64,000 nucleotides of DNA from contig NZ_JADKPZ010000001.1 of NCBI RefSeq assembly GCF_016106035.1, positions 124,001-188,000 of the forward strand. The letters are read 5' to 3'. This DNA comes from Arcobacter vandammei (GTDB lineage Bacteria; Campylobacterota; Campylobacteria; Campylobacterales; Arcobacteraceae). The position numbers and the translations under genes were made by a program. The notes under the pieces were generated by a model. It made no database searches and was not told where the DNA came from. It worked only from the letters and a program-made list of their open reading frames with translations. Each line of letters opens with the position of its first letter. Within the stretch, counting starts at the first letter, position 1. Positions 1 through 64,000 of the stretch are shown one piece after another.

Positions 1-794
1 AAAAAGTTATAGTTGTAGATACAAAAGTTAGACTTTTAACATATATGAGTAGCCAAAGTGTAGGTTCTTTTGACCAAAGTATCAAAAATAACCCAGCAAT
101 AAATGTACTAGATAGTAGAGGATTACCTATTTCTATTGAATTAACTGTTCAATATAATATTATTGCTGATGGTGTTCCTGAAACAATCGCAGCTTGGGGA
201 CCATCTTGGGAAGATAAAATTGTAAATCAAGTTGTTGGAGAAGTTGCAAGAAGTGTTCTTGGTGGATACAATGCAGAAGTTCTTCCAATGAAAAGAAATG
301 AAGTTGCTGAAAGTCTTGATAGACAGATAAAAGAGAAAGTAGCTGAAAGATCAAAACAAGCAGTTATTATTGAATCTGTTCAGTTAAAAGAGATTGTTCT
401 TCCTGAAAAAATCAAAGAACAAATCGAAAAAGTTCAAATAGCAAACCAAGAGGCTGAAAGAGTTAGATACGAAGTTCAAAGAGCGAAACAAGAGGCTGAA
501 AAAAGAGCAGCACTTGCAAGTGGAGAGGCTGAAGCAAAAAGAATAGAAGCTCAAGGTAAAGCTGATGCTGTTACAATTGAAGCACAAGCTCAAGCAAAAG
601 CAAATAAAGAGATTGCAGAATCTTTAACTCCACATCTTCTTCAAATGCAACAAATTGAAGTTCAAGGAAAATTCAATGAAGCTCTAAGAGAAAATAAAGA
701 TGCAAAAATTTTCCTAACACCTGGTGGTGCAACTCCAAATATTTGGGTTGATACAAAAGATAAAAATAGAGATACGGTAATTAACCAAAAATAG
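1..794 (+). CDS. SPFH/prohibitin-family (band 7) protein, 5' partial
   Basis: The reading frame is already open at base 3, so the true start lies upstream of the window. The visible part covers most of an SPFH domain, followed by a long charged coiled-coil helix rich in Gln, Ala, Glu and Lys with repeated QEAE and GEAEAKR-like segments, and a short tail. This order (membrane anchor, SPFH, coiled coil) is that of prohibitin/stomatin/HflC proteins, which form large membrane-bound ring assemblies and often modulate proteases such as FtsH. The N-terminal anchor is not visible. HflC is possible, but without the N-terminus and an hflK neighbour I leave it at family level. Confidence 0.85.
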   Translation, partial: KVIVVDTKVRLLTYMSSQSVGSFDQSIKNNPAINVLDSRGLPISIELTVQYNIIADGVPETIAAWGPSWEDKIVNQVVGEVARSVLGGYNAEVLPMKRNEVAESLDRQIKEKVAERSKQAVIIESVQLKEIVLPEKIKEQIEKVQIANQEAERVRYEVQRAKQEAEKRAALASGEAEAKRIEAQGKADAVTIEAQAQAKANKEIAESLTPHLLQMQQIEVQGKFNEALRENKDAKIFLTPGGATPNIWVDTKDKNRDTVINQK

Positions 795-819
795 TATCTT
801 AAAATAAAAAGGACTTAAT

Positions 820-1145
820 ATGAAAATAGTTTTAATATTTTTTATATTATTAAGTCCTTTTTTTGCAAAAGAGATAAAACAAAACAGTAAAGCAAAAGAA
901 TCTACCGCTTTTAAAATCAAAAAAGATAGTCCTTTAACTATTAATATTTTGGAAATAAAACTAAATTATAATGAACACAAATACAATTTAAATAGTAGAT
1001 ATGCTCCTATATAAAATATAAAGATAAAAACTATGACTTTAAATCAGATTATAAATTAGGAGTTGATTATGCTATTGATGAAGAGACTGGAAAACTTGAA
1101 AAACTAAAATTTGATGTAGAGACAAAATTTAAAGGGATAAATTAA
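820..1145 (+). pseudogene. Small putative exported protein, frameshifted by one missing T
   Basis: The frame from 820 encodes a signal-peptide-like start (MKIVLIFFILLSPFFAKE) and runs to a stop at 1014. Coding-quality sequence continues in another frame from about 1014 to a TAA at 1143-1145, which overlaps the ATG of hisIE as TAATG. Inserting one T near 1011 (CCTATATA then AAATAT) joins the two into a single protein of about 108 residues ending in FDVETKFKGIN. A ribosome binding site (aaaagga) precedes the ATG. Product unknown; probably periplasmic. The break could be a real mutation or a sequencing error; the tight junction to hisIE suggests the intact gene was translationally coupled to it. 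Confidence 0.65.
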
Positions 1146-1825
1146 TGCAAGATTTAAATAAAATTGATTGGCAAAAAACAGATGGCTTAATTCCAGCAAT
1201 TGCTCAAGATAGCTTAACAAATGAAGTTTTAATGCTAGGTTATATGAACAAAGAGGCATTAGAATTGACTCTTAAAACAGGATTTGTTCACTATTTTAGT
1301 AGAAGTAAACAGAGAATTTGGAAAAAAGGTGAAAGCTCAAACCATACACAAAAAATAAATGATATTTTACTTGATTGTGATAATGATACAATTTTACTGA
1401 AAGTTACTCAAGAGGGAGTTGCTTGTCATACTGGAAGAAAAACTTGTTTTTTCACAAATTTGTCTAATAATGAAATTGTTGAAGATATTAAAATTGATAC
1501 TAGTTTATCTTATGGAGTTATTGATACTCTTTATCATACAATTCTTGAGAGAAAAAATGAAGATACAAGTAAATCTTATACATCAAAACTTTTAAATGGT
1601 GAACAAAACTCTATGCTTAAGAAAATTGTTGAAGAAGCAGGAGAGTTCTGTTTTGCTATAAAAGATGATAATAAAGATGAAGCAATATACGAAGCAGCCG
1701 ATGTTACATACCATATTTTAGTTGCACTTGCAAGTAAAAATATCAACCCAGATAGAATAAAACAAGAACTTGCAAGAAGATTTGGTATATCAGGAATTGA
1801 AGAGAAAAATTCACGAAAAATTTAG
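1145..1825 (+). CDS. hisI: Bifunctional phosphoribosyl-AMP cyclohydrolase / phosphoribosyl-ATP pyrophosphatase
   Basis: HisIE fusion of 226 residues catalysing steps 2 and 3 of histidine synthesis in the cytoplasm. The HisI domain (about 1-105) carries the DCDND metal motif (Asp77, Asp79, Asp81, with Cys78) and the CHTGRKTC motif (Cys94, Cys101), matching the Mg and Zn sites of the family. The HisE domain (about 120-220) has the HTILERK start and the EEAGE metal-binding helix near residue 163. The ATG overlaps the stop of the broken upstream gene. Histidine genes are scattered: hisZ and hisF lie elsewhere in this window. Confidence 0.96.
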   Translation: MQDLNKIDWQKTDGLIPAIAQDSLTNEVLMLGYMNKEALELTLKTGFVHYFSRSKQRIWKKGESSNHTQKINDILLDCDNDTILLKVTQEGVACHTGRKTCFFTNLSNNEIVEDIKIDTSLSYGVIDTLYHTILERKNEDTSKSYTSKLLNGEQNSMLKKIVEEAGEFCFAIKDDNKDEAIYEAADVTYHILVALASKNINPDRIKQELARRFGISGIEEKNSRKI

Positions 1826-1855
1826 AAAATCATTAAATTTTCTTATACAACTAAG

Positions 1856-1910
1856 TTGCATTTAATACTTACTCGTTATAATTCCAACATTAAAAAACAA
1901 TTAAAGGAGT
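1856..1910 (+). promoter_or_regulatory. Promoter and RBS of the small Cys-rich protein
   Basis: TTGCAT (1856-1861) and a perfect TATAAT (1877-1882) are separated by 15 bp, slightly short of optimal. A strong AAAGGAGT Shine-Dalgarno lies at about 1903-1910, ahead of the ATG at 1915. The spacing and position support an independent transcript starting near 1890. Confidence 0.55.
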
Positions 1911-1914
1911 TATT

Positions 1915-2172
1915 ATGACAAATAGTTGTCAATGTTGCTCTAAAAAAATTCCTATTTCAAAAGTTTTTTGTTCAGCAGAATGCAAAGAGAACTTTTTTCA
2001 AAAAATTGCAATCTCTGTACCAAAACCTTTTGTAAAAAAATTATATTTTTTCTGTAATGAAGAGCAAAAAGAGACTGAGATTAAATCATTTGCCAAAAGA
2101 CACAATTGGCATGAAGAACTTGTTACTGAAAAAATTGAAGAGTTATTTCAAGAGTATTACAAGTGTGGATAA
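1915..2172 (+). CDS. Small Cys-rich (zinc-finger-like) protein
   Basis: Cytoplasmic protein of 85 residues. Cysteines are clustered at the N-terminus (Cys5, Cys7, Cys8, Cys19, Cys23, in CQCC and CSAEC), compatible with a small zinc ribbon. The rest is charged and helical (ETEIKSFAKRHNWHEELVTEKIEELF). It has its own promoter, a strong RBS and a terminator, and converges on mrp. I do not recognise a named family; a role in nucleic acid or protein binding is only a guess from the zinc-ribbon look. Confidence 0.75.
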   Translation: MTNSCQCCSKKIPISKVFCSAECKENFFQKIAISVPKPFVKKLYFFCNEEQKETEIKSFAKRHNWHEELVTEKIEELFQEYYKCG

Positions 2173-2199
2173 ATAGATTTTAAAATCTATTTATATATT

Positions 2200-2235
2200 A
2201 AAAAAGGGAAGAAAAATATTTTTCTTCCCTTTTTT
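2200..2235. terminator. Bidirectional intrinsic terminator
   Basis: A perfect 36-bp palindrome: an A-run, GGGAAG, an AT core, CTTCCC and a T-run. It lies between the convergent Cys-rich gene and mrp. The flanking A- and T-tracts make it work on both strands. Confidence 0.85.
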
Positions 2236-2238
2236 GCT

Positions 2239-3411
2239 TTAGTGACATCCACATCCACTTCCACAAGATCCACCACTATTTTTTTTGGCTTCATGTTCTG
2301 CTTTTATCTTTTGACCTTCTGTTGAACAAGCACTTACCCCTGCTGGCATAATTGGTTGAATATCTGCATTTGAAACATCATCTTGACTATCTAACATAGA
2401 AATAAGTTTATCAGCAGCCATCATATATCTTTTTGCAGTTATTGATTCAGGCTCAAAATAAACTATTGGTTTTCCGCTATCTCCACCTTTTCTTATATTT
2501 GGTTCAATTGGAAGGTGAGCTAAAACTTGAGTATTGTACTCATTTGCTAAATCATCACAAGTTCCAGTTCCAAAAATGTCGCTTTCAGCATTACAAGATG
2601 GACAAATAAATCCACTCATATTTTCAACAATTCCAGCTATTGGAATATGAAGTTTTGAAAACATATCTAAGCTTCTTCTACTATCATCAAGTGCAACATG
2701 TTGTGGAGTTGTTACATTTATTCCAGCACTTACAGGCACACTTTGAGCAAGAGTTAATTGAGCATCACCAGTTCCAGGAGGCATATCAATAAATAAAATA
2801 TCCAACTCTTCCCATAAAATATCTCTTAGAAGTTGTTGAATTGCTTTCATAATCATAGCACCTCTCCAAATAACAGCTTCACCCTCTTTCATTAAAACAC
2901 CCATAGACATAATATCTACTCCATAAGCATTTAACGGTTTTGCTTTATTTCCAATAACTTCAACTTCGGCCCCATTTACTCCCATCATTCTTGGAATATT
3001 TGGACCATAAATATCTGCATCTAAAACTCCAACTCTTTTCCCTTGCATAGCAGCGGCAATTGCTAAATTTACAGTTGTAGTTGATTTTCCAACTCCACCT
3101 TTTCCAGAGCTTACCATTACAATTTTTTTAATTTGTGGAACAATATTTTGACCACTTACACTATTACTTTTTTGAACTTCCTCTTTTGGTTTATTAAAAA
3201 GTAGAGTTAAATTCAAATTTGATAAAACTTTTGGAATCTCTCTTCTTAACTCATCTTCAACCTCTTTTGCTGTTGAAGTAATATCTAATACAATGGTACA
3301 GGCAAGACCATCTAGTTTAATATCTTTTACAAATCCAAAATCAATAATTGACTTTGAAAAACCAGGATATTTTACATTTTCGAGTGCTTTTTTAATCTCT
3401 TCTATGTTCAT
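2239..3411 (-). CDS. mrp: Mrp/ApbC-family iron-sulfur cluster carrier ATPase
   Basis: Cytoplasmic P-loop ATPase of 390 residues that carries or assembles Fe-S clusters. An N-terminal MIP18/DUF59 domain (about 1-75) is joined to the Mrp ATPase domain, with the deviant Walker A GKGGVGKS at 103-110 and DMPPGTGD as the downstream motif. The family CxxC is present as CPSC in NMSGFICPSC. An unusual extension ends in GSCGSGCGCH, a Cys-rich tail that could bind metal. In Campylobacter this gene is close to ispDF, as here. Start chosen at the ATG that gives a complete DUF59 domain. Confidence 0.93.
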   Translation of the reverse strand: MNIEEIKKALENVKYPGFSKSIIDFGFVKDIKLDGLACTIVLDITSTAKEVEDELRREIPKVLSNLNLTLLFNKPKEEVQKSNSVSGQNIVPQIKKIVMVSSGKGGVGKSTTTVNLAIAAAMQGKRVGVLDADIYGPNIPRMMGVNGAEVEVIGNKAKPLNAYGVDIMSMGVLMKEGEAVIWRGAMIMKAIQQLLRDILWEELDILFIDMPPGTGDAQLTLAQSVPVSAGINVTTPQHVALDDSRRSLDMFSKLHIPIAGIVENMSGFICPSCNAESDIFGTGTCDDLANEYNTQVLAHLPIEPNIRKGGDSGKPIVYFEPESITAKRYMMAADKLISMLDSQDDVSNADIQPIMPAGVSACSTEGQKIKAEHEAKKNSGGSCGSGCGCH

Positions 3412-3557
3412 AAAAATTCCTTTTTCTTTTAATTTCTCAAAATTATATTTTAAATAGGATAATTTTTGTCTTAAATAAAATATAGTTAATTTTTCAATAA
3501 TAATATAAAAATAGTTAAACTATTATATAGTTATTTATTATAATAATATATTTTAGG

Positions 3558-3587
3558 TATAATAGCCATATTTTATATTTAGGAATA
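3558..3587 (+). promoter_or_regulatory. Promoter -10 and RBS of the 654-residue protein gene
   Basis: TATAAT at 3558-3563, then AGGAA at about 3581 ahead of a TTG start at 3591. The region 3412-3557 upstream is almost pure A/T and shows no clear -35, which is common for sigma70 promoters of Campylobacterota. Confidence 0.45.
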
Positions 3588-3590
3588 AAC

Positions 3591-5555
3591 TTGGATACAA
3601 ATAGCCAAAGTAGTGATTTTATATTTTTCTCAAAACAGGAGATTGAAGAGAAAAATCATATTTATGAAATTTCTAGCTTAATTGAGAAATATGGTATTTT
3701 AGAAGGCTCAAATGAACTTATTGGTCCAAAGGATAAGAATCATCTATCCATAATAAATTTTGCACTAAATTTACAAAAAGAGGCAAAAGAGTTGCCTGAA
3801 GATTTAAAAAATTTATTTCTTAAAAATATTACTTTAAAATATGATATAAATCTTTATCTTGAGAAAAAATTATCAAATCTAATTACAGATGATAGTAACT
3901 ATATCTTGAAAGATATAAATGTTCTAACATTTATAATATCAATTGGTTCAAATGAGAATATTTTAAATTCATATTATGAATACGATTTAGAAGCAATCTC
4001 TAGGCTTTTTAGATTTTATGAAAGCACATTACAAGATCTGTTTAAAAACAATGAAAAACTATTTAATCTTACTTTTGATACCTATATAATTTTATTAAAA
4101 ACTCTTTTCCAATTATCTATTATTAGTTCTATTAATATTTTAAGAAATAAATCAATACACGATATTATGGAGGTTTTAACAGAAAGTGTGAATATTATTA
4201 AATATAATATTCTATTAAATAATACTCAACTAAGTAGAATAAATAATCTTTTAGGAAGATATTTATATATCTTTACCCACTTAGAAAAAATAGAGATTGA
4301 TAAAGATGATTTAAATAATACTTTTATAGAATTTTTATCTTATCTTAATAGACAAGATGATGGTTTTACACTAGCATTTAATAATAATTTCGGCTTTGAA
4401 AAAGAGTTTGATGAAAACTTTGAATTTCTATTATTCAAAAGTTATTCAGCTATTTATATTTTAAAATTGCTAAAAAAGTTGGAAAATATAGATAGCATAC
4501 TATATATCAATAATCCATTTTTTAGAAAAATTATCTCCATTTTTTACAAAAGATTCTCTATTAGTGAAGATATATTAATTCCAAAATCAATAAAAGTAAT
4601 AAAAAATGATTTATTAAATTCGCTTGTATTTAATTATAACTCAAATTTACCATTTGATAAAAAACAAAATTACAAGTATGTTTTAGAAGACTTTATCTTA
4701 AATGATAAAAATATTGATATTAGAAATATAGAAACTATTTATAGAATTTTATATTTTTCAAATGAAATTGAAGAGTTCAATTACTCACATATAGCTCTAT
4801 TTCTAACAGATACACTAAGCATAAAAAATGGTTACCAAGAGTTTTTTAAATTGGCAATTTTAGACTTATATATATCAAAAGTAAAAGATAAAAATATATT
4901 AACTGAAGATGATTTTATACTTTTGGAGAAAATAGCAAATTACTCTATACAAAATAATGCAGATTTTCATCTTCACCCTATTTTGACAAAAATTTATCTA
5001 AATATTGCATCAATATTTGCAAAAAACCATATAAAAGATGAGAAAATTGAAGAGTTATATTCAATTTGCTTGTTTATAAATAAATACTCTTTAATAGAAG
5101 AAAATTACTGTTCTCAAAATTTAAATATTATAAAATATCTTCATGTACTACCAGATGAAATAGAAACCAAGTTTATTCAAAAGTTTTTTCATAAACATCT
5201 AATAAAACTCGATACCTTAACAGATAATTTTCTTGCAAAAAATTTATCAAAAGAGCAAAATATTAACTTTATTAAAGATATTATAAATAGACAAGTATTT
5301 TTTTATATAGTAAATATTGAGTTTATAAATGATATAAATCCATTTACAAATAAATATGAATTAGAGAATTTTATTTTGAAAATAGATTCAAAAAATAGTG
5401 CTGTATTTTTATTTATAAAATTAAATGAAATTAGATTTAATAGAATATTTAAGTTTGCAAAGATTTTTATTCAAGATAAGTTAGATAAACTTTTTGTTGA
5501 AACAAAAAAAAGTAGTGCAAACTACTATTTAGACGATGATGATTTAATATTTTAG
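3591..5555 (+). CDS. Large uncharacterised helical protein
   Basis: Protein of 654 residues starting with TTG (RBS AGGAAT upstream; no competing ATG nearby). Rich in Ile, Asn, Lys, Leu, Asp and Phe, without signal peptide or clear membrane segments; it reads as an all-helical, possibly alpha-solenoid, cytoplasmic protein. No motif recognised. It is followed after 8 bp by an HDOD protein, so the two probably form an operon. The pair sits between mrp and ispDF, which are adjacent in Campylobacter, so it is an insertion in a conserved block. Function unknown; the HDOD partner hints at a signalling link. Confidence 0.8.
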   Translation: MDTNSQSSDFIFFSKQEIEEKNHIYEISSLIEKYGILEGSNELIGPKDKNHLSIINFALNLQKEAKELPEDLKNLFLKNITLKYDINLYLEKKLSNLITDDSNYILKDINVLTFIISIGSNENILNSYYEYDLEAISRLFRFYESTLQDLFKNNEKLFNLTFDTYIILLKTLFQLSIISSINILRNKSIHDIMEVLTESVNIIKYNILLNNTQLSRINNLLGRYLYIFTHLEKIEIDKDDLNNTFIEFLSYLNRQDDGFTLAFNNNFGFEKEFDENFEFLLFKSYSAIYILKLLKKLENIDSILYINNPFFRKIISIFYKRFSISEDILIPKSIKVIKNDLLNSLVFNYNSNLPFDKKQNYKYVLEDFILNDKNIDIRNIETIYRILYFSNEIEEFNYSHIALFLTDTLSIKNGYQEFFKLAILDLYISKVKDKNILTEDDFILLEKIANYSIQNNADFHLHPILTKIYLNIASIFAKNHIKDEKIEELYSICLFINKYSLIEENYCSQNLNIIKYLHVLPDEIETKFIQKFFHKHLIKLDTLTDNFLAKNLSKEQNINFIKDIINRQVFFYIVNIEFINDINPFTNKYELENFILKIDSKNSAVFLFIKLNEIRFNRIFKFAKIFIQDKLDKLFVETKKSSANYYLDDDDLIF

Positions 5556-5563
5556 GGAAACAT

Positions 5564-6385
5564 TTGAAATTACAACTAATAAAAGAACTTAATAACCTTC
5601 CTGATCTTCCTACTAATATAATTGAGTTGAACGAATTTAGAAAAGAAGATAGTATAGATACAAAAAAACTAATACAAATTCTTCAAAAAGACCCATTGAT
5701 TGTTGCTAATATTTTAAAAATTGCAAACTCAAGTATGTTTGGTTTTAGAACAAAAATAGATACATTAAGTAGAGCAATAAATCTTTTAGGGACAAAATTT
5801 GTGGTTTCTGTTGCTATTGGTTCTAGCATTGCTCACAGCTTAAAAGCCAATTTGTTGGTTTATGCTGCAACTATTGATGATTTTTTATTTATTAGCTCTT
5901 TAGCTAGTAATATTGTAAATGTTTGGGTAGAGAAAATTGATAGTAATTTAAAAAATGAACTTTTACTCCCTGCATTTTTACAAGAAGTTGGTAAATTTGT
6001 AATTTCTTCTTTAATCCAAGATGCACAAAAAACTGAAGAGTTTTTAAAAGAACTTGAAGAGACAAAAGATATTACCTCAACTGAAGAAAATTTTATTGGT
6101 TACTCTTGCTCAAGAATAACTGCTAATATATTTAAAAAATGGGATTTAAGCCATAATATAATTTTTCCTATAGCATTTGCAACAGATATAAATAACTGTC
6201 CTGCTTCATTTAAAACAAAAGCTCAAATACTTCAAATTATAAAAATTTTATGTGATATTAGAGACCCATTAAGTGATGAAAATATAGAAAAAGCTTTAAA
6301 TAAAGTTGTTCTATATAATTTTGATGTAGATAAATTCCTAAATGCTATTGAATCTATAAAATCTTCAATATTTCAAGGCTCTTAA
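5564..6385 (+). CDS. HDOD-domain protein
   Basis: Protein of 273 residues with an HDOD domain over about residues 1-200: opening ELNNLPDLPTNI, then QILQKDPLIVANILKIANSS and the AINLLGTKFVVSVAI segment. HDOD domains are catalytically inactive HD relatives common in signalling. No GGDEF, EAL or receiver domain is attached. It starts with TTG, 8 bp after the upstream uncharacterised gene, so co-transcription and possibly a physical partnership are likely. Confidence 0.85.
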   Translation: MKLQLIKELNNLPDLPTNIIELNEFRKEDSIDTKKLIQILQKDPLIVANILKIANSSMFGFRTKIDTLSRAINLLGTKFVVSVAIGSSIAHSLKANLLVYAATIDDFLFISSLASNIVNVWVEKIDSNLKNELLLPAFLQEVGKFVISSLIQDAQKTEEFLKELEETKDITSTEENFIGYSCSRITANIFKKWDLSHNIIFPIAFATDINNCPASFKTKAQILQIIKILCDIRDPLSDENIEKALNKVVLYNFDVDKFLNAIESIKSSIFQGS

Positions 6386-6442
6386 GTTCTATTAAGTAAC
6401 ATTTAGATAAAATTTGTAACTTTTTTACCCAAAGGAATAGAA

Positions 6443-7567
6443 TTGCTAGATGTTACTTTAGTAGTGTTATGTGCTGGAAATTCAAGTAGATTTGATAAAT
6501 CTTGCAAAAAACAGTGGTTAAGAATAGAAGATGAACCTTTGTGGTTAAATGTTACTTCTAGGCTAAACTCCTTTTCAAATTTTTTTCAAACTATAGTTGT
6601 TTCTCATAAAGATGAACTAAATTATATGCAAAATTTCAATGATGATTATATCTATGTAGAAGGTGGAGAAAGCAGACAAGAATCAATAAAAAATGCTCTC
6701 AAACTTGTACAAACAAAATATGTAATGATAAGTGATGTAGCAAGAGCTTGTATTCCACAAAGAGTTATTAATGAACTTTTAGTAAACAAAGAAAAAGCAT
6801 CGTGTATAGTTCCTATTTTAAATGTTAGTGATACAGTTATTTTTCAAGAAAATACAATAAATAGAGATGAAGTTAAACTAATTCAAACACCTCAATTATC
6901 TCTAACAGAGCATTTAATAAACTCCTTAAAAACAGACATAGAGTTTACAGATGAAAGTAGTGCTTTAAAAAATAGTGGATATAAGATTGAGTATATAAAT
7001 GGTGATATTTCTAGCAAAAAATTAACTTTTGTAGAGGATATAAAACAGATTCCTTGCCTAAAAGAGCCATCAAAAAATTTCTTTGTTGGAACTGGTTTTG
7101 ATATTCATGCTTTTGAAGATAATAAAGAGATGTTTCTAGGAGGAATTAAACTTCCTTATGATTATGGATTTAAAGCTCATAGTGATGGAGATGTTTTAAT
7201 TCACTCTTTAATAGATGCTATTTTAGGAGCTATTGGAGCTGGAGATATTGGAGAGTTTTTTCCTGATACAGATGATAAATTCAAAGGGATAGATTCAAAA
7301 ATACTTTTAGAGCATATTGTAAACTTTACATATAGTGTTGGTTATGAAATAGTAAATATTGATTTAACAATAATTGCTCAAAAACCAAAAATAAACCCTT
7401 TTAAACAAGATATAAAAAATAGTATCTCAAAACTATTAAATCTTCCAAAACAGTTTATAAATATAAAAGCAACAACAGCTGAAAAACTAGGATTTATTGG
7501 AAGAGCAGAAGGGGTTGCAGTACAAAGTATCGCAAATTTAAAATATTATAATTGGATGGAAAAATGA
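6443..7567 (+). CDS. ispDF: Bifunctional IspD/IspF enzyme of the MEP isoprenoid pathway
   Basis: Fusion of 374 residues. The IspD part (about 1-205) has the nucleotide-binding LCAGNSSRF...KKQW motif for CDP-methylerythritol formation. The IspF part (from about 213) starts FVGTGFDIHAF, with the metal-binding DIH, LGG and HSDGDVLIH motifs, and makes the cyclodiphosphate. IspD and IspF are not consecutive steps, and the fusion is typical of Campylobacterota and alphaproteobacteria. TTG start after an AAAGGAA RBS. The stop overlaps the ATG of the next gene as ATGA, indicating coupling. Confidence 0.95.
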   Translation: MLDVTLVVLCAGNSSRFDKSCKKQWLRIEDEPLWLNVTSRLNSFSNFFQTIVVSHKDELNYMQNFNDDYIYVEGGESRQESIKNALKLVQTKYVMISDVARACIPQRVINELLVNKEKASCIVPILNVSDTVIFQENTINRDEVKLIQTPQLSLTEHLINSLKTDIEFTDESSALKNSGYKIEYINGDISSKKLTFVEDIKQIPCLKEPSKNFFVGTGFDIHAFEDNKEMFLGGIKLPYDYGFKAHSDGDVLIHSLIDAILGAIGAGDIGEFFPDTDDKFKGIDSKILLEHIVNFTYSVGYEIVNIDLTIIAQKPKINPFKQDIKNSISKLLNLPKQFINIKATTAEKLGFIGRAEGVAVQSIANLKYYNWMEK

Positions 7568-8454
7568 ATATATTAATTATTGAAAATGAGATTTATTTAG
7601 CACAAAAAATTGTATCAAGGCTTCTTGATGACGGGCATAGTTGTGATTATGTAGAAAGCATAAATATTGATAATTTAACAAAAGATTATGATACAGTTTT
7701 AATATCAACATCTTTACCAGCTCCCATTTACAAAGCTGTTATTAAAAAATATGCTTCAAGTTCTATTATATTACTTTTAGTATCTTATATCTCAGATGAA
7801 ACTGTAACTGAACCTATTAAACTTGGTGCAAAAGATTATATTATGAAGCCATTTTTAATGGATGAGCTAGTGAGAAAAATTTATCACTATAAAGATTGTA
7901 GAAGTATGAGAAGAGAACTTGCTGTGTTAAAAGAATATTTTAATTTTACAATGAATGATATTGATACAAGTTCAATAACTCTTCCTTTATCATTTCCTAT
8001 ATTAATAGAGACAAATTGTCAAAGTTATTCGGACAAATTGGTTTTTGAGCTATCAAATAAACTAGATTTACCAATTAGTTTTATCTCTTTATCTTCAAGC
8101 TCTTGGCAAAAAAATCTTGCAGTTTTAGATGAAAAAACAATCATCTATCTTACAGATTTTCATGTTTTAAAAAGAAATATAAAAGACCAACTAATCAAAC
8201 AAATTGCAGATAAAAACTGTGTAATCTCAACTCTTGAAGCTGAAGATGATTTTCCTTATAGAAAAATCACTTTTAATAATGATAAAAAGATGTTAGATAA
8301 TACTCAAATTATGTCAATAAATGATTATGTAAAACTTATGGTAACCACTTATCAAAATAAATATCCAGATACAGAACTATCAAAAAAATTAGGAATTTCA
8401 AGAAAATCTCTTTGGGAAAAGAGAAAAAAACTTGAAATTGAAAAGAAGAAATAA
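7564..8454 (+). CDS. cemR: Atypical orphan response regulator, HP1021/CemR type
   Basis: Protein of 296 residues from the ATG that overlaps the ispDF stop (ATGA); a TTG four codons earlier is less likely. The receiver domain (1-110) lacks the phospho-acceptor Asp: the position before LP in VLISTSLP is Ser48. Lys95 (YIMKPF) is retained. The middle region is uncharacterised and the C-terminus is a Fis-like helix-turn-helix (LSKKLGISRKSLWEKRKKL). Gene order ispDF - this - pgpA matches Campylobacter Cj1607-Cj1610, identifying it as the HP1021/Cj1608/Abu0127 regulator, known as a phosphorylation-independent regulator of energy metabolism and redox response. Four cysteines could serve redox sensing. 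Confidence 0.9.
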   Translation: MNILIIENEIYLAQKIVSRLLDDGHSCDYVESINIDNLTKDYDTVLISTSLPAPIYKAVIKKYASSSIILLLVSYISDETVTEPIKLGAKDYIMKPFLMDELVRKIYHYKDCRSMRRELAVLKEYFNFTMNDIDTSSITLPLSFPILIETNCQSYSDKLVFELSNKLDLPISFISLSSSSWQKNLAVLDEKTIIYLTDFHVLKRNIKDQLIKQIADKNCVISTLEAEDDFPYRKITFNNDKKMLDNTQIMSINDYVKLMVTTYQNKYPDTELSKKLGISRKSLWEKRKKLEIEKKK

Positions 8455-8930
8455 TGAGCTTTAGAAAATTTTTCATAACAGTTGGATTTAGTGGTCTAAG
8501 CCCAAAAGCTCCAGGAACTGCTGGAAGCTTTGTAGCTCTTATATTGGGTATTTTTTTATTGGAATTTGTTCACTCTTCAACTCTATTTTTATTATCTCTT
8601 TTAGTAACCGTTATAGCAATTAAACAAATTGATATTTATGAAAATGAAGTAGGTATCCACGATAGTAGTGAAATTGTAATAGATGAACTAGCAGGAATGT
8701 GGATAGCCTTAAGTATTTGTGGAATAAATAGTGAAAATATACTTATTACAGCTCCTTTAGCTTTTATATTTTTCAGACTTTTTGATATATATAAACCGTC
8801 AGTTATTGGAAGAATTGATAGAGATGTAAAAGGTGGTTTAGGTGTAATGGGAGATGATGTTATTGCTGGAATTTTTGCTGGTATTTGTACAGCTTTATCT
8901 TGGCAATTAATTGAGAAATTTATAATTTAA
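8454..8930 (+). CDS. pgpA: Phosphatidylglycerophosphatase A
   Basis: Inner-membrane enzyme of 158 residues that dephosphorylates phosphatidylglycerol phosphate in phospholipid synthesis. Family motifs are present: GLSPKAPGTAGSF near the N-terminus, the acidic VIDELAGMW, and RLFDIYKPSVIGRID followed by GGLGVMGDDVIAG. Several hydrophobic spans. The ATG overlaps the upstream TAA as TAATG, so ispDF-cemR-pgpA is one operon. Confidence 0.94.
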   Translation: MSFRKFFITVGFSGLSPKAPGTAGSFVALILGIFLLEFVHSSTLFLLSLLVTVIAIKQIDIYENEVGIHDSSEIVIDELAGMWIALSICGINSENILITAPLAFIFFRLFDIYKPSVIGRIDRDVKGGLGVMGDDVIAGIFAGICTALSWQLIEKFII

Positions 8931-8960
8931 AGAAGAGCTAAAAACTGCTCTTCTTTTTTA
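8929..8960 (+). terminator. Intrinsic terminator after pgpA
   Basis: AAAGAAGAGC (8929-8938), 8-nt loop, GCTCTTCTTT and a T-run. It separates pgpA from the convergent tenA. Confidence 0.8.
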
Positions 8961-8963
8961 ATT

Positions 8964-9641
8964 TTAACCTTTTACATAGCTTAATTGCATATTATAAGCC
9001 ATTTCCCAAAACATATATTCAAACTCAACACTTGCAATAAAAATCTCTTCAACTTTTTGTAATTCTTCTTTTGTTTTATTTTTTGCTAGTTCATCAATTG
9101 CCTCATAAAACCACTCAAATGAGTTTTCAAAATCATATCCAGCATAAGTTTCTATCCAAGATTTATAGAAGTTATTTTCTAAACTATCTTTATACTGCTC
9201 TTTTAATCTTTTTGCATAATCGCAATATGTCCAAGCACAAGGAAAAACAGTAATTAAAGTATCAAGCAAATCACCTTTTAGTGCAGTTGAGAGCATATTT
9301 GCTGTATAAGTTCGGTTGAACAAACTAGCCTTTACACTTTTAACCTCATCTTCCTTAATTCCAAACTCTTTCATATATAAATGATGAACTTTCATCTCAT
9401 CAACCAAAGTTGCTTTTGTAATTGAGCTTAGATTACTTAGCATTTTTTCATCATCTGCTTTTGTCATAGCCATTGCAAAAACTTTTGCATACTCTAAAAG
9501 ATATAAATAATCTTGTAGTAAATAAAACTTGAATTTTTCTTTAGGCAAAGTACCTTTTCCTAATTCCTGAACAAATGGATGATTATATCCATCTTCCCAA
9601 ACTTTTATTGATTTTTCTTTTAAACTTCTTGAAAATGACAT
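8964..9641 (-). CDS. tenA: TenA-family thiaminase II / aminopyrimidine aminohydrolase
   Basis: Protein of 225 residues from the ATG preceded by a GGAGAG RBS; an in-frame upstream extension to 9728 lies inside thiD and is rejected. TenA salvages degraded thiamine by hydrolysing the amino group of aminopyrimidines to HMP. Visible family features: the HPFVQELGKGTLPKEKF opening, QDYLYLLEYAK, the nucleophile Cys135 in FPCAWTY, and the C-terminal EFEYMFWEMAY with the catalytic Glu. Lies directly after thiD in a riboswitch-controlled operon, so HMP produced here can be phosphorylated by ThiD. Confidence 0.93.
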   Translation of the reverse strand: MSFSRSLKEKSIKVWEDGYNHPFVQELGKGTLPKEKFKFYLLQDYLYLLEYAKVFAMAMTKADDEKMLSNLSSITKATLVDEMKVHHLYMKEFGIKEDEVKSVKASLFNRTYTANMLSTALKGDLLDTLITVFPCAWTYCDYAKRLKEQYKDSLENNFYKSWIETYAGYDFENSFEWFYEAIDELAKNKTKEELQKVEEIFIASVEFEYMFWEMAYNMQLSYVKG

Positions 9642-9642
9642 T

Positions 9643-10449
9643 TTACTCTCCTTGATTTTTGAAAAATTTATAAAAATGGTTTGTAGGACCGTGTCCTTTC
9701 CCAATTTCAAGAGAGTATTTGATAGCATTTGTTATGTACTCTTTTGAAATTTCCAAAGCTTCAAAAATAGGCTTTCCTAAAGCTAAATTTGCAGCAATTG
9801 CTGATGAATATGTACAACCAGTACCATGAGTATTTTTCGTATCTATCTTTTTTGTGCAGTATTTATAAAACTCTTTTCCGTCATATAAAATATCACAAGC
9901 TTCATCGCCGTTTGAGTGTCCACCTTTGATTAAAACACTTTTGCAACCCATTTTATGGATTTTTATACAAGCATTTTTTACATCTTCTTCATTTTCTATT
10001 TTCATAGAAGCTATATGTTCAGCTTCTGGAATATTTGGAGTTAAAACATCCGCAAGTGGTATTATTTGGGCAATTAAAGTATTTATATTTTCAATATCCA
10101 TCAAAGCACAACCATTTTTTGCATACATAACTGGGTCAATTACGATATTTTTTGCTTCTTCTTTATGCTCTTTTAAAAACTTTGCAACCGTTTGCATAAT
10201 CTCTTTACTTCCTAGCATTCCAATTTTTATCGCATCTGGAACAATATCTTCAAAAATACAAATAAGCTGTTTTTCTATAATATCAACTCTTACATCTTGA
10301 ATATCTGCAACTCTAAATGTATTTTCTGCAACAACAGAAGTAACCACACTCATTCCAAATGTACCATGAGCAGAAAATGTTTTTAAATCTGCTTGAATAC
10401 CAGCTCCACCACTACAATCAGAACCAGCAATTGTTAAAACTTTTTTCAT
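9643..10449 (-). CDS. thiD: Hydroxymethylpyrimidine / phosphomethylpyrimidine kinase
   Basis: Protein of 268 residues from the ATG with an AGGAG RBS at about 10453-10458; the upstream in-frame ATG is not supported. Ribokinase-fold kinase that phosphorylates HMP and HMP-P for thiamine synthesis. The N-terminus TIAGSDCSGGAGIQADLKTF and the C-terminal DTKNTHGTGCTYSSAIAANLA (GTGC anion hole and catalytic Asp region) are diagnostic. First gene downstream of the TPP riboswitch at 10563-10637. Confidence 0.95.
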   Translation of the reverse strand: MKKVLTIAGSDCSGGAGIQADLKTFSAHGTFGMSVVTSVVAENTFRVADIQDVRVDIIEKQLICIFEDIVPDAIKIGMLGSKEIMQTVAKFLKEHKEEAKNIVIDPVMYAKNGCALMDIENINTLIAQIIPLADVLTPNIPEAEHIASMKIENEEDVKNACIKIHKMGCKSVLIKGGHSNGDEACDILYDGKEFYKYCTKKIDTKNTHGTGCTYSSAIAANLALGKPIFEALEISKEYITNAIKYSLEIGKGHGPTNHFYKFFKNQGE

Positions 10450-10503
10450 AAATCTCCTAATCTTAAATATCAAAAAAACTTTTTATTGCTAGAAATTTTG
10501 CAT

Positions 10504-10536
10504 AAAAAAAGGCACTTTCAAAAGAAAGCACCTTTT
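10504..10536 (-). terminator. Rho-independent terminator controlled by the TPP riboswitch
   Basis: On the minus strand AAAGGTGCTTTC, a TTTT loop and GAAAGTGCC are followed by a T-run; the stem has two G-U wobbles. It lies between the aptamer and the thiD RBS, the position expected for ligand-dependent premature termination. On the plus strand the stem is weaker. Confidence 0.75.
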
Positions 10537-10562
10537 AATTAAATTTAATTCTTAAAAATTAG

Positions 10563-10637
10563 CTTCCTACTATGGTATTAACCAACAGGTTCAAAGGGTC
10601 AGGTTTTACCTTCTCAACACTTTTGTGTTCCCCCGCA
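10563..10637 (-). promoter_or_regulatory. TPP riboswitch (THI element)
   Basis: Read on the minus strand it contains the conserved THI-box core: GGGGG at the 5' side, a short hairpin (AACACAAAAGTGTT), TGAGA, then ACCCTTTGAACCTG, GGTTAATACC and GTAGGA. These match the pyrimidine-sensing (CTGAGA-like) and pyrophosphate-sensing halves of the TPP aptamer. It controls thiD-tenA, probably through the downstream terminator. Confidence 0.93.
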
Positions 10638-10648
10638 ATAAAAAGGGC

Positions 10649-10676
10649 ATTCTAGCACAAGCTTCTCTTAAAACAA
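10649..10676 (-). promoter_or_regulatory. Promoter of the thiD-tenA transcript
   Basis: On the minus strand TTGTTT (10671-10676), 16 bp, then TAGAAT (10649-10654) preceded by TGC, an extended -10. Transcription would start just ahead of the riboswitch aptamer. Confidence 0.55.
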
Positions 10677-10716
10677 GTTAAAGCTACTTTTTGCAAAAAA
10701 ACTATACAATTTGCCC

Positions 10717-12219
10717 ATGAAAATTTTAACTTTAATCCTATTTTTCGTTTTAAATGTTTACTCATCAACTTTAACTTTAAGTATGAGTTCAAGTCCTGCT
10801 AGATTAAACCCTATTTTAGCCAATGATAGTGCAAGTAGCGAGATTAGTGATTGGCTTTTTAATGGTCTTTTTAAATATGATAAAGATGGAAATGTAATAA
10901 CTGAAATCGCATCTTCGTATAAATTTGTAACACCTACAAAACTAATCATAAATCTAAGAAATGATGTTTTATGGCATGATAAAGTAAGACTTACTTCAAA
11001 AGATGTGGTTTTTACCTATGAAAAAATTATTGACCCAAAAGTTTTTAACTCTATAAAATCAAATTTTAGCGAAGTCTTAAGTGTAAAAGCACTTGATGAT
11101 TTTACAGTGGAAGTAATCTATAAAAAGCCCTATTTCAAAGCTTTAGAGACTTGGATGGTTGGGCTTTTGCCATATCATATTTTAAAAGATGAAAAAGATT
11201 TAATGACAAGCTCTTTTAATAAAAACCCAATAGGAACTGGTTCATATAGGTTAAAAGAGTTTAAAACAGCAGCTGATATTGAACTAATTGCAAATGAGCA
11301 TTTTTTTGATGGAAAGCCAAAGATAGATAGGATTTTATACAAATTTTTGCCTGATCCAAATACATCTTTTTTGTACTTAAAACAGAAAAAACTAGATATT
11401 GGTGGGCTTACTCCTATGCAAGTTTCAAGACAAATAGATAATAGTTTTAAAAGCTCTTTTGATATTCTTAATAGGGCTAGTTTTGGTTTTACATATTTGG
11501 GATTTAATCTTGAAAATCCAAAATTTCAAGATCTAAAAGTTCGACAAGCACTATCTTTGGCAATAAATAGGCAAGAGTTGGTTGATATTTTATTTTTTGG
11601 ATATGGAGAGGTTTGCAATGGTCCTTTTATGCCAAACTCATTTGCTTATAATGATGAAGTAAAACCTATAAATCAAGATTTGAAAAAAGCCAAAAAGCTT
11701 TTAAAAGAGGCAGGTTATGATGAGAAAAATCCTTTGGTTTTTGAACTTGTAACAAATACTGGAAACGATATAAGAGTAAATACAGCCCAAATTTTGCAGT
11801 ATCAACTAGCAAAAATTGGTGTAGAGATGAAAATTAGAGTGATGGAGTGGCAAGCATTTTTAAATACGGTGGTTACTCCACGAAAGTTTGAAACTGTACT
11901 TCTTGGTTGGTCTTTGGCTTTGATGCCAGATGCTTACCCGCTTTGGCATAGCAATAGTGCAAAACTTGGTGGCTTTAATCTCGTAAATTATAAAAATAAA
12001 AGAGTTGATGAGTTAATTGAAAAGGGAAGCGGAACTATAAATAAAGATGAATTAGCGGTGATTTATAAAGAGATTTTTAAAATAATTGCTACTGATTTAC
12101 CATATTTATTTTTGTATATTCCAGATGGAATAACTGCAATAAACAAAAAAATAGAAAATGTAGAACCTGCATTTATAGGAATTATGCACAATCAGAAAGA
12201 TTGGATTATTAGTGAATAG
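10717..12219 (+). CDS. Peptide-type ABC transporter solute-binding protein (SBP family 5)
   Basis: Periplasmic protein of 500 residues from the ATG at 10717, which puts a signal peptide (MKILTLILFFVLNVYSS) at the N-terminus; a TTG two codons earlier is possible. The DppA/OppA-like fold is shown by RLNPILANDSASSEISDWLFNGLFKYD near the start, LIINLRNDVLWHDKVRLTSKDVVFTYE and the VRQALSLAINRQEL block. It binds oligopeptides or related ligands for import. No permease or ATPase gene is adjacent, so the partner is elsewhere. No RBS is visible and a -10-like TATACAAT ends about 7 bases before the ATG, so the mRNA may be leaderless. Confidence 0.88.
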   Translation: MKILTLILFFVLNVYSSTLTLSMSSSPARLNPILANDSASSEISDWLFNGLFKYDKDGNVITEIASSYKFVTPTKLIINLRNDVLWHDKVRLTSKDVVFTYEKIIDPKVFNSIKSNFSEVLSVKALDDFTVEVIYKKPYFKALETWMVGLLPYHILKDEKDLMTSSFNKNPIGTGSYRLKEFKTAADIELIANEHFFDGKPKIDRILYKFLPDPNTSFLYLKQKKLDIGGLTPMQVSRQIDNSFKSSFDILNRASFGFTYLGFNLENPKFQDLKVRQALSLAINRQELVDILFFGYGEVCNGPFMPNSFAYNDEVKPINQDLKKAKKLLKEAGYDEKNPLVFELVTNTGNDIRVNTAQILQYQLAKIGVEMKIRVMEWQAFLNTVVTPRKFETVLLGWSLALMPDAYPLWHSNSAKLGGFNLVNYKNKRVDELIEKGSGTINKDELAVIYKEIFKIIATDLPYLFLYIPDGITAINKKIENVEPAFIGIMHNQKDWIISE

Positions 12220-12245
12220 TAAATAGTTTTTGATTATAGGTGAGT

Positions 12246-12355
12246 AAATTTATTTGAATGCGAAAGAAACAATTTTGCCCTTTGGGTCAAAATTTTTTAA
12301 ATTTTGGGGACACAAAGTGGTAAACTCTTGTTGAGAGAGTTTTCAAATAAATTTT
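12246..12355 (+). promoter_or_regulatory. Structured intergenic leader with mutually exclusive hairpins
   Basis: A 13-bp inverted repeat (12246-12258 and 12342-12354) encloses hairpins that compete for the same arm: 12271-12294 (ATTTTGCCC, TTT, GGG(T)CAAAAT) and 12288-12306 (CAAAATTT, TTT, AAATTTTG). A third hairpin at 12322-12342 (AAACTCT/AGAGTTT) is followed by TTT and may be the terminator of the binding-protein gene. The layout resembles an attenuator, but no known riboswitch motif was recognised. Confidence 0.4.
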
Positions 12356-12385
12356 AATGAATTGTTTTAATAAAAAGGAAAAAAA

Positions 12386-13039
12386 TTGACAAAAGATATG
12401 ATTATACTGTTTGATTTGGATGGTACTTTAATAGATTCAACAGATGCTATTACAGATACTTTTTTACATGCTTTTTCAAAACATAGTTTTGATTTCAAAG
12501 GAAGTGTAGAGGATATTAAAAAACAAATAGGTTATCCACTTGATATTATGTTTGAAAATTTAGGGGTAAATAGAAGTGTAGTTTGGGATTTTGTAGATAG
12601 CTACAAAATGCGATATAGAGATATTTCAGTAGCTCAAACAAGTTTGCTTGAAAATGCTTTTGAAGCTGTAAAAATGGCTTCAAGTTTTGCAACTTTAGGA
12701 GTGGTTACCACAAAAACTAGAATTTACTCAACTCCTATTTTAGATAACTTTAGTATAGGAGATGATTTTAAAGTAATTATTGGAAGAGAAGATGTGGAAA
12801 ATCCAAAACCACATGAAGAGCCTATTTTAAAGGCTTTAAAAGCTCTAAACTATGATGAAAAAAAGCAAAAAGCATTTATGATAGGAGATACAAAACTAGA
12901 TATGCTTTCAGCACAAAATGCAAATATAAACTCTATTGGAGTTTTATGTGGATACTCTACAAAAGAGGAACTAGAACTTTATACAAATATTATAAAAGAA
13001 AACTCACTTGAAGCTGTAAAATATCTGAAATCTTTATGA
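12386..13039 (+). CDS. HAD-superfamily phosphatase (Gph-like)
   Basis: Protein of 217 residues beginning with TTG after AAAAGGAAA. HAD motif I is FDLDGTLIDS (nucleophile Asp10, acid Asp12); motif II Thr lies in GVVTTKT; motif III Lys in ENPKPHEEP; motif IV in MIGDTKLDML. A helical cap domain follows motif I, as in phosphoglycolate phosphatases and related small-molecule phosphatases. Substrate cannot be read from sequence. The stop overlaps the ATG of the next gene (ATGA), indicating coupling to the AbrB-family membrane protein. Confidence 0.88.
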   Translation: MTKDMIILFDLDGTLIDSTDAITDTFLHAFSKHSFDFKGSVEDIKKQIGYPLDIMFENLGVNRSVVWDFVDSYKMRYRDISVAQTSLLENAFEAVKMASSFATLGVVTTKTRIYSTPILDNFSIGDDFKVIIGREDVENPKPHEEPILKALKALNYDEKKQKAFMIGDTKLDMLSAQNANINSIGVLCGYSTKEELELYTNIIKENSLEAVKYLKSL

Positions 13040-14070
13040 GTTTAAATCTACTTAAAATGCTACTAGCCCTAACTGTCGGGCTTTGTGGCTCAATTCTTTT
13101 TATATTTTTAAACCTTCCACTTCCTTGGCTTTTAGGAAGTATTTTTGCTACATCTTTGGCTATAAGGTTTGAAAAACTTCCAATAATTAGCCCAAAAGTT
13201 TTTTCGCCACCAGCAAGGATTTTAATCGGACTTGCTATTGGAAGTGCCTTTACTCCAGAGATTTTAAAACATATTCCAAACTACACAGCAAGTTTATTGC
13301 TAGTTATTCCATTTACAATTTTGGTTATATTTTTTGGCACATATTACTACTATAAAGTTTTAAAATATGATTTAAAAACTTCTTATTTAGGCTCTATGCC
13401 AGGTGGTGTGATTGAGATGGTAATAATTGGAGATGAGTTAAAAGCAAACACAGCAAAAATAACTTTAATGCAAAGTTCAAGGCTATTTTTTGTGGTTGTA
13501 TCTTTGCCTTTTATTATTCAATATATTTTTAAAATAGATATAAGTGGTAACCAGCTTTTAACAATGCCTTTAAAAGATATTAATATTTTAGAGTTTTTGT
13601 TTCTATATATTTTTGGAATAGTTTTTGCATTTTTAGCAAAGAAAATCAAACTTACAGCTGCATTTTTGATGGGTCCACTAATTATTAGTATTATTTTATA
13701 TGCAAGTGGGGTTGTAAGCACATCTATTCCTGATGAGTTTTTAAAATTTATTCAAGTTGTTTTTGGAACAATTATTGGCTTTACTTTTAGGGGTGTTGGC
13801 TTAAAAACTATCTATAAAACACTACTTGCTACTTTGGGGCATTTTGTGATTTTGGCTACTATTTGCTTAGTTTTTCTAGCAATTATTTTTTATAGTTTGA
13901 ATTTTAATGCTTTGGATATTATGCTAAGTTTTGCCCCAGGCGGTCAAACAGAGATAAACCTAATCGCTCTTTTAGTGGCTTCAAATTTACCTTATATAAC
14001 TTTACATCATATTGTAAGACTTATTATAGTGATGAATATTGCACCTATTGTTGCTAAAAAACTGAAGTAG
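13036..14070 (+). CDS. AbrB-family integral membrane protein
   Basis: Membrane protein of 344 residues with about ten hydrophobic spans arranged as two similar halves, each with a conserved Pro-Gly-Gly motif (GSMPGGVIEMVIIGDE and SFAPGGQTEINLIA). This is the AbrB duplication family (COG3180, historically named from an ammonia monooxygenase regulator), thought to be transporters. Not the DNA-binding AbrB. It overlaps the upstream HAD gene by 4 bp. Confidence 0.85.
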   Translation: MSLNLLKMLLALTVGLCGSILFIFLNLPLPWLLGSIFATSLAIRFEKLPIISPKVFSPPARILIGLAIGSAFTPEILKHIPNYTASLLLVIPFTILVIFFGTYYYYKVLKYDLKTSYLGSMPGGVIEMVIIGDELKANTAKITLMQSSRLFFVVVSLPFIIQYIFKIDISGNQLLTMPLKDINILEFLFLYIFGIVFAFLAKKIKLTAAFLMGPLIISIILYASGVVSTSIPDEFLKFIQVVFGTIIGFTFRGVGLKTIYKTLLATLGHFVILATICLVFLAIIFYSLNFNALDIMLSFAPGGQTEINLIALLVASNLPYITLHHIVRLIIVMNIAPIVAKKLK

Positions 14071-14090
14071 CTTTTAAAATAATTTAAGTT

Positions 14091-14119
14091 CGTTTTTGGA
14101 TTATAATAATTCAAAAACG
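14091..14119. terminator. Putative terminator between convergent genes
   Basis: CGTTTTTG (14091-14098) and CAAAAACG (14112-14119) form an 8-bp stem around an AT loop, between the AbrB-family gene and the Mla lipoprotein. No long T-run follows on either strand, so the assignment is moderate. Confidence 0.45.
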
Positions 14120-14124
14120 ATTAA

Positions 14125-14706
14125 CTATAAACTTTTTAATAAATCCCCAATCATCTCTTCAAAAGCACCATTTACAGCTTTTACAAAACCATAAGCAGAA
14201 TTTTCATCACAAATAATCTCTTTATCAAAATTGATAGACTTTATAATTTTTTCATCTTTTGCTAAATCAAATTTCAGTTTTAAAACTGCATAAGATTTAT
14301 CATTTTTAAACACTTGATAAAGTTTTATAAGATCTGTTTTTAAGATATATTCACTTTTTATTTTTTGCTTAACAGAGATAACATTTTCAAAAATATTGCT
14401 AGAAGTAAATGAATCTAAAAGCTGATTATAAATCATATTTGAAGGAAGATTTATCCATCTATTTTTTGCATACTCTTCAAACAAATATGGCTTTAGGCTA
14501 TAAAAAATAGCTGTTTGATTGAAGCTTTTGTTTATATTTACTTCTTCAATTAAAATAGAGCTATATTTTGGTTTATTTAATAAACTTTTAGTTTTAAAAT
14601 CTATTGAGTAGTGGTTAATATCAATAGTTTCTTGCTTAAAACTACAACCTACAAATACAAAGGCAAAAACAAAAATTAAAACCTGTGCTAAAATCTTATT
14701 TATCAT
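14125..14706 (-). CDS. ABC transport auxiliary lipoprotein of the Mla/MCE system
   Basis: Lipoprotein of 193 residues from the ATG with a GGAGAAG RBS that overlaps the end of mlaD by 11 bp; a start at 14724 lacks an RBS. The signal peptide ends in the lipobox VFVGC. The remainder fits the PqiC/YmbA-like auxiliary lipoprotein family found at the end of MCE operons: a NKPKYSSILIEEV strand near the start and a C-terminal GAFEEMIGDLLKSL helix. It probably links the MCE protein to the outer membrane. Last gene of the mlaE-mlaF-mlaD operon. Confidence 0.8.
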   Translation of the reverse strand: MINKILAQVLIFVFAFVFVGCSFKQETIDINHYSIDFKTKSLLNKPKYSSILIEEVNINKSFNQTAIFYSLKPYLFEEYAKNRWINLPSNMIYNQLLDSFTSSNIFENVISVKQKIKSEYILKTDLIKLYQVFKNDKSYAVLKLKFDLAKDEKIIKSINFDKEIICDENSAYGFVKAVNGAFEEMIGDLLKSL

Positions 14707-15613
14707 TCTCTTCTCCTGGTCCATATTTTATATTTTTTTGTTTAAATAGCAAATCACTTGGGCTTTCATTTAGGTTTCTTATCAAATCTTGCGACTGATT
14801 TAAATTATCTTCTAAACTTCTTAAAACTATATTTAGATTTTCCAAACTATCTTGTGTAAGCTCTTTTATATCAAATTTTCCACTATCAAAATCATCTTTC
14901 ATTTTTGTTGTTAATTCCTTGAAACTATCAGCAGAACTTTTTACACTAAGAAATGAAGATGTTCCAACCGATGTAAAATCTTTTATTTTAAACAACAATT
15001 CATCTATTTTCTTCTCATTTTGTGCCAGATTTTGTGAAAATTTTTCAATATTGCTCATAGTGCTACTACTTTTTGAGATAAATGAAGATAAATTTTCTAC
15101 ATTTTCATCGCTTAAAGCTTTTTTTATTTGAGATAAAATTATAGTAAGCTCTTTTGTAATATCTTCAGTTGAATCAACCAAAGCACCAAGAGCTGATTTT
15201 TTTGAGTTAATTATTTTGTAACCATCCTCATTTTCTTCCAAAAGTTTTGCTTCATTACTTCCACCTTTTAACTCAATATATTTAAGCCCCGTAATTCCAA
15301 GATTTCCTAAAATCCCATAGTTATCATCTTTTATTGGAGTTCCTTTTTGAATTTGTAACTCTATTTCTATTTGCTCTATATTTTGTGGATTTATTTTAAT
15401 ATTTTTTACAATTCCTACATCAAAACCTTTGTATTTGATAGATGATCCAATATTAAGACCTGTTATTGACTCATCAAAATGTATGAAATATGTATCATAT
15501 TTTTTATCTTCTAAGCCATATTTTCCAAGCCAAAACACTGCAAGCAGAAGCAAAAAAGATATTATGCTAACAAACAGCCCTATTTTAAAAAAATTAATTT
15601 TTGTATCCATCAA
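14696..15613 (-). CDS. mlaD: MlaD/MCE-domain lipid-binding protein
   Basis: Protein of 305 residues with one N-terminal membrane anchor (about 8-28) and an MCE domain (about 38-115, SITGLNIGSSIKYKGFDVG ... ITGLKYIELKG), followed by a long helical region with many Ser and Asn. MCE rings bind phospholipids in the periplasm and feed them to the MlaEF transporter. The start overlaps the mlaF stop (TGATG). Corresponds in order to Campylobacter Cj1646-Cj1649. Confidence 0.92.
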   Translation of the reverse strand: MMDTKINFFKIGLFVSIISFLLLLAVFWLGKYGLEDKKYDTYFIHFDESITGLNIGSSIKYKGFDVGIVKNIKINPQNIEQIEIELQIQKGTPIKDDNYGILGNLGITGLKYIELKGGSNEAKLLEENEDGYKIINSKKSALGALVDSTEDITKELTIILSQIKKALSDENVENLSSFISKSSSTMSNIEKFSQNLAQNEKKIDELLFKIKDFTSVGTSSFLSVKSSADSFKELTTKMKDDFDSGKFDIKELTQDSLENLNIVLRSLEDNLNQSQDLIRNLNESPSDLLFKQKNIKYGPGEENDK

Positions 15614-16347
15614 TTTACCTTTCTTTGTGCTAAAAAATCTTGTATAAATTCATCTTTTGAAGCCATCGCTTCTTCTATATTTCCATCAAATATTTTATCT
15701 TTTTTTATGATTATAAATCTATCTAAAACTGTTTTTATTGTCTCTAAATCGTGAGTTATTATAACTGTTGTTATATTTAAACTCTTTTTTAAATACAATA
15801 AAAGTTCATTTATTTGATGAGTACTTGCTGGATCTAACCCACTTGTAGGCTCATCTAAAAATAGCAGTTTTGGTTGAAGTGCCAAACTTCTAGCTAAAGC
15901 TACTCTTTTTTTCATTCCACCACTAAGTTCACTAGGATATAGTTTTGCAGTGTGTTTTGGAAGTCCTACAATATCCAAATTTGTGTATGCGATTTTTTCT
16001 ATCAAGTGTGTTGGCAAAGTTGTGTACTCTTTTAGCATCACAGAGATATTTTCAATCACATTTAAAAACGAATACAAAGCCCCAAACTGAAACATATATG
16101 AAAATTGTAGTTTTATTTTCTCTAACTCTTTCATATCAAGATTTGATATATCTTTGCCAAAAATCTCTATTTTTCCTTTTTGGATTTGATTTAGCATTAC
16201 TATTTGCTTTACAAGTACACTTTTTCCACTTCCGCTTCCACCTAAAACTCCAAAAATTTCACCCTCTTTTACACTAAATGACAAATCTTTGTGAACTATA
16301 TTTTCTCCAAAAGCTGTATGAAGATTTGATACTTTTATAATTTCCAT
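15610..16347 (-). CDS. mlaF: MlaF-type ABC transporter ATP-binding protein
   Basis: Cytoplasmic ATPase of 245 residues. Walker A GGSGSGKSV, signature LSGGMKKRVALARSL (the GGM variant typical of MlaF), Walker B LLFLDEPTSGLDP and switch His in ITHDLETI. Energises phospholipid movement by MlaE between outer and inner membranes. Starts 1 bp after mlaE. Confidence 0.94.
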   Translation of the reverse strand: MEIIKVSNLHTAFGENIVHKDLSFSVKEGEIFGVLGGSGSGKSVLVKQIVMLNQIQKGKIEIFGKDISNLDMKELEKIKLQFSYMFQFGALYSFLNVIENISVMLKEYTTLPTHLIEKIAYTNLDIVGLPKHTAKLYPSELSGGMKKRVALARSLALQPKLLFLDEPTSGLDPASTHQINELLLYLKKSLNITTVIITHDLETIKTVLDRFIIIKKDKIFDGNIEEAMASKDEFIQDFLAQRKVN

Positions 16348-16348
16348 C

Positions 16349-17464
16349 TTATATTCCCATTTGAGTAAAAATTACAGAGAAAATGGCATCAAGTAAAATA
16401 ACCACAAAAATAGCATTTACTACACTAATAGTTGTATATTTTCCAATACTTGTAGTGTTATTTTGTACTTGAAAACCTCTAAAACATCCAATAAGAGCTA
16501 TAAAAAACCCAAAAAATAGTGCTTTGAAAACTCCTAAAAGCAAATGTTTTAAAGCAACTTCATTGTGCAATCTATTTATAAACTCAATAAAAGTTATATC
16601 CAAACTAGTATATGCAATTAGCATTCCACCCATAACCCCAATAATATCTGCAAAAAAAACTAAAAGTGGCAAAGAGAACATTAGTGCAAAAACTCTTGGC
16701 AAGGTTAAAAAAAGTGTTGGCTCAAAACTCATAGTTTTCATAGCATCAACCTCTTCTGTTATCTTCATAGCTCCAATTTCAGCTGTGTAAGAACTTGCAC
16801 TTCTTCCAGCTATTACAATAGCCGTTACAAGTGGAGCAATTTCTCTAAACATTGTAATACTAATCATCTCAACTATAAAAATATTTGCTCCAAACTTCTC
16901 AAGCTGAACAGCTCCTTGATAAGCAATCACAACTCCAACCAAAAAAGCAGTAACTGCTACAATCAAAAGTGCATTTACAGCTGAAGTTTCAATATATTTC
17001 AAAGTTGCTTGAAATCTAATCTTTTTTGGATTAAAAAGTGAATATATAAAAAAGTAAAAAACCTCACCAATAAAAGTTAAAAATAGTTTTGTTGTTTTAT
17101 AAATCTCATAAGTTTTTTTACCAATATTTTCTAAAAATTGATTTATATTTTTTTTATCTTTTAAAACCTCATCTTGATAGTGTTTTTTATAAAAATTATA
17201 TAGATGCTCATACTTTTGGAAATTTGTAAAAATAATATTTTCTTCTTTAAATTTTTTAATATTTGATATAAGATAAATCATAGCGATACTATCGCACTCT
17301 TTTAGGTTTTGAAAATCTATAATTAGCTTTTTTGATTCTAAAATATCTAATCTTTTAAACTCATCTTCAATAAAAATAATCGTATTCTTATTCCAAATAT
17401 TTTGTAATTTGATTTTGTAACTATCTTCAAGGTTTTCAACTAAAATATAGTTGCTTATTTTCAT
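16349..17464 (-). CDS. mlaE: MlaE-type permease with fused N-terminal STAS domain
   Basis: Protein of 371 residues. Residues about 1-100 look like a STAS domain (IDFQNLKECDSIAMIYLISNIKKF), the part that in E. coli is the separate protein MlaB. Residues about 130-371 are the MlaE permease with five to six membrane segments and the hallmark TAIVIAGRSASSYTAEIGAM loop. First gene of the operon, divergent from luxS. The fusion explains the absence of a separate mlaB. Confidence 0.92.
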   Translation of the reverse strand: MKISNYILVENLEDSYKIKLQNIWNKNTIIFIEDEFKRLDILESKKLIIDFQNLKECDSIAMIYLISNIKKFKEENIIFTNFQKYEHLYNFYKKHYQDEVLKDKKNINQFLENIGKKTYEIYKTTKLFLTFIGEVFYFFIYSLFNPKKIRFQATLKYIETSAVNALLIVAVTAFLVGVVIAYQGAVQLEKFGANIFIVEMISITMFREIAPLVTAIVIAGRSASSYTAEIGAMKITEEVDAMKTMSFEPTLFLTLPRVFALMFSLPLLVFFADIIGVMGGMLIAYTSLDITFIEFINRLHNEVALKHLLLGVFKALFFGFFIALIGCFRGFQVQNNTTSIGKYTTISVVNAIFVVILLDAIFSVIFTQMGI

Positions 17465-17607
17465 AATCTCTCTTTTTTATATTTTAAATATATTATCTTA
17501 TCTAAAGAATGTAAAAATAATTTAAATTCCTACCCTATTTTGCACTCTAATGCTTTAAAATATCTTTGGATATAATCATATATTATTTATTATTTAAAGG
17601 ATTTTTT

Positions 17608-18123
17608 ATGCCATTACTAGATAGTTTTAGAGTAGATCACACTATTATGCCAGCACCAGCAGTTAGAGTTGCAAAAACTATGCAAACTCCAAAAGGTGAT
17701 ATTATTACAGTTTTTGATTTAAGATTTTGTGTACCAAATGAAAAAATGATGAGTGAAAAAGGAACTCACACTTTAGAACACCTTTTTGCAGGATTTATTA
17801 GAGACCATTTAAACTCTAGCACAGTTGAGATTATAGATGTTTCTCCAATGGGTTGTAGAACTGGGTTTTATATGAGTTTAATTGGTAGTCCAAAAGAGGA
17901 AGATGTTGCAACTGCTTGGAGAAAAGCTATGCAAGATGTGTTAGATGTAAAAAGTCAAAGTGATATTCCAGAATTAAATATTTTTCAATGTGGAACTTGT
18001 GAGATGCACTCACTTGATGAAGCAAAAGGAATTGCACAAGATATTTTAGACTCAAATATTGGTGTTATGTCAAATGAAAAACTATTTTTAAGTGATGAAA
18101 AACTTAAAAGTTTAGGGAACTAA
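17608..18123 (+). CDS. luxS: S-ribosylhomocysteine lyase (autoinducer-2 synthesis)
   Basis: Protein of 171 residues from the ATG with an AAAGGA RBS; an in-frame extension to 17566 is rejected because it gives a non-conserved hydrophobic leader. LuxS cleaves S-ribosylhomocysteine to homocysteine and DPD, the AI-2 precursor. Metal ligands His54 and His58 (HTLEH, with Glu57) and Cys128 (FQCGTC), plus the catalytic Cys83 (MGCRTGF), are all present. Upstream lie divergent promoters with mlaE. Confidence 0.97.
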
Positions 18124-18126
18124 TTT

Positions 18127-18894
18127 TTGCAAACTCTAAAAGATGAAAAAGATGAAGTGGTTACTACAGCTGATGGTAGCCACACACTTTTCTCAAAAAA
18201 ATATAATCAACACTTTCACAACACAGAAGATGGAAGCCTTAGTGAAGCTTTAAATAAACATATAATTCCTGCTTTTACTTTTAAAAACAACAAAAAAGAG
18301 TTAAATATTTTGGATATTTGTTTTGGGATTGGATACAACACCTTTGCAACTCTTTACTATATTTCAAAAAACTTTTCAGATATAAAAGTAAATATTTTTT
18401 CACCTGAACTTGATTTTGATTTAGTTAAATCTTTAAAAGATTTCAGATATCCAAAAGAGTTTGAAGAGATAAAAAACTTTAGAAATATTGTAAATGCTAT
18501 TTCAAACAATCAAAAATATGAAGATGAAAATATAAAAATAGAGATTTTTGTTGGAGATGCAAGAGAGTATATTAGAAGTTTTCAAGAGAATTTTTTCGAT
18601 ATAGTTTATCAAGATGCATTTTCAAGTGATGTAAATTTTGAACTTTGGACAAAAGAGTATTTTAGTGATATTTTTAATATTTCTAAAAAAGATTCAATTA
18701 TAACAACTTATGCAATATCCACAAACATAAGGCTTTCTATGTATGAAGCGGGATTTTTTATCTATGAAACAAGACCAACAAAAAGAAAAATAACTTTAGC
18801 TTTTAAAGATAAACAGGAGATAATTGGAAAATATATTGATATGGAGTTAAAGAAACTAAGAAACCAAAATGCCATTGCACTATATGATAAATAA
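18127..18894 (+). CDS. MnmD-like tRNA (mnm5s2U34) methyltransferase domain protein
   Basis: Protein of 255 residues starting with TTG three bases after luxS. It matches the SAM-dependent methyltransferase half of MnmC (DUF752): opening TTADGSHTLFSKKYNQHFHN, motif I LDICFGIGYNTFATL, and DIVYQDAFSSDVNFELWTKEYF. The family completes 5-methylaminomethyl-2-thiouridine at the tRNA wobble position. The FAD oxidase half of MnmC is not attached. Confidence 0.85.
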   Translation: MQTLKDEKDEVVTTADGSHTLFSKKYNQHFHNTEDGSLSEALNKHIIPAFTFKNNKKELNILDICFGIGYNTFATLYYISKNFSDIKVNIFSPELDFDLVKSLKDFRYPKEFEEIKNFRNIVNAISNNQKYEDENIKIEIFVGDAREYIRSFQENFFDIVYQDAFSSDVNFELWTKEYFSDIFNISKKDSIITTYAISTNIRLSMYEAGFFIYETRPTKRKITLAFKDKQEIIGKYIDMELKKLRNQNAIALYDK

Positions 18895-18941
18895 ATGCTT
18901 TTTATTATATAATTACAGAAAATATCATAATAAGGCTCTAA

Positions 18942-19754
18942 ATGAAATTATTAAAATCTCTTGTATTTTTACTTATTTTACCAGTTTTCGCATTTTCATA
19001 TACAGATAAGCAAATTTTTCAGAAAATTGAAAAAGATTTAGACTCAATTATCGTAAAAGATTTAACAAAAAAACAGTTGATTTTCCAAAAAGATGCAAAT
19101 CAGAGTGTTAGACCTGCAAGTCTTACAAAAATTATGACATCAATAATTGCAATTGAAAGTGGTAAAATGAATAGTGTTGTAACTATTACAAAAGAGATGA
19201 AAAATGTAGAGCCTACAATTCTAAATTTTAGAGTTGGAGAAAAGTTTTATCTAAGAGATTTGGTAAATGCCGCCATGATAAAATCAGCAAATGATGCTGC
19301 AAATGCAATAGCAATATATTTAGGAAATGGAAACAAACAAACTTTTGTAAATATGATGAATAAAAAAGCAAAACTTTTAGGTATGAAAAATACAAATTTC
19401 CAAAATCCTTGTGGATTTGATGCTCCAAACCATAAAAGTACGGCTAGTGATTTATTAAAACTTACAGAATATTCAATAAAAAATAAAACTTTTAATAACA
19501 TTGTAAAAAAAGAGAATTACTCGTTTAAAGCTATTAACACAAATAGAGTTTATAAAGCTCATACAAGTAATAAATTACTTCCTAAAGAAAAATATATGGT
19601 AGGTGTAAAAACAGGTTATACAAGTAAAGCTGGACCTTGCTTAATTGCAAGAGCAAAAGATGGTAAAAAAGATATTTTACTTGTTATGTTAAATTCTCAA
19701 AATAGATGGGAAAATACAAAATTAGCTTTGGATACAGTTTTAAATAAAAAATAG
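18942..19754 (+). CDS. D-alanyl-D-alanine carboxypeptidase (PBP5/6-like)
   Basis: Exported serine peptidase of 270 residues, signal peptide MKLLKSLVFLLILPVFAFSY. Catalytic motifs: SLTK with Ser60 and Lys63, SAN (MIKSANDAANA) and KTG (GVKTGYTSKAG). It trims the terminal D-Ala of peptidoglycan stem peptides in the periplasm. It is shorter than classical DacA and lacks the C-terminal amphipathic anchor, so it may be soluble. Convergent with the next gene through a short TTAGCC/GGCTAA hairpin at about 19756-19776. Confidence 0.92.
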   Translation: MKLLKSLVFLLILPVFAFSYTDKQIFQKIEKDLDSIIVKDLTKKQLIFQKDANQSVRPASLTKIMTSIIAIESGKMNSVVTITKEMKNVEPTILNFRVGEKFYLRDLVNAAMIKSANDAANAIAIYLGNGNKQTFVNMMNKKAKLLGMKNTNFQNPCGFDAPNHKSTASDLLKLTEYSIKNKTFNNIVKKENYSFKAINTNRVYKAHTSNKLLPKEKYMVGVKTGYTSKAGPCLIARAKDGKKDILLVMLNSQNRWENTKLALDTVLNKK

Positions 19755-19760
19755 TTTAGC

Positions 19761-20255
19761 CTATAATTTGGCTAATCTATCTAAAATATACTTTTGTAAA
19801 TCTCTTTTAGAAATCTCTTCTCTCATTGCACTTTGAAAAAATTTATTTACTTGTAAATTGTACTCTTCATAAGAAAAAAATGGGAAATGTAAACTCCAAG
19901 CCTTTTTAATAGTCATTTTTGTCATACTATATTTTAATAAAGCCATAAAATAATTAAAGCCCATAAAAATTAGTGCTGTTATTATCATAGCCCCAATTAT
20001 TGAAATATGTGCATCTATATTTGCCAAAGATTTATGTGTTAAAAAAGAGATAGGAACAATAATTGCCAAGACCAAATTGATATATACAATATAAGCTCTA
20101 GTTAGTCTTAATCTAAATCCTAATCTTGAGCTATCTACTTCCATTCCATTGCTAAATTGTGTAGAAGCAACTAACATATCTTTTAATAAAATAGGTTGTT
20201 TTGATGTATTATAAACATAGTTTAATATTTTGTTAAAAAAACTTTTTTCTCTCAT
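19761..20255 (-). CDS. Uncharacterised two-span membrane protein
   Basis: Protein of 164 residues with two hydrophobic segments near the middle (about 53-72 and 85-108) flanked by charged cytoplasmic ends; no signal peptide. I do not recognise the family. Lies alone between dacA-like and carA, with about 115 bp of AT-rich non-coding DNA upstream. Confidence 0.75.
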   Translation of the reverse strand: MREKSFFNKILNYVYNTSKQPILLKDMLVASTQFSNGMEVDSSRLGFRLRLTRAYIVYINLVLAIIVPISFLTHKSLANIDAHISIIGAMIITALIFMGFNYFMALLKYSMTKMTIKKAWSLHFPFFSYEEYNLQVNKFFQSAMREEISKRDLQKYILDRLAKL

Positions 20256-20372
20256 ATTTTTCCTAATATAAATTATATAGATATTTTATCTTACTTTAGT
20301 AAAATTATTGTTAAAGTCATTTTATAGGATTATTTTTTGTAGTAAAACCATCAAAAGATGATTTTACATAAT

Positions 20373-21467
20373 CTATTTTACTAAAGAAGAAAATTCTTTA
20401 TAGATTGGTGAGTTTGAAATAGGTGTAAATTCACTGCTTAAAATATCGTTATTTTTATATTTTAAAGCAACTGTATTATTTGTAAATACATTTGTGTAAG
20501 TACTATTTGCAAAGCTTTCAAAGTCTTTTACAGCATATTGTGTATTTAAAGAGTAAAGTTCAACTGCTTTTTCACCTTTTATTGGATGACTTCCTGATTT
20601 AATAGAGTTTATTTTCTCTATTTTAGCACCATTAGCAAGTGCTAAAAGATAGTGTCCTAATCCAACAGCAAGAATTGGAAGATTTGCAGAAACTAGTTTT
20701 CTTATATTTTCTACTTCATTTTTGTAAAGATTTGGATTTCCAGCACCACTACTTAAAACTACTCCACCAATTTTATTTGATTTATATTTTTCTATTATAT
20801 CTTCAGCTTTTGTATTAAATGGAATAACTTCAACTTCAAGACCAGATTCAACAAGTTCATTTAAAAAAGATTTTTTAGCTCCAAAATCATAAACTACAAC
20901 TTTTTTATCGCTCATACTAGCTTTTCTAAAGTCATTTAAATCCATATCCCAAGCACCAGATTTATGAATATAACTATCTTTTGTAGAACTATCTTCTATA
21001 AAATTAATTTCATCATATTTTTTTGCATCTTTTAAAAGCTTTGCTAACTCTTCTTTACTAGAAATTTCTGTTGAAGCAATCATCATCATACTTCCTTCAT
21101 CTCTAGCTATTTTTGTTAAAAATCTTGTATCTATATCACAAATTCCCATTACATTTTCAGATTTTAAAAAATCTGCTAAACTCATTTCTGCTCTATAGTT
21201 TGAATAAGCATCATGATAATTTCTTACAATTACACCAGAGGTATATGCTTTTGAACTCTCCATATCATTTTTATTTGTTCCACTATTTCCAATTTCTACA
21301 GCCATAAAATTTATAAAAAGACCTGCATTGCTTGGATCTGTGATTACTTCTTGATAACCGAATGTCGCATTGTTATAAACTAATTTTCCTATTGCAGTTT
21401 TATTTGCACCAAAAGAGCATCCTTCTAAAAATGTCCCATTTTCTAAATAAATATATACTTTTTGCAT
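20373..21467 (-). CDS. carA: Carbamoyl-phosphate synthase small chain, amidotransferase triad lost
   Basis: Protein of 364 residues, clearly CarA over its whole length: N-terminal YLENGTFLEGCSFG, GYQEVITDPS, DIDTRFLTKIARDEG, and the interdomain VVYDFGAKKSFL. In the glutaminase domain the catalytic residues are gone. The nucleophile position in LPILAVGLGHYLLALA is Gly269 instead of Cys, the next Gln is Tyr273, and the C-terminal HPEA motif reads TPIS (Thr348, Ile350). The fold-level motifs are kept (LSSGAGNP, SGSHPIKG). By homology to E. coli CarA (Cys269, His353, Glu355) it should not hydrolyse glutamine; the holoenzyme would use ammonia. It overlaps the DUF507 gene as TAATG. carB is not in the window. 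Confidence 0.9.
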   Translation of the reverse strand: MQKVYIYLENGTFLEGCSFGANKTAIGKLVYNNATFGYQEVITDPSNAGLFINFMAVEIGNSGTNKNDMESSKAYTSGVIVRNYHDAYSNYRAEMSLADFLKSENVMGICDIDTRFLTKIARDEGSMMMIASTEISSKEELAKLLKDAKKYDEINFIEDSSTKDSYIHKSGAWDMDLNDFRKASMSDKKVVVYDFGAKKSFLNELVESGLEVEVIPFNTKAEDIIEKYKSNKIGGVVLSSGAGNPNLYKNEVENIRKLVSANLPILAVGLGHYLLALANGAKIEKINSIKSGSHPIKGEKAVELYSLNTQYAVKDFESFANSTYTNVFTNNTVALKYKNNDILSSEFTPISNSPIYKEFSSLVK

Positions 21468-22018
21468 TAAATTAATCCTCTTTTTATTAACTCTTCTTCA
21501 TAAAGTCTATGATACACCAAATCATAGTCCTCAGTTCCTGGAATTAGTTTTCTCTTATAGTTTCTAAGTTTAGCTAAAACCTCACTATCTGCTTTTTCAA
21601 ACCCTTTAATAAAATCATCCAAAGAACCAAATATTACATTCTTTATTTGGTTATCTGAACAAGTAAAATGTATATAATCCTCCTCCCATAGATAATCTAA
21701 TATTTTGTGAGCAATATCAGAGAATCTATCTTCATTGTTTAAGATAACTCCAAAATCATTTGCAAGTCTTTTTTTTGTCATCCAAAAAAGTTGTCTTCTA
21801 TCAGCATTTAAATACTCAATCTCTTCTTCTTGTGCATCTAAAATCTCTTGAACTTTCTCATCAAGTAAATGTTCTTTTTCTATATCTTCATCTAAAATTC
21901 TTTCAACTTGCTCTTCTATACTAGCCTTATCTTTTCTTACTTCAACAAATTCACAAGAGATTAAATCTCTTGTTATTCTTCTTGAAACATATGGTGTATG
22001 GTGTAATTTTAATCTCAT
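21467..22018 (-). CDS. DUF507-family protein
   Basis: Protein of 183 residues, acidic and helical, with the duplicated DUF507 layout: an opening MRLKLHHTPYVSRRITRDL and a repeat-like EIEYLNADRRQLFWMTKKRLANDFGV segment. Function unknown. It sits 2 bp after purA and overlaps carA, so it belongs to a nucleotide-synthesis operon; the association with purA and carA is the only functional hint. Confidence 0.85.
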   Translation of the reverse strand: MRLKLHHTPYVSRRITRDLISCEFVEVRKDKASIEEQVERILDEDIEKEHLLDEKVQEILDAQEEEIEYLNADRRQLFWMTKKRLANDFGVILNNEDRFSDIAHKILDYLWEEDYIHFTCSDNQIKNVIFGSLDDFIKGFEKADSEVLAKLRNYKRKLIPGTEDYDLVYHRLYEEELIKRGLI

Positions 22019-22020
22019 GC

Positions 22021-23274
<1,254 letters not shown>

Positions 23275-24120
23275 TTACCCTTCTGTTATTTTTAATAAAT
23301 TATCTGTATATAGTGCAAATCCCAAAGAACTAATACCATCTGCTTCATACATTCCACCTCTACAAAGCACTAGATTATCTTTGATTACTCTATAATAAAT
23401 ATCGTTATAGTATTTTAAACTTCCATAATATAAAGGTGCTATTACGATATTTGAATAATTTACCTCTTTTGCTTTTTTTAGAAGTTTTTCTAACTCATCT
23501 TTTAAACTATTTGGAACTATTTTTATAACTTCTTCTAAATTCTCTATATTTCCAACTCTTAAAAGTTTATTTAACCAATCACAATTTAATTTAATTAACT
23601 CCGAAATTTCACCATTTTTTAGTAAATCAAGGCTAATATTTAATTCACTACTTACAAGTTTTGGAATATTAATATTTGATATTTGTAAAATTGGATTTAT
23701 TTTTAATGCTTTTAATATATCAGCTGTTAAGTTTAAAATATCAGATATATTACTATGTTCAATCCACTCACAACCTATTTGATAATCTTCCTTAGATGGA
23801 TAAGAAAAAATAGGTTGAACATAAAACCATTTTTTTTGCTTTGTTGTTCTTCCTAATCTTTTTGTAATAATTCTTACAACATCTAAAGTTGAATCAGCTC
23901 TTAATGAAACTTGCTCATTTGATTCATCTGAAAACTTTATAAGTTTTCTTTCATTTTCAATAGCTTGGTGTTGTGAATATGAGAAATTAGGTGTTAAAAT
24001 CTCTTCAAAACCTTTCTCTTCCAAAATTTGGCAAACACTATTTTCTAAAACTCTTTTTGCTTTTGCAGTTTTACCAAAATATAGACGACTTCCTTTTGGA
24101 ATTTCGTGTTCAAAAATCAT
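23275..24120 (-). CDS. hisZ: ATP phosphoribosyltransferase regulatory subunit, HisZ-like
   Basis: Protein of 281 residues related to histidyl-tRNA synthetase but lacking the tRNA-binding and complete catalytic parts. HisRS-like motifs: IPKGSRLYFGKTAKAK, EEILTPNFSY, LRADSTLDVVRIITKRL and RGGMYEADG at the C-terminus. HisZ activates the short HisG enzyme in the first step of histidine synthesis. It precedes purA, joining two ATP-consuming pathways that are linked by AICAR recycling. Confidence 0.85.
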   Translation of the reverse strand: MIFEHEIPKGSRLYFGKTAKAKRVLENSVCQILEEKGFEEILTPNFSYSQHQAIENERKLIKFSDESNEQVSLRADSTLDVVRIITKRLGRTTKQKKWFYVQPIFSYPSKEDYQIGCEWIEHSNISDILNLTADILKALKINPILQISNINIPKLVSSELNISLDLLKNGEISELIKLNCDWLNKLLRVGNIENLEEVIKIVPNSLKDELEKLLKKAKEVNYSNIVIAPLYYGSLKYYNDIYYRVIKDNLVLCRGGMYEADGISSLGFALYTDNLLKITEG

Positions 24121-24125
24121 TTCTA

Positions 24126-25238
24126 TTAGTTCCCTTTATAGAAAGTTTCTGCAAAAACTCTATTTGCAGTTCCATCAAAAGTTCTAATTTTTAACTCATC
24201 CATTACAAGTTCAATTGCATTAACAGCCCAAGAAGCTTCAAAATCTTCAACTAATCCCATATGATTTATTCTGAAGATTTTTCCAGCTAAATGGTCTTGA
24301 CCACCAGCTATATCTACATTATACTTATTTTTTAAGATTTTTCTAATCTCATTTGATTGCTCTGTATAAGCTGTTGTCATCGCATTTGCAGGATTTTTTG
24401 GATAAATCTCAAATCCAATAGCTTTTAAAGCCTCTTGTGTCGCTTTTGCTCTTAAAGCTGTTTGTATATAAACATTTTCAAAACCTATCTCTTTTAGTTT
24501 TTCTAAAATTGCACCTAAACCAATAATTAAAGTTGTAGCTGCTGTATAAGCTGTTGTATTTTTCTTTTGATTTTTTATCTCACTTGCAAGATTAAAGTAG
24601 TAACCAGCAGGTTTTTCTTCAATTTTTGCAACTGCTTTTTGGCTTAATCCAATCATTGCTAAACCAGGAGGCAACATAAATGCTTTTTGACTTCCAGTTA
24701 TTAGTGCATCAATATTTGTTGTATCAATCTTTTCAACACCAACAGCTGTAATTCCATCTGCAACAACCATAATATCTGGGTTTATTTTTTTAACTTCACT
24801 TGCTATTTTTTCAACTGGATGTCTTAATCCTCCAGCACTTTCACAAACTTGAATAAAAATTGCATCAATGCTACTATCATTTTTTATAGCATTTACAACA
24901 TCTTCTACAGCTACAGGTGTATTCCACTCATTTATAAGTTCTGTATATTCAATATTGAAAGCTTTACAAATCTTTCCGAATCTTTCACCAAACTTTCCAG
25001 AATTAACTGTAAGTGCTTTTTTTCTTGTAAGGTTTGTAACACAAGCTTCCATAGCTCCTGTTCCACTTGAAGCTAACATTAAAACTTCACTCATATCATA
25101 AATCTCAAGTAATAAATTTCTAGTCTTTTCAAAAATTGATTCAAACTCTTTTGTTCTATGGTGTATTGTAATATCACTCATAGCTTTTCTTGCAAATTCT
25201 GGTACAGGAGTTGGGCCTGGAGTTAATAACATATTCAT
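24126..25238 (-). CDS. Class V PLP-dependent aminotransferase (serine/alanine-glyoxylate type)
   Basis: Cytoplasmic enzyme of 370 residues. The N-terminus LTPGPTPVPEFARKAMSDITIHHRT, the VADGITAVG Asp-containing PLP motif, and GSQKAFMLPPGLAMIGLS with the Schiff-base Lys identify the alanine-glyoxylate / serine-pyruvate aminotransferase group. The natural substrate is not certain. First gene of the operon with hisZ, purA, DUF507 and carA (gaps 5, 3, 2 and -1 bp). Divergent from the first YceI gene. Confidence 0.88.
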   Translation of the reverse strand: MNMLLTPGPTPVPEFARKAMSDITIHHRTKEFESIFEKTRNLLLEIYDMSEVLMLASSGTGAMEACVTNLTRKKALTVNSGKFGERFGKICKAFNIEYTELINEWNTPVAVEDVVNAIKNDSSIDAIFIQVCESAGGLRHPVEKIASEVKKINPDIMVVADGITAVGVEKIDTTNIDALITGSQKAFMLPPGLAMIGLSQKAVAKIEEKPAGYYFNLASEIKNQKKNTTAYTAATTLIIGLGAILEKLKEIGFENVYIQTALRAKATQEALKAIGFEIYPKNPANAMTTAYTEQSNEIRKILKNKYNVDIAGGQDHLAGKIFRINHMGLVEDFEASWAVNAIELVMDELKIRTFDGTANRVFAETFYKGN

Positions 25239-25357
25239 ATCCTTATTAAATTTTAATTTTCAGTAAAACAGAACATTTTAGCCAAAAAAAGATTATTAAA
25301 TGGTTAAAAATATGTTTAATTGGTTATAATTATGCGACAATTTCTAAAAGGGACAAA

Positions 25358-25945
25358 ATGAATTTATTTAAATTATCTTTTTCAACTATAGCTTTTTCAA
25401 CACTTATATTTGCAAGTAACTATAAAATTGAATCTACAGCTTCAAATGCTGATTTTTTAATGAAATTTTCAAAAAATCAAGATTTAAGAATTGAATTTAC
25501 AAATATTAAAGGTGGATTTGATTTTGATGACAAAAAATTGACTTTAGAATCGTTAAAAAGTGATATTGAATTAAAAGACTTTACAACTTCTCAAGATGAA
25601 TATAATATTTTAGTGGAAAAGAAAATATTTAATATAGAAAAATTTCCTAAAATCAAATTTACTGCAACAGATATTGAACAAGATAAAATTTATGGTGATT
25701 TAACTATCAATAATGTTACAAAAAATATCGAATTAGATTTAGAAAATAGTGGAGATTTTTTTGGAAAAATCTATCTAAAATTAAGCGGAAAAATAAAAAG
25801 AAGTTATTTCGATTTAACTTGGGATGAGCTACTTGATACAGGAAGTAGTTCCTTTGATAACGATATTGAACTTGAGTTAAACCTCGAGGCAAACAAAGAA
25901 GAAAACCAAACCTTTACAAAGATTATTGAAAAAAATAAAAAATAG
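25358..25945 (+). CDS. YceI-family periplasmic protein, divergent copy
   Basis: Exported protein of 195 residues (signal peptide to about residue 19, ending FAS). YceI beta-barrel lipocalin-like fold: SNYKIESTASNADF, KFPKIKFTATDIEQDKIYGDLTINNVTKNI and a C-terminal IELELNLEA. YceI proteins bind isoprenoid or polar lipids. It is the most divergent of three YceI proteins here, with an altered loop in place of the usual HxxR/HLRSDD motif and a longer charged tail. AAAAGGGA precedes the ATG; TATAAT at 25325-25330. Confidence 0.85.
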   Translation: MNLFKLSFSTIAFSTLIFASNYKIESTASNADFLMKFSKNQDLRIEFTNIKGGFDFDDKKLTLESLKSDIELKDFTTSQDEYNILVEKKIFNIEKFPKIKFTATDIEQDKIYGDLTINNVTKNIELDLENSGDFFGKIYLKLSGKIKRSYFDLTWDELLDTGSSSFDNDIELELNLEANKEENQTFTKIIEKNKK

Positions 25946-25947
25946 TC

Positions 25948-25976
25948 TTGACATTACTACTAATTAGTACTATAAT
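25948..25976 (+). promoter_or_regulatory. Consensus sigma70 promoter with embedded palindromic operator
   Basis: TTGACA (25948-25953), exactly 17 bp, TATAAT (25971-25976): both hexamers match the consensus. The spacer contains the perfect 12-bp palindrome TACTAATTAGTA (25958-25969), just where a repressor would block RNA polymerase. The downstream gene is a MarR regulator, so autoregulation is the simplest reading. Confidence 0.85.
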
Positions 25977-26026
25977 TCTTCGATGTTTTTTTAAAACTCA
26001 TCTATTTTAAAAAAAATTGGATTTTT

Positions 26027-26482
26027 ATGAAAAAAACTTATGGTACTATTACTGATAAATCTATGAAAACTGTTGTAAGAATAGATAGAGTTTTTCACTT
26101 AGCAAATAGCTTAACAGAAAACTATCTAAACTTACATAATCTCACATTTAATCAATTCAAAGTATTGGAAGTTTTATACCATTTGGGTGATTTAAATATT
26201 GGAACAATTACCAAATTAACATCTAGCACTCCAGGTAATACAACAGTTGTTGTCAAAAATCTTTTAAGAGATGGATTTATCTCCTCAAAAAAAGATCCAA
26301 ATGATAATAGAGCCTCTATTTTGTCAATAAGTCAAAATGGAAGTGAAGTTATGGAAAGGATTTTTCCTACTCATGCAAAAAATCTTGAAAACTTTATGAG
26401 TAGTTTAGATGAAAATGAGTTGGATACTTTATACAACTTATTAAATAAAATTTATAATTCAAACAAAAAGGAAAAAAAATGA
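26027..26482 (+). CDS. MarR-family transcriptional regulator
   Basis: Winged-helix protein of 151 residues. The helix-turn-helix is in LGDLNIGTITKLTSSTPGNTTVVVKNLLRDG and the wing is KKDPNDNRASILSISQNG, the MarR DxRxxxLxLT signature in variant form. Predicted to repress its own promoter through the TACTAATTAGTA palindrome and hence the co-transcribed YceI gene, whose ATG overlaps its stop (ATGA). The inducer is unknown; lipid, quinone or phenolic stress would suit the neighbours. Confidence 0.9.
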   Translation: MKKTYGTITDKSMKTVVRIDRVFHLANSLTENYLNLHNLTFNQFKVLEVLYHLGDLNIGTITKLTSSTPGNTTVVVKNLLRDGFISSKKDPNDNRASILSISQNGSEVMERIFPTHAKNLENFMSSLDENELDTLYNLLNKIYNSNKKEKK

Positions 26483-27024
26483 AAAAATTAGGACTATTAA
26501 GTATATTTGTTGCAAGTGCACTATTTGCAGGAAACTACACAATTGATACAGCACACTCAAATGCAGGATTTACTGTAAAACATATGATGGTTACAAATGT
26601 AAAAGGAAGTATCAATGATATTGCTGGAACATTTGAGTATGATGAAAAAGCAAATGCTTTAGTAAAAGTTGAAGGTGAATTAAAAGTTGCATCAATTGAT
26701 ACAAAAAATGAGAAAAGAGATGCTCACTTAAGAGAAGATGATATTATGGATGCAGCAAAATTCCCTACAATCACATTTAAATCTACAAAAGTTGAAGGCG
26801 ATAAAGTTTATGGTGATTTAACAATCAAAGGTGTTACAAAAAATATTGCACTTGATTTAGAAAATGGTGGTGCAGTTGCTGGAAAAGCTGGATTTGCAAT
26901 GACTGGAAAAATCAATAGAAGTGAATATGGAGTAACATGGAACAAAGCTTTAGAAGCTGGTGGAGTTGCTGTTAGTGATGAAGTAAAACTTGAAATTGAT
27001 ATTGAAGGAAATTTAGCTAAATAA
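26479..27024 (+). CDS. YceI-family periplasmic protein
   Basis: Exported protein of 181 residues with signal peptide (about 1-17, SALFAG). Canonical YceI motifs: YTIDTAHSNAGFTVKHMMVTNVKG, DTKNEKRDAHLREDDIMDAAKFP, GDLTIKGVTKNIALDLE and NRSEYGVTWNKALEAGG. Binds lipids such as polyisoprenoids in the family. Overlaps the MarR gene by 4 bp, so expression is tied to it. Very similar to the copy at 57690-58253. Confidence 0.93.
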   Translation: MKKLGLLSIFVASALFAGNYTIDTAHSNAGFTVKHMMVTNVKGSINDIAGTFEYDEKANALVKVEGELKVASIDTKNEKRDAHLREDDIMDAAKFPTITFKSTKVEGDKVYGDLTIKGVTKNIALDLENGGAVAGKAGFAMTGKINRSEYGVTWNKALEAGGVAVSDEVKLEIDIEGNLAK

Positions 27025-27043
27025 TTTTTAGCTAAACTCTAAA

Positions 27044-27820
27044 ATGAACCCAACACTATTTATCTCACATGGTGCTCCAAATATGATTTTAAGCGATTTA
27101 AAATCAAAACAAAGCATCATAGATATTGCAAAAGGTTTGAAAAAAGCAAAATATATAATTATAGTATCAGCACACTATGTAACAAGAGATTTAAAAGTAA
27201 TAAATCCAAATACAAATAGTTTGATGTACGATTTTTATGGCTTTGAAGAAGCTTTATACAATTTTAAATATGAGATAAGTAGTAGTTTGGAATATACAAA
27301 TAACTTAATAGAAAAACTACAAAATCAAGGCATAATTATAAGTGTTGATAAAACTAGAGATAGTTTTGACCATGGGGTTTGGACTGTTTTATCCTTAATG
27401 TATAAAAAACTCGAAATTCCTGTAATTCAACTAAGCATTCCTATTTCTTATTCTATTATAGATTTAATAAATCTTGGTGAAAAACTACAAGTTTTTAAAG
27501 ATGAAGCACTTTTAATTTTTAGTGGTGGAGCTACTCATAATCTTCGTGATATGAGTTATGGAAATATAAAACCTTATGCAAAAGAGTTCAATGATATGAT
27601 AAAAGATATTATTGAAAATGGGAAAGAGGATTTATTAAAAGATATAAAAAATGATGTGAATTTTTATAAAAATCATCCAACTATTGAACATATTGCACCA
27701 CTATTTATTGCATTTGGAAATGCTATAAATAAAAAAGGAGTCTCTTTTAATAGTGAGATGCTCTTATCAAATATCTCGATGGAGAGTTTTATTTTTGATA
27801 AAGGAGATTTAGATGCTTAA
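27044..27820 (+). CDS. DODA-type extradiol ring-opening dioxygenase (LigB/YgiD family)
   Basis: Cytoplasmic protein of 258 residues. Conserved His-containing motifs of the class III extradiol dioxygenase family are visible: LFISHGAPN, VSAHYVT, DHGVWTVL and GGATHNLRD. E. coli YgiD is a DOPA dioxygenase; the substrate here is unknown. Follows yceI after 19 bp and overlaps the pirin gene by 8 bp, giving marR-yceI-dioxygenase-pirin, which resembles a stress-response operon for aromatic or quinone compounds. Confidence 0.88.
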   Translation: MNPTLFISHGAPNMILSDLKSKQSIIDIAKGLKKAKYIIIVSAHYVTRDLKVINPNTNSLMYDFYGFEEALYNFKYEISSSLEYTNNLIEKLQNQGIIISVDKTRDSFDHGVWTVLSLMYKKLEIPVIQLSIPISYSIIDLINLGEKLQVFKDEALLIFSGGATHNLRDMSYGNIKPYAKEFNDMIKDIIENGKEDLLKDIKNDVNFYKNHPTIEHIAPLFIAFGNAINKKGVSFNSEMLLSNISMESFIFDKGDLDA

Positions 27821-28514
27821 AAAACTTTCAAAAGAGAATATGGGAAAATCAAACTTAGGTTGGCTTCAAAGTAGATTTCACTTTAGTTTTGCAGAGTATA
27901 GAAACCCTGCAAATGTGCATTTTGGAGTTTTAAGAGTTTTAAATGATGATATTATAAAAGCAAAAACTGGATTTGATACTCATCCACATGAAAATATGGA
28001 GATTATTTCATATATTGTAAATGGAGAGATTACACACAAAGACTCAATGGGAAATAGCGAAACTCTAAAAAGAGGAGAAATTCAATATCTTAGTGCTGGA
28101 GATGGTATATTTCATAGTGAAAAAAATGATAGCAATGTAGATTTAAGACTTCTTCAAATCTGGGTTTTTCCACCACAAAAAGGGCTTCCAAGACTTTATG
28201 CTTCACATAGATATAAAGAAGAAGAAAGAGTTAATAAACTTCTAAATATCGTTTCAAGCCAAGATGGCTCAAGTGCTATAAAAATATATCAAGATGTAGA
28301 TATATATGTAAGTGAAGCCAATAAAGGCAAAGTTTTTGACTATGAGATAAAAGAGAATAGACAAGTATATTTTGTGCAAATTGAGGGAAAATCACTTTTA
28401 AATAATAGTGTAATTCTTGATTTTGGTGATGCTTGTGAGATTACAAAAGAGAGTATTTTAAAAATAGAAGCTCTTGAAAAATCACACTTTTTGTTTATTG
28501 ATATGAAAAAGTAG
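27813..28514 (+). CDS. Pirin-family protein (YhhW-like bicupin)
   Basis: Protein of 233 residues. The N-terminal cupin has the metal-binding DTHPHENMEIISYIVNGEITHKDS motif (His-x-His, Glu, and a later His in GDGIFHSE), matching pirin and the quercetin 2,3-dioxygenase YhhW. The C-terminal cupin is degenerate, as usual. Overlaps the dioxygenase gene and is the last gene of this operon. Confidence 0.92.
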   Translation: MLKKLSKENMGKSNLGWLQSRFHFSFAEYRNPANVHFGVLRVLNDDIIKAKTGFDTHPHENMEIISYIVNGEITHKDSMGNSETLKRGEIQYLSAGDGIFHSEKNDSNVDLRLLQIWVFPPQKGLPRLYASHRYKEEERVNKLLNIVSSQDGSSAIKIYQDVDIYVSEANKGKVFDYEIKENRQVYFVQIEGKSLLNNSVILDFGDACEITKESILKIEALEKSHFLFIDMKK

Positions 28515-28593
28515 TTTTTTAAACACTTAACAGGTATTTCATAGCAATTCTGATAAAATCTACTCTTCAAAATAAAATATTAAGAAAGAGTAG

Positions 28594-29604
28594 ATGAAAA
28601 AAAGAGTTTTAATAAATGGAATTGGGCGAATTGGAAAGGCTATTTTAAAACAGCTTTTAGCCAAAAATGAGTTTGAAATAGTTTGCATAAATGATATAAA
28701 TCCATATATAAAAAATATTGCCTACTCTATAAACTACGATACAACTTACGGAAAATTTGAAAATAGATTTGAAGTAGTTGAAAATAGTTTTTTACAAAAC
28801 AAAACTTCAAAAATAGAAATCACTCATATTGATGATTTAAAAAAATTAGATTTAAGAAATATTGATATTTTAATAGATTCAAGTGGACAAAAAGCAAATA
28901 TAAAAGAGTTAAAAAACTTAAATGTAGAAAAAATAATTTTAACTCATCCAGAAAGAAATGCTGATATAAATTTAGTTTTAGGTGTAAATGAAAAAGAATT
29001 AGATTTAAAAAACCACAAAATCATCTCAACAAGCTCATGCAATGCAACAGCACTTCTTCCAGCTTTAAAGCTAATTGATGATGAAAAAGAGATAATTTGT
29101 GGCGATATTGTAACTATTCATCCACTTTTAAATCATCAAAGAGTTTTGGATGGAGGCTTCGTGCAAAGTGCAACAAGAGATGTTGATTTAAACTTTGAGT
29201 TTGGAAGAAGTTCAAATTTTAATATAATTCCAAGCAGAACTACAACAATAAAAGCTTGTTCTTTTGTAAATAATAAGTTTTGTGAAGAGTTAATATCTTC
29301 AAACTCACTTAGAGTTCCAACAGATACCGTTGGTGCTATAAATGTAACACTTTTTACAAAAGAGATTTCAACAAAAGATGAGATATCTAAGCTTTTTTTA
29401 GATTTTGAGAAAAATCAGAAATTCCCAATAGTTTTAAACAATTTTGAAGCACTTGTTTCAAGTGATTTCAAAAAAGAGGAGTTTACAACAATTATTGATC
29501 ATAGATTTTTGGAAGTAAAACAAAATATGATAAAACTGCTTCTTTGGTATGATAATGAGTGGGGATATGCTTCTAAAGTTATAGAGATTTTAAAGTTTAT
29601 ATAG
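28594..29604 (+). CDS. Divergent glyceraldehyde-3-phosphate dehydrogenase-family enzyme
   Basis: Protein of 336 residues with the GAPDH architecture: Rossmann NAD motif INGIGRIGKAIL, catalytic Cys in STSSCNATALLPA (canonical ASCTTNCLAP), general-base His in VTIHPLLNHQ (canonical TVHAYTNDQ), NIIPSRTTTIKA, RVPTDTVGAINVTLF and WYDNEWGYA. The active-site surroundings differ clearly from GapA, so it may act on another phosphorylated aldehyde (erythrose 4-phosphate is one possibility) or be the organism's only, diverged GAPDH. It has its own AGAAAGAG RBS after a 79-bp gap. Confidence 0.82.
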   Translation: MKKRVLINGIGRIGKAILKQLLAKNEFEIVCINDINPYIKNIAYSINYDTTYGKFENRFEVVENSFLQNKTSKIEITHIDDLKKLDLRNIDILIDSSGQKANIKELKNLNVEKIILTHPERNADINLVLGVNEKELDLKNHKIISTSSCNATALLPALKLIDDEKEIICGDIVTIHPLLNHQRVLDGGFVQSATRDVDLNFEFGRSSNFNIIPSRTTTIKACSFVNNKFCEELISSNSLRVPTDTVGAINVTLFTKEISTKDEISKLFLDFEKNQKFPIVLNNFEALVSSDFKKEEFTTIIDHRFLEVKQNMIKLLLWYDNEWGYASKVIEILKFI

Positions 29605-29611
29605 TTTATAA

Positions 29612-29635
29612 AACAAAAAGGGCTTTTTATAGCCC
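29612..29635. terminator. Putative terminator between gap-like gene and prfA
   Basis: GGGCT and AGCCC form a short stem around TTTTTAT, with an A-run before and ATTT after. It overlaps the last codons of prfA. Confidence 0.45.
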
Positions 29636-30694
29636 ATTTGCTTCGATTAGTCTTGATTGATGATCAGCAATAAGAGGATCAATTACTTCATCAAACAAGC
29701 CATCCTCTAAGATATTCTCAAGTCTATATAGAGTTAAGTTTATTCTGTGGTCACTAATTCTATTTTGTGGAAAATTATATGTTCTAATTCTTCCACTTCT
29801 ATCTCCAGTTCCAACCTGCTCTTTTCGGTTTGCACCCTCAGCTTCCATTTTCTTTTCCATCTCAATTTCATAAAGTTTAGCTTTTAAAACTTTCATAGCT
29901 CTATCTTTATTTTTATGTTGAGATTTTTGGTCTTGGTTGGTAACCACTATACCTGATGGAATATGAGTAATTCTTACAGCAGAATCCGTAGTATTTACAG
30001 ATTGACCACCATTCCCACTAGCTCTCATAACATCTATTTTCAAATCGTTTTCATTTATTTCAACTTCAACATCATCAACTTCAGGCATAACAGCAACAGT
30101 AATAGCAGAAGTATGAACTCTTCCTTGAGATTCAGTAGCGGGAACTCTTTGAACTCTATGTGTTCCACCTTCAAATTTTAGCTTAGAGTAAACATGGTCA
30201 CCTTTTACAAGTATTACAATTTCTTTGTAACCACCTGCTTCGCTATCACTTGAACTCATAATTTCAACTTTCCAGTCGTTATTCTCAGCATATCTAAGAT
30301 AACCTCTGAATAAATCAGCTACAAAAAGTGCAGCTTCATCACCACCAGTTCCAGCTCTTAATTCCAAATAGATATTTCTATCATCATTTGGGTCTTTTGG
30401 AATCATAAGAAATTTTATCTCATCTTCTAAGATAGGTTTCTTACTCTCAAGTTCTTTTAACTCTTCTTTTGCTAAATCGCCTAATTCAGCATCATCTAGC
30501 ATAAGTTTATTCTCTTCAATATCTTCAAGAACTTTTATATACTCTTTTGCTTTATTAACTATTGGCTCAATACTTGATTGCTCTTTTGACAATGTAGTCA
30601 TTCTTTTAATATCACTAGTAATATCAGGAGACATCAAGAGATTTGTAATCTCTTCTGATCTAGCGATGAATGGTTGAAGTTTATCTTTTAACAT
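29627..30694 (-). CDS. prfA: Peptide chain release factor 1
   Basis: Protein of 355 residues; terminates translation at UAG and UAA. The GGQ motif is in [20 protein letters not shown], and [12 protein letters not shown] and the [12 protein letters not shown] loop (RF1-type PxT region) are present. 11 bp downstream of rpsT; the same rpsT-prfA order occurs in Campylobacter (Cj1611-Cj1612). Confidence 0.96.
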
Positions 30695-30705
30695 CTAAAC
30701 TTTAA

Positions 30706-30966
30706 TTATATAGCATTAACTTTTAGTTGTAATCTACTTACTTTTCTTGATGCTGTACCTTTTGCTAAAATACCTTTAGATACACAATGGTGTAAGTATT
30801 TGTTTGCAATTTTCATAGCTTCAACAGCTTTTGTTTTATCAGCACTTTCAACTGCACTTAATACATCTTTAGTGATATTTTTGATTCTTGTTTTGTAGAA
30901 TCTATTTCTTATTGTTTTAACTAATGTTTGTCTAGCTCTCTTCTCAGAAGATTTGTGATTTGCCAT
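30706..30966 (-). CDS. rpsT: 30S ribosomal protein S20
   Basis: Basic protein of 86 residues opening [21 protein letters not shown], with the [18 protein letters not shown]-terminal region, the standard S20 pattern. Binds the 5' part of 16S rRNA. Strong AGAGGTT-type RBS. Divergent from glmM. Confidence 0.96.
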
Positions 30967-31048
30967 TTTTTTAACCTCTTTGTAAATTTTTAAAGGATAG
31001 AATACTATCCAAAATAACTTAAATTGAGTTTAATTTTAGGAAGATTTA

Positions 31049-32383
31049 ATGAAACTATTTGGAACAGACGGAGTTAGAGGGAAAGCTGGTGAATTTCTTG
31101 ATGTAATTACTGTTGTAAAACTTGCACAAGCTGCAGGAACACACTTTAGAAAGCATTCAACAACAAATAAAATTCTTGTAGGAAAAGATACAAGAAGAAG
31201 TGGTTATATGATTGAAAATGCCCTTGTTAGTGGGCTTACAAGTGTTGGTTATGATGTTATTCAAATTGGACCTATGCCTACTCCTGCTATTGCATATTTA
31301 ACAGAAAGTATGAGATGTGATGCTGGAATTATGATTAGTGCCTCACATAATCCATTTGAAGATAATGGAATAAAGTTTTTTGATAATCACGGAAATAAAT
31401 TAAGTGTAGAAGATGAAAAAGCTATAGAGAATATATTTAATGATACCGAATCTTTAATCTCTTCTCAATCAACAGGTAAAGAAATAGGAGCTTCAAAAAG
31501 AATAGATGATGTTATTGGAAGATATATCGTTGTTATAAAAAGTTCATTTCCGAAAAATTTAACTCTAAAAGGTCTTAGAATTGTTCTTGATTGTGCAAAT
31601 GGTGCAGCATACAAAGTTGCTCCCACAATCCTTGAAGAGCTAGGTGCTGATGTAATTACAATAAATAATAAACCAAACGGTTTTAATATAAATGATAATT
31701 GTGGAGCTATGCATCCTGAAAATGTAGCAAAACTTGTAAAGGAATATAGAGCAGATATTGGTCTAGCACTTGATGGCGATGCTGATAGATTAGTTGTTGT
31801 AGATGAAAAAGGTGAAATTGTTGATGGAGATAAACTTCTTGGTGCTTTAAGTGTATATCTAAAACAAGAAAAGCTTTTAAAAGGAAATGCTTGTGTGGCG
31901 ACTGTTATGTCAAACAAAGCATTAGAAGACTATTTGGAAAAACATGAAATAAAACTTTTAAGAAGTAATGTTGGAGATAAATATGTTCTTGAAGTTATGA
32001 AAGAGAATGATTTAAATTTTGGTGGAGAACAAAGTGGACATATAATTTTTTCTGATGCTGCAAAAACTGGAGATGGTTTAGCTTCAGCACTTCAAGTTTT
32101 AGCTTTAATTATAAAATCTAAGAAAAAAGCTAGTGAAGTATTAAATCCATTTAGCCTTTATCCTCAAATCTTACATAATATGAAAGTAAATGAGAAAATT
32201 CCATTAAAAGAGATTAAAGGCTTAGAAGAGCTTTTAAAACCAATTAGAGAAAAAGGGATTAGAGATTTAATTAGATACTCTGGAACAGAAAATAAAATAA
32301 GACTTCTGCTTGAAGGTAAAAATAAGAAAGATGTAGAAAATTCAATGGCTAATCTAATTGAATTTTTCAAAAAAGCTCTATAA
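31049..32383 (+). CDS. glmM: Phosphoglucosamine mutase
   Basis: Enzyme of 444 residues that converts glucosamine-6-P to glucosamine-1-P for peptidoglycan and LPS. N-terminal [12 protein letters not shown], active-site serine (Ser99) in [15 protein letters not shown], metal loop [13 protein letters not shown], sugar-binding GGEQSGH, and phosphate-binding [12 protein letters not shown]. Complete length. Followed after 3 bp by lspA. Confidence 0.97.
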
Positions 32384-32386
32384 AAT

Positions 32387-32857
32387 ATGAGAAAAGAGAT
32401 TAAATTAGCACTAATTATATTTCTTGCAATTTTTATAATTGACCAAGTTGTAAAATATGGTTTTGCTGTTTGGGGATGGGATGCAAATGGTTCAATTATG
32501 AGTCTAAAACTTGCATATAATTATGGTGTTGCTTTTTCTATGTTCTCTTTTTTGGCTGAAAACTTAAAATATATTCAAGTTTTTATTGTGATTTTAGGAA
32601 CTATATATCTATTTAAAAACAAAGAAGTTTTTTATAAATACTATATACCAATCGCACTTTTATATGCAGGTGGATTATCAAATATTTTAGATAGATTTAC
32701 TTATGGTGCTGTGGTTGATTACTTCTATTGGCACTATATGTTTGAGTTTGCAATATTTAATTTTGCAGATGTAATGATAGATTTAGCTGTTGTTATAATC
32801 ATAATTATGCAAATACAAGATAGTAGAAGAGAAAAAAAGCTAAAAGAAAAAGCTTAA
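32387..32857 (+). CDS. lspA: Lipoprotein signal peptidase (signal peptidase II)
   Basis: Inner-membrane aspartic protease of 156 residues with four membrane spans, which cleaves prolipoprotein signal peptides. Catalytic Asp residues lie in SNILDRFTYGAVVDYF and FNFADVMIDLAV. The glmM-lspA order is conserved in Campylobacterota. Likely translationally coupled to glmM, as no clear RBS is seen in the 3-bp gap. Confidence 0.95.
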   Translation: MRKEIKLALIIFLAIFIIDQVVKYGFAVWGWDANGSIMSLKLAYNYGVAFSMFSFLAENLKYIQVFIVILGTIYLFKNKEVFYKYYIPIALLYAGGLSNILDRFTYGAVVDYFYWHYMFEFAIFNFADVMIDLAVVIIIIMQIQDSRREKKLKEKA

Positions 32858-32914
32858 ATAGTTTTAGATATAATCTAAGCAAAATTTTCAAAATAAAAAA
32901 ATTTAGGAAAAAAT

Positions 32915-34195
32915 ATGGGTCAAACAATTACAGAAAAAATATTTAGTGAACATGTAGGGAAAAAAGTTTTTGCAGGAGAGATTGTAAGAAGTCCAATAGA
33001 TATGGTTATTGGAAATGATATTACAACTCCAATTTCTATTAAAGCTTTTGAAGATGGTGGATTTAAAGAGTTAGCAAATCCAGATGGTTTTGCAATAGTT
33101 TTAGATCACTTTATTCCAGCAAAAGATATTGCAAGTGCAAATCAAGCAAAAATTTCAAGAGATTTTGCAGCAAAACATGATCTTAAAAACTTCTTTGATG
33201 AAAAAGATATGGGAATTGAACATGCACTTTTACCAGAAAAAGGTCTTGTATTACCAGGAGATGTAATAATTGGTGCAGATAGCCACACATGTACACACGG
33301 TGCTTTAGGAGCATTTAGTACAGGAATGGGAAGTACAGATATATCTTTTGGAATGATTACTGGTGGAAACTGGTTTAAAGTTCCAGAGTCTATAAAAGTG
33401 GTATTTAAAGGAAAACCAGCTCCTTATGTAACAGGAAAAGATTTAATCCTAGAGATTATTAGAATTCTTGGAGTTGATGGAGCTTTATATAAAGCTTTAG
33501 AGTTCACAGGAGATACAATCCAATATTTAAGTATGGATGATAGATTCTCTTTATGTAATATGGCTATTGAAGCAGGGGCAAAAAATGGAATTGTAGCATA
33601 TGATGAAACTACAAAAGAGTTTTTAGATAGAGTATCTAAAGATAATGGTGGATTAAGAGCTGAACCAAAAATTCATTATAGTGATGATGATGCTACATAT
33701 TGTCAAGAAATAGTTATTGATGTTGAAAAACTAGAACCTGTAATTGCTTATCCATATTTACCTTCAAATGGACATAGTGTAAGTCAAGCTGTAAGTGATA
33801 ATATTAGAGTTGATCAAGTGTTTATTGGAAGCTGTACAAACGGAAGATTAAGTGACTTTAAAGTGGCTGCTGAAATTTTAAAAGGTAAAAAAGTTGCTAG
33901 ACACACAAGATTAATTCTTACTCCTGGAACTCAAAAAATTCTAAGAGATGCTACAAAATTAGGATATATTGATACTTTAGTAGATGCTGGTGCAGTTGTT
34001 TCAAATCCTACATGTGGAGCCTGTTTAGGTGGATATATGGGGATTTTAGGAGATGGAGAGGTTTGTATCTCTACAACAAATAGAAACTTTGTTGGAAGAA
34101 TGGGAAGTAGAAGTTCTAAAATATATTTAGCAAATAGTGCTGTTGCAGCTGCTAGTGCAATAAGTGGATATATTACAGATCCTAGAAGTTTATAA
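32915..34195 (+). CDS. leuC: 3-isopropylmalate dehydratase large subunit
   Basis: Enzyme of 426 residues, aconitase family, leucine synthesis (isomerises 2- to 3-isopropylmalate) with LeuD. Fe-S cluster cysteines are in IGSCTNGR and PTCGACLGG, with the substrate loops GADSHTCTHGALGAF and GRMGSRSSKIYLANSAVAAASAI. TTTAGGAAAA RBS. No leuD or leuAB is adjacent, so the pathway is split; homoaconitase-like activity cannot be excluded from sequence. Confidence 0.9.
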   Translation: MGQTITEKIFSEHVGKKVFAGEIVRSPIDMVIGNDITTPISIKAFEDGGFKELANPDGFAIVLDHFIPAKDIASANQAKISRDFAAKHDLKNFFDEKDMGIEHALLPEKGLVLPGDVIIGADSHTCTHGALGAFSTGMGSTDISFGMITGGNWFKVPESIKVVFKGKPAPYVTGKDLILEIIRILGVDGALYKALEFTGDTIQYLSMDDRFSLCNMAIEAGAKNGIVAYDETTKEFLDRVSKDNGGLRAEPKIHYSDDDATYCQEIVIDVEKLEPVIAYPYLPSNGHSVSQAVSDNIRVDQVFIGSCTNGRLSDFKVAAEILKGKKVARHTRLILTPGTQKILRDATKLGYIDTLVDAGAVVSNPTCGACLGGYMGILGDGEVCISTTNRNFVGRMGSRSSKIYLANSAVAAASAISGYITDPRSL

Positions 34196-34776
34196 TGAGT
34201 TTTGAACCATTTAAAATCCCTTGTGTTATTTTAAGTGGTGGAAAAAGCCAGAGAATGGGAGAAGATAAAGCTCTTCTTCCATTTTCTTCTTCAAACTCTT
34301 TAATAGAGTTTCAATACACAAGATTAAAACCTCATTTTAATGATATTTATATCTCTAGTAAAATAGATAAATTCTCTTTTTTAAGTGATAAATCAAAGAT
34401 AATTTTTGATGAAAACAAAGATATTTACTCTCCAATTTTAGCTTTAAAAACTATTTTAGATAAGTTCGATGAAGTTTTTATAATTACTGTTGATACTCCT
34501 TTTATAAAATTGGAAACTATTGAAAAACTAATCAACTCTTCAAAATCTTATGATATTACAATAGCAAAAACTCCTAATAAAACTCACAATCTTTGTGGGG
34601 TATTTAAAAAATCTTGTTTAGAAAATATTAAACAGATGATAGAAAATAATATTCATAAAATAAACTATCTAATAAAGAACTCAAATTTCAAAGAGTTAGA
34701 GTTTTTAAATGAAGATGAATTTTTAAATATAAATAATCAACTTGAATATGAAAAAGCAATCAAAATTATAATATGA
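34195..34776 (+). CDS. mobA: Molybdenum cofactor guanylyltransferase
   Basis: Protein of 193 residues that adds GMP to molybdopterin for enzymes such as formate dehydrogenase and nitrate reductase. The nucleotidyltransferase motif VILSGGKSQRMGEDKALLPF and the metal-binding TVDTPF are clear. Its ATG overlaps the leuC stop as TAATG. The pairing with leuC looks like operon packing rather than shared function. Confidence 0.93.
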   Translation: MSFEPFKIPCVILSGGKSQRMGEDKALLPFSSSNSLIEFQYTRLKPHFNDIYISSKIDKFSFLSDKSKIIFDENKDIYSPILALKTILDKFDEVFIITVDTPFIKLETIEKLINSSKSYDITIAKTPNKTHNLCGVFKKSCLENIKQMIENNIHKINYLIKNSNFKELEFLNEDEFLNINNQLEYEKAIKIII

Positions 34777-34871
34777 AATTATGATATTTATAAAATAAAA
34801 GCTTATATAAATAAGTGATATATTATAACTTTTTTGTTAATATCAAAGGTATTTTTAAAAAAGGGATTGCT

Positions 34872-36341
34872 ATGAATAAAAATGAGTTAAGAAAAGCTCT
34901 TGAAATTGTAGATATGGAAATAAAAAAAGCTGGTATTTCAAGAAGAGATGCCCTTAAAATGGCAGGTCTTGGTGGAGCTGCTTTTTTAGCTGGTGGTAGT
35001 CAAGCACAAGCAGCTACTATTGCAAAAGCAAGTAGTGAAGCAAAAGGTAAAATTGTAATAATTGGTGGAGGATTAGCTGGAGTTTCAACAGCAGCTAGAC
35101 TTATGAACACATTAACAAATGCTGATATTACTATTATTGAACCAAATTCTAAATCTGTTTCTTATCAACCAGGAACTACTCTTGTTGCAAGTGGAGTTTA
35201 TAAATCAAAAGATGAACTACTATTTGATACAAAAGATTATATGCCAAAAGGTGTAAAATGGATTAAAGAAAAAGCTATTGAGTTTAACCCTGAAGCAAAT
35301 AAAGTAACTTTATCAAATAAAGAAGTTATTGATTATGATTATTTAATTGTTGCAGCTGGAATTACTCTTGATTATGGTGCTATTAAAGGTTTAGAAGAGG
35401 TTGGAGATGCTTATAGTGCAGGAGATGCTAGTAAAATATTAAAAGCTTTTGGAGATAGTGGAGTAACATCTGTTTATAATATTGATAGTTCAGCACATAT
35501 GTGGGAACAAACACAAAAATTTATAGAAAGAGCAAAAAAAGAGAAAGTTAATGCAATTTTTACAGCTCCAAATACAGCAGTAAAATGCGGAGGAGCTCCA
35601 AAAAAGGTTATGTATTTAGTAAATTCAAGACTAAATGAAGCAAAAGCTAGAGCAAATGCAACATTAACTTATTATGATGATGGCGGAAAGCTTTTTAGTG
35701 TAAAAGAGTATGCAGATGCTATTGAGAAACAGTTTATTGCAAGAGATATGAAATGGAATTTTAGCCATAATTTAACAGGTGTTGATATAGCTAATAAAAT
35801 TGCAACATTTGATAAACACTGGGAAGAGCAAGGTGAATATGACGAAGATTTAAAAGAGCATGATATTATTAAAAAACATATGAATGTTGAAGTTCCTTTT
35901 GATTTTCTACATATAACTCCTCCACAAAAAGCACCAGATGAAATAGGAAAATCTCCTATTGGTTCTGCTAAAGGTTGGATTCCTGTAAATAAAGAGAGTT
36001 TACAACATGTTAAATATAAAAATATCTTTGCTATAGGAGATATTGCCGCTGTTCCTATGGGAAAAACTGGTGGAACAGTAAGAAAACAATATAAAGTATT
36101 AGTTGATAATCTTATTTCAGTAATGGAAGGGAAAGAGCCTACAGCTAAATTTGAAGGCTATACAGTATGTCCACTAATTACAGATATTGGAACTGTAATG
36201 TTAGCTGAGTTTGACTGGAGTGGAAAACCAACACCATCTTTTCCAATAGACCCAACTCAAGAGAGATGGATTTGGTGGTTATTAAAAGTGTATCTATTAA
36301 AACCCATGACAATGTATGGAATGTTAAGTGGTAAAGCATAA
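34872..36341 (+). CDS. Tat-exported sulfide:quinone oxidoreductase / flavocytochrome c-like flavoprotein
   Basis: Protein of 489 residues from the ATG with an AAAAAGGGA RBS. A twin-arginine signal (ISRRDALKMAGLGGAAFLAGG, Arg24-Arg25) points to export in folded form with FAD bound. The FAD motif IVIIGGGLAGVSTAARL follows, with SVSYQPGTTLVASG and the AIGDIAAVPMGKTGGTVRKQ site. The only two cysteines, Cys239 (VKCGGAPKK) and Cys433 (YTVCPLI), are the redox pair that accepts sulfide sulfur in SQR and FCSD. The C-terminal RWIWWLLKVYLLKPMTMYG helix suits membrane attachment as in SQR. No cytochrome subunit is adjacent. Neighbouring rhodanese supports periplasmic sulfur oxidation. Confidence 0.88.
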   Translation: MNKNELRKALEIVDMEIKKAGISRRDALKMAGLGGAAFLAGGSQAQAATIAKASSEAKGKIVIIGGGLAGVSTAARLMNTLTNADITIIEPNSKSVSYQPGTTLVASGVYKSKDELLFDTKDYMPKGVKWIKEKAIEFNPEANKVTLSNKEVIDYDYLIVAAGITLDYGAIKGLEEVGDAYSAGDASKILKAFGDSGVTSVYNIDSSAHMWEQTQKFIERAKKEKVNAIFTAPNTAVKCGGAPKKVMYLVNSRLNEAKARANATLTYYDDGGKLFSVKEYADAIEKQFIARDMKWNFSHNLTGVDIANKIATFDKHWEEQGEYDEDLKEHDIIKKHMNVEVPFDFLHITPPQKAPDEIGKSPIGSAKGWIPVNKESLQHVKYKNIFAIGDIAAVPMGKTGGTVRKQYKVLVDNLISVMEGKEPTAKFEGYTVCPLITDIGTVMLAEFDWSGKPTPSFPIDPTQERWIWWLLKVYLLKPMTMYGMLSGKA

Positions 36342-36343
36342 AA

Positions 36344-36562
36344 TTGAAAAAAGAGTTAAAAATATTTATCTTTATATTGCTTATTTTAACGATACTTATG
36401 CACTATAAAGAGTTTTTATCTCATCCAATTGAACAAATCACTTTATTAACTAGCTCTGGAGCATATGGCTTTGGAGCTTTTCATCCAGTTGTTTTTAGTG
36501 CAATTATTTATTTAATAATTGGAATTCCAAGATTAATATATAAACTTATAAAAGGGAGATAG
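36344..36562 (+). CDS. Small two-span membrane protein of the sulfur cluster
   Basis: Protein of 72 residues starting with TTG two bases after the SQR-like gene and ending one base before the rhodanese gene. Two hydrophobic segments (about 5-21 and 46-66) are separated by a GAYGFGAFHP loop. No family recognised. Its position suggests a membrane partner or anchor for the SQR-like flavoprotein or the rhodanese. Confidence 0.75.
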   Translation: MKKELKIFIFILLILTILMHYKEFLSHPIEQITLLTSSGAYGFGAFHPVVFSAIIYLIIGIPRLIYKLIKGR

Positions 36563-36563
36563 T

Positions 36564-37760
36564 ATGAAAAAAGTTGTTTCTAGTCTATTTATGGCATCTA
36601 TTTTAGGATTTAGTGTAAATCTACTTGCACAAGAAAATATTAGTTTAAAAGAGCCAACACCAGCTGTTTTAGAGCTAATTAAAAAATATAAGTTGGAACA
36701 AGTAGATTTTAACTATGTAAAAAAACAAATTGGTAATGGAAGTAGAGGTTCTGTTGAATCTATATTAATAGATGCAAGACCTGAGTTAAAATATCAAAAA
36801 GGAACAATTCCTTCGAGTATAAATATTCCTGATACAAATTTTGAAGAATTTTATTCTAAATATGATTTCTTAGCAAAAGATAAAAACAAAGAACTAATAG
36901 TTTATTGTGGCGGATTTGGATGTGAAAAAAGCCCAATAGTTGCAGAACTTTTAAAAGAAAAAGGGCATAAAAATGTAAAAGTTTATAGTGCTGGAGAACC
37001 TGAATGGGCAAAAAAATCTTATCTTGAAGTTGGAACAATTGTAATTAAATCTTATCTTGAAAACAACAGTGCTCTAATTGTTGATGCAAGACCAAATGCA
37101 AAATTTATGCAAGAGACTATTTTAGGAAGTATTAGTGTTCCTGATACAGAATTTGATAAATATGCAGGAAGATTTCCTATAAATAAAGATGAAAAAATAG
37201 TTACATTTTGTGCTGGATTTGATTGTGAGAAGTCAAATATTGTTGCAGAAAAACTATATGATTTAGATTATAAAAATGTATCAGTTTATGCTGGTGGTTT
37301 ACCTGAATGGAAAAAATCAGGACTTCCAACAACAGCAGGAGCTAAAAAAACTGAAGATAAACCAAAAGATAAAAAACCAGAATTTAGTAAAAATGGAGCT
37401 AAATTAGGAAGTGATGAGGGAACTATTGATGGTGAGTGGTTAAAAGCACTTATTATTGAAAACAAAGTTCCACAATATATTCAAATTGTAAATGTTTTAA
37501 ATGCAAAAGAGTTTGAAAAAGGGCATATAAAAGGTAGTATAAATATTGAAGCTGAGAAGTTTAATTCTAAAGAACTTTTAGAAAAATTACCAAAAGATAA
37601 AACAATTATTTTTCATTGTGCTGCTGGTTCAAGATCTTTAGAAGCTTGGACAAAACTTAAAAAAGATAAAGCAGATATTAGTGAAATCTTCTACTTTGAT
37701 GCAAATATAAATTGTAAAGCAGATGATTGTAAAATTGAAGTAAATGAGCCTTTAGATTAA
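36564..37760 (+). CDS. Periplasmic triple-rhodanese sulfurtransferase
   Basis: Exported protein of 398 residues (signal peptide about 1-22). Three rhodanese domains in tandem: about 45-155, 160-255 and 290-385. The first two have an active loop with paired cysteines, CGGFGC (Cys115, Cys120) and CAGFDC (Cys216, Cys221); the third has a standard six-residue loop CAAGSRS (Cys352). A Lys/Glu/Pro-rich linker separates domains 2 and 3. It likely relays persulfide sulfur from the SQR-like enzyme encoded upstream. A further Cys pair (NCKADDC) lies at the C-terminus. Strong terminator follows. Confidence 0.9.
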   Translation: MKKVVSSLFMASILGFSVNLLAQENISLKEPTPAVLELIKKYKLEQVDFNYVKKQIGNGSRGSVESILIDARPELKYQKGTIPSSINIPDTNFEEFYSKYDFLAKDKNKELIVYCGGFGCEKSPIVAELLKEKGHKNVKVYSAGEPEWAKKSYLEVGTIVIKSYLENNSALIVDARPNAKFMQETILGSISVPDTEFDKYAGRFPINKDEKIVTFCAGFDCEKSNIVAEKLYDLDYKNVSVYAGGLPEWKKSGLPTTAGAKKTEDKPKDKKPEFSKNGAKLGSDEGTIDGEWLKALIIENKVPQYIQIVNVLNAKEFEKGHIKGSINIEAEKFNSKELLEKLPKDKTIIFHCAAGSRSLEAWTKLKKDKADISEIFYFDANINCKADDCKIEVNEPLD

Positions 37761-37783
37761 GGCTCATTACTTTTAAAAGCATA

Positions 37784-37817
37784 AAAAAAGGGAAGGTTAT
37801 AAAACCTTCCCTTTTTT
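37784..37817. terminator. Bidirectional intrinsic terminator
   Basis: A perfect 15-bp stem (AAAAAAGGGAAGGTT with AACCTTCCCTTTTTT) around an ATAA loop, between the convergent rhodanese and rplT genes. Confidence 0.88.
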
Positions 37818-37837
37818 ATTTTGTTTTTGCAAATTTA

Positions 37838-38194
37838 TTATTTAAGTGCTGCTTTAGCAGATGCTACTAAAGATGCAAATGCAGCTGAATCATTCATAGC
37901 AAGGTTTGCTAAGATTTTTCTATCAAGTTCAATTCCTGATAATCTTAAACCATTTATGAATCTTGAGTAGTTAATATCATTTAATCTACAAGCTGCATTG
38001 ATTCTTATAATCCATAGTTTTCTAATATCTCTTTTTTTCTGTCTTCTATCTCTATAAGCATATACAAGACTTCTTTCTAACTGCTCTTTAGCTTTTCTGA
38101 AATGTTTTCTTCTAGCACTAAAGAATCCTCTAGCTAGTTTTAATACTTTTTTGTGTCTTCTTCTTCTTACAACACCAGTTTTTACTCTTGGCAT
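37838..38194 (-). CDS. rplT: 50S ribosomal protein L20
   Basis: Basic protein of 118 residues, [24 protein letters not shown], with [21 protein letters not shown], the standard L20 sequence. Binds 23S rRNA early in 50S assembly. Last gene of thrS-infC-rpmI-rplT; the 96-bp gap to rpmI is structured. Confidence 0.97.
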
Positions 38195-38230
38195 ATTTTT
38201 CCTTTCTTTACCGTTATTCTTAATAAGGTG

Positions 38231-38292
38231 TCAGCTTTGCTGAACTTGTCCATTTTAAATGGAGGGACAAAAATTACTAAAATTTAGTAATT
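38231..38292 (-). promoter_or_regulatory. Structured rpmI-rplT intergenic region
   Basis: Three consecutive hairpins: a 10-bp stem at 38272-38292 that overlaps the rpmI stop and is followed by T5 on the minus strand (terminator-like); 38246-38270, where TTGTCC can pair with GGACAA or TCCATTT with AAATGGA; and TCAGC-TTT-GCTGA at 38231-38243. L20 is known to autoregulate its operon through mRNA structure in other bacteria, so this may be a control site for rplT. Confidence 0.4.
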
Positions 38293-38488
38293 ACGCTAAA
38301 CATAAAGTCGAAAGAATTCCAGAAACATTTGTACTATGTACAGTTTGTGGTCCTCTTAGGTTTCTTTTTCTTTTTTGAGTTTTTTTAGTTAAAATGTGGC
38401 TTCTAAAAGCAGAACCTCTTTTGATAGTTCCATTTTTCTTTACTTTAAATCTTTTAACAGCACCTTTAACGCTTTTCATTTTTGGCAT
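38291..38488 (-). CDS. rpmI: 50S ribosomal protein L35
   Basis: Basic protein of 65 residues, [20 protein letters not shown] with the [21 protein letters not shown] centre, typical of L35. Third gene of the thrS operon. Confidence 0.96.
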
Positions 38489-38586
38489 AAAGAAATCCTT
38501 TCATATAAATTTGCATTTTCATAGTGAAAAAGTTTTGGATTATACTTAAAAAATTATTAATAAAAGTTTAAATTTATTTTTTGAAG

Positions 38587-38612
38587 TTCAAAAGAGGCTT
38601 TCCTCTTTTGAA
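38587..38612 (-). terminator. Hairpin downstream of infC
   Basis: A perfect 11-bp stem (TTCAAAAGAGG with CCTCTTTTGAA) with a 4-nt loop between infC and rpmI. There is no U-run directly after it on the minus strand, so it may be a partial terminator or processing site rather than a full stop. Confidence 0.45.
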
Positions 38613-38624
38613 TATTTGAGTAGA

Positions 38625-39152
38625 TTAATCTTTTTTAGGAGTAACTAGAAGATTTACATATCTTCCTTCAAGTTTTGGCTCTTTATCCATAATAGCTATA
38701 TCTTCTATCATTTTCCAAACTCTATTTAGAACTTCAACACCAGCTTCAGGATTTGACATCTCTCTTCCTTTTAGAAATACTCTAAATTTAACATGGTTTC
38801 CATCTTCTAAAAACTCTATTGCATGTTTTACTTTATAGTTTATATCATTTTCAGCAATTTTTACAGAAAGTTTAATCTCTTTTATAACTATAACTTTTTG
38901 ATTTTTCTTTGCTTCTTTTTTCTTTTTCTCTTGTTGATATTTAAATTTACTATAATCCATAATTTTTGCAACAGGAGGATTTGCATCTGGTGCAATTAAA
39001 ACTAAATCAAGTCCAGCTTCATCAGCTAAAGCTAATGCTTGAGAAGTTGAAATAATCCCATAATTTTCTCCAGAATCACTTGTACATCTTAACTCTAATG
39101 CCTTGATGTCATCATTCATTATTACATCAGATTTTTTGTTATCTCTACTCAA
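38625..39152 (-). CDS. infC: Translation initiation factor IF-3
   Basis: Protein of 175 residues. Contains the IF-3 pattern [46 protein letters not shown] and the C-domain [22 protein letters not shown]. The start codon is TTG, with AAGGAAG 6 bases upstream, and overlaps the thrS stop as TTGA. infC genes characteristically use rare starts, which lets IF-3 control its own translation. Confidence 0.95.
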
Positions 39153-40957
39153 ATTTTACTTCCTTCTAATATATTTTTTAAATTCGCAATAAACTCATCT
39201 TTACTTAAATTTGATTGCTCTCTTTTTCTTCTATCTCTTAAAGCGATAGTTTTATTTGCTACTTCTTCGTCTCCAAGAACAACTATCATTGGAACTCTTT
39301 GTTTTTCAGCCATTCTAATTCTTTTATTTAGGCTCTCATTCATACTATATACTTCAGAGTCAATATTATTTTCAAGTAACTCTTTTTGTAACTCTTTTGC
39401 ATAAGCTATATGACTATCTGCAATTGGTACAAAAATAACTTGTGTTGGAGCAATAGCAAATGGGAACTCACCAGCACAATGCTCTGTTAAAATCCCAATA
39501 AATCTCTCAAAAGAACCTAAAATTGCTCTATGAATCATAACAGGTTGTTCTTTTTCACCTTTATCATTTATAAACTCAACATTAAATCTTGAAGGTAAAT
39601 TCATATCAACTTGAACTGTTCCACATTGCCATTTTCTTCCAATTGCATCAAGAATTTTTATATCAATTTTTGGTCCATAGAAAGCTCCACCACCTTCATC
39701 TATTCCATATTGAATATTTTTCTCATCAAGTGCATCCATAATACCTTTTGTTGATTTCTCCCAAAAAGTATCATCTCCAATAGCTTTTTCTGGTTTTGTA
39801 GAAACTTCTATTTCATATTTAAAATCAAATAATTTTAATAAGCTATCAACAAACTCTAAAACTTCAAAGATAACCTCTTTAATTTGGTTTTGTGTACAAA
39901 AAATATGTGAATCATCTTGAGTAAACTCTCGAACTCTAAACAATCCGTGCATTGCTCCACTCATTTCGTGTCTATGTACAACTCCATATTCAAAAAGTTT
40001 TTTTGGCAACTCTTTATATGAAACTAAAGAGTTTTTAAAGATTTGAATATGCCCAACACAGTTCATAGGCTTAATTCCATACTCTTGCTCATCAATAGTT
40101 GTAAAATACATATTCTCTTTATAGTTTGCATAGTGTCCTGAAATTTTCCACATCTCTGATTTTAAAATCTCTGGACCTCTTACTGGCTCATAACCTCTAA
40201 TTCTATGTGCTTTATATAAAATATGCTCTAATTTACTTCTAAGTCTAGCTCCATTTGGAAGCCACATAGGAAGCCCTGCTCCTACATCGTCGTTGAAAGT
40301 AAATAGTTCAAGTTCTGTTCCAAGTTTTCTATGATCTCGTTTTTTAGCTTCTTCAATCATAGTTATATAATCATTTAAAGCTTTTTTATCAAAAAATGAG
40401 ATACCGTAAATTCTTGTAATCATCTCATTTTTCTCATCACCACCAAGATAAGCTCCTGCAACACGTGTTAGTTTAAAACTTCTTATCATTCTTGTATTTG
40501 GTAGGTGAGGACCACGACATAAATCTTTAAAATCACCTTGTTTATAAACAGTGATTACTTCATCTTTTATGTTTTTTAAAACAGCTTGTTTTAACTCATC
40601 GTGTTTAAACTCTTCATAAAACTCATCTCTTGAGGTTTCATGTCTTGTAATAGCTAGTTTTCTATCAGCTAACTCTTTCATCTTTTTTTCAATTTTTGGT
40701 AAATCTTCATCAGATAATTTGCTGTTTATTTTAAAATCATAATAGAATCCCTCATTTACAACGGGACCAACAAAGAATTTTGCTTCAGGATATAGTTCTT
40801 TTATAGCTTGTGCCATAAGGTGAGCTGTTGAGTGTCTTAATATTTCTAAAGATTCTTTTGAATCATCGGCTTTAATTGTATCTCCACTAATATTTAAAGC
40901 CTCTGCAGTTTGAAGGTCGTATATTTGACCATCTTTTAGTACTCCAATAGGTTCCAA
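39149..40957 (-). CDS. thrS: Threonyl-tRNA synthetase
   Basis: Class II synthetase of 602 residues. Editing-domain [10 protein letters not shown], then the catalytic core with [28 protein letters not shown] (motif 1), [14 protein letters not shown] (motif 2) and [18 protein letters not shown] (motif 3), and a C-terminal anticodon-binding domain. The N-terminal TGS domain is much reduced compared with the 640-residue E. coli enzyme; the shorter form is usual in Campylobacter. First gene of the operon. Confidence 0.96.
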
Positions 40958-41067
40958 TAATTTCCTTTTTTCTAAAAATTTAATGTAATTGCATTTATTC
41001 TACCTCAATACAACTTAAAAATAATAAAAATATTATCAATTTTAATAAAATTTAGTTACAATTTGAA

Positions 41068-41580
41068 ATGGTTATAAATATTTCAAAAGTAAAAACAGAA
41101 GCCTTATTATTGTTTTGTAGAGACTTAATTCTTTCATATAAAGATAACAATGATACTAATAGTTATGGTTTAGATAAAGAGATTTTGATTGAATTTAATA
41201 ATATTTCTCTTGATATTTTAAAAGAGATAAATAAAGTAACTTTTTCACAAGATTATTATATAAAAAATCGTAAAAACTTTAGAATAAAAGCTATTCTTAA
41301 TTGCTATGATTTTATAAATAAAGAGTTATCAAAAAACCTTAAAGAAAATGAAGAATTCAATCCCTCTATGCTCTATTTTTCGCTACTTACTCTTTGGTTT
41401 AAAGAGTTGGGAAAAGAGAATAAATCAAAAGAGTTTATATTTTTTTTACTATATCCCTATGAGATTGTATATGATAAATTACTTATTGGTATAAAAAATA
41501 TTGAGTATAAAACTATGAATATAAAGATGATTGAATTGGCTGAAAAAGTTATTTATAAATATGAAAAAATAGTTTTATAA
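41068..41580 (+). CDS. Uncharacterised protein, 170 residues
   Basis: Acidic-basic mixed, helical cytoplasmic protein without signal peptide or membrane span. Opens MVINISKVKTEALLLFCRDLILSY; no motif recognised. Divergent from thrS, with about 110 bp of AT-rich promoter region between. No RBS is obvious at the ATG. Confidence 0.7.
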   Translation: MVINISKVKTEALLLFCRDLILSYKDNNDTNSYGLDKEILIEFNNISLDILKEINKVTFSQDYYIKNRKNFRIKAILNCYDFINKELSKNLKENEEFNPSMLYFSLLTLWFKELGKENKSKEFIFFLLYPYEIVYDKLLIGIKNIEYKTMNIKMIELAEKVIYKYEKIVL

Positions 41581-41602
41581 AAGATGAGTAAACTCATCTT
41601 TT
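41579..41602. terminator. Bidirectional intrinsic terminator
   Basis: AAAAGATGAGT, AA, ACTCATCTTTT: a perfect 11-bp stem followed by AATTTTT on the plus strand, between convergent genes. Confidence 0.8.
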
Positions 41603-41607
41603 AATTT

Positions 41608-41928
41608 TTAGCAAGAAGGAACATTTCCTGAATCACTTGCAAACTCTATAGAAAAATCTAAGATATGTTCAATATGAGTATCTTTTAACTCTCCAGCTTG
41701 AACTTTTGGACAAATTGCCATAATTTCAGCTTCACCTTTTCCATCTGCTTTAATTTGTTTCCACTCAGCTTGAGTATGTTTTAATGCAAATTTTGCACCA
41801 TCCATTCCGCAAGGTTCTTTTAACATTTTAATAAAAAGTTTTTGACCTTTTGTAACATCTGCCATTAGTGAAGTAGAAGCTAGACCTAAAGCTAAAGTTG
41901 AAGCTGCTAATATTTTAAGTACTTTCAT
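41608..41928 (-). CDS. Small periplasmic cytochrome c-like protein lacking the haem motif
   Basis: Exported protein of 106 residues (signal peptide to about residue 23, SLMADV). Sequence after the signal (VTKGQKLFIKMLKEPCGMDGAKFALKHTQAEW) resembles the start of small class I c-type cytochromes, but there is no CxxCH. Only three cysteines remain (Cys near 40, one in AICPK, and the C-terminal VPSC). Function unknown; a haem-free redox or metal-binding periplasmic protein is plausible. Own RBS (AGGAGAA). Confidence 0.7.
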   Translation of the reverse strand: MKVLKILAASTLALGLASTSLMADVTKGQKLFIKMLKEPCGMDGAKFALKHTQAEWKQIKADGKGEAEIMAICPKVQAGELKDTHIEHILDFSIEFASDSGNVPSC

Positions 41929-42016
41929 AAAATTCTCCTGTAAATTAATTTAGGTATAATTATATCTTCAAGATATAAAAATCTTCTGAATATTTATAAA
42001 ATAAAGTGAATAGATT

Positions 42017-43348
42017 GTGAAATATTTTTTATTAAAAGCTATATGCAAATACCTACAAGAGAATGCCCAAAATATCAAGTTTATAAGAAGAATTGATAAC
42101 AATATAATTATAATTGAATTTAATAATAAAAATATCATATATTTTGATTTAAGTAAATCAAATGCAAAAATATTTAAATCTAAAGAGCAAATTTCTTCAA
42201 AAAAAGAGTTTAATGCACCTTTTGATGTAGTTTTACAAAAAAGATTTACAAATTCAAAAATAGAAAATATTGAACTATATAATGATGATAAAATTCTAAA
42301 TATACGAGTAAACTCTAGCTCTTCATATAAAAAAGAGATTTCAATTTTACAACTAGAATTTACAGGAAAGCATACAAATATAATAATTTTAGATGAAAAT
42401 AGAGTAATTTTAGAAGCTTTAAGACATATAGATGAATTTTCATCTTTTAGAGTTGTAAAGGTGGGTATTAAACTTGATGAAATTCCAAAAAAAGAGTTTA
42501 TACCAAAAGATGAAAATATAGATGATATTGAAGAGTATTTATACAAAGTTTATGAAAATATTGAGATAGAAAACTTGGAGCTTATAAAAAAACAGAAAAT
42601 CTCTAGTGTTGATTCAAATATAAAAAAGTTAGAAAATATCCTAAAATCTTTGCCAAAAAAAGAGGAATTAGAGCTTGAAGCAAATACTACTTACAATAAA
42701 GCAAATCTTTTTTTAGCAAATCTTCACAATATAAAACCATATCAAAAAACATTAGAGGTGTTTGATTTTGATGGAGAACTTCTAAAAATAGATTTAGAAA
42801 ATATGAAAAATCCAAAAATCTATACAAATGAGCTTTTCAAAAAAGCAAAAAGATATAAACAAAAAGCCTCTAATATAGGGCTTGAAGAAGATAATATAAA
42901 AGAAAAATTAGAGTTCGCAAAAAGATTAAGAGTAAATCTTTTAAATGCTAAATCTATAGATGAGTGTGAATTCTTTCTTCCAAAAAAAGAGAGAAATCAA
43001 ACAAAAACAAAAAAAGAGAAAAACTATGAAAGCTTCTTTTTTGAAGGTTATAAAATAATGCTAGGAAGTAATGAAAGAGAAAATATTTATCTGCTTGAAA
43101 ATTCAAAAGCTAGTGATTTTTGGTTTCATTTAAAAGATAGACCATCTTGCCATGTGATTGTACAAAATAGCAAAAAAGAGTTAGCACAAAATATTATAGA
43201 AAAAGCTGCAAGACTTTGTGTAGAGTTTAGTGTGGATAGTAAGGGAATTTTTGAGGTTGATTTTACTCAAAGAAGAAATGTAAAAATCCAACACGGAGCA
43301 AATGTGCTTTATAATCCATATAATACTATTAGAGTTTCTATTGAGTAA
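42017..43348 (+). CDS. NFACT-family protein (RqcH/FbpA-like)
   Basis: Protein of 443 residues starting with GTG. NFACT-N domain at the N-terminus (SYKKEISILQLEFTGKHTNIIILDENRVI), long coiled coil in the middle (about 190-310), and the NFACT-R/DUF814 domain at the C-terminus (NIYLLENSKASDFWFHLKDRPSCHVIV). In other bacteria RqcH recruits Ala-tRNA to stalled 50S subunits for C-terminal Ala tailing. The usual DPR motif of NFACT-N is not obvious in this shorter form, so activity is uncertain. Lies alone and converges on typA. Confidence 0.85.
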   Translation: MKYFLLKAICKYLQENAQNIKFIRRIDNNIIIIEFNNKNIIYFDLSKSNAKIFKSKEQISSKKEFNAPFDVVLQKRFTNSKIENIELYNDDKILNIRVNSSSSYKKEISILQLEFTGKHTNIIILDENRVILEALRHIDEFSSFRVVKVGIKLDEIPKKEFIPKDENIDDIEEYLYKVYENIEIENLELIKKQKISSVDSNIKKLENILKSLPKKEELELEANTTYNKANLFLANLHNIKPYQKTLEVFDFDGELLKIDLENMKNPKIYTNELFKKAKRYKQKASNIGLEEDNIKEKLEFAKRLRVNLLNAKSIDECEFFLPKKERNQTKTKKEKNYESFFFEGYKIMLGSNERENIYLLENSKASDFWFHLKDRPSCHVIVQNSKKELAQNIIEKAARLCVEFSVDSKGIFEVDFTQRRNVKIQHGANVLYNPYNTIRVSIE

Positions 43349-43357
43349 TTAAAAAAT

Positions 43358-43396
43358 GGAAGAAGCAAAAGCCTCTTCCCCCCCTCTTTTTTTTTC
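43358..43396 (+). terminator. Intrinsic terminator after the NFACT gene
   Basis: GGAAGAAGC, AAAA, GCCTCTTCC (one A-C mismatch), then a C-run and nine T. Confidence 0.7.
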
Positions 43397-43416
43397 TTTT
43401 GAAAACAAAACTTAAA

Positions 43417-43459
43417 AATTAAGCATTTTTCTCTTTTTTCGCTGTTCTTTTTCTCGATA
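43417..43459 (-). pseudogene. Duplicated 3' end of typA
   Basis: On the minus strand this stretch encodes [12 protein letters not shown] and a stop, the same last eleven residues ([11 protein letters not shown]) as typA, which ends 150 bp away at 43568. The two copies differ at the DNA level only at synonymous positions within those codons (GCA/GCG, GAA/GAG, AAG/AAA). Upstream of the shared codons the copy is unrelated and no start is present, so it is a remnant and not a gene. Confidence 0.75.
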
Positions 43460-43477
43460 TTGGAACTAAAGTTCCAA
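43460..43477. repeat. 18-bp hairpin repeat, ACT-NN-AGT type
   Basis: TTGGAACT, AA, AGTTCCAA: perfect 8-bp arms around 2 bases. Same design as the hairpins at 46540-46557 and 46576-46593. It lies directly next to the duplicated typA tail. Confidence 0.6.
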
Positions 43478-43567
43478 ATCTCGTTATCACAGATTAGCTT
43501 TTTATGAGTTTTTTTCCTTATTTCTCAACATTTTGCTATCTCAAAAGTTTCGCTTAAAATAAAAGAA

Positions 43568-45382
43568 TTAAGCATTCTTTTCTTTTTTTGCTGTTCTTTT
43601 TCTTACAGTTGGGTCAAGTTCTCTTTTTCTAATTCTAATTGAAATTGGAGTAACTTCAACAGCTTCATCTTCTTCTATCCACTCTAAAGCATTTTCTAAA
43701 GACATAATTTTTGGTGGAATAAGTCTAATAGCTTCATCAGCTCCACTTGATCTTACATTTGATTGTTGTTTCCCTTTTATAGGATTTACATCTAAATCAT
43801 TATCTTTTGCATGTTGTCCTACAACCATTCCAATATATACTTTATCTTGAGGTTTTACAAACATAACCCCTCTATCTTGTAAGTTAAAGATTGAGTATGC
43901 AAGAGCTTCTCCATTTTCCATAGAAACTAAAGCTCCATATTTTCTGCTTTCAACTGTTCCAGAATAAGGTCTGAAATCTAAGAATGAGTGGTTCATAACA
44001 CCCTCTCCTCTAGTTTCAGTTAAGAACTCTGTTCTAATACCTATAAGTCCTCGTGCAGGAATTTCAAACTCTAGTCTTGTAAATCCAATTCCCATAGGAA
44101 TCATATTTGTCATAACAGCTTTTCTCTTACCAAGTTTTTCGATAATTGCTCCACTAAACTCATCTGGTGTATCAATTACAAGATGTTCAAATGGCTCCAT
44201 TTTAATACCATTTTCTTCTCTAATAATAACTTCTGGTCTTCCAATACAAAACTCAAAACCTTCTCTTCTCATATTTTCAGCCAAAATAGTAATTTGAAGC
44301 TCACCTCTTCCATTTACTTTAAATTTACCCTCACCAATTTGCTCATATCCCATAGCAATATTTGTGTTCATCTCAGCTTTTAATCTCTCATCAATTTTGT
44401 TTGAAGTTACATATTTTCCTTCAGTTCCTGCTAGTGGAGAGTCATTTACAGAGAATGTTACACTAAGTGTTGGTTCTTCAATATGCATAGGATCAAGTGG
44501 CATTGGATTTGCTGGATCACATAAGCTATCTCCAACATCAATAGTTTCAAATCCTGCAACTGCAACAATATCTCCAGCTCCTGCTGTTTTTATATCAACT
44601 CTATCAAGACCTTTAAATCCAATAAGTTTAGATACTCTTCCTTTTATTTTTTCTCCATCTGCTTTGCATAAAAGTACTGTTTCACCTTGAGAAATAGTTC
44701 CATTAAAAATTCTAGCAATTCCGATTTTTCCTATGAAGTTATCATAATCAAGAGTAAATACTTGAAGTTGAAGCCCATTTTCATCTGTCCCTTTTGGTTT
44801 TGGAACTTCTTTTAAGATTGTTTCATAAAGTGGTTTGAAATCCATATTATCATCAGTTGGATTGTATCTTGCAAATCCACTTCTAGCAGCTGCATAAATA
44901 ACTGGAAAATCTAGTTGCTCTTCTGTTGCATCCATTTGTGCAAAAAGGTCAAAAACCTCATCTACAACTCTATCAGGTTCAGCTGCTGGTTTATCAATTT
45001 TGTTTACAACAACTATTGGTCTATGACCTAAAGATAGTGCTTTTTTAACAACGAATTTTGTTTGTGGCATAACTCCCTCTTGTGCATCAACAAGAAGTAA
45101 AACGCTATCAACCATTTTTAAAACCCTCTCAACTTCTCCACCAAAATCGGCGTGTCCTGGAGTGTCGATGATGTTAATTCTTACACCTTCATAATCAATA
45201 GCTGTATTTTTAGAAAGAATTGTAATTCCTCTCTCTTTTTCAATAGCATTGCTATCCATAACTCTTTCATCTACATTTTGGTGAGCTGAAAATGTACCAC
45301 TTTGTTTTAAAAGTTCATCAACTGTTGTTGTTTTTCCATGGTCAACGTGTGCAATAACTGCAATATTTCTAATGTCTCTCAT
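43568..45382 (-). CDS. typA: Ribosome-associated GTPase TypA/BipA
   Basis: Translational GTPase of 604 residues. G1 [10 protein letters not shown]3 [12 protein letters not shown] and G4 NKID, followed by domain II, EF-G-like domains III and V, and the BipA-specific C-terminal domain ([21 protein letters not shown]). Binds 70S ribosomes and supports 50S assembly and stress growth. A partial copy of its last codons lies downstream at 43417. Confidence 0.96.
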
Positions 45383-45476
45383 AATTCTTCTTTTTATAAA
45401 ATTTTCGCGGATTGTATCTAAAAAAAACTTAAGTTCTTATAATAGCTTAAAATATGGTTAAATAGATTTTATTTTA

Positions 45477-45590
45477 TAAATTTAAGTATGAGTTCCAAAA
45501 CAAAAAGCGGGAAAGGCATTTGTATCCTAAAGTATTATCGAAATTTCAGCAAAAAACTAACAAATATTTTGGAACTCATACATAAATTTA
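45477..45590. repeat. MITE-like inverted repeat
   Basis: Perfect 15-bp inverted repeats GTATGAGTTCCAAAA (45486-45500) and its complement (45567-45581) flank 66 bp. Directly outside, separated by one A on each side, lies TAAATTTA at both ends (45477-45484 and 45583-45590), which reads as an 8-bp target-site duplication but is itself a palindrome and so also extends the stem. The whole could fold as one long hairpin between the ChaN-like gene and typA. No coding capacity. Confidence 0.5.
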
Positions 45591-45605
45591 CAAGAGAAAA
45601 GAGTT

Positions 45606-46520
45606 TTATTTCTTTTTCTCTTCTTCTTTTGCTTCATAGATATAAACAAAATCTGCTTTGTTTGTATCTATTTTTAAATCTTTTTCTTTATCTATTTTTT
45701 GATTTGAAATAGAGATGAATGGAAGATTACTCAATCTTGCAAATCTTAATGGAATTCCCAAATTTTGCTCAATATGCATAGCTCCTGCAAAAACTAAAAG
45801 TTTATCTTTTGGAGTTTTTATCACATCTTTCGCAATTTTTGCTACATTTTCTCCCATATAAGTATCCCAAGTAACTTGCACTCTATACATTCTTTGTTCA
45901 CAAGGTTCATCTGTTTTTGACATTGTTTTACAATGCTTAAAAAATGGCTCTATTAATTGTTGATGAGCTGATACATTTAAATCAAGATTATTATAAAAGT
46001 TTTTCTCTTCTTGGCTCATTTTATCAAACTCTTTTAAAGAGATTTTTGCTCTATCTTCTTTTGATATATTCATACCAAAAAGTCTTCCTCCAGCATTTTT
46101 TATAGCTTCATACAAAGAAGATACATATTCCCATTTGTATTTTGAAAATTTCTCCCAATCAACTTTTTCTTTAAAAGTTGCTGTATCAAATTTACCGTCT
46201 GTGTACTCTTTTAACAACTCATCTTGAGAAGGTGTAAACCACTCATTTGCTAAATTTAAGTTATAACCCTTTTTTGCTAATTCATTTATAAACTCTGCAA
46301 AAAACTTATGTGTTTTTTCTGTATCATGGTGGTCACCTACAAATATAACTGGATAATGCTCTGTTTCATCTACAAGCTTTTGCATATCTATGTTTTTTGC
46401 TTGTTTTATAGAGTAAATTCCCTCTTTATTTTCTAAATTGTGTGTTAGTGGAACAGTTTTGCTCGAACATGCACTAAACAAAAATATTGTAGCCATTAAA
46501 GCTAGTGATTTTTTTATCAT
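45606..46520 (-). CDS. ChaN-like haem/iron-associated lipoprotein
   Basis: Lipoprotein of 304 residues (lipobox FSAC at Cys18). The ChaN fold is indicated by YPVIFVGDHHDTEKTHKFFAEFINEL, LNLANEWFTPSQ, and the C-terminal VFAGAMHIEQNLGIPLRFARL. Campylobacter ChaN (Cj0177) is a haem-binding surface lipoprotein beside the TonB receptor ctuA. Here it follows two TonB receptors on the same strand, which supports a role in haem or iron uptake. Confidence 0.88.
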   Translation of the reverse strand: MIKKSLALMATIFLFSACSSKTVPLTHNLENKEGIYSIKQAKNIDMQKLVDETEHYPVIFVGDHHDTEKTHKFFAEFINELAKKGYNLNLANEWFTPSQDELLKEYTDGKFDTATFKEKVDWEKFSKYKWEYVSSLYEAIKNAGGRLFGMNISKEDRAKISLKEFDKMSQEEKNFYNNLDLNVSAHQQLIEPFFKHCKTMSKTDEPCEQRMYRVQVTWDTYMGENVAKIAKDVIKTPKDKLLVFAGAMHIEQNLGIPLRFARLSNLPFISISNQKIDKEKDLKIDTNKADFVYIYEAKEEEKKK

Positions 46521-46539
46521 TTTTTACCTTTTTTTGAAA

Positions 46540-46557
46540 CAGGGACTTCAGTCCCTG
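46540..46557. repeat. 18-bp hairpin repeat, ACT-NN-AGT type
   Basis: CAGGGACT, TC, AGTCCCTG, perfect 8-bp arms. Located between the ChaN-like gene and the first receptor, 18 bp from a second hairpin of the same design. Confidence 0.6.
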
Positions 46558-46575
46558 CTGTATTTTAATTTAAGG

Positions 46576-46593
46576 CTGACACTGAAGTGTCAG
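46576..46593. repeat. 18-bp hairpin repeat, ACT-NN-AGT type
   Basis: CTGACACT, GA, AGTGTCAG, perfect 8-bp arms, starting 6 bases after the stop of the downstream (tonB-receptor 1) gene on the minus strand. Could act as a transcription terminator or mRNA 3' stabiliser. Confidence 0.6.
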
Positions 46594-46599
46594 TTCCGA

Positions 46600-48500
46600 T
46601 TAGAATTTATAGTTTAGTCCTACATAAGCAAATCTTTGTTCTAAATAATATGGTTCATTATCATCAAATTTCTCGTTAGTTATATTATCTACACCAATTC
46701 TTGCTGTTAAATCTTTTGTAATTTCTTTAGAAATTTGTGCATTAAATAGTGTGTAGCCTTTTGCTTTAGTTTTATTTGCAGCATCTGTATATTGTGTCCC
46801 AATATAATTTGCACTTAAGTAAGAAGAGATACCCCATCCAAGTTCAGAACTTAGACCAATATTAAATGTATTTTTTGGCTTATATGTCAAAGCTTTTTCT
46901 GTTTTCTTATCTTCTGTTTTCACATAAGTATAGTTTGCATTTAAGATATGTTCTTCTGTTAAATTATGTTCAACTCCCAGTTCAAATCCTCTTGTTGAAG
47001 CTTCATCAACATTTACATACATTGATTGTTTTCCATTATTACCATGTCCTGATTCCGATTTAATCATATTTTTCAAATCAGTTTTAAATATTGAAGATTT
47101 AAATATTGTATCTTGTCCATAAAATTCATAAGCTAATTCATAAGATTTTGATGTTTCAGCTTTTAAATCATCATTTCCCCAAATTCCTGTAGAATAAAAT
47201 CCACTTGACCCTTGAGTTAAAAGTGGTGCCTTAAATCCTTCTCCATAGTTTAATTTTAATCTTTGTTGCTCATCTATTTTATAAACTACTCCAGCATTTG
47301 GTGAGAAATCATTTCCATATTTCTGATTATCATCAATTCTTCCTCCAAAAGATAAAATAAAATCTCCTAGTTCTACCTCATCTTGAATATAGTAAGAATT
47401 TGCACGATTATCAAAATCATACTGGTTTGTTCCTATAGGAAGAGTTCTTTCATATCTATCTTTTAAAGTCTCAGTTCCTACGACAATATAATTATATTTT
47501 AAAGCAGAGATTTTCGCTTCTCCTTTTATATTATCTGTTGTTAGCCCATGAGTATATTTTGCAAACATACTATCTACTTTTGAATCTATTTTTGATCTTG
47601 AGTAGTCTAAACTAAATGCTACACTATCAAAAGCTTTTTCGTATCCAAAGCTATAAATATCTTTATCTAACTTATAACTCACACTTTTATCAAACTCTTT
47701 TCTCTCTTCTTTACCTTTTAAATATGATGCATAAATACTTTGTGTATCATCAAAATTATATTTAAGTTTTAAAAGCCCATCTGTAGAATCAACACCCTCA
47801 ATATATGTAGCATCATTTATTGCTACTTGCTGGTAAGATGAATTATATCCAAAGCCATCTCCACCTGTTGCATCTCTTTTATTTTTATTTACAGCTAAAA
47901 ACATATATAATTTATCAGATATATTTCCACCTATATTTGCACTATATTTTTGTTCATCTCCACCATTTTCTGCAGATGAAAAACCAGCTTGAACATCTAT
48001 TTCACCATAAATCTTTTTAGCATATTTTTTAGTAATAATATTTATAACCCCACCAATAGCCTGTGAACCATAAATTGAACTTTTTGGACCTTTTATTATC
48101 TCAATTCTTTCAATCATATTCACAGGAACCCAAGAGTATTGAAATCACTATGACCAATATATCCCTCTGTTGGATTTATTTTTTTACCATCTACTAAAAT
48201 TAAAGAATAAGTATGGTCTAATCCTCTTATTGAAAAACTCTCTCTTCCACCTGTCATTGATGTTGCTCCAGATGTTATTATTCCAGCTTGTTTTACTAAA
48301 ATATCTTTTATATTTGTAGCATTTAATTTTGCTATATCTTCAGCTGTTATTACTGTAACAGAGCTTGATAAATCTTCTATTTTTTTATCTGATTTTGCTG
48401 TTACAACAACTTCATCTAGTTTTTTTGTATCTGTATTTGCAAATACATTTGTAGATATTAATGCAAGTGCAGATATTGCGAATAAACTTTGTTTATACAT
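46600..48500 (-). pseudogene. TonB-dependent outer-membrane receptor 1, frameshifted
   Basis: Begins at the ATG at 48500 with AAAGGA upstream (MYKQSLFAISALALI signal peptide), has a plug domain (KLDEVVVTAKSDKKIEDLSSSV, SIRGLDHTYSLILVDGK), and breaks at about 48148. The sequence GATTTCAATAC lacks one T relative to GATTTTCAATAC; restoring it gives SDFQYSWVPVNMIERIEI and joins the remaining plug and 22-strand barrel to the C-terminal FAYVGLNYKF. Total about 634 residues. CirA/ChuA-like; ligand unknown but haem is suggested by the neighbours. About half identical to receptor 2. Truth of the break needs raw reads. Confidence 0.85.
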
Positions 48501-48528
48501 TATAATGTCCTTTGAAAATTTTATTGGG

Positions 48529-48599
48529 ATTATAATAGAAATGATAATGAATATCAATGTTATTTTATATAGTTTGGAATTTATTTTTCTTAATTTGGG
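48529..48599 (-). promoter_or_regulatory. Iron-responsive promoter of receptor 1 (Fur box plus AraC-type sites)
   Basis: On the minus strand: half-site TCCCAAATTAA-like (48590-48599) and TCCAAACTAT (48569-48578) 21 bp apart, an 11-bp gap, TTGATA (48552-48557), 17 bp, TATAAT (48529-48534). The -35 is embedded in TGATATTCATTATCA (48542-48556), one mismatch from the 15-base Fur consensus TGATAATCATTATCA. Geometry is identical to the other two promoters of the island. Confidence 0.75.
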
Positions 48600-48671
48600 T
48601 TTTTATTTTTTTAAACTTGTAATATAAATAAAGTAGATAAAGATTCTTATATTTAGAGATAATTAATCTAA

Positions 48672-48724
48672 TAGCCTCGGGCTAAGGCTCTTGTGCTTTT
48701 GCACTCTCTTTGAGAAAGCCTTAG
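48672..48724 (-). terminator. Hairpin structure downstream of receptor 2
   Basis: An outer stem CTAAGGCT (48682-48689) with AGCCTTAG (48717-48724) encloses GTGC-TTTT-GCAC (48693-48704), and TAGCC-TCG-GGCTA (48672-48684) overlaps the outer arm, so the two are mutually exclusive. On the minus strand it follows the receptor 2 stop by 6 bases. Confidence 0.5.
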
Positions 48725-48730
48725 TTCCGA

Positions 48731-50787
48731 TTAAAATTTGTAGTTTAGACCTGCATAAACAAATCTTCTTTTTAAATGAAATTCACCATTATCATCAAGT
48801 TTTTTATCAAAGATATTATCAACTCCAACTCTAGCTGTTAAATCTTTTGTAAGCTTTTTAGATATTTGTGCATTTACAAGTGTATATCCTTTTATTTGCT
48901 CGTCATTAGTAGTATCTGTATATTGTTTTCCAACATAACTAGCACTTAAATATGAAGATATATCATAAGCAAATCTTGAGCTAAGACCTGCATTAAATGT
49001 ATTTTTTGGTCTAAATGTAATCTCTTTATTTGTAGTTTTATCTTCTGTTTTTAGATATGTATAGTTTGCATTTAGAGAGTGGTTTTCAGTAAAATCATAA
49101 CTTCCCTCTATCTCAAATCCTTTTATGATTGCTTCATCAATATTTTGGTATTGATATGCTCTATTAATAGTTGGATGCTTTATATTTGCAATCATATCAT
49201 CTATTTCATTTCTAAAAACTGCTGTTTTAAATGTAGTATCTTCTCCGTAAAACTCATAAGCTAATTCATAAGTTTTTGAAGTTTCTGGTTGTAAATTATC
49301 ATTTCCATAAGTATCAGTACCTTGGCTAGAAATATAACTTGATGTACTTTTCCTAACATCAGGAGCTTTAAATCCTTCTCCATAGCTTAATTTTAGCCTT
49401 TGTTTATCATCTATTTTATATACAACTCCTACATTTGATGACCACTTCGTACCATATTTTTCATTGTCATCAAGAACTCCACCTAAAGTAAAGATAAAAT
49501 CTTTTAACTCTATTTCATCTTGAATGTAGTAAGAGTTTGCTCTTCTATCATAATCATCAGTTGTAAGAGATTTTTTATAATCATATTTTTCAAAAGACTC
49601 TTTATTTGTTGTTGCACCTAAAACTATATAGTTGTATTTTAAAATATCTGTTTTTACCTCAGCTTTTACTATCTCATTTTTAATCTTTGATTTATAATCT
49701 GCAAGATTACTAAAGTATGGTAAACAATCTTTTGGCATTGCCATTGCTGCCATATTCCATTGAAAAGCATTTCCATTTGGATTTACTTGTTGTGCAACTT
49801 GATATGGTGTTAAAGCACCAAATGGATACAAACACATATTTGTTTGAATATCTGTTTTTGCAAGTTCATAATCTAAGTTAAGAGTTAGGTGTTCATAATT
49901 TTTCTCATAAGATAAATTGTACATCTCTCTATCTAATTTATATAAATCTGTTCTTGTGAATTGGCTTTTCTCATAATCTTTTCTTTTTTCTTGACCCTTT
50001 GCATAAGTTCCTGAAATATATTGAGTATCATCTATATTGTATCTTAGTTTTACACTCCCATTTGTATTTTCTATTCCCTCTATATATGTTGCTTTATCCA
50101 AAGGAACTTCAAAAGCATTAATACCTTTTCCACCTGTTGCATCTCTATGTTGATTATCTGCACTTACATTAATTGATAGTTTATCTGAGATATTTCCACC
50201 TACATTTAAACTATATTTTTGTTCATCTCCACCATGTTTTGCATTTGAAACCCCAGCTTGAACATCAATTTCTCCATAAAATGGTTTTACATGATCTTTT
50301 TTAGTAATAATATTTATAACTCCACCCATAGCATCAGAACCATAAATAGAACTTTTTGCACCTTTTTCTATCTCAATTCTTTCTATCATAGAAACAGGAA
50401 CTGATGAATACTGAAAATCACTCATTCTTTCTACATAATCATCTGTTCTATTTGTTCTTTGCCCATCAACTAAAAAAAGCACATCTGTAGGTCTTAACCT
50501 CGCACAGAGATATTTTGTCTTCCATTCATTCCATTTTCAACAGTTACAATTCCTGCTTGTTTTCTTAAAATATCTTTTAGATTTGTAGCATTCATTTTTT
50601 CTATATCTTCTGCTGTTATAACTGTAACTGTCCCTGATTGGTCTTCAATTGATTTATTAGATTTTGATGTTACAACTATTTCATCTAATTTATTTGTTTC
50701 AGAATCTTTTGATATTTCACTGTTTGCTTGTGAAGCAGAAGTAAGCATTGCCAGTGCTATGCAAGTAAATAAACTTTGTTTATACAT
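48731..50787 (-). pseudogene. TonB-dependent outer-membrane receptor 2, frameshifted
   Basis: ATG at 50787 after AGGAGAA, signal peptide MYKQSLFTCIALAMLTSASQ, plug domain with TonB-box region KLDEIVVTSKS. The frame stops after NISVRG near 50494. One T is missing: GGTTAAGACC should read GGTTTAAGACC, giving VRGLRPTDVLFLVDGQR and a continuous protein of about 685 residues ending RRFVYAGLNYKF. The barrel has a Cys-containing extracellular loop (NMCLYPFGALTPYQ ... PKDCLPYF) missing in receptor 1. Tandem paralogue of receptor 1. Confidence 0.85.
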
Positions 50788-50812
50788 AAATTTCTCCTAA
50801 AATTTTTTTGGG

Positions 50813-50883
50813 ATTATAATAACAATAATAATAAATATCAATATTCTTTTTTATAAATTGGAACTCTTTTTTCACAAAGTGGA
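50813..50883 (-). promoter_or_regulatory. Iron-responsive promoter of receptor 2 (Fur box plus AraC-type sites)
   Basis: Minus strand: half-sites TCCACTTTGT (50874-50883) and TCCAATTTAT (50853-50862) 21 bp apart, 11 bp, TTGATA (50836-50841), 17 bp, TATAAT (50813-50818). The Fur-like 15-mer TGATATTTATTATTA (50826-50840) overlaps the -35 and matches 12 of 15 consensus bases. Confidence 0.75.
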
Positions 50884-50931
50884 ATTTTATTGTAAGCTTT
50901 TTATTAAATTGGATAAAATCCAATTTAATAT

Positions 50932-51708
50932 TTAAGAAGTAGTGATTATTATCTCTTTTTGAAGTTTTTTTGAGTAAACAAATTCGCTTTCAACTTGAAA
51001 AATATCGTAAATATTTTCATAAGTCAAAACCTCTTTTGTAAGCCCAAAATGCTTAATCTCACCTTTTTTCATCATAATAACTTCATCAGAGTATAAATAA
51101 GCTTGATTTATATCGTGCAGTATTGCACAAATCCCTATTTTAAAATCTTTTTGAAGCTCTTTTGCCAAATCAAGGATTTTGAACTGGTAAAAAATATCTA
51201 AATTTAGTGTTGGTTCATCTAAAAATAGATATTTCTCTTTTTCACAACTAGCACAAAGTTGCACAACAACTCTTGCAAACTGTATTTTTTGCTTCTCTCC
51301 ACCTGAAAGAACTAAATAGTTTTTATCTTTTAAATCTTCTAAATGAAGTTTTTGCACAATATAGTCCAAAAGCTCATTTTTCTCTTTTGTGCTTAAATCA
51401 TAGGCATAAAGCCCCATTTCAACTATCTCAATAGCTTTAAAACTATAAGGAAATGAAAAAGCTTGATTTAAAACTGACCGCTTTAGTGCTAGTTCTTTAT
51501 CGCTAAAATCTTCAATATTTTTATCTTCAAGGCTTATTTTTCCTTTTTGAATATCAATATTTCTATTTATAGTTTTTAGCAAAGTCGATTTTCCACAACC
51601 ATTTGGTCCAACAATTGATAAAAAACTATTTGGTTTTAGGTTTAAATTTATACTTTTTAGTATCTCTTTTTTCTGTATTTCAAAACTTAAATCTTCTATC
51701 TTATACAT
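50932..51708 (-). CDS. ABC transporter ATP-binding protein, siderophore/haem type (FecE/ChuC-like)
   Basis: ATPase of 258 residues. Walker A GPNGCGKST, signature VLSGGEKQKIQFARV (GGE variant), Walker B YLFLDEPTLNLD and H-loop AILHDINQAY, the pattern of iron-complex importers. Partner of the permease encoded 9 bp upstream. In gene order (haem oxygenase, binding protein, permease, ATPase) it equals Campylobacter chuZ-D-B-C. Downstream is the receptor 2 promoter. Confidence 0.92.
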   Translation of the reverse strand: MYKIEDLSFEIQKKEILKSINLNLKPNSFLSIVGPNGCGKSTLLKTINRNIDIQKGKISLEDKNIEDFSDKELALKRSVLNQAFSFPYSFKAIEIVEMGLYAYDLSTKEKNELLDYIVQKLHLEDLKDKNYLVLSGGEKQKIQFARVVVQLCASCEKEKYLFLDEPTLNLDIFYQFKILDLAKELQKDFKIGICAILHDINQAYLYSDEVIMMKKGEIKHFGLTKEVLTYENIYDIFQVESEFVYSKKLQKEIIITTS

Positions 51709-51717
51709 TTTAGCCCT

Positions 51718-52746
51718 TTAGTTTATCGTAGCTTGTCTATTTCTTATTAAAAGATATAAGAAAAATGGAGCTCCTAAAAGAGCTGTGATTATTCCAATTG
51801 GAAGCTCTGCTGGACTTACTATTGTTCTAGCCAAACTATCAGCCCATAAAAGAATAAATGCTCCTAAAATAGCACTTAGTGGAATATAGTATTTATGATT
51901 TGACCCTACAAGCATTCTTGCTATATGAGGAACTACAAGTCCAATAAATCCAATAATTCCACAAAAAGCAACACTAATTCCAATAGCAAGTGATACAAAA
52001 AGAATTATAAGTTTTTTTAGCCTTTCAGCATTTACCCCTGAATTTTTTGCTTCATCTTCACCTAAGAGCATTAAATTTAGTTCAACTCTTTTTGAATATG
52101 CAAAAATAAAAGTAACTATTACAATAGGAATTAAAGTTAAAATAACTTTCATATCTCCATGAGCTAAACTTCCCATAGTCCAAAAAGTGAAACTTTTTAA
52201 CTCCTCTTCAGTGCTTACATAGGTAAATAGCCCAACCAAAGCTCCAAGCATTGCATTTATTGCAATTCCAGCTAGAAGCATTATTGTAACTGCTACTTTA
52301 TTGTAAATTGTTGCTAATTTATAGATTAAAAATATAGTAATAACAGCACCCAAAAATGCACTAAGTGGAAGTGAAAAGTAAGATAATATTCCAGTAGTTA
52401 GTGCAAAAGGAAGGAAACTTCCTAATAGCATAAAAAGTACAACTCCAGCACTTGCCCCCGCTGAAACTCCAATAATAGACGGGTCTGCAAGTGGGTTTTT
52501 AAACAGAGTTTGCATTAAAGCTCCACTAAGCCCAAAAGCAATTCCCACTAAAATTGCTAAAAAAATTCTAGGAAGTCTAATTTCAGATAAAACCTGATAA
52601 AAAATAAGATTTTCGCTAGGATTTTTAAGAGTATTTAATATCTCTTCAAAAGTGATACTAAATGCTCCTATTGCGATATTTATAATAACGGAAATAATAG
52701 TTAATATCATTAATATAGAGATAACTGTTTTTTTATTTGTAAACAT
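51718..52746 (-). CDS. ABC transporter permease, FecCD/BtuC family (ChuB-like)
   Basis: Integral membrane protein of 342 residues with about ten spans. Family motifs: IRLPRIFLAILVGIAFGLSGALMQTLFKNPLADPSIIGVSAGAS and the coupling-loop region GFIGLVVPHIARMLVG, with LPIGIITALLGAPFFLYLL at the end. Imports haem or a ferric complex delivered by the binding protein. Confidence 0.94.
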   Translation of the reverse strand: MFTNKKTVISILMILTIISVIINIAIGAFSITFEEILNTLKNPSENLIFYQVLSEIRLPRIFLAILVGIAFGLSGALMQTLFKNPLADPSIIGVSAGASAGVVLFMLLGSFLPFALTTGILSYFSLPLSAFLGAVITIFLIYKLATIYNKVAVTIMLLAGIAINAMLGALVGLFTYVSTEEELKSFTFWTMGSLAHGDMKVILTLIPIVIVTFIFAYSKRVELNLMLLGEDEAKNSGVNAERLKKLIILFVSLAIGISVAFCGIIGFIGLVVPHIARMLVGSNHKYYIPLSAILGAFILLWADSLARTIVSPAELPIGIITALLGAPFFLYLLIRNRQATIN

Positions 52747-52754
52747 CTTAAAAC

Positions 52755-53621
52755 TTATTTACAATGTGATAGTTTATTATCAAAAAACATACAAGAAAGC
52801 TCTTGTAGTGCTGTATCAGTTCGCACTGTAAAACCAGAAATTAAAATCATATCCATATTAAAAATCTTACTATTTTTACCTGCATTTGTAGAAGCTAGAA
52901 TATTTTTATCAAGCTCTAATTCACCTACATGTGTTGAAGTAATAATTACATCTGGATTTGCTGCTAAAATAGCTTCACCTGAAATTTGTGAAAACTGTTT
53001 TGTAGTAACCACATTTTCTCCACCAGCTAAATCTATCATAACTCCAGCTTTTGTAGCATTTCCAGCTGCCATAGTTGTACCTTTTCCTCTTGAAAAAAGA
53101 AATAGAACTTTTGGTTTTGTTTTATCTTTTAGTTCCAATGCAATTTCCTCTTGCATTTTTGATACATTGTTTTCAATTCTATTTACAATCTCTTTTGCTT
53201 TTTCACTCTCATCTAAAACTTCTGCTACTTGCATAATCTTATTTTTTGCAGATTCAATTGAAGCTTCATCTTCTATAACATAAGTTTTTATTCCATAATT
53301 TGGAAGTGAGTCTATTAGTTTTTTTGGACCTGCTTGTTTACTTGTGATTACAACTTCAGGCTTTAAAGATAAAATTCCTTCTTGTGGTAAATCTAGCCAA
53401 TAACCAACATTTGGTAGTTTTGAAGTAACTTCTTGTGGATATGCACTTGATAAATCAACTCCAATTAATTTATCAGCATGACCTAGTGCAACAACTGTTT
53501 CAGTGATACTTCCACCAACACTTACAATACTTGAAGATACTTTAGTGTTTGATGGGCTTGAAGCATAAGAGAAGTTTGCAAGAAATGCAAATGCAAGAGA
53601 TATTTTTAATATCTTATGCAT
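52755..53621 (-). CDS. Periplasmic haem/iron-complex binding protein (ChuD/HmuT-like)
   Basis: Exported protein of 288 residues, signal peptide ending NFSYA. Single helix-backbone class III binding protein: VGGSITETVVALGHADKLIGVDLSSAYP, VGYWLDLPQEGILSLKPEVVITS, and a second lobe from about 170. The VDLSSAYP and GYWLDLP segments match haem-binding HmuT/ShuT-type proteins. Overlaps the hugZ gene by 8 bp. Confidence 0.9.
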   Translation of the reverse strand: MHKILKISLAFAFLANFSYASSPSNTKVSSSIVSVGGSITETVVALGHADKLIGVDLSSAYPQEVTSKLPNVGYWLDLPQEGILSLKPEVVITSKQAGPKKLIDSLPNYGIKTYVIEDEASIESAKNKIMQVAEVLDESEKAKEIVNRIENNVSKMQEEIALELKDKTKPKVLFLFSRGKGTTMAAGNATKAGVMIDLAGGENVVTTKQFSQISGEAILAANPDVIITSTHVGELELDKNILASTNAGKNSKIFNMDMILISGFTVRTDTALQELSCMFFDNKLSHCK

Positions 53622-54174
53622 CTTTTTTTAGACCTAATTCGTGAGTTCCACCGTGAGCTTCACCATTCATAGTGTTTAACTCTTTTATTTTTTTATTTGT
53701 CTCATCTAGTTTATAAGCTGCTCCAAATCCAATTACAAAGTTTCCATCTCTTGGGATTAGTTTATAAATTCTTGAAGATGGCATCTCTCTTAAAAGTGCT
53801 GCTTCTTTTCCAAATCTTGCTTCAAAAAGTTGTGTAATCTCTTCAGTTCTAGCATCATTTTCATCAAATTTTTCAGCTTTAGCCTTAAAATATAATCTTC
53901 TTCTTGCATAAATATGTTTTGTTTTGCTCTCATCTTCAATAAATAAAATATGTGCTTTTCCTGTATTGTACATATTGTGTGAGTGTTGAACTGAAGTGCT
54001 TATAAATACATAGAAGTTCCCTTCTTCATCTCTTACAAATGGTGAATGACTTGCAAATGGCTCTCCATCTGAACTAACTGTTGCTAAAACTACTGTTTTA
54101 ATATCATCTAAAAAAACATCTAGTTTTTCTTGAACTTTCTCTTGTTTATATACTTTTGGTGCTTCTTGTTGCAT
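53614..54174 (-). CDS. hugZ: HugZ-family haem oxygenase
   Basis: Protein of 186 residues with a split-barrel FMN-binding-like fold: VVLATVSSDGEPFASHSPFVRDEEGNFYVFISTSVQHSHNM, then LIPRDGNFVIGFGAAYKL, and a C-terminal tail with two His (GEAHGGTHELG), the region that supplies the haem ligand in H. pylori HugZ. It is shorter at the N-terminus than HugZ. Degrades haem to biliverdin and iron, and heads the importer operon. AAGGAT RBS. Confidence 0.92.
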   Translation of the reverse strand: MQQEAPKVYKQEKVQEKLDVFLDDIKTVVLATVSSDGEPFASHSPFVRDEEGNFYVFISTSVQHSHNMYNTGKAHILFIEDESKTKHIYARRRLYFKAKAEKFDENDARTEEITQLFEARFGKEAALLREMPSSRIYKLIPRDGNFVIGFGAAYKLDETNKKIKELNTMNGEAHGGTHELGLKKDA

Positions 54175-54204
54175 TTTAATATCCTTAATTTAAAATTTGC
54201 AAGA

Positions 54205-54275
54205 ATTATAATAAAATTAAGAATGAATATCAATATTGTCTTATATAAATCGGAACTCTTTTTTCACAAATCCGA
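54205..54275 (-). promoter_or_regulatory. Iron-responsive promoter of the hugZ operon (Fur box plus AraC-type sites)
   Basis: Minus strand: half-sites TCGGATTTGT (54266-54275) and TCCGATTTAT (54245-54254) 21 bp apart, 11 bp, TTGATA (54228-54233), 17 bp, TATAAT (54205-54210). Fur-like TGATATTCATTCTTA (54218-54232) overlaps the -35. The distal half-site overlaps the last codons and stop of the araC gene. Confidence 0.75.
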
Positions 54276-55208
54276 CTTTTTTTGAATATCTTTTGGAAGA
54301 GTATTATATTTTCCAAAAAAAGCATAAGAGAAAGAGCCTTGATTTGTATATCCACTCATTTGAGCAACTTCTTTTACTGAATATTTATTTGTCTTTAAAT
54401 ATTGCAAAGCTTTAGTAAGCCTTAACTCTTTTAAATATTCGTGGATTGTGCTATCAAAAATCTCTTTAAAGCCCTTTTTTAATTTTGTTTGATTTAGTGC
54501 AACTTTTTTTGAAAGTAGCTCAATAGTAATATTATCTGCAAAATTTTCATCTATATAAATTTTTGCTTTTCTAACTCTATTTATATCTTCATTATTTAGT
54601 TTATCAAGTTTAATTTCAGTTTTCTTTTGAACCTTATCAAGAACATAAAGTATTAATTCCATTGTTTTATTTCTTAAATAAATTTTATCAACTCCACTTG
54701 TATAATCTCTTGTAAAAAGCTTACCATATCGGCTTTTTAAATCTGGTTCATAAAATTTTTTACTAAAACTCTCTTTAAAAATTTCATATAAATAACTATT
54801 TTCATTGAAATATTTTTCATTCAAAGTTACACAAATATATTTTGTATGTTGCCCCTGCTTGTGAAGTAAAGATTCTTGTATATCTTTTTTGTACTCAACA
54901 CTTAGTTCATTTTCACAATAAATAACTTTTTCATTTGTATTTTGGTCAAGTTTTTCAAGTTTTCCACTTAACACTACTCTTATTTGTAACTGCTCATTTT
55001 TATTTTTTAATTTTTTTATATAAGATTGTTTTACTTCATTATCAACAATATTTAAGTAAATATTATCTTCAATCATCGCATTTATAACCTTTAGATTTAT
55101 AAATTGGTTATTTATACTTGCAACTTGTTTTATAAATGATTTACTCTTCTCTTCATTTATCAAAACTTTTCCCATCTCATAAAGTCTTGATTTAGCTAAA
55201 TTAGTCAT
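54264..55208 (-). CDS. AraC-family transcriptional regulator of the haem/iron island
   Basis: Protein of 314 residues from the ATG at 55208, 5-6 bases after AAGGA; an ATG two codons earlier overlaps the RBS. The ligand-binding part (1-205) is unrecognised. The C-terminus has two helix-turn-helices (NITIELLSKKVALNQTKLKKGFKEIFDSTI and YSVKEVAQMSGYTNQGSFSYAFFGKYNTLP) with the YLKELRLTKALQYL linker, as in PchR/YbtA-type siderophore regulators. It has a strong Fur box and lies next to three promoters with matching tandem sites, so it is likely their activator. Confidence 0.9.
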   Translation of the reverse strand: MTNLAKSRLYEMGKVLINEEKSKSFIKQVASINNQFINLKVINAMIEDNIYLNIVDNEVKQSYIKKLKNKNEQLQIRVVLSGKLEKLDQNTNEKVIYCENELSVEYKKDIQESLLHKQGQHTKYICVTLNEKYFNENSYLYEIFKESFSKKFYEPDLKSRYGKLFTRDYTSGVDKIYLRNKTMELILYVLDKVQKKTEIKLDKLNNEDINRVRKAKIYIDENFADNITIELLSKKVALNQTKLKKGFKEIFDSTIHEYLKELRLTKALQYLKTNKYSVKEVAQMSGYTNQGSFSYAFFGKYNTLPKDIQKKSDL

Positions 55209-55221
55209 ATTCATCCTTAAA

Positions 55222-55236
55222 TAATAATGATTATCA
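55222..55236 (-). promoter_or_regulatory. Fur box of the araC gene
   Basis: TGATAATCATTATTA on the minus strand, 14 of 15 matches to the Fur consensus TGATAATCATTATCA. It lies between a -10-like TACAAT (55243-55248) and the RBS, where Fur-Fe would block transcription. Confidence 0.8.
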
Positions 55237-55442
55237 AAATGGATTGTAATTTATTTTTGCTTTGTTTTATTTTAAATTGCATAAATAAGTAGAACTATAT
55301 AGTTAATTTTCCTATTTTTCTTGATTTTTGCTTAAATATAGTTTAAAAAATAGTTTTTACTATAAAAATCTATCTTCTCTCACTTTTTATAAACCTAATT
55401 TTTAATAGAATTCTAAAAATTTTAGAAAGAAATAGAAAAAAT

Positions 55443-57212
55443 ATGACAAAAATAGATTTTAAATATATATGGAAAACACTTTTAGAGAAGAAAAAATCAC
55501 TAATTATTGGGCAATTTATTACAATACTTGCAATAATTATAAGTGTACCTATTCCTTTAATGCTTCCTGCACTTGTAGATGAAGTGCTTTTACATAAACC
55601 AGATTTTTTTGTTTTTAATATAGATAAGTTTTTTGGAAGTGGGAGTGCTTTTTACTATATTTTTATTGTTACTTTGGCTGTTGTTGTTTTGAGATTTGTT
55701 CATTTTGTTGCTTCAATAGTAGTTACAAAAATATTTACAGCTATTTCGAAATATGTAACTTTTCAAATAAGAAAAAAGCTAATTTCTCATTTACAATTGG
55801 TTTCTATGAATGAGTACGAGAGCCTTGGAAGTGGGGCAGTTAGTGCAAATTTAGTAACAGATGTAAATACTCTTGATAGTTTTATAATAACTGGTGCTAG
55901 TAAGTTTGTAACTGCAATTTTAACTTTGATTGCTGTTTGTGTAGTAGTTATTACTATTCATCCACTTTTAGGAATTTTAATCATCTTCACTCAACCATTT
56001 ATTATGTTTTTATCAAAAAAAATTGCTCAACAAACTGGAGTTCTAAAAAAAGAAGAGAATCAAGCAATAGCAGATTTTCAAGATAATATAGGAGAAACTC
56101 TTGATTTATTTGGTCAAATAAAAGCTAGTAATAAAGAGAAGTTTTTTTCAAATATTGCTATAGAAAAAGCACAAAATATTCAAATAACATCAAATAACTA
56201 CAACTACAAAAGTGTAGCTTATGAGAGATTTTCATTTACTCTTTTTTTAATAGCATTTGAGATTTTAAGAGCAGCTGGGCTTGTTATGGTGGCTTACAGT
56301 GATTTATCAATAGGAATGATGCTTGCGATGTTTGCATATATTTGGTTTATTATGACACCTGTTCAAGAGATTTTATCTATGCAATACTCATATATGACAG
56401 CAAAAGCAGCTTTAGGAAGAATAAATAGAATTTTAGCTTTAAAAGTTGAACCAAATGGTGAAGAAAGTTTTGACAAAGACAGAAATGGTGTTGATATTAG
56501 CCTAAAAAATCTATGTTTTTCTTACAATGAAAATAAAGAGACTCTAAAAAATATAAGCCTAGATATAAAATATGGTGAAAAAATAGCACTTATTGGTGCA
56601 AGTGGAAGTGGAAAAACTACTCTTGCTCAAATAATTGCAGGTTTTTATGCAAAAAATGGTGGAGAAATTACATACAATAATATCAAGGTTGAAGATATTG
56701 ATAAAAAAGCTTTAAGAGATGAGATTTTCTTAGTTTTACAAATGCCTATGCTCTTCAACAACACTTTAAGATTTAATCTTACAATGGGAGATGAATCTAT
56801 AAGTGATGAAAAGATTTTTGAAGCTTTAAAAATAGCACAACTTTTTGATGTTGTTACTAATATGGAAGATGGTCTTGATACACTTGTAGGAAAAAATGGA
56901 GTAAGATTAAGTGGAGGTCAGAGACAAAGAATTTCAATAGCTAGAATGATTTTAGCAAATGCAAGTATTATAATATTTGATGAATCTACTTCAGCTCTTG
57001 ATGTACATACAGAAACAAAACTATTCCAAGATTTAGAGAATTTATTGAAGGAAAAAACAGTAATTACAATTGCTCATAGATTAAGTACAGTAAAAAATGC
57101 AGATATGATTTATGTCTTAAATGATGGTGAAATTGTTCAAAGTGGTAACCATATTGAACTTGAAAAAGAAGATGGGCATTATTTGGATTTTATAAAAAAT
57201 CAGATGGTATAA
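55443..57212 (+). CDS. ABC exporter, fused permease-ATPase
   Basis: Half-transporter of 589 residues. Type IV membrane domain (about 1-320, six spans) followed by an ATPase domain with Walker A GASGSGKTT, signature RLSGGQRQRISIARM, Walker B IIIFDESTSALD and H-loop IAHRLSTVKNAD. Works as a homodimer; the substrate is unknown. It is divergent from araC and 30 bp upstream of hutX, so export of excess haem, a porphyrin or a siderophore would fit. Confidence 0.88.
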   Translation: MTKIDFKYIWKTLLEKKKSLIIGQFITILAIIISVPIPLMLPALVDEVLLHKPDFFVFNIDKFFGSGSAFYYIFIVTLAVVVLRFVHFVASIVVTKIFTAISKYVTFQIRKKLISHLQLVSMNEYESLGSGAVSANLVTDVNTLDSFIITGASKFVTAILTLIAVCVVVITIHPLLGILIIFTQPFIMFLSKKIAQQTGVLKKEENQAIADFQDNIGETLDLFGQIKASNKEKFFSNIAIEKAQNIQITSNNYNYKSVAYERFSFTLFLIAFEILRAAGLVMVAYSDLSIGMMLAMFAYIWFIMTPVQEILSMQYSYMTAKAALGRINRILALKVEPNGEESFDKDRNGVDISLKNLCFSYNENKETLKNISLDIKYGEKIALIGASGSGKTTLAQIIAGFYAKNGGEITYNNIKVEDIDKKALRDEIFLVLQMPMLFNNTLRFNLTMGDESISDEKIFEALKIAQLFDVVTNMEDGLDTLVGKNGVRLSGGQRQRISIARMILANASIIIFDESTSALDVHTETKLFQDLENLLKEKTVITIAHRLSTVKNADMIYVLNDGEIVQSGNHIELEKEDGHYLDFIKNQMV

Positions 57213-57242
57213 AAAATTTAATTTAAAAAAAAGGAGAATATT

Positions 57243-57650
57243 ATGGAAAACAGAGAAAATTTAGAGGCTCAAGAGTTTGAAAAGGCTATTAGCTCTTCAC
57301 ACTTTGATGAGGTTTTAGAAGATATTAGTAAGTGGGGAAAGATTTTAATGATAAAAATCACACCATCATTTGTAATTGAGATAAAAGATCATATGCCACT
57401 AGGAACTTATGGTCATGGTTACTATAACTTTGATTCAAAAGAGAGTTCAATTTCTGGACACTTAAAAGTTGATGATATAAAAGAGATAGTTTTTTCTTCA
57501 AAAACTCATAGAGGAATGTTATCTCATAGTGTAGTTTTTAATGATGAAAAAGGTGAACATATTTTCAAAGTTTTTGTAACAAGAGATGAAAATAGAGTTT
57601 TATTAAAAGAGCAAGTTGAGAAATTTGAAGCTTTAAGAGAAAGATTTTAA
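57243..57650 (+). CDS. hutX: HutX/ChuX-family cytoplasmic haem carrier
   Basis: Protein of 135 residues with the family core: WGKILMIKITPSFVIEIKDHMPLGTYGHGYYNF, SISGHLKVDDIKEIVFSSKTHRGMLSHSVVF and IFKVFVTRDENRVLLKEQVEKF. HutX hands haem to HutZ/HugZ enzymes, and a hugZ lies 3 kb away. AAAAAGGAGA RBS; probably co-transcribed with the ABC exporter. The N-terminal part of longer HutX proteins is missing. Confidence 0.88.
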   Translation: MENRENLEAQEFEKAISSSHFDEVLEDISKWGKILMIKITPSFVIEIKDHMPLGTYGHGYYNFDSKESSISGHLKVDDIKEIVFSSKTHRGMLSHSVVFNDEKGEHIFKVFVTRDENRVLLKEQVEKFEALRERF

Positions 57651-57655
57651 AAGTA

Positions 57656-57673
57656 GGGGAGGTTAAACTCCCC
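57656..57673. terminator. Terminator hairpin between hutX and yceI
   Basis: GGGGAG, GTTAAA, CTCCCC, followed on the plus strand by an A-run (so better placed for the minus-strand transcript only through TACTTTT). Confidence 0.6.
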
Positions 57674-57689
57674 AGCAAAAAAAAGAATA

Positions 57690-58253
57690 CTATTTTTTTG
57701 CAGCCTCAATATCTACTTTGATTTTTACCTCATCAGCAACAGCAACTCCACCAAGCTCGATAGCTTTGTTCCATTTTAAACCAAAATCGCTTCTATTGAT
57801 TTTTCCTTCTAAAGCAAAACCTACTTTATTTCCTAAAACAGAAATATCATCAACTTCTAGTGTAACAGCTTTTGTAATACCTCTAATTGTAAGGTTACCG
57901 CTCATTTTTCCTTCATCTCCGTCTGCTTTGTATGAAGTCATCTCAAAAGTCATTGTTGGAAACTTTTCACTAGCAAAAAAATCATCACTTCTTAGGTGAT
58001 TATCTCTATCTGTGATTCCTGTATCAATAGATTTTGTATCAACATTTGCAACAAGTTTTTTAAAAGTTTTTGTAGCTTCATCAAACTCAACTACAGCATC
58101 ATAAGTTTTAAAATTACCATGAACATTTGTAATCATCATATGTTTTACAGTAAAACCAACATTTGAATGTGCTTTATCAACACCATATTCACTAGCCATT
58201 AATAAACTTCCTGATAAAAGTATTCCACTTGCAATTTTTGATAATAGTTTCAT
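57690..58253 (-). CDS. YceI-family periplasmic protein
   Basis: Exported protein of 187 residues (signal peptide ending LLMASE). Canonical motifs YGVDKAHSNVGFTVKHMMITNVHGNF, DTGITDRDNHLRSDDFFASEKFP, GNLTIRGITKAVTLE and NRSDFGLKWNKAIELGGVAVADEV. Third YceI in the window and close to the one at 26479. Lipid-binding family; AAGGAG RBS. The 200 bp upstream are AT-rich with no recognised element. Confidence 0.93.
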   Translation of the reverse strand: MKLLSKIASGILLSGSLLMASEYGVDKAHSNVGFTVKHMMITNVHGNFKTYDAVVEFDEATKTFKKLVANVDTKSIDTGITDRDNHLRSDDFFASEKFPTMTFEMTSYKADGDEGKMSGNLTIRGITKAVTLEVDDISVLGNKVGFALEGKINRSDFGLKWNKAIELGGVAVADEVKIKVDIEAAKK

Positions 58254-58428
58254 TATAAACTCCTTTTTTGTATTAAGTGTTTAATTCTATATTTTTATAA
58301 TTAATAAAATATTAATCGAATTCTATTCAAATAAATATAGATATTTAGTTTAATTTTAAGAAATTTTGTAATAATTTGATAATTTTGATTAGTTAAGTAT
58401 TATTTTAAGATAATAGTATTTAAAAGAG

Positions 58429-58446
58429 TTGGGGTTAAAACCCCAA
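58429..58446 (-). terminator. Terminator hairpin after the RRM gene
   Basis: TTGGGGTT, AA, AACCCCAA: perfect palindrome followed on the minus strand by CTCTTTT. Confidence 0.6.
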
Positions 58447-58453
58447 AACAGTC

Positions 58454-58735
58454 TTAGAAGTTTCTTCTTGGTCTGCTATCTCTTGGTTTGTCTTCTCTTG
58501 GTTTAGCTTCATTTACTCTTAAAGTTCTACCTTCGTTTTCTTTACCATTTAAAGCTTCAATTGCCTCATTTCCAGCTGCAGCATCTTCCATCTCAACAAA
58601 AGCAAAACCTTTTGATCTGTTTGTCTCTTTATCCATGATGATTTTTGCACTTTTAACTGCACCAAACTTAGCAAAAACTGCTTCTAAATCTTTATCGTTC
58701 ATTTTGTACGATAAATTACCTACGTAAATGTTCAT
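58454..58735 (-). CDS. Small RNA-recognition-motif (RRM) protein
   Basis: Protein of 93 residues: a single RRM with RNP2 IYVGNL (3-8) and RNP1 KGFAFVEM (about 43-50), followed by a basic Arg/Pro/Asp tail (KPREDKPRDSRPRRNF). Bacterial RRM proteins of this type bind RNA, often cold-induced. The tail resembles the disordered RG-like tails of cyanobacterial Rbp proteins. Confidence 0.93.
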   Translation of the reverse strand: MNIYVGNLSYKMNDKDLEAVFAKFGAVKSAKIIMDKETNRSKGFAFVEMEDAAAGNEAIEALNGKENEGRTLRVNEAKPREDKPRDSRPRRNF

Positions 58736-58787
58736 ATTTTTTATCCTTTGAAAAAGTTAGACATTATGCCTTAAAAAAAAATCTAAA

Positions 58788-60197
58788 TCAAGAGTTTTTA
58801 AAATTTTTTTCCAAAGCTTTTAAAATTCTTTTTTCTACTTCTTCAAATCCTAAAATAAACAGTATATCATAAACAGATGGAGCTTGTGTTCCTCCTGTTA
58901 ATGCTATTCTTATTGGTTGGAATAGTTGAGGGAACTTTAAAGATTTTGCTTCAATAAAAGGTTTTGTTAAATTTTCAAGGTTTTCTATACTTGAAAAACT
59001 ATCTTTATTATTTGCTAAAAGTTCTAAATACTCTTTTAAAATAACACTTGTATCATCTTTAACAAATTTTTTAACACCTGCTTCTTCATATTCTTCTGGC
59101 TTATCTTTTATATCTAAAATAGATTTTTTAAGTTCCAAAAGAGTGTTTGCTCTTTGTTTTGAAAGGTTTAAAATCTCATCTTTTTTAGAATAAGTGCTTA
59201 AATCTAAATCAAAAAATTTCAACTCTTCGACTAATCTTTCATTTGAAGTTGCTTTTATATATTCACTATTTAGCCATAGTAATTTCTCTGCATTATAAGC
59301 AGATGCTGATTTATTTATATTTTTTGGGTCAAAAAGTTCTAGCATTTCATCCATTGAGAAAATCTCTTGATCTTTATTTGACCAACCAAGTCGCACTAAA
59401 AAGTTTAATAATGCTTCAGGTAAATATCCTAATCTTTTATAATCCATAACATCCATAGCACCATCTCTTTTTGATAGTTTTTTACCTTCAGGGTTATTTA
59501 TCATTGGAACATGGTAGAAATTTGGATGTTTTACTCCTAAAGCATTGTAAATAACTATCTGTTTTGGAGTATTTGAAAGGTGGTCATCTCCTCTTATTAC
59601 ATCTGTCATTTGCATTAACATATCATCAATTGTTACAACAAAGTTATATGTTGGAACTCCGCTACTTCTTGCTATTACAAAATCATCAACAAAAGATGAA
59701 TCAAATTTCATATCACCTTTTACCCCATCAACAAATCTAATCTCCCCATCTTTTGGAGCTTTTATTCTAATAACTGGCTCAACTCCTGCTGGGATTGGTG
59801 GTAAAGTTTTTCCATCTTCTGGTCTCCAAGTTCCATCATATCTTGGAGTTTGCTTTGCCGCTTCTTGAGATGCTCTTAAACTATCTAACTCCTCTTTACT
59901 CATATAGCATTTATAAGCATTTCCATTCTCTAGTAAAATATCGATATATTTTTTATAAATATCCATTCTTTTTGATTGATATTCAACTTCTCCATCATAG
60001 CTTAAACCTACCCAATTAAAAGCTTCGATAATAGCTTTTAAAGCCTCTTCGCTATTTCTTGCTAAATCTGTATCTTCAATTCTAAGTCTAAAAACTCCAC
60101 CATTTTTTCTTGCCCATAAATAACTATATAGTGAAGTTCGTAAACCTCCTATATGTAAATATCCTGTTGGACTTGGTGCAAATCTAGTTACTGTCAT
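58788..60197 (-). CDS. gltX: Glutamyl-tRNA synthetase
   Basis: Class I synthetase of 469 residues. The start at 60197 is preceded by GGAGAAAT; the upstream ATG at 60212 would place the RBS inside the gene. HIGH-type motif SPTGYLHIGG and KMSKS-type KLSKRDGAMDV are clear. Campylobacterota usually have two GltX enzymes, one for Gln-tRNA misacylation; which this is cannot be told here. It begins 1 base after the 33-residue membrane protein. Confidence 0.94.
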   Translation of the reverse strand: MTVTRFAPSPTGYLHIGGLRTSLYSYLWARKNGGVFRLRIEDTDLARNSEEALKAIIEAFNWVGLSYDGEVEYQSKRMDIYKKYIDILLENGNAYKCYMSKEELDSLRASQEAAKQTPRYDGTWRPEDGKTLPPIPAGVEPVIRIKAPKDGEIRFVDGVKGDMKFDSSFVDDFVIARSSGVPTYNFVVTIDDMLMQMTDVIRGDDHLSNTPKQIVIYNALGVKHPNFYHVPMINNPEGKKLSKRDGAMDVMDYKRLGYLPEALLNFLVRLGWSNKDQEIFSMDEMLELFDPKNINKSASAYNAEKLLWLNSEYIKATSNERLVEELKFFDLDLSTYSKKDEILNLSKQRANTLLELKKSILDIKDKPEEYEEAGVKKFVKDDTSVILKEYLELLANNKDSFSSIENLENLTKPFIEAKSLKFPQLFQPIRIALTGGTQAPSVYDILFILGFEEVEKRILKALEKNFKNS

Positions 60198-60198
60198 C

Positions 60199-60300
60199 TT
60201 ATTTCTCCTCATCTTTATTATTGTATATATAAAATCCTACACCTGCAATTACTACAAAAATTAATATAAATATGATTAATCCTACTTCAAGAATTGGCAT
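60199..60300 (-). CDS. 33-residue single-span membrane protein
   Basis: ATG with a strong GAAGGAG RBS, 14-bp overlap with the rlmN 3' end, and a stop directly before gltX, whose RBS lies in its last codons. The product starts MPILEVG, has one hydrophobic helix (about 6-27) and a charged tail NNKDEEK. The RBS, the perfect fit between two genes and the membrane-helix pattern argue for a real gene. From memory, Campylobacter jejuni has a small hydrophobic protein next to rlmN (Cj1713-Cj1714), which would support conservation. Function unknown. Confidence 0.75.
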
Positions 60301-61369
60301 TTAACTCCTTCTCTTTTAACTGTCCACAAGCAGCACTAATATCTAGCCCTTTTGACTCTCTAATTGTACAAATAACACTTTTTGAGTTTAGAAAATCTTT
60401 GAACTTTATCATATCAGCTTCAAGTGGTCTTTGATATGTTGTACCTGGATATGGATTAAAGTAGATTAAATTTACTTTTGCTTGAATTCCTTCAAGAAGT
60501 TTTACCAGTTTTTTTGCAGCATCAAGGCTATCATTTTTATCTTTTATTACCAAATACTCAAACATAACTTTTTTCCTTGTATCAACAGGAAACTCTCTAA
60601 CTGCTTGTATAATTGAAGCTATATTATAAGCTTTATTCATAGGAATAAGCTCACTTCTTAACTCATCATCAACAGCATGAAGTGAAATTGCTAGTTGAAT
60701 TTGTAAATCTTTTTCACCTAACTTTTTAATCTTACTTGCAATTCCAGAAGTTGAAACTGTTTGTCTTCTTCTACTAATTGCCAAACCATCAAGTTCTGAG
60801 AAAATTTCAACTGCTTTTACAAAGTTTTCAAAGTTGTCAAGCGGTTCACCCATTCCCATATAAACAATATTTAAAGCCTTGTTTTCAGCTATATCATTAT
60901 CTCTTTTTATATGTACAATTTGAGCTATATACTCTCCAACTGTAAGGTTTCGCACGAACCCACCCTTTGCTGTTAGACAAAAACTACAACCAACTTTACA
61001 GCCAACTTGAGAAGATATACAAACTGTAAACTTTTCACTTCTAATTATTTGCCCATTTTCATCAATTTTTTTATCTTTCATCAAAAGAAGTACTGCTTCA
61101 ATAGTGTGATTATCTCTTAATTTAAAAAGATATTTGATACTTCCGTCGCTACTAAGTTCTTTTTTTACAACTTTTAAAATATCTATTGGGTAATTCTCTT
61201 TTAAATCAATTATAAGCTCTTTTGGAAGATTTTTCATCTCATCATAGGATGTTGCATACTTTTTATATAGCCAGTTATAAACTTGTTTTGCTCTAAAAGA
61301 GGGCTTTAATCTCTCTTTTAACTCATCAAGTGTGTAGTCATATATTGATGACTCATCAAATTTCGCCAC
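60287..61369 (-). CDS. rlmN: Dual-specificity RNA methyltransferase RlmN
   Basis: Radical-SAM enzyme of 360 residues that methylates A2503 of 23S rRNA and A37 of some tRNAs. Fe-S motif Cys124, Cys128, Cys131 (CKVGCSFC), the methyl-carrying Cys348 near the C-terminus (ISAACGQL), and Cys117. [10 protein letters not shown] and STSGIASKI are also diagnostic. Starts at the stop of the nucleosidase-like gene (overlap 1 bp). Confidence 0.95.
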
Positions 61370-61914
61370 TATTTTGCCTCTTTTATTATATTTTTTTCTT
61401 CTAAGTAATTTATTAATTTTTCCATAGCAGATTTGTGATTTTTTATAAAATCATTGTGTGCATTAGAGTTTGTATAATTTGTAACTACAAAAATCCCAAG
61501 AGCAGGTATCTCAAACTCTTTTGCCACAGATAAAACTGAGAAAAACTCCATATTTTCTAAGTCAATATTATAGTCTAAAAACTCTTTTGATAAATTTTCG
61601 TTTGTAGAAATATAGTTTGAACTATTTACGATAACTTCACTTGTAGTTAAAGTTGTATCAATTTTAACTGCATTATCAAGTGGAGTATATGCAAAATCTT
61701 GAAGAAATGATAGTTCTAAATTACTTGAACTTTTCGACTCTACAATATCAAAAATATTATACTTTCCATAGCTTCCAGCACTTCCAATAAATAAAATATA
61801 TTCTGGTTTATTAAAAAGACATATTTTTGTAAGATTTATAGCACTTTCTATAAGACCAACTCCTATATTTGTTGCAAAAGGAAAGCTCTCACTTCTTCCT
61901 GCACATACTATCAT
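61369..61914 (-). CDS. Nucleoside phosphorylase / MTAN-like protein
   Basis: Protein of 181 residues. The fold is suggested by [41 protein letters not shown] and [26 protein letters not shown], where the ME dipeptide and late Asn/Asp match ribose binding in MTAN and purine nucleoside phosphorylases. It is about 50 residues shorter than Pfs. It might cleave methylthioadenosine or S-adenosylhomocysteine, which would be relevant to the luxS cycle, but the substrate is uncertain. Overlaps its neighbours by 1 and 4 bp. Confidence 0.75.
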
Positions 61915-62603
61915 TTACAATCCAATATAAAGTTTGTATTTATTTTCATATTATGTTCTGTATTTAAAGGTGTAATATCACTTGCAGATACTCTTTCTAC
62001 ACTATCCATAGCTACAGCCATTGTTTTGTATCTTGGCATAATATTTGAGTGCTCTTCATTTATAAATACATTTTTAACTTCACATTTTTTTACTATCTTT
62101 TTTGATAACTCTTTTGAATAATCTTCAATCCAAAGTAGCGATTCTAACCTTAATTCATCTGTTATTGTTGTTTGTAATTTATTGCTTAATTCCCAAGATA
62201 AATTTCCAATATTAAGTTTTAAATCGTTAGATTTTATGTTCTCTTTAAGCTCCATCAAATCATTTAAAAAGCTATTTATTTTTGTACTATCATCAGATTT
62301 TATAGTAAAATTACTACTTCCTACATAAGCTTTGAAAACTGATTTATTATTAATATATTCATATTTTGGAGTCAAATTATAATTTGTATTTTCTATTGTA
62401 ATATTTTTTGTATTTTTAAGAAAATTATTAAATTTTTCTAATTCAATATTTATACTCTTCTCATCTTTTTTTTCTACACTAATATTAATATTTGTTGCCA
62501 AGGTATCAGCATTTACACTTTTTGAGAAACTTTTATTAAAATTTACTTCATAAGAAAATGCACAAGTTCCTAAAAGTAGGGCTGTTGCTAATATCTTTCT
62601 CAT
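61911..62603 (-). CDS. SIMPL-domain (DUF541) exported protein
   Basis: Exported protein of 230 residues (signal peptide ending CAFSYE). The pattern fits DUF541: an N-terminal repeat with INISVEKKDEKSINIELEKFNNFLKNTKNITIENTNYNLTPKYEY and a C-terminal conserved helix with ESLLWIEDYSKELSKK. Such periplasmic proteins have no proven function. Between hisF and the nucleosidase-like gene, with which it overlaps. Confidence 0.72.
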   Translation of the reverse strand: MRKILATALLLGTCAFSYEVNFNKSFSKSVNADTLATNINISVEKKDEKSINIELEKFNNFLKNTKNITIENTNYNLTPKYEYINNKSVFKAYVGSSNFTIKSDDSTKINSFLNDLMELKENIKSNDLKLNIGNLSWELSNKLQTTITDELRLESLLWIEDYSKELSKKIVKKCEVKNVFINEEHSNIMPRYKTMAVAMDSVERVSASDITPLNTEHNMKINTNFILDCK

Positions 62604-62604
62604 T

Positions 62605-63366
62605 TTACAGTCTCACATTTATGTTGTTTTGTTGTAAATATCTTTTTAAATCCATAATATCAACCTCTTTAAAATGGAATATTGAAGCAGCAAGAGCCGC
62701 ACTTGCACCACAATCAAAAGCCTCTTTAAAATGTTGCATATTACCTGCACCTCCACTTGCAATTACTGGAATATTTACTATTTTTGATACTTTTTCTGTA
62801 ATTTCTAAATCAAAACCTTGTTTTACACCATCTGTATCCATAGAAGTAAGTAGTATCTCTCCTGCACCTCTATTTTCTACCTCTTTTGCCCAAGAAAGTG
62901 CATCAATTCCTGTATCTTCTCGTCCACCTTTTACAAAAACATTATATTGTCCATTTGCAACTTTTTTAACATCAATTGCAACAACAATACATTGGCTTCC
63001 AAATCTTTTTGCTCCATCATCAATTAAGTTTGGAGTTTTTACGGCACTTGAATTTATAGAGATTTTGTCACAACCTACATTTAAAAGAGCATAAATATCT
63101 TCTAAGTTTCTAATTCCACCACCAACAGTAAGCGGAATAAAAACTTCCTTTGCTACATTTTTTACAATATCTACAATAGTTCCTCTATTTTCAACACTTG
63201 CACTAATATCTAAAAACGTAAGTTCATCTGCTCCTTCATCATTGTATCTTTTTGCTATTTCAACAGGGTCTCCAGCATCTTTTAGACCTACAAAATTTAC
63301 ACCTTTTACAACTCTTCCATTATTTACATCAAGGCAAGGGATTATTCTTTTTGTTAGATTATTCAA
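62605..63366 (-). CDS. hisF: Imidazole glycerol phosphate synthase cyclase subunit
   Basis: TIM-barrel protein of 253 residues; makes IGP and AICAR with HisH in histidine synthesis. Catalytic Asp11 ([14 protein letters not shown]) and Asp130-type residue (VVAIDVKK) are present, with GGGIR and ASGGAG phosphate loops. Start is TTG at 63366 with AAGGAAATA upstream; no ATG is available. hisH is not adjacent. Confidence 0.96.
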
Positions 63367-63422
63367 TTCTATTTCCTTAAAAATTAGTTAAAAATATTAC
63401 CTAATTGTAAGTTAAAAAAAGA

Positions 63423-63436
63423 TATAATCGCTTCTT
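63423..63436 (+). promoter_or_regulatory. Promoter -10 of rsmA, near-leaderless
   Basis: TATAAT (63423-63428) lies only 8 bases before the ATG at 63437, so transcription would start within one or two bases of the codon. No RBS is visible. Confidence 0.45.
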
Positions 63437-64000
63437 ATGGAAAAAGTAAAAGCAAAAAAAGAGTTCGGACAAAATTTTTTAAAAGATGATTTGATACTAC
63501 ACAAAATCATCCAATCGATGCCCCAAAATTCTAATCATATTGTAGAAATAGGGCCTGGATTAGGTGATTTGACTAAAAATTTAGTCAAGTACAAAGATGT
63601 GACAGCTTATGAGGTTGATACCGATTTAATTGGTATTTTGAAAGATAAATTTGCAACAGAGATGGAAAACAAAAGATTTGTTTTGAAACATATCGATGTT
63701 TTGAAGGCTTGGGATGAGCTAAAATCTCTACATAGTGGTAAATATGACTTAATAGCAAACTTACCATACTATATTGCAACAAATATTATATTAAGAGCAT
63801 TTGAAGATGAACTTTGCGAACATATTATAGTAATGGTTCAAAAAGAAGTAGCAGAAAAATTTTCTGCAAATGTAAATGATAAAGAGTATTCATCTTTAGG
63901 AATAATTACACAGACTATTTCTAAAGAGTCAAAAATTCTTTTTGATGTTCCTAAAGAGGCATTTGACCCAATGCCAAAAGTAACATCTTCAATTCTTTAT
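63437..64000 (+). CDS. rsmA: 16S rRNA dimethyladenosine transferase RsmA/KsgA, 3' partial
   Basis: The frame runs open to the end of the window (188 residues visible). Opening MEKVKAKKEFGQNFLKDD, SAM motif VEIGPGLGDLTKNL, acidic residue in AYEVDTDL, and catalytic NLPYYIATNI match KsgA, which dimethylates A1518/A1519 of 16S rRNA. The end lies outside the window. ATG follows closely on TATAAT, suggesting a leaderless message. Divergent from hisF. Confidence 0.95.
   Translation, partial: MEKVKAKKEFGQNFLKDDLILHKIIQSMPQNSNHIVEIGPGLGDLTKNLVKYKDVTAYEVDTDLIGILKDKFATEMENKRFVLKHIDVLKAWDELKSLHSGKYDLIANLPYYIATNIILRAFEDELCEHIIVMVQKEVAEKFSANVNDKEYSSLGIITQTISKESKILFDVPKEAFDPMPKVTSSILY

Follow-up and report, generated by a model that had tools for sequence, protein, structure and literature searches.

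Loss of the glutaminase active site in CarA of an Aliarcobacter clade suggests an ammonia-dependent carbamoyl-phosphate synthetase

Introduction

Which nitrogen donor feeds a bacterial carbamoyl-phosphate synthetase (CPS) whose small subunit no longer carries the residues of a working glutaminase? The question is raised by the carA gene in the window analysed here, a 64,000-nucleotide stretch of the Arcobacter vandammei genome. One review names glutamine as the donor that every bacterial CPSase uses (PMC6245113), and a second source names it for every CPS type but vertebrate CPS1 (PMC4655335), which cannot use glutamine and takes external ammonia (PMC4655335). The original prediction for this locus was that its CarA had lost the whole catalytic triad and that the holoenzyme depends on ammonia in the manner of CPS1, a comparison that is correct as far as the vertebrate enzyme is concerned (PMC4655335). 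A literature search, with subscription journals mostly outside its coverage, returned no earlier description of a dead site, or of a missing catalytic Cys, in any bacterial CarA, and the paper describing the A. thereius genome records its carA only as the small chain (PMC5495459).

Results

An intact carA gene at a conserved locus

The carA frame opens with ATG and encodes 364 aa with zero internal stops. Its domains, its altered active-site positions and its conserved neighbours are placed in the window as follows.

20373..21467, minus strand: carA, CarA with an apparently non-catalytic glutaminase domain, 364 aa (ORF, profile matches, alignment, AlphaFold model)
21081..21449, minus strand: CPSase_sm_chain N-terminal domain, residues 7-129 (PF00988, 131.7 bits)
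20511..20897, minus strand: class-I glutamine amidotransferase (GATase) domain, matched part residues 191-319 (PF00117, 68.4 bits)
20661..20663, minus strand: Gly269 codon, replacing the nucleophile Cys269 (alignment)
20649..20651, minus strand: Tyr273 codon, replacing Gln273 (alignment)
20415..20426, minus strand: TPIS, residues 348-351, replacing H353-P-E355-A, with a 6-residue deletion (E. coli S357-D362) directly after (alignment)
21467..22018, minus strand: DUF507 gene, with a 1-base overlap with the carA start, conserved neighbour (PF04368, 249.8 bits; synteny)
22021..23271, minus strand: purA, adenylosuccinate synthase, conserved neighbour (NF002223, 571 bits; synteny)
23275..24120, minus strand: hisZ-type ATP phosphoribosyltransferase regulatory subunit, conserved neighbour (NF008946, 433.9 bits; synteny)

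PF00988 and PF00117 both score over their cut-offs in the one chain, which identifies the protein as a CarA by descent. Close relatives with a canonical carA have it in the same hisZ-purA-DUF507-carA arrangement, and the intact frame and normal operon context noted in the original prediction thus both hold. The neighbours are 80-91% identical to those of the canonical relatives, as opposed to only ~53% for CarA itself, and this gap, in combination with the shared locus order, argues for vertical descent with a burst of change rather than for replacement. Horizontal replacement of carA finds no support either in the locus, which is the same, or in the tree, where the sequence is nested among Campylobacterota CarA. 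The carB gene lies on a separate contig (C12), and the small and large parts are unfused, carA ending at 20373. Downstream of carA, a 164-aa ORF without a Pfam match (19761-20255 of the window, minus strand) is 83-84% conserved in the two nearest relatives.

Active-site loss throughout one Aliarcobacter clade

Alignment to E. coli K-12 CarA places Gly at Cys269, Tyr at Gln273, Thr at His353 and Ile at Glu355, with His272 retained, exactly the Cys, Gln and HPEA-to-TPIS changes of the original prediction; the Cys-His-Glu triad of a glutamine-hydrolysing subunit therefore reads Gly, Thr, Ile. The loss extends further than first described, to His312 (Thr), Asn240 (Ser), Pro242 (Ala) and Asp244 (Asn), and to the loop after the triad, where E. 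coli Ser357-Asp362, including Gly359, Pro360 and His361, are deleted. No substitute Cys is invariant within the GATase domain across the clade. In line with these changes, the protein scores below the cut-off of the glutamine-hydrolysing family TIGR01368 (269.5 vs 307.35 bits) and above that of the broader NF009475 (257.6 vs 221). Judged by its residues, the GATase domain would have lost catalysis; its fold is kept in the structural model described below.

Loss of Cys, His and Glu together with the loop deletion is found in 16/16 rows from 13 species-level Aliarcobacter genomes, three of these rows being repeats of genomes already counted, and in 0/94 other Campylobacterota sequences; 80 loci from named genomes had been added to the Arcobacteraceae set. 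Among 104 Arcobacteraceae genomes the query matches 13 (itself included) at 64-100% identity, all from its own genus, the next match standing at ~54%; the site is dead in all 13, which include Aliarcobacter vitoriensis CECT 9230 and A. cryaerophilus LMG 9065, and canonical in every other Arcobacteraceae sequence read. When 397 Campylobacterota genomes were screened with TIGR01368, 372 scored above the cut-off, and the others comprise the dead-CarA clade members, 13 genomes that gave no match and two genes that are truncated. The original prediction had raised the possibility of a clade-wide loss, and the loss indeed spans one Aliarcobacter clade and is absent from the rest of the Arcobacteraceae and from the sampled Campylobacterota. 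It had also relied on there being no second carA, and this 99.99% complete genome holds a single copy.

In the CarA tree the 13 dead sequences occupy one branch (support 100/100) with a stem of 0.79 changes per site. We conclude that CarA lost its glutaminase active site a single time, on the branch leading to the Aliarcobacter clade, with the fold under selection throughout. The loss recurs in 13 species-level genomes, several of which are single-contig assemblies, and this leaves a negligible chance that a sequencing, assembly or frame error accounts for it.

Two loci of the sample deserve separate mention. At L077, from the metagenome-assembled genome Lapin-028 bin12 (G025), purA is 95% identical to ours, DUF507 only 83% and CarA 64%, with Gln273 present, a pattern that could reflect intra-operon recombination, a bin of mixed origin or a carA allele that branched off early. 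At L172 (G359:C1:16288-17399), a frameshift or an assembly error divides a Helicobacter-like carA into two frames that overlap (profile positions 2-83 and 81-360).

Independent erosion of carA elsewhere in the order

The CPSase_sm_chain domain is the sole part of CarA that survives in some relatives. Such N-only genes, and a shorter remnant, are located at the carA position beside DUF507.

L159:1507-1953, minus strand: N-only carA, 148 aa, after DUF507, genome G351; GATase domain cleanly gone, frame kept
L160:1495-1941, plus strand: N-only carA, 148 aa, after DUF507, genome G179; GATase domain cleanly gone, frame kept
L182:1486-1929, plus strand: N-only carA, 147 aa, after DUF507, genome G346; GATase domain cleanly gone, frame kept
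L183:1591-1821, minus strand: carA remnant, 76 aa, adjoining DUF507, genome G271; probably a pseudogene stage

G179 and G351 belong to another family of the order (f3); a different gene stands immediately after their N-only carA, and dN/dS between the two N-only genes is 0.12. Furthermore, no PF00988 match was obtained in G248, G299, G416 and G421 (closed genomes of one to three contigs) or in G383, all of which carry a full-length carB (loci L185, L186, L187, L188 and L191), and whose CarB, going by gene content, apparently works without any small subunit. Four drafts with carB and no carA match (G162, G205, G424 and G433) were left out of this count of losses: their CarB is canonical, so that carA may merely be missing from the assembly. 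As the N-only, remnant and absent states all occur outside Aliarcobacter, loss of the glutaminase has taken place more than once.

Selection on CarA and retention of its fold

Pairwise dN/dS within the dead-CarA clade is 0.08-0.28 overall and 0.10-0.30 for the GATase domain, compared with 0.04-0.10 overall for canonical carA pairs; clade carA is thus constrained, yet less so than its catalytic relatives. Values in this range argue against a decaying gene, and purifying selection together with a frame open in 13/13 species bears out the original prediction on this point. We nevertheless weighed a slow decay of CarA toward the truncated or absent states that other Campylobacterota show, a course that would be compatible with an ammonia-dependent CarB and would deny only a remaining role for CarA. 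GATase-domain dN/dS does exceed the canonical-pair values about two- to fourfold, and genomes of another family show what N-only, remnant and absent carA look like, but dN/dS remains far under 1, the frame is open in every species and new residues such as Gly269, Ala242 and Asn244 are fixed across the clade, all of which makes decay unlikely.

The AlphaFold model of CarA (pLDDT 86.9, with low confidence at residues 289-307) predicts a CarA fold, its best structural match being E. coli CarA (Z 45.7, 1.9 A over 356 residues); human CPS1 is matched at Z 39.5.

An intact CarB that drifts where CarA is dead or gone

CarB is full length and over the family cut-off in 13/13 dead-CarA genomes, and 24/24 catalytic or gate positions checked carry the E. 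coli residue. Positions 232, 251 and 314 served as gate positions, as the counterparts of the CPS1 gate (PMC4655335). The large subunit to which the original prediction looked for an ammonia tunnel is therefore complete, with its catalytic and tunnel-gate residues retained in sequence. This bears on the alternative that CarAB no longer makes carbamoyl phosphate and is kept for another role, with supply through, for example, citrulline or carbamate kinase. A carbamate kinase route does exist in Pyrococcus (PMC6245113), but the retention of all catalytic and gate residues checked in both CarB halves, scores well above the family cut-off and the presence of both carbamoyltransferase-type genes render it extremely unlikely here. 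Indeed, each genome has two OTCace_N genes (argF/pyrB-type carbamoyltransferases), and carbamoyl phosphate accordingly retains its two usual uses.

CarB drift was measured at 489 positions common to canonical Arcobacter, the Helicobacter-like G359 and E. coli CarB. Changes in Aliarcobacter CarB fall mostly within residues 1-553 (0.043 and 0.064 per domain) and barely within 554-936 (0.009); the E. coli CarB domains that contact CarA are 1-400 and 401-552 (PMC6245113). Substitutions common to 13/13 genomes are A118V, Q262A, T279S, A323S, I339M, A534G and T540N. Both Q262A and N266D/E flank Arg265, the residue that forms the tunnel wall with CarA residues 360/361.

The smoothed pattern of CarB change in Aliarcobacter correlates with that in the carA-less genomes (r 0.56, 0/2000 circular shifts as high), and the correlation is 0.44 after regression on CarA-competent CarB (0/900 shifts as high). 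Four segments (216-234, 255-289, 335-349 and 527-548), picked after viewing the dead-CarA and no-CarA groups with the controls unused in picking, change 1.7x as much as the remainder of residues 1-553 in Aliarcobacter; the ratio is 1.5x for the carA-less genomes and 0.4-0.6x for CarA-competent controls (E. coli, Helicobacter and the draft group). Genomes whose CarA is dead or absent thus show drift in stretches of CarB that CarA-competent controls conserve unusually well. The two clean N-only genomes still conserve these segments (ratio 0.6), and either the drift is not tied to mere loss of the GATase domain or the N-only loss is recent.

Other glutaminases and nitrogen economy

The genome encodes six class-I GATases, TrpG, GuaA, PyrG, HisH, PurQ and CarA, of which the five other than CarA were named by length, motifs and neighbours rather than by family search. 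These five keep HPE, and the Cys was read directly at the elbow in 4/5 (the search pattern missed GuaA), which rules out a general loss of glutaminases; nor is there an extra class-I GATase, beyond the usual set, to serve as a replacement. A glutaminase acting in trans, by which another amidotransferase would dock on CarB or feed it ammonia with CarA as a mere scaffold, would be in keeping with the retained fold of dead CarA and with the active-looking class-I glutaminases elsewhere in the genome; with all six accounted for and none to spare, we regard this arrangement as very unlikely.

Glutamate synthase (GOGAT) is encoded by a full-length gltB in 17/17 canonical congeners and is absent from 13/13 dead-CarA genomes, where searches gave a weak 1e-4 match or none, and glutamate dehydrogenase (GDH) is present in all 13. 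Genomes of the dead-CarA clade have one ammonium transporter or none, as against one to four in others. Absence of GOGAT, presence of GDH and few ammonium transporters fit a lineage that meets ample ammonium. The association between GOGAT and CarA loss lies on one evolutionary branch and counts as one observation only. Our literature search, again with most subscription journals beyond its coverage, found no prior report on GOGAT or GDH in Aliarcobacter.

Discussion

We consider it highly probable, at roughly 0.87, that the biosynthetic CPS of these Aliarcobacter species is an ammonia-dependent analogue of vertebrate CPS1 in which CarA persists as a structural component, ammonia presumably serving as the donor in the cell. 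The dead CarA presumably still pairs with the intact CarB, and the complex would use bicarbonate, two ATP and free cytoplasmic NH3 to make the carbamoyl phosphate needed for arginine and pyrimidines; the 357-362 loop deletion or the CarB changes may open a path for this NH3 from solvent. Blocking or perforating the glutamine tunnel of E. coli CPS leaves ammonia-driven activity in place, and human CPS1 has been proposed to take a side path bypassing its dead glutaminase site (PMC4655335). The E. coli enzyme is, on the other hand, reported to require very high ammonia (PMC6245113), so the Aliarcobacter enzyme must either have a better ammonia affinity or work in a high-ammonium cytoplasm.

CarA may be retained to stabilise CarB, which we regard as the likely reason for its persistence. 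Effectors of E. coli CPS bind CarB (PMC6245113), and allostery, which the original prediction offered alongside structure, is accordingly a less likely reason to keep CarA. The carA-less relatives suggest that the need for CarA-mediated stabilisation can itself be lost.

E. coli CarAB is homologous to the Aliarcobacter enzyme and shares its domain order, its fold and the catalytic residues of CarB, but its CarA has an active Cys-His-Glu triad and uses glutamine, whereas Aliarcobacter CarA is without the triad. G359F in E. coli CarA opens an escape route for ammonia, and the segment that contains Gly359 is deleted in Aliarcobacter. The E. coli mutants C269S (1c30) and G359F (1m6v) are engineered single changes, whereas Aliarcobacter CarA is a natural protein under selection, altered at Cys269 and in the Gly359 segment alike; the G359F structure tops the structural matches of our CarA model, tied with other E. 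coli CarA chains. In vertebrate CPS1, too, the GATase-like domain is kept as a catalytically dead fold, a state that the residues of Aliarcobacter CarA imply as well. CPS1 differs, however, in being one fused chain rather than separate subunits, in needing N-acetylglutamate and serving ureagenesis where the Aliarcobacter role is presumably biosynthetic, and in carrying Ser for the catalytic Cys where Aliarcobacter CarA has lost Cys, His and Glu altogether. Its tunnel is blocked by Gln at Gly293, a residue that Aliarcobacter retains in 16/16 clade rows while deleting the Gly359 loop. A further shift from glutamine to ammonia arose independently in CPS III of Alcolapia fish, which, unlike Aliarcobacter CarA, keeps its triad, has lost one glutamine-binding residue and can still use glutamine (PMC7657897). 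Ammonia-dependent CPS is thus already known from vertebrates, and the shift toward it from one fish; a bacterial CarA with a dead site is apparently new.

In a broader perspective, Campylobacterota have probably arrived at an ammonia-dependent biosynthetic CPS more than once: through the death of the CarA active site in Aliarcobacter, through reduction to an N-domain-only CarA in two other genera, and through carA loss with carB kept and its CarA-facing surface freed from constraint. These states would form a natural series with glutamine-channelling CPS at one end and free-ammonia CPS at the other, and in Aliarcobacter the change would have gone along with GOGAT loss.

A bacterial clade in which the only detected CPS small subunit is dead contradicts the generalisation that glutamine serves all bacterial CPSases, and the automatic 'glutamine-hydrolysing' annotation is misleading for these genomes. 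Dead, truncated or absent CarA beside an intact CarB makes both the non-glutaminase role of the small subunit and the entry of external ammonia, which are long-standing questions, directly testable with natural enzymes. The Aliarcobacter CPS would give CPS1 a natural counterpart among bacteria, and its residues suggest that the nitrogen of ammonia, not glutamine, enters arginine and pyrimidines in these organisms, which fits their loss of GOGAT and an ammonium-rich habitat.
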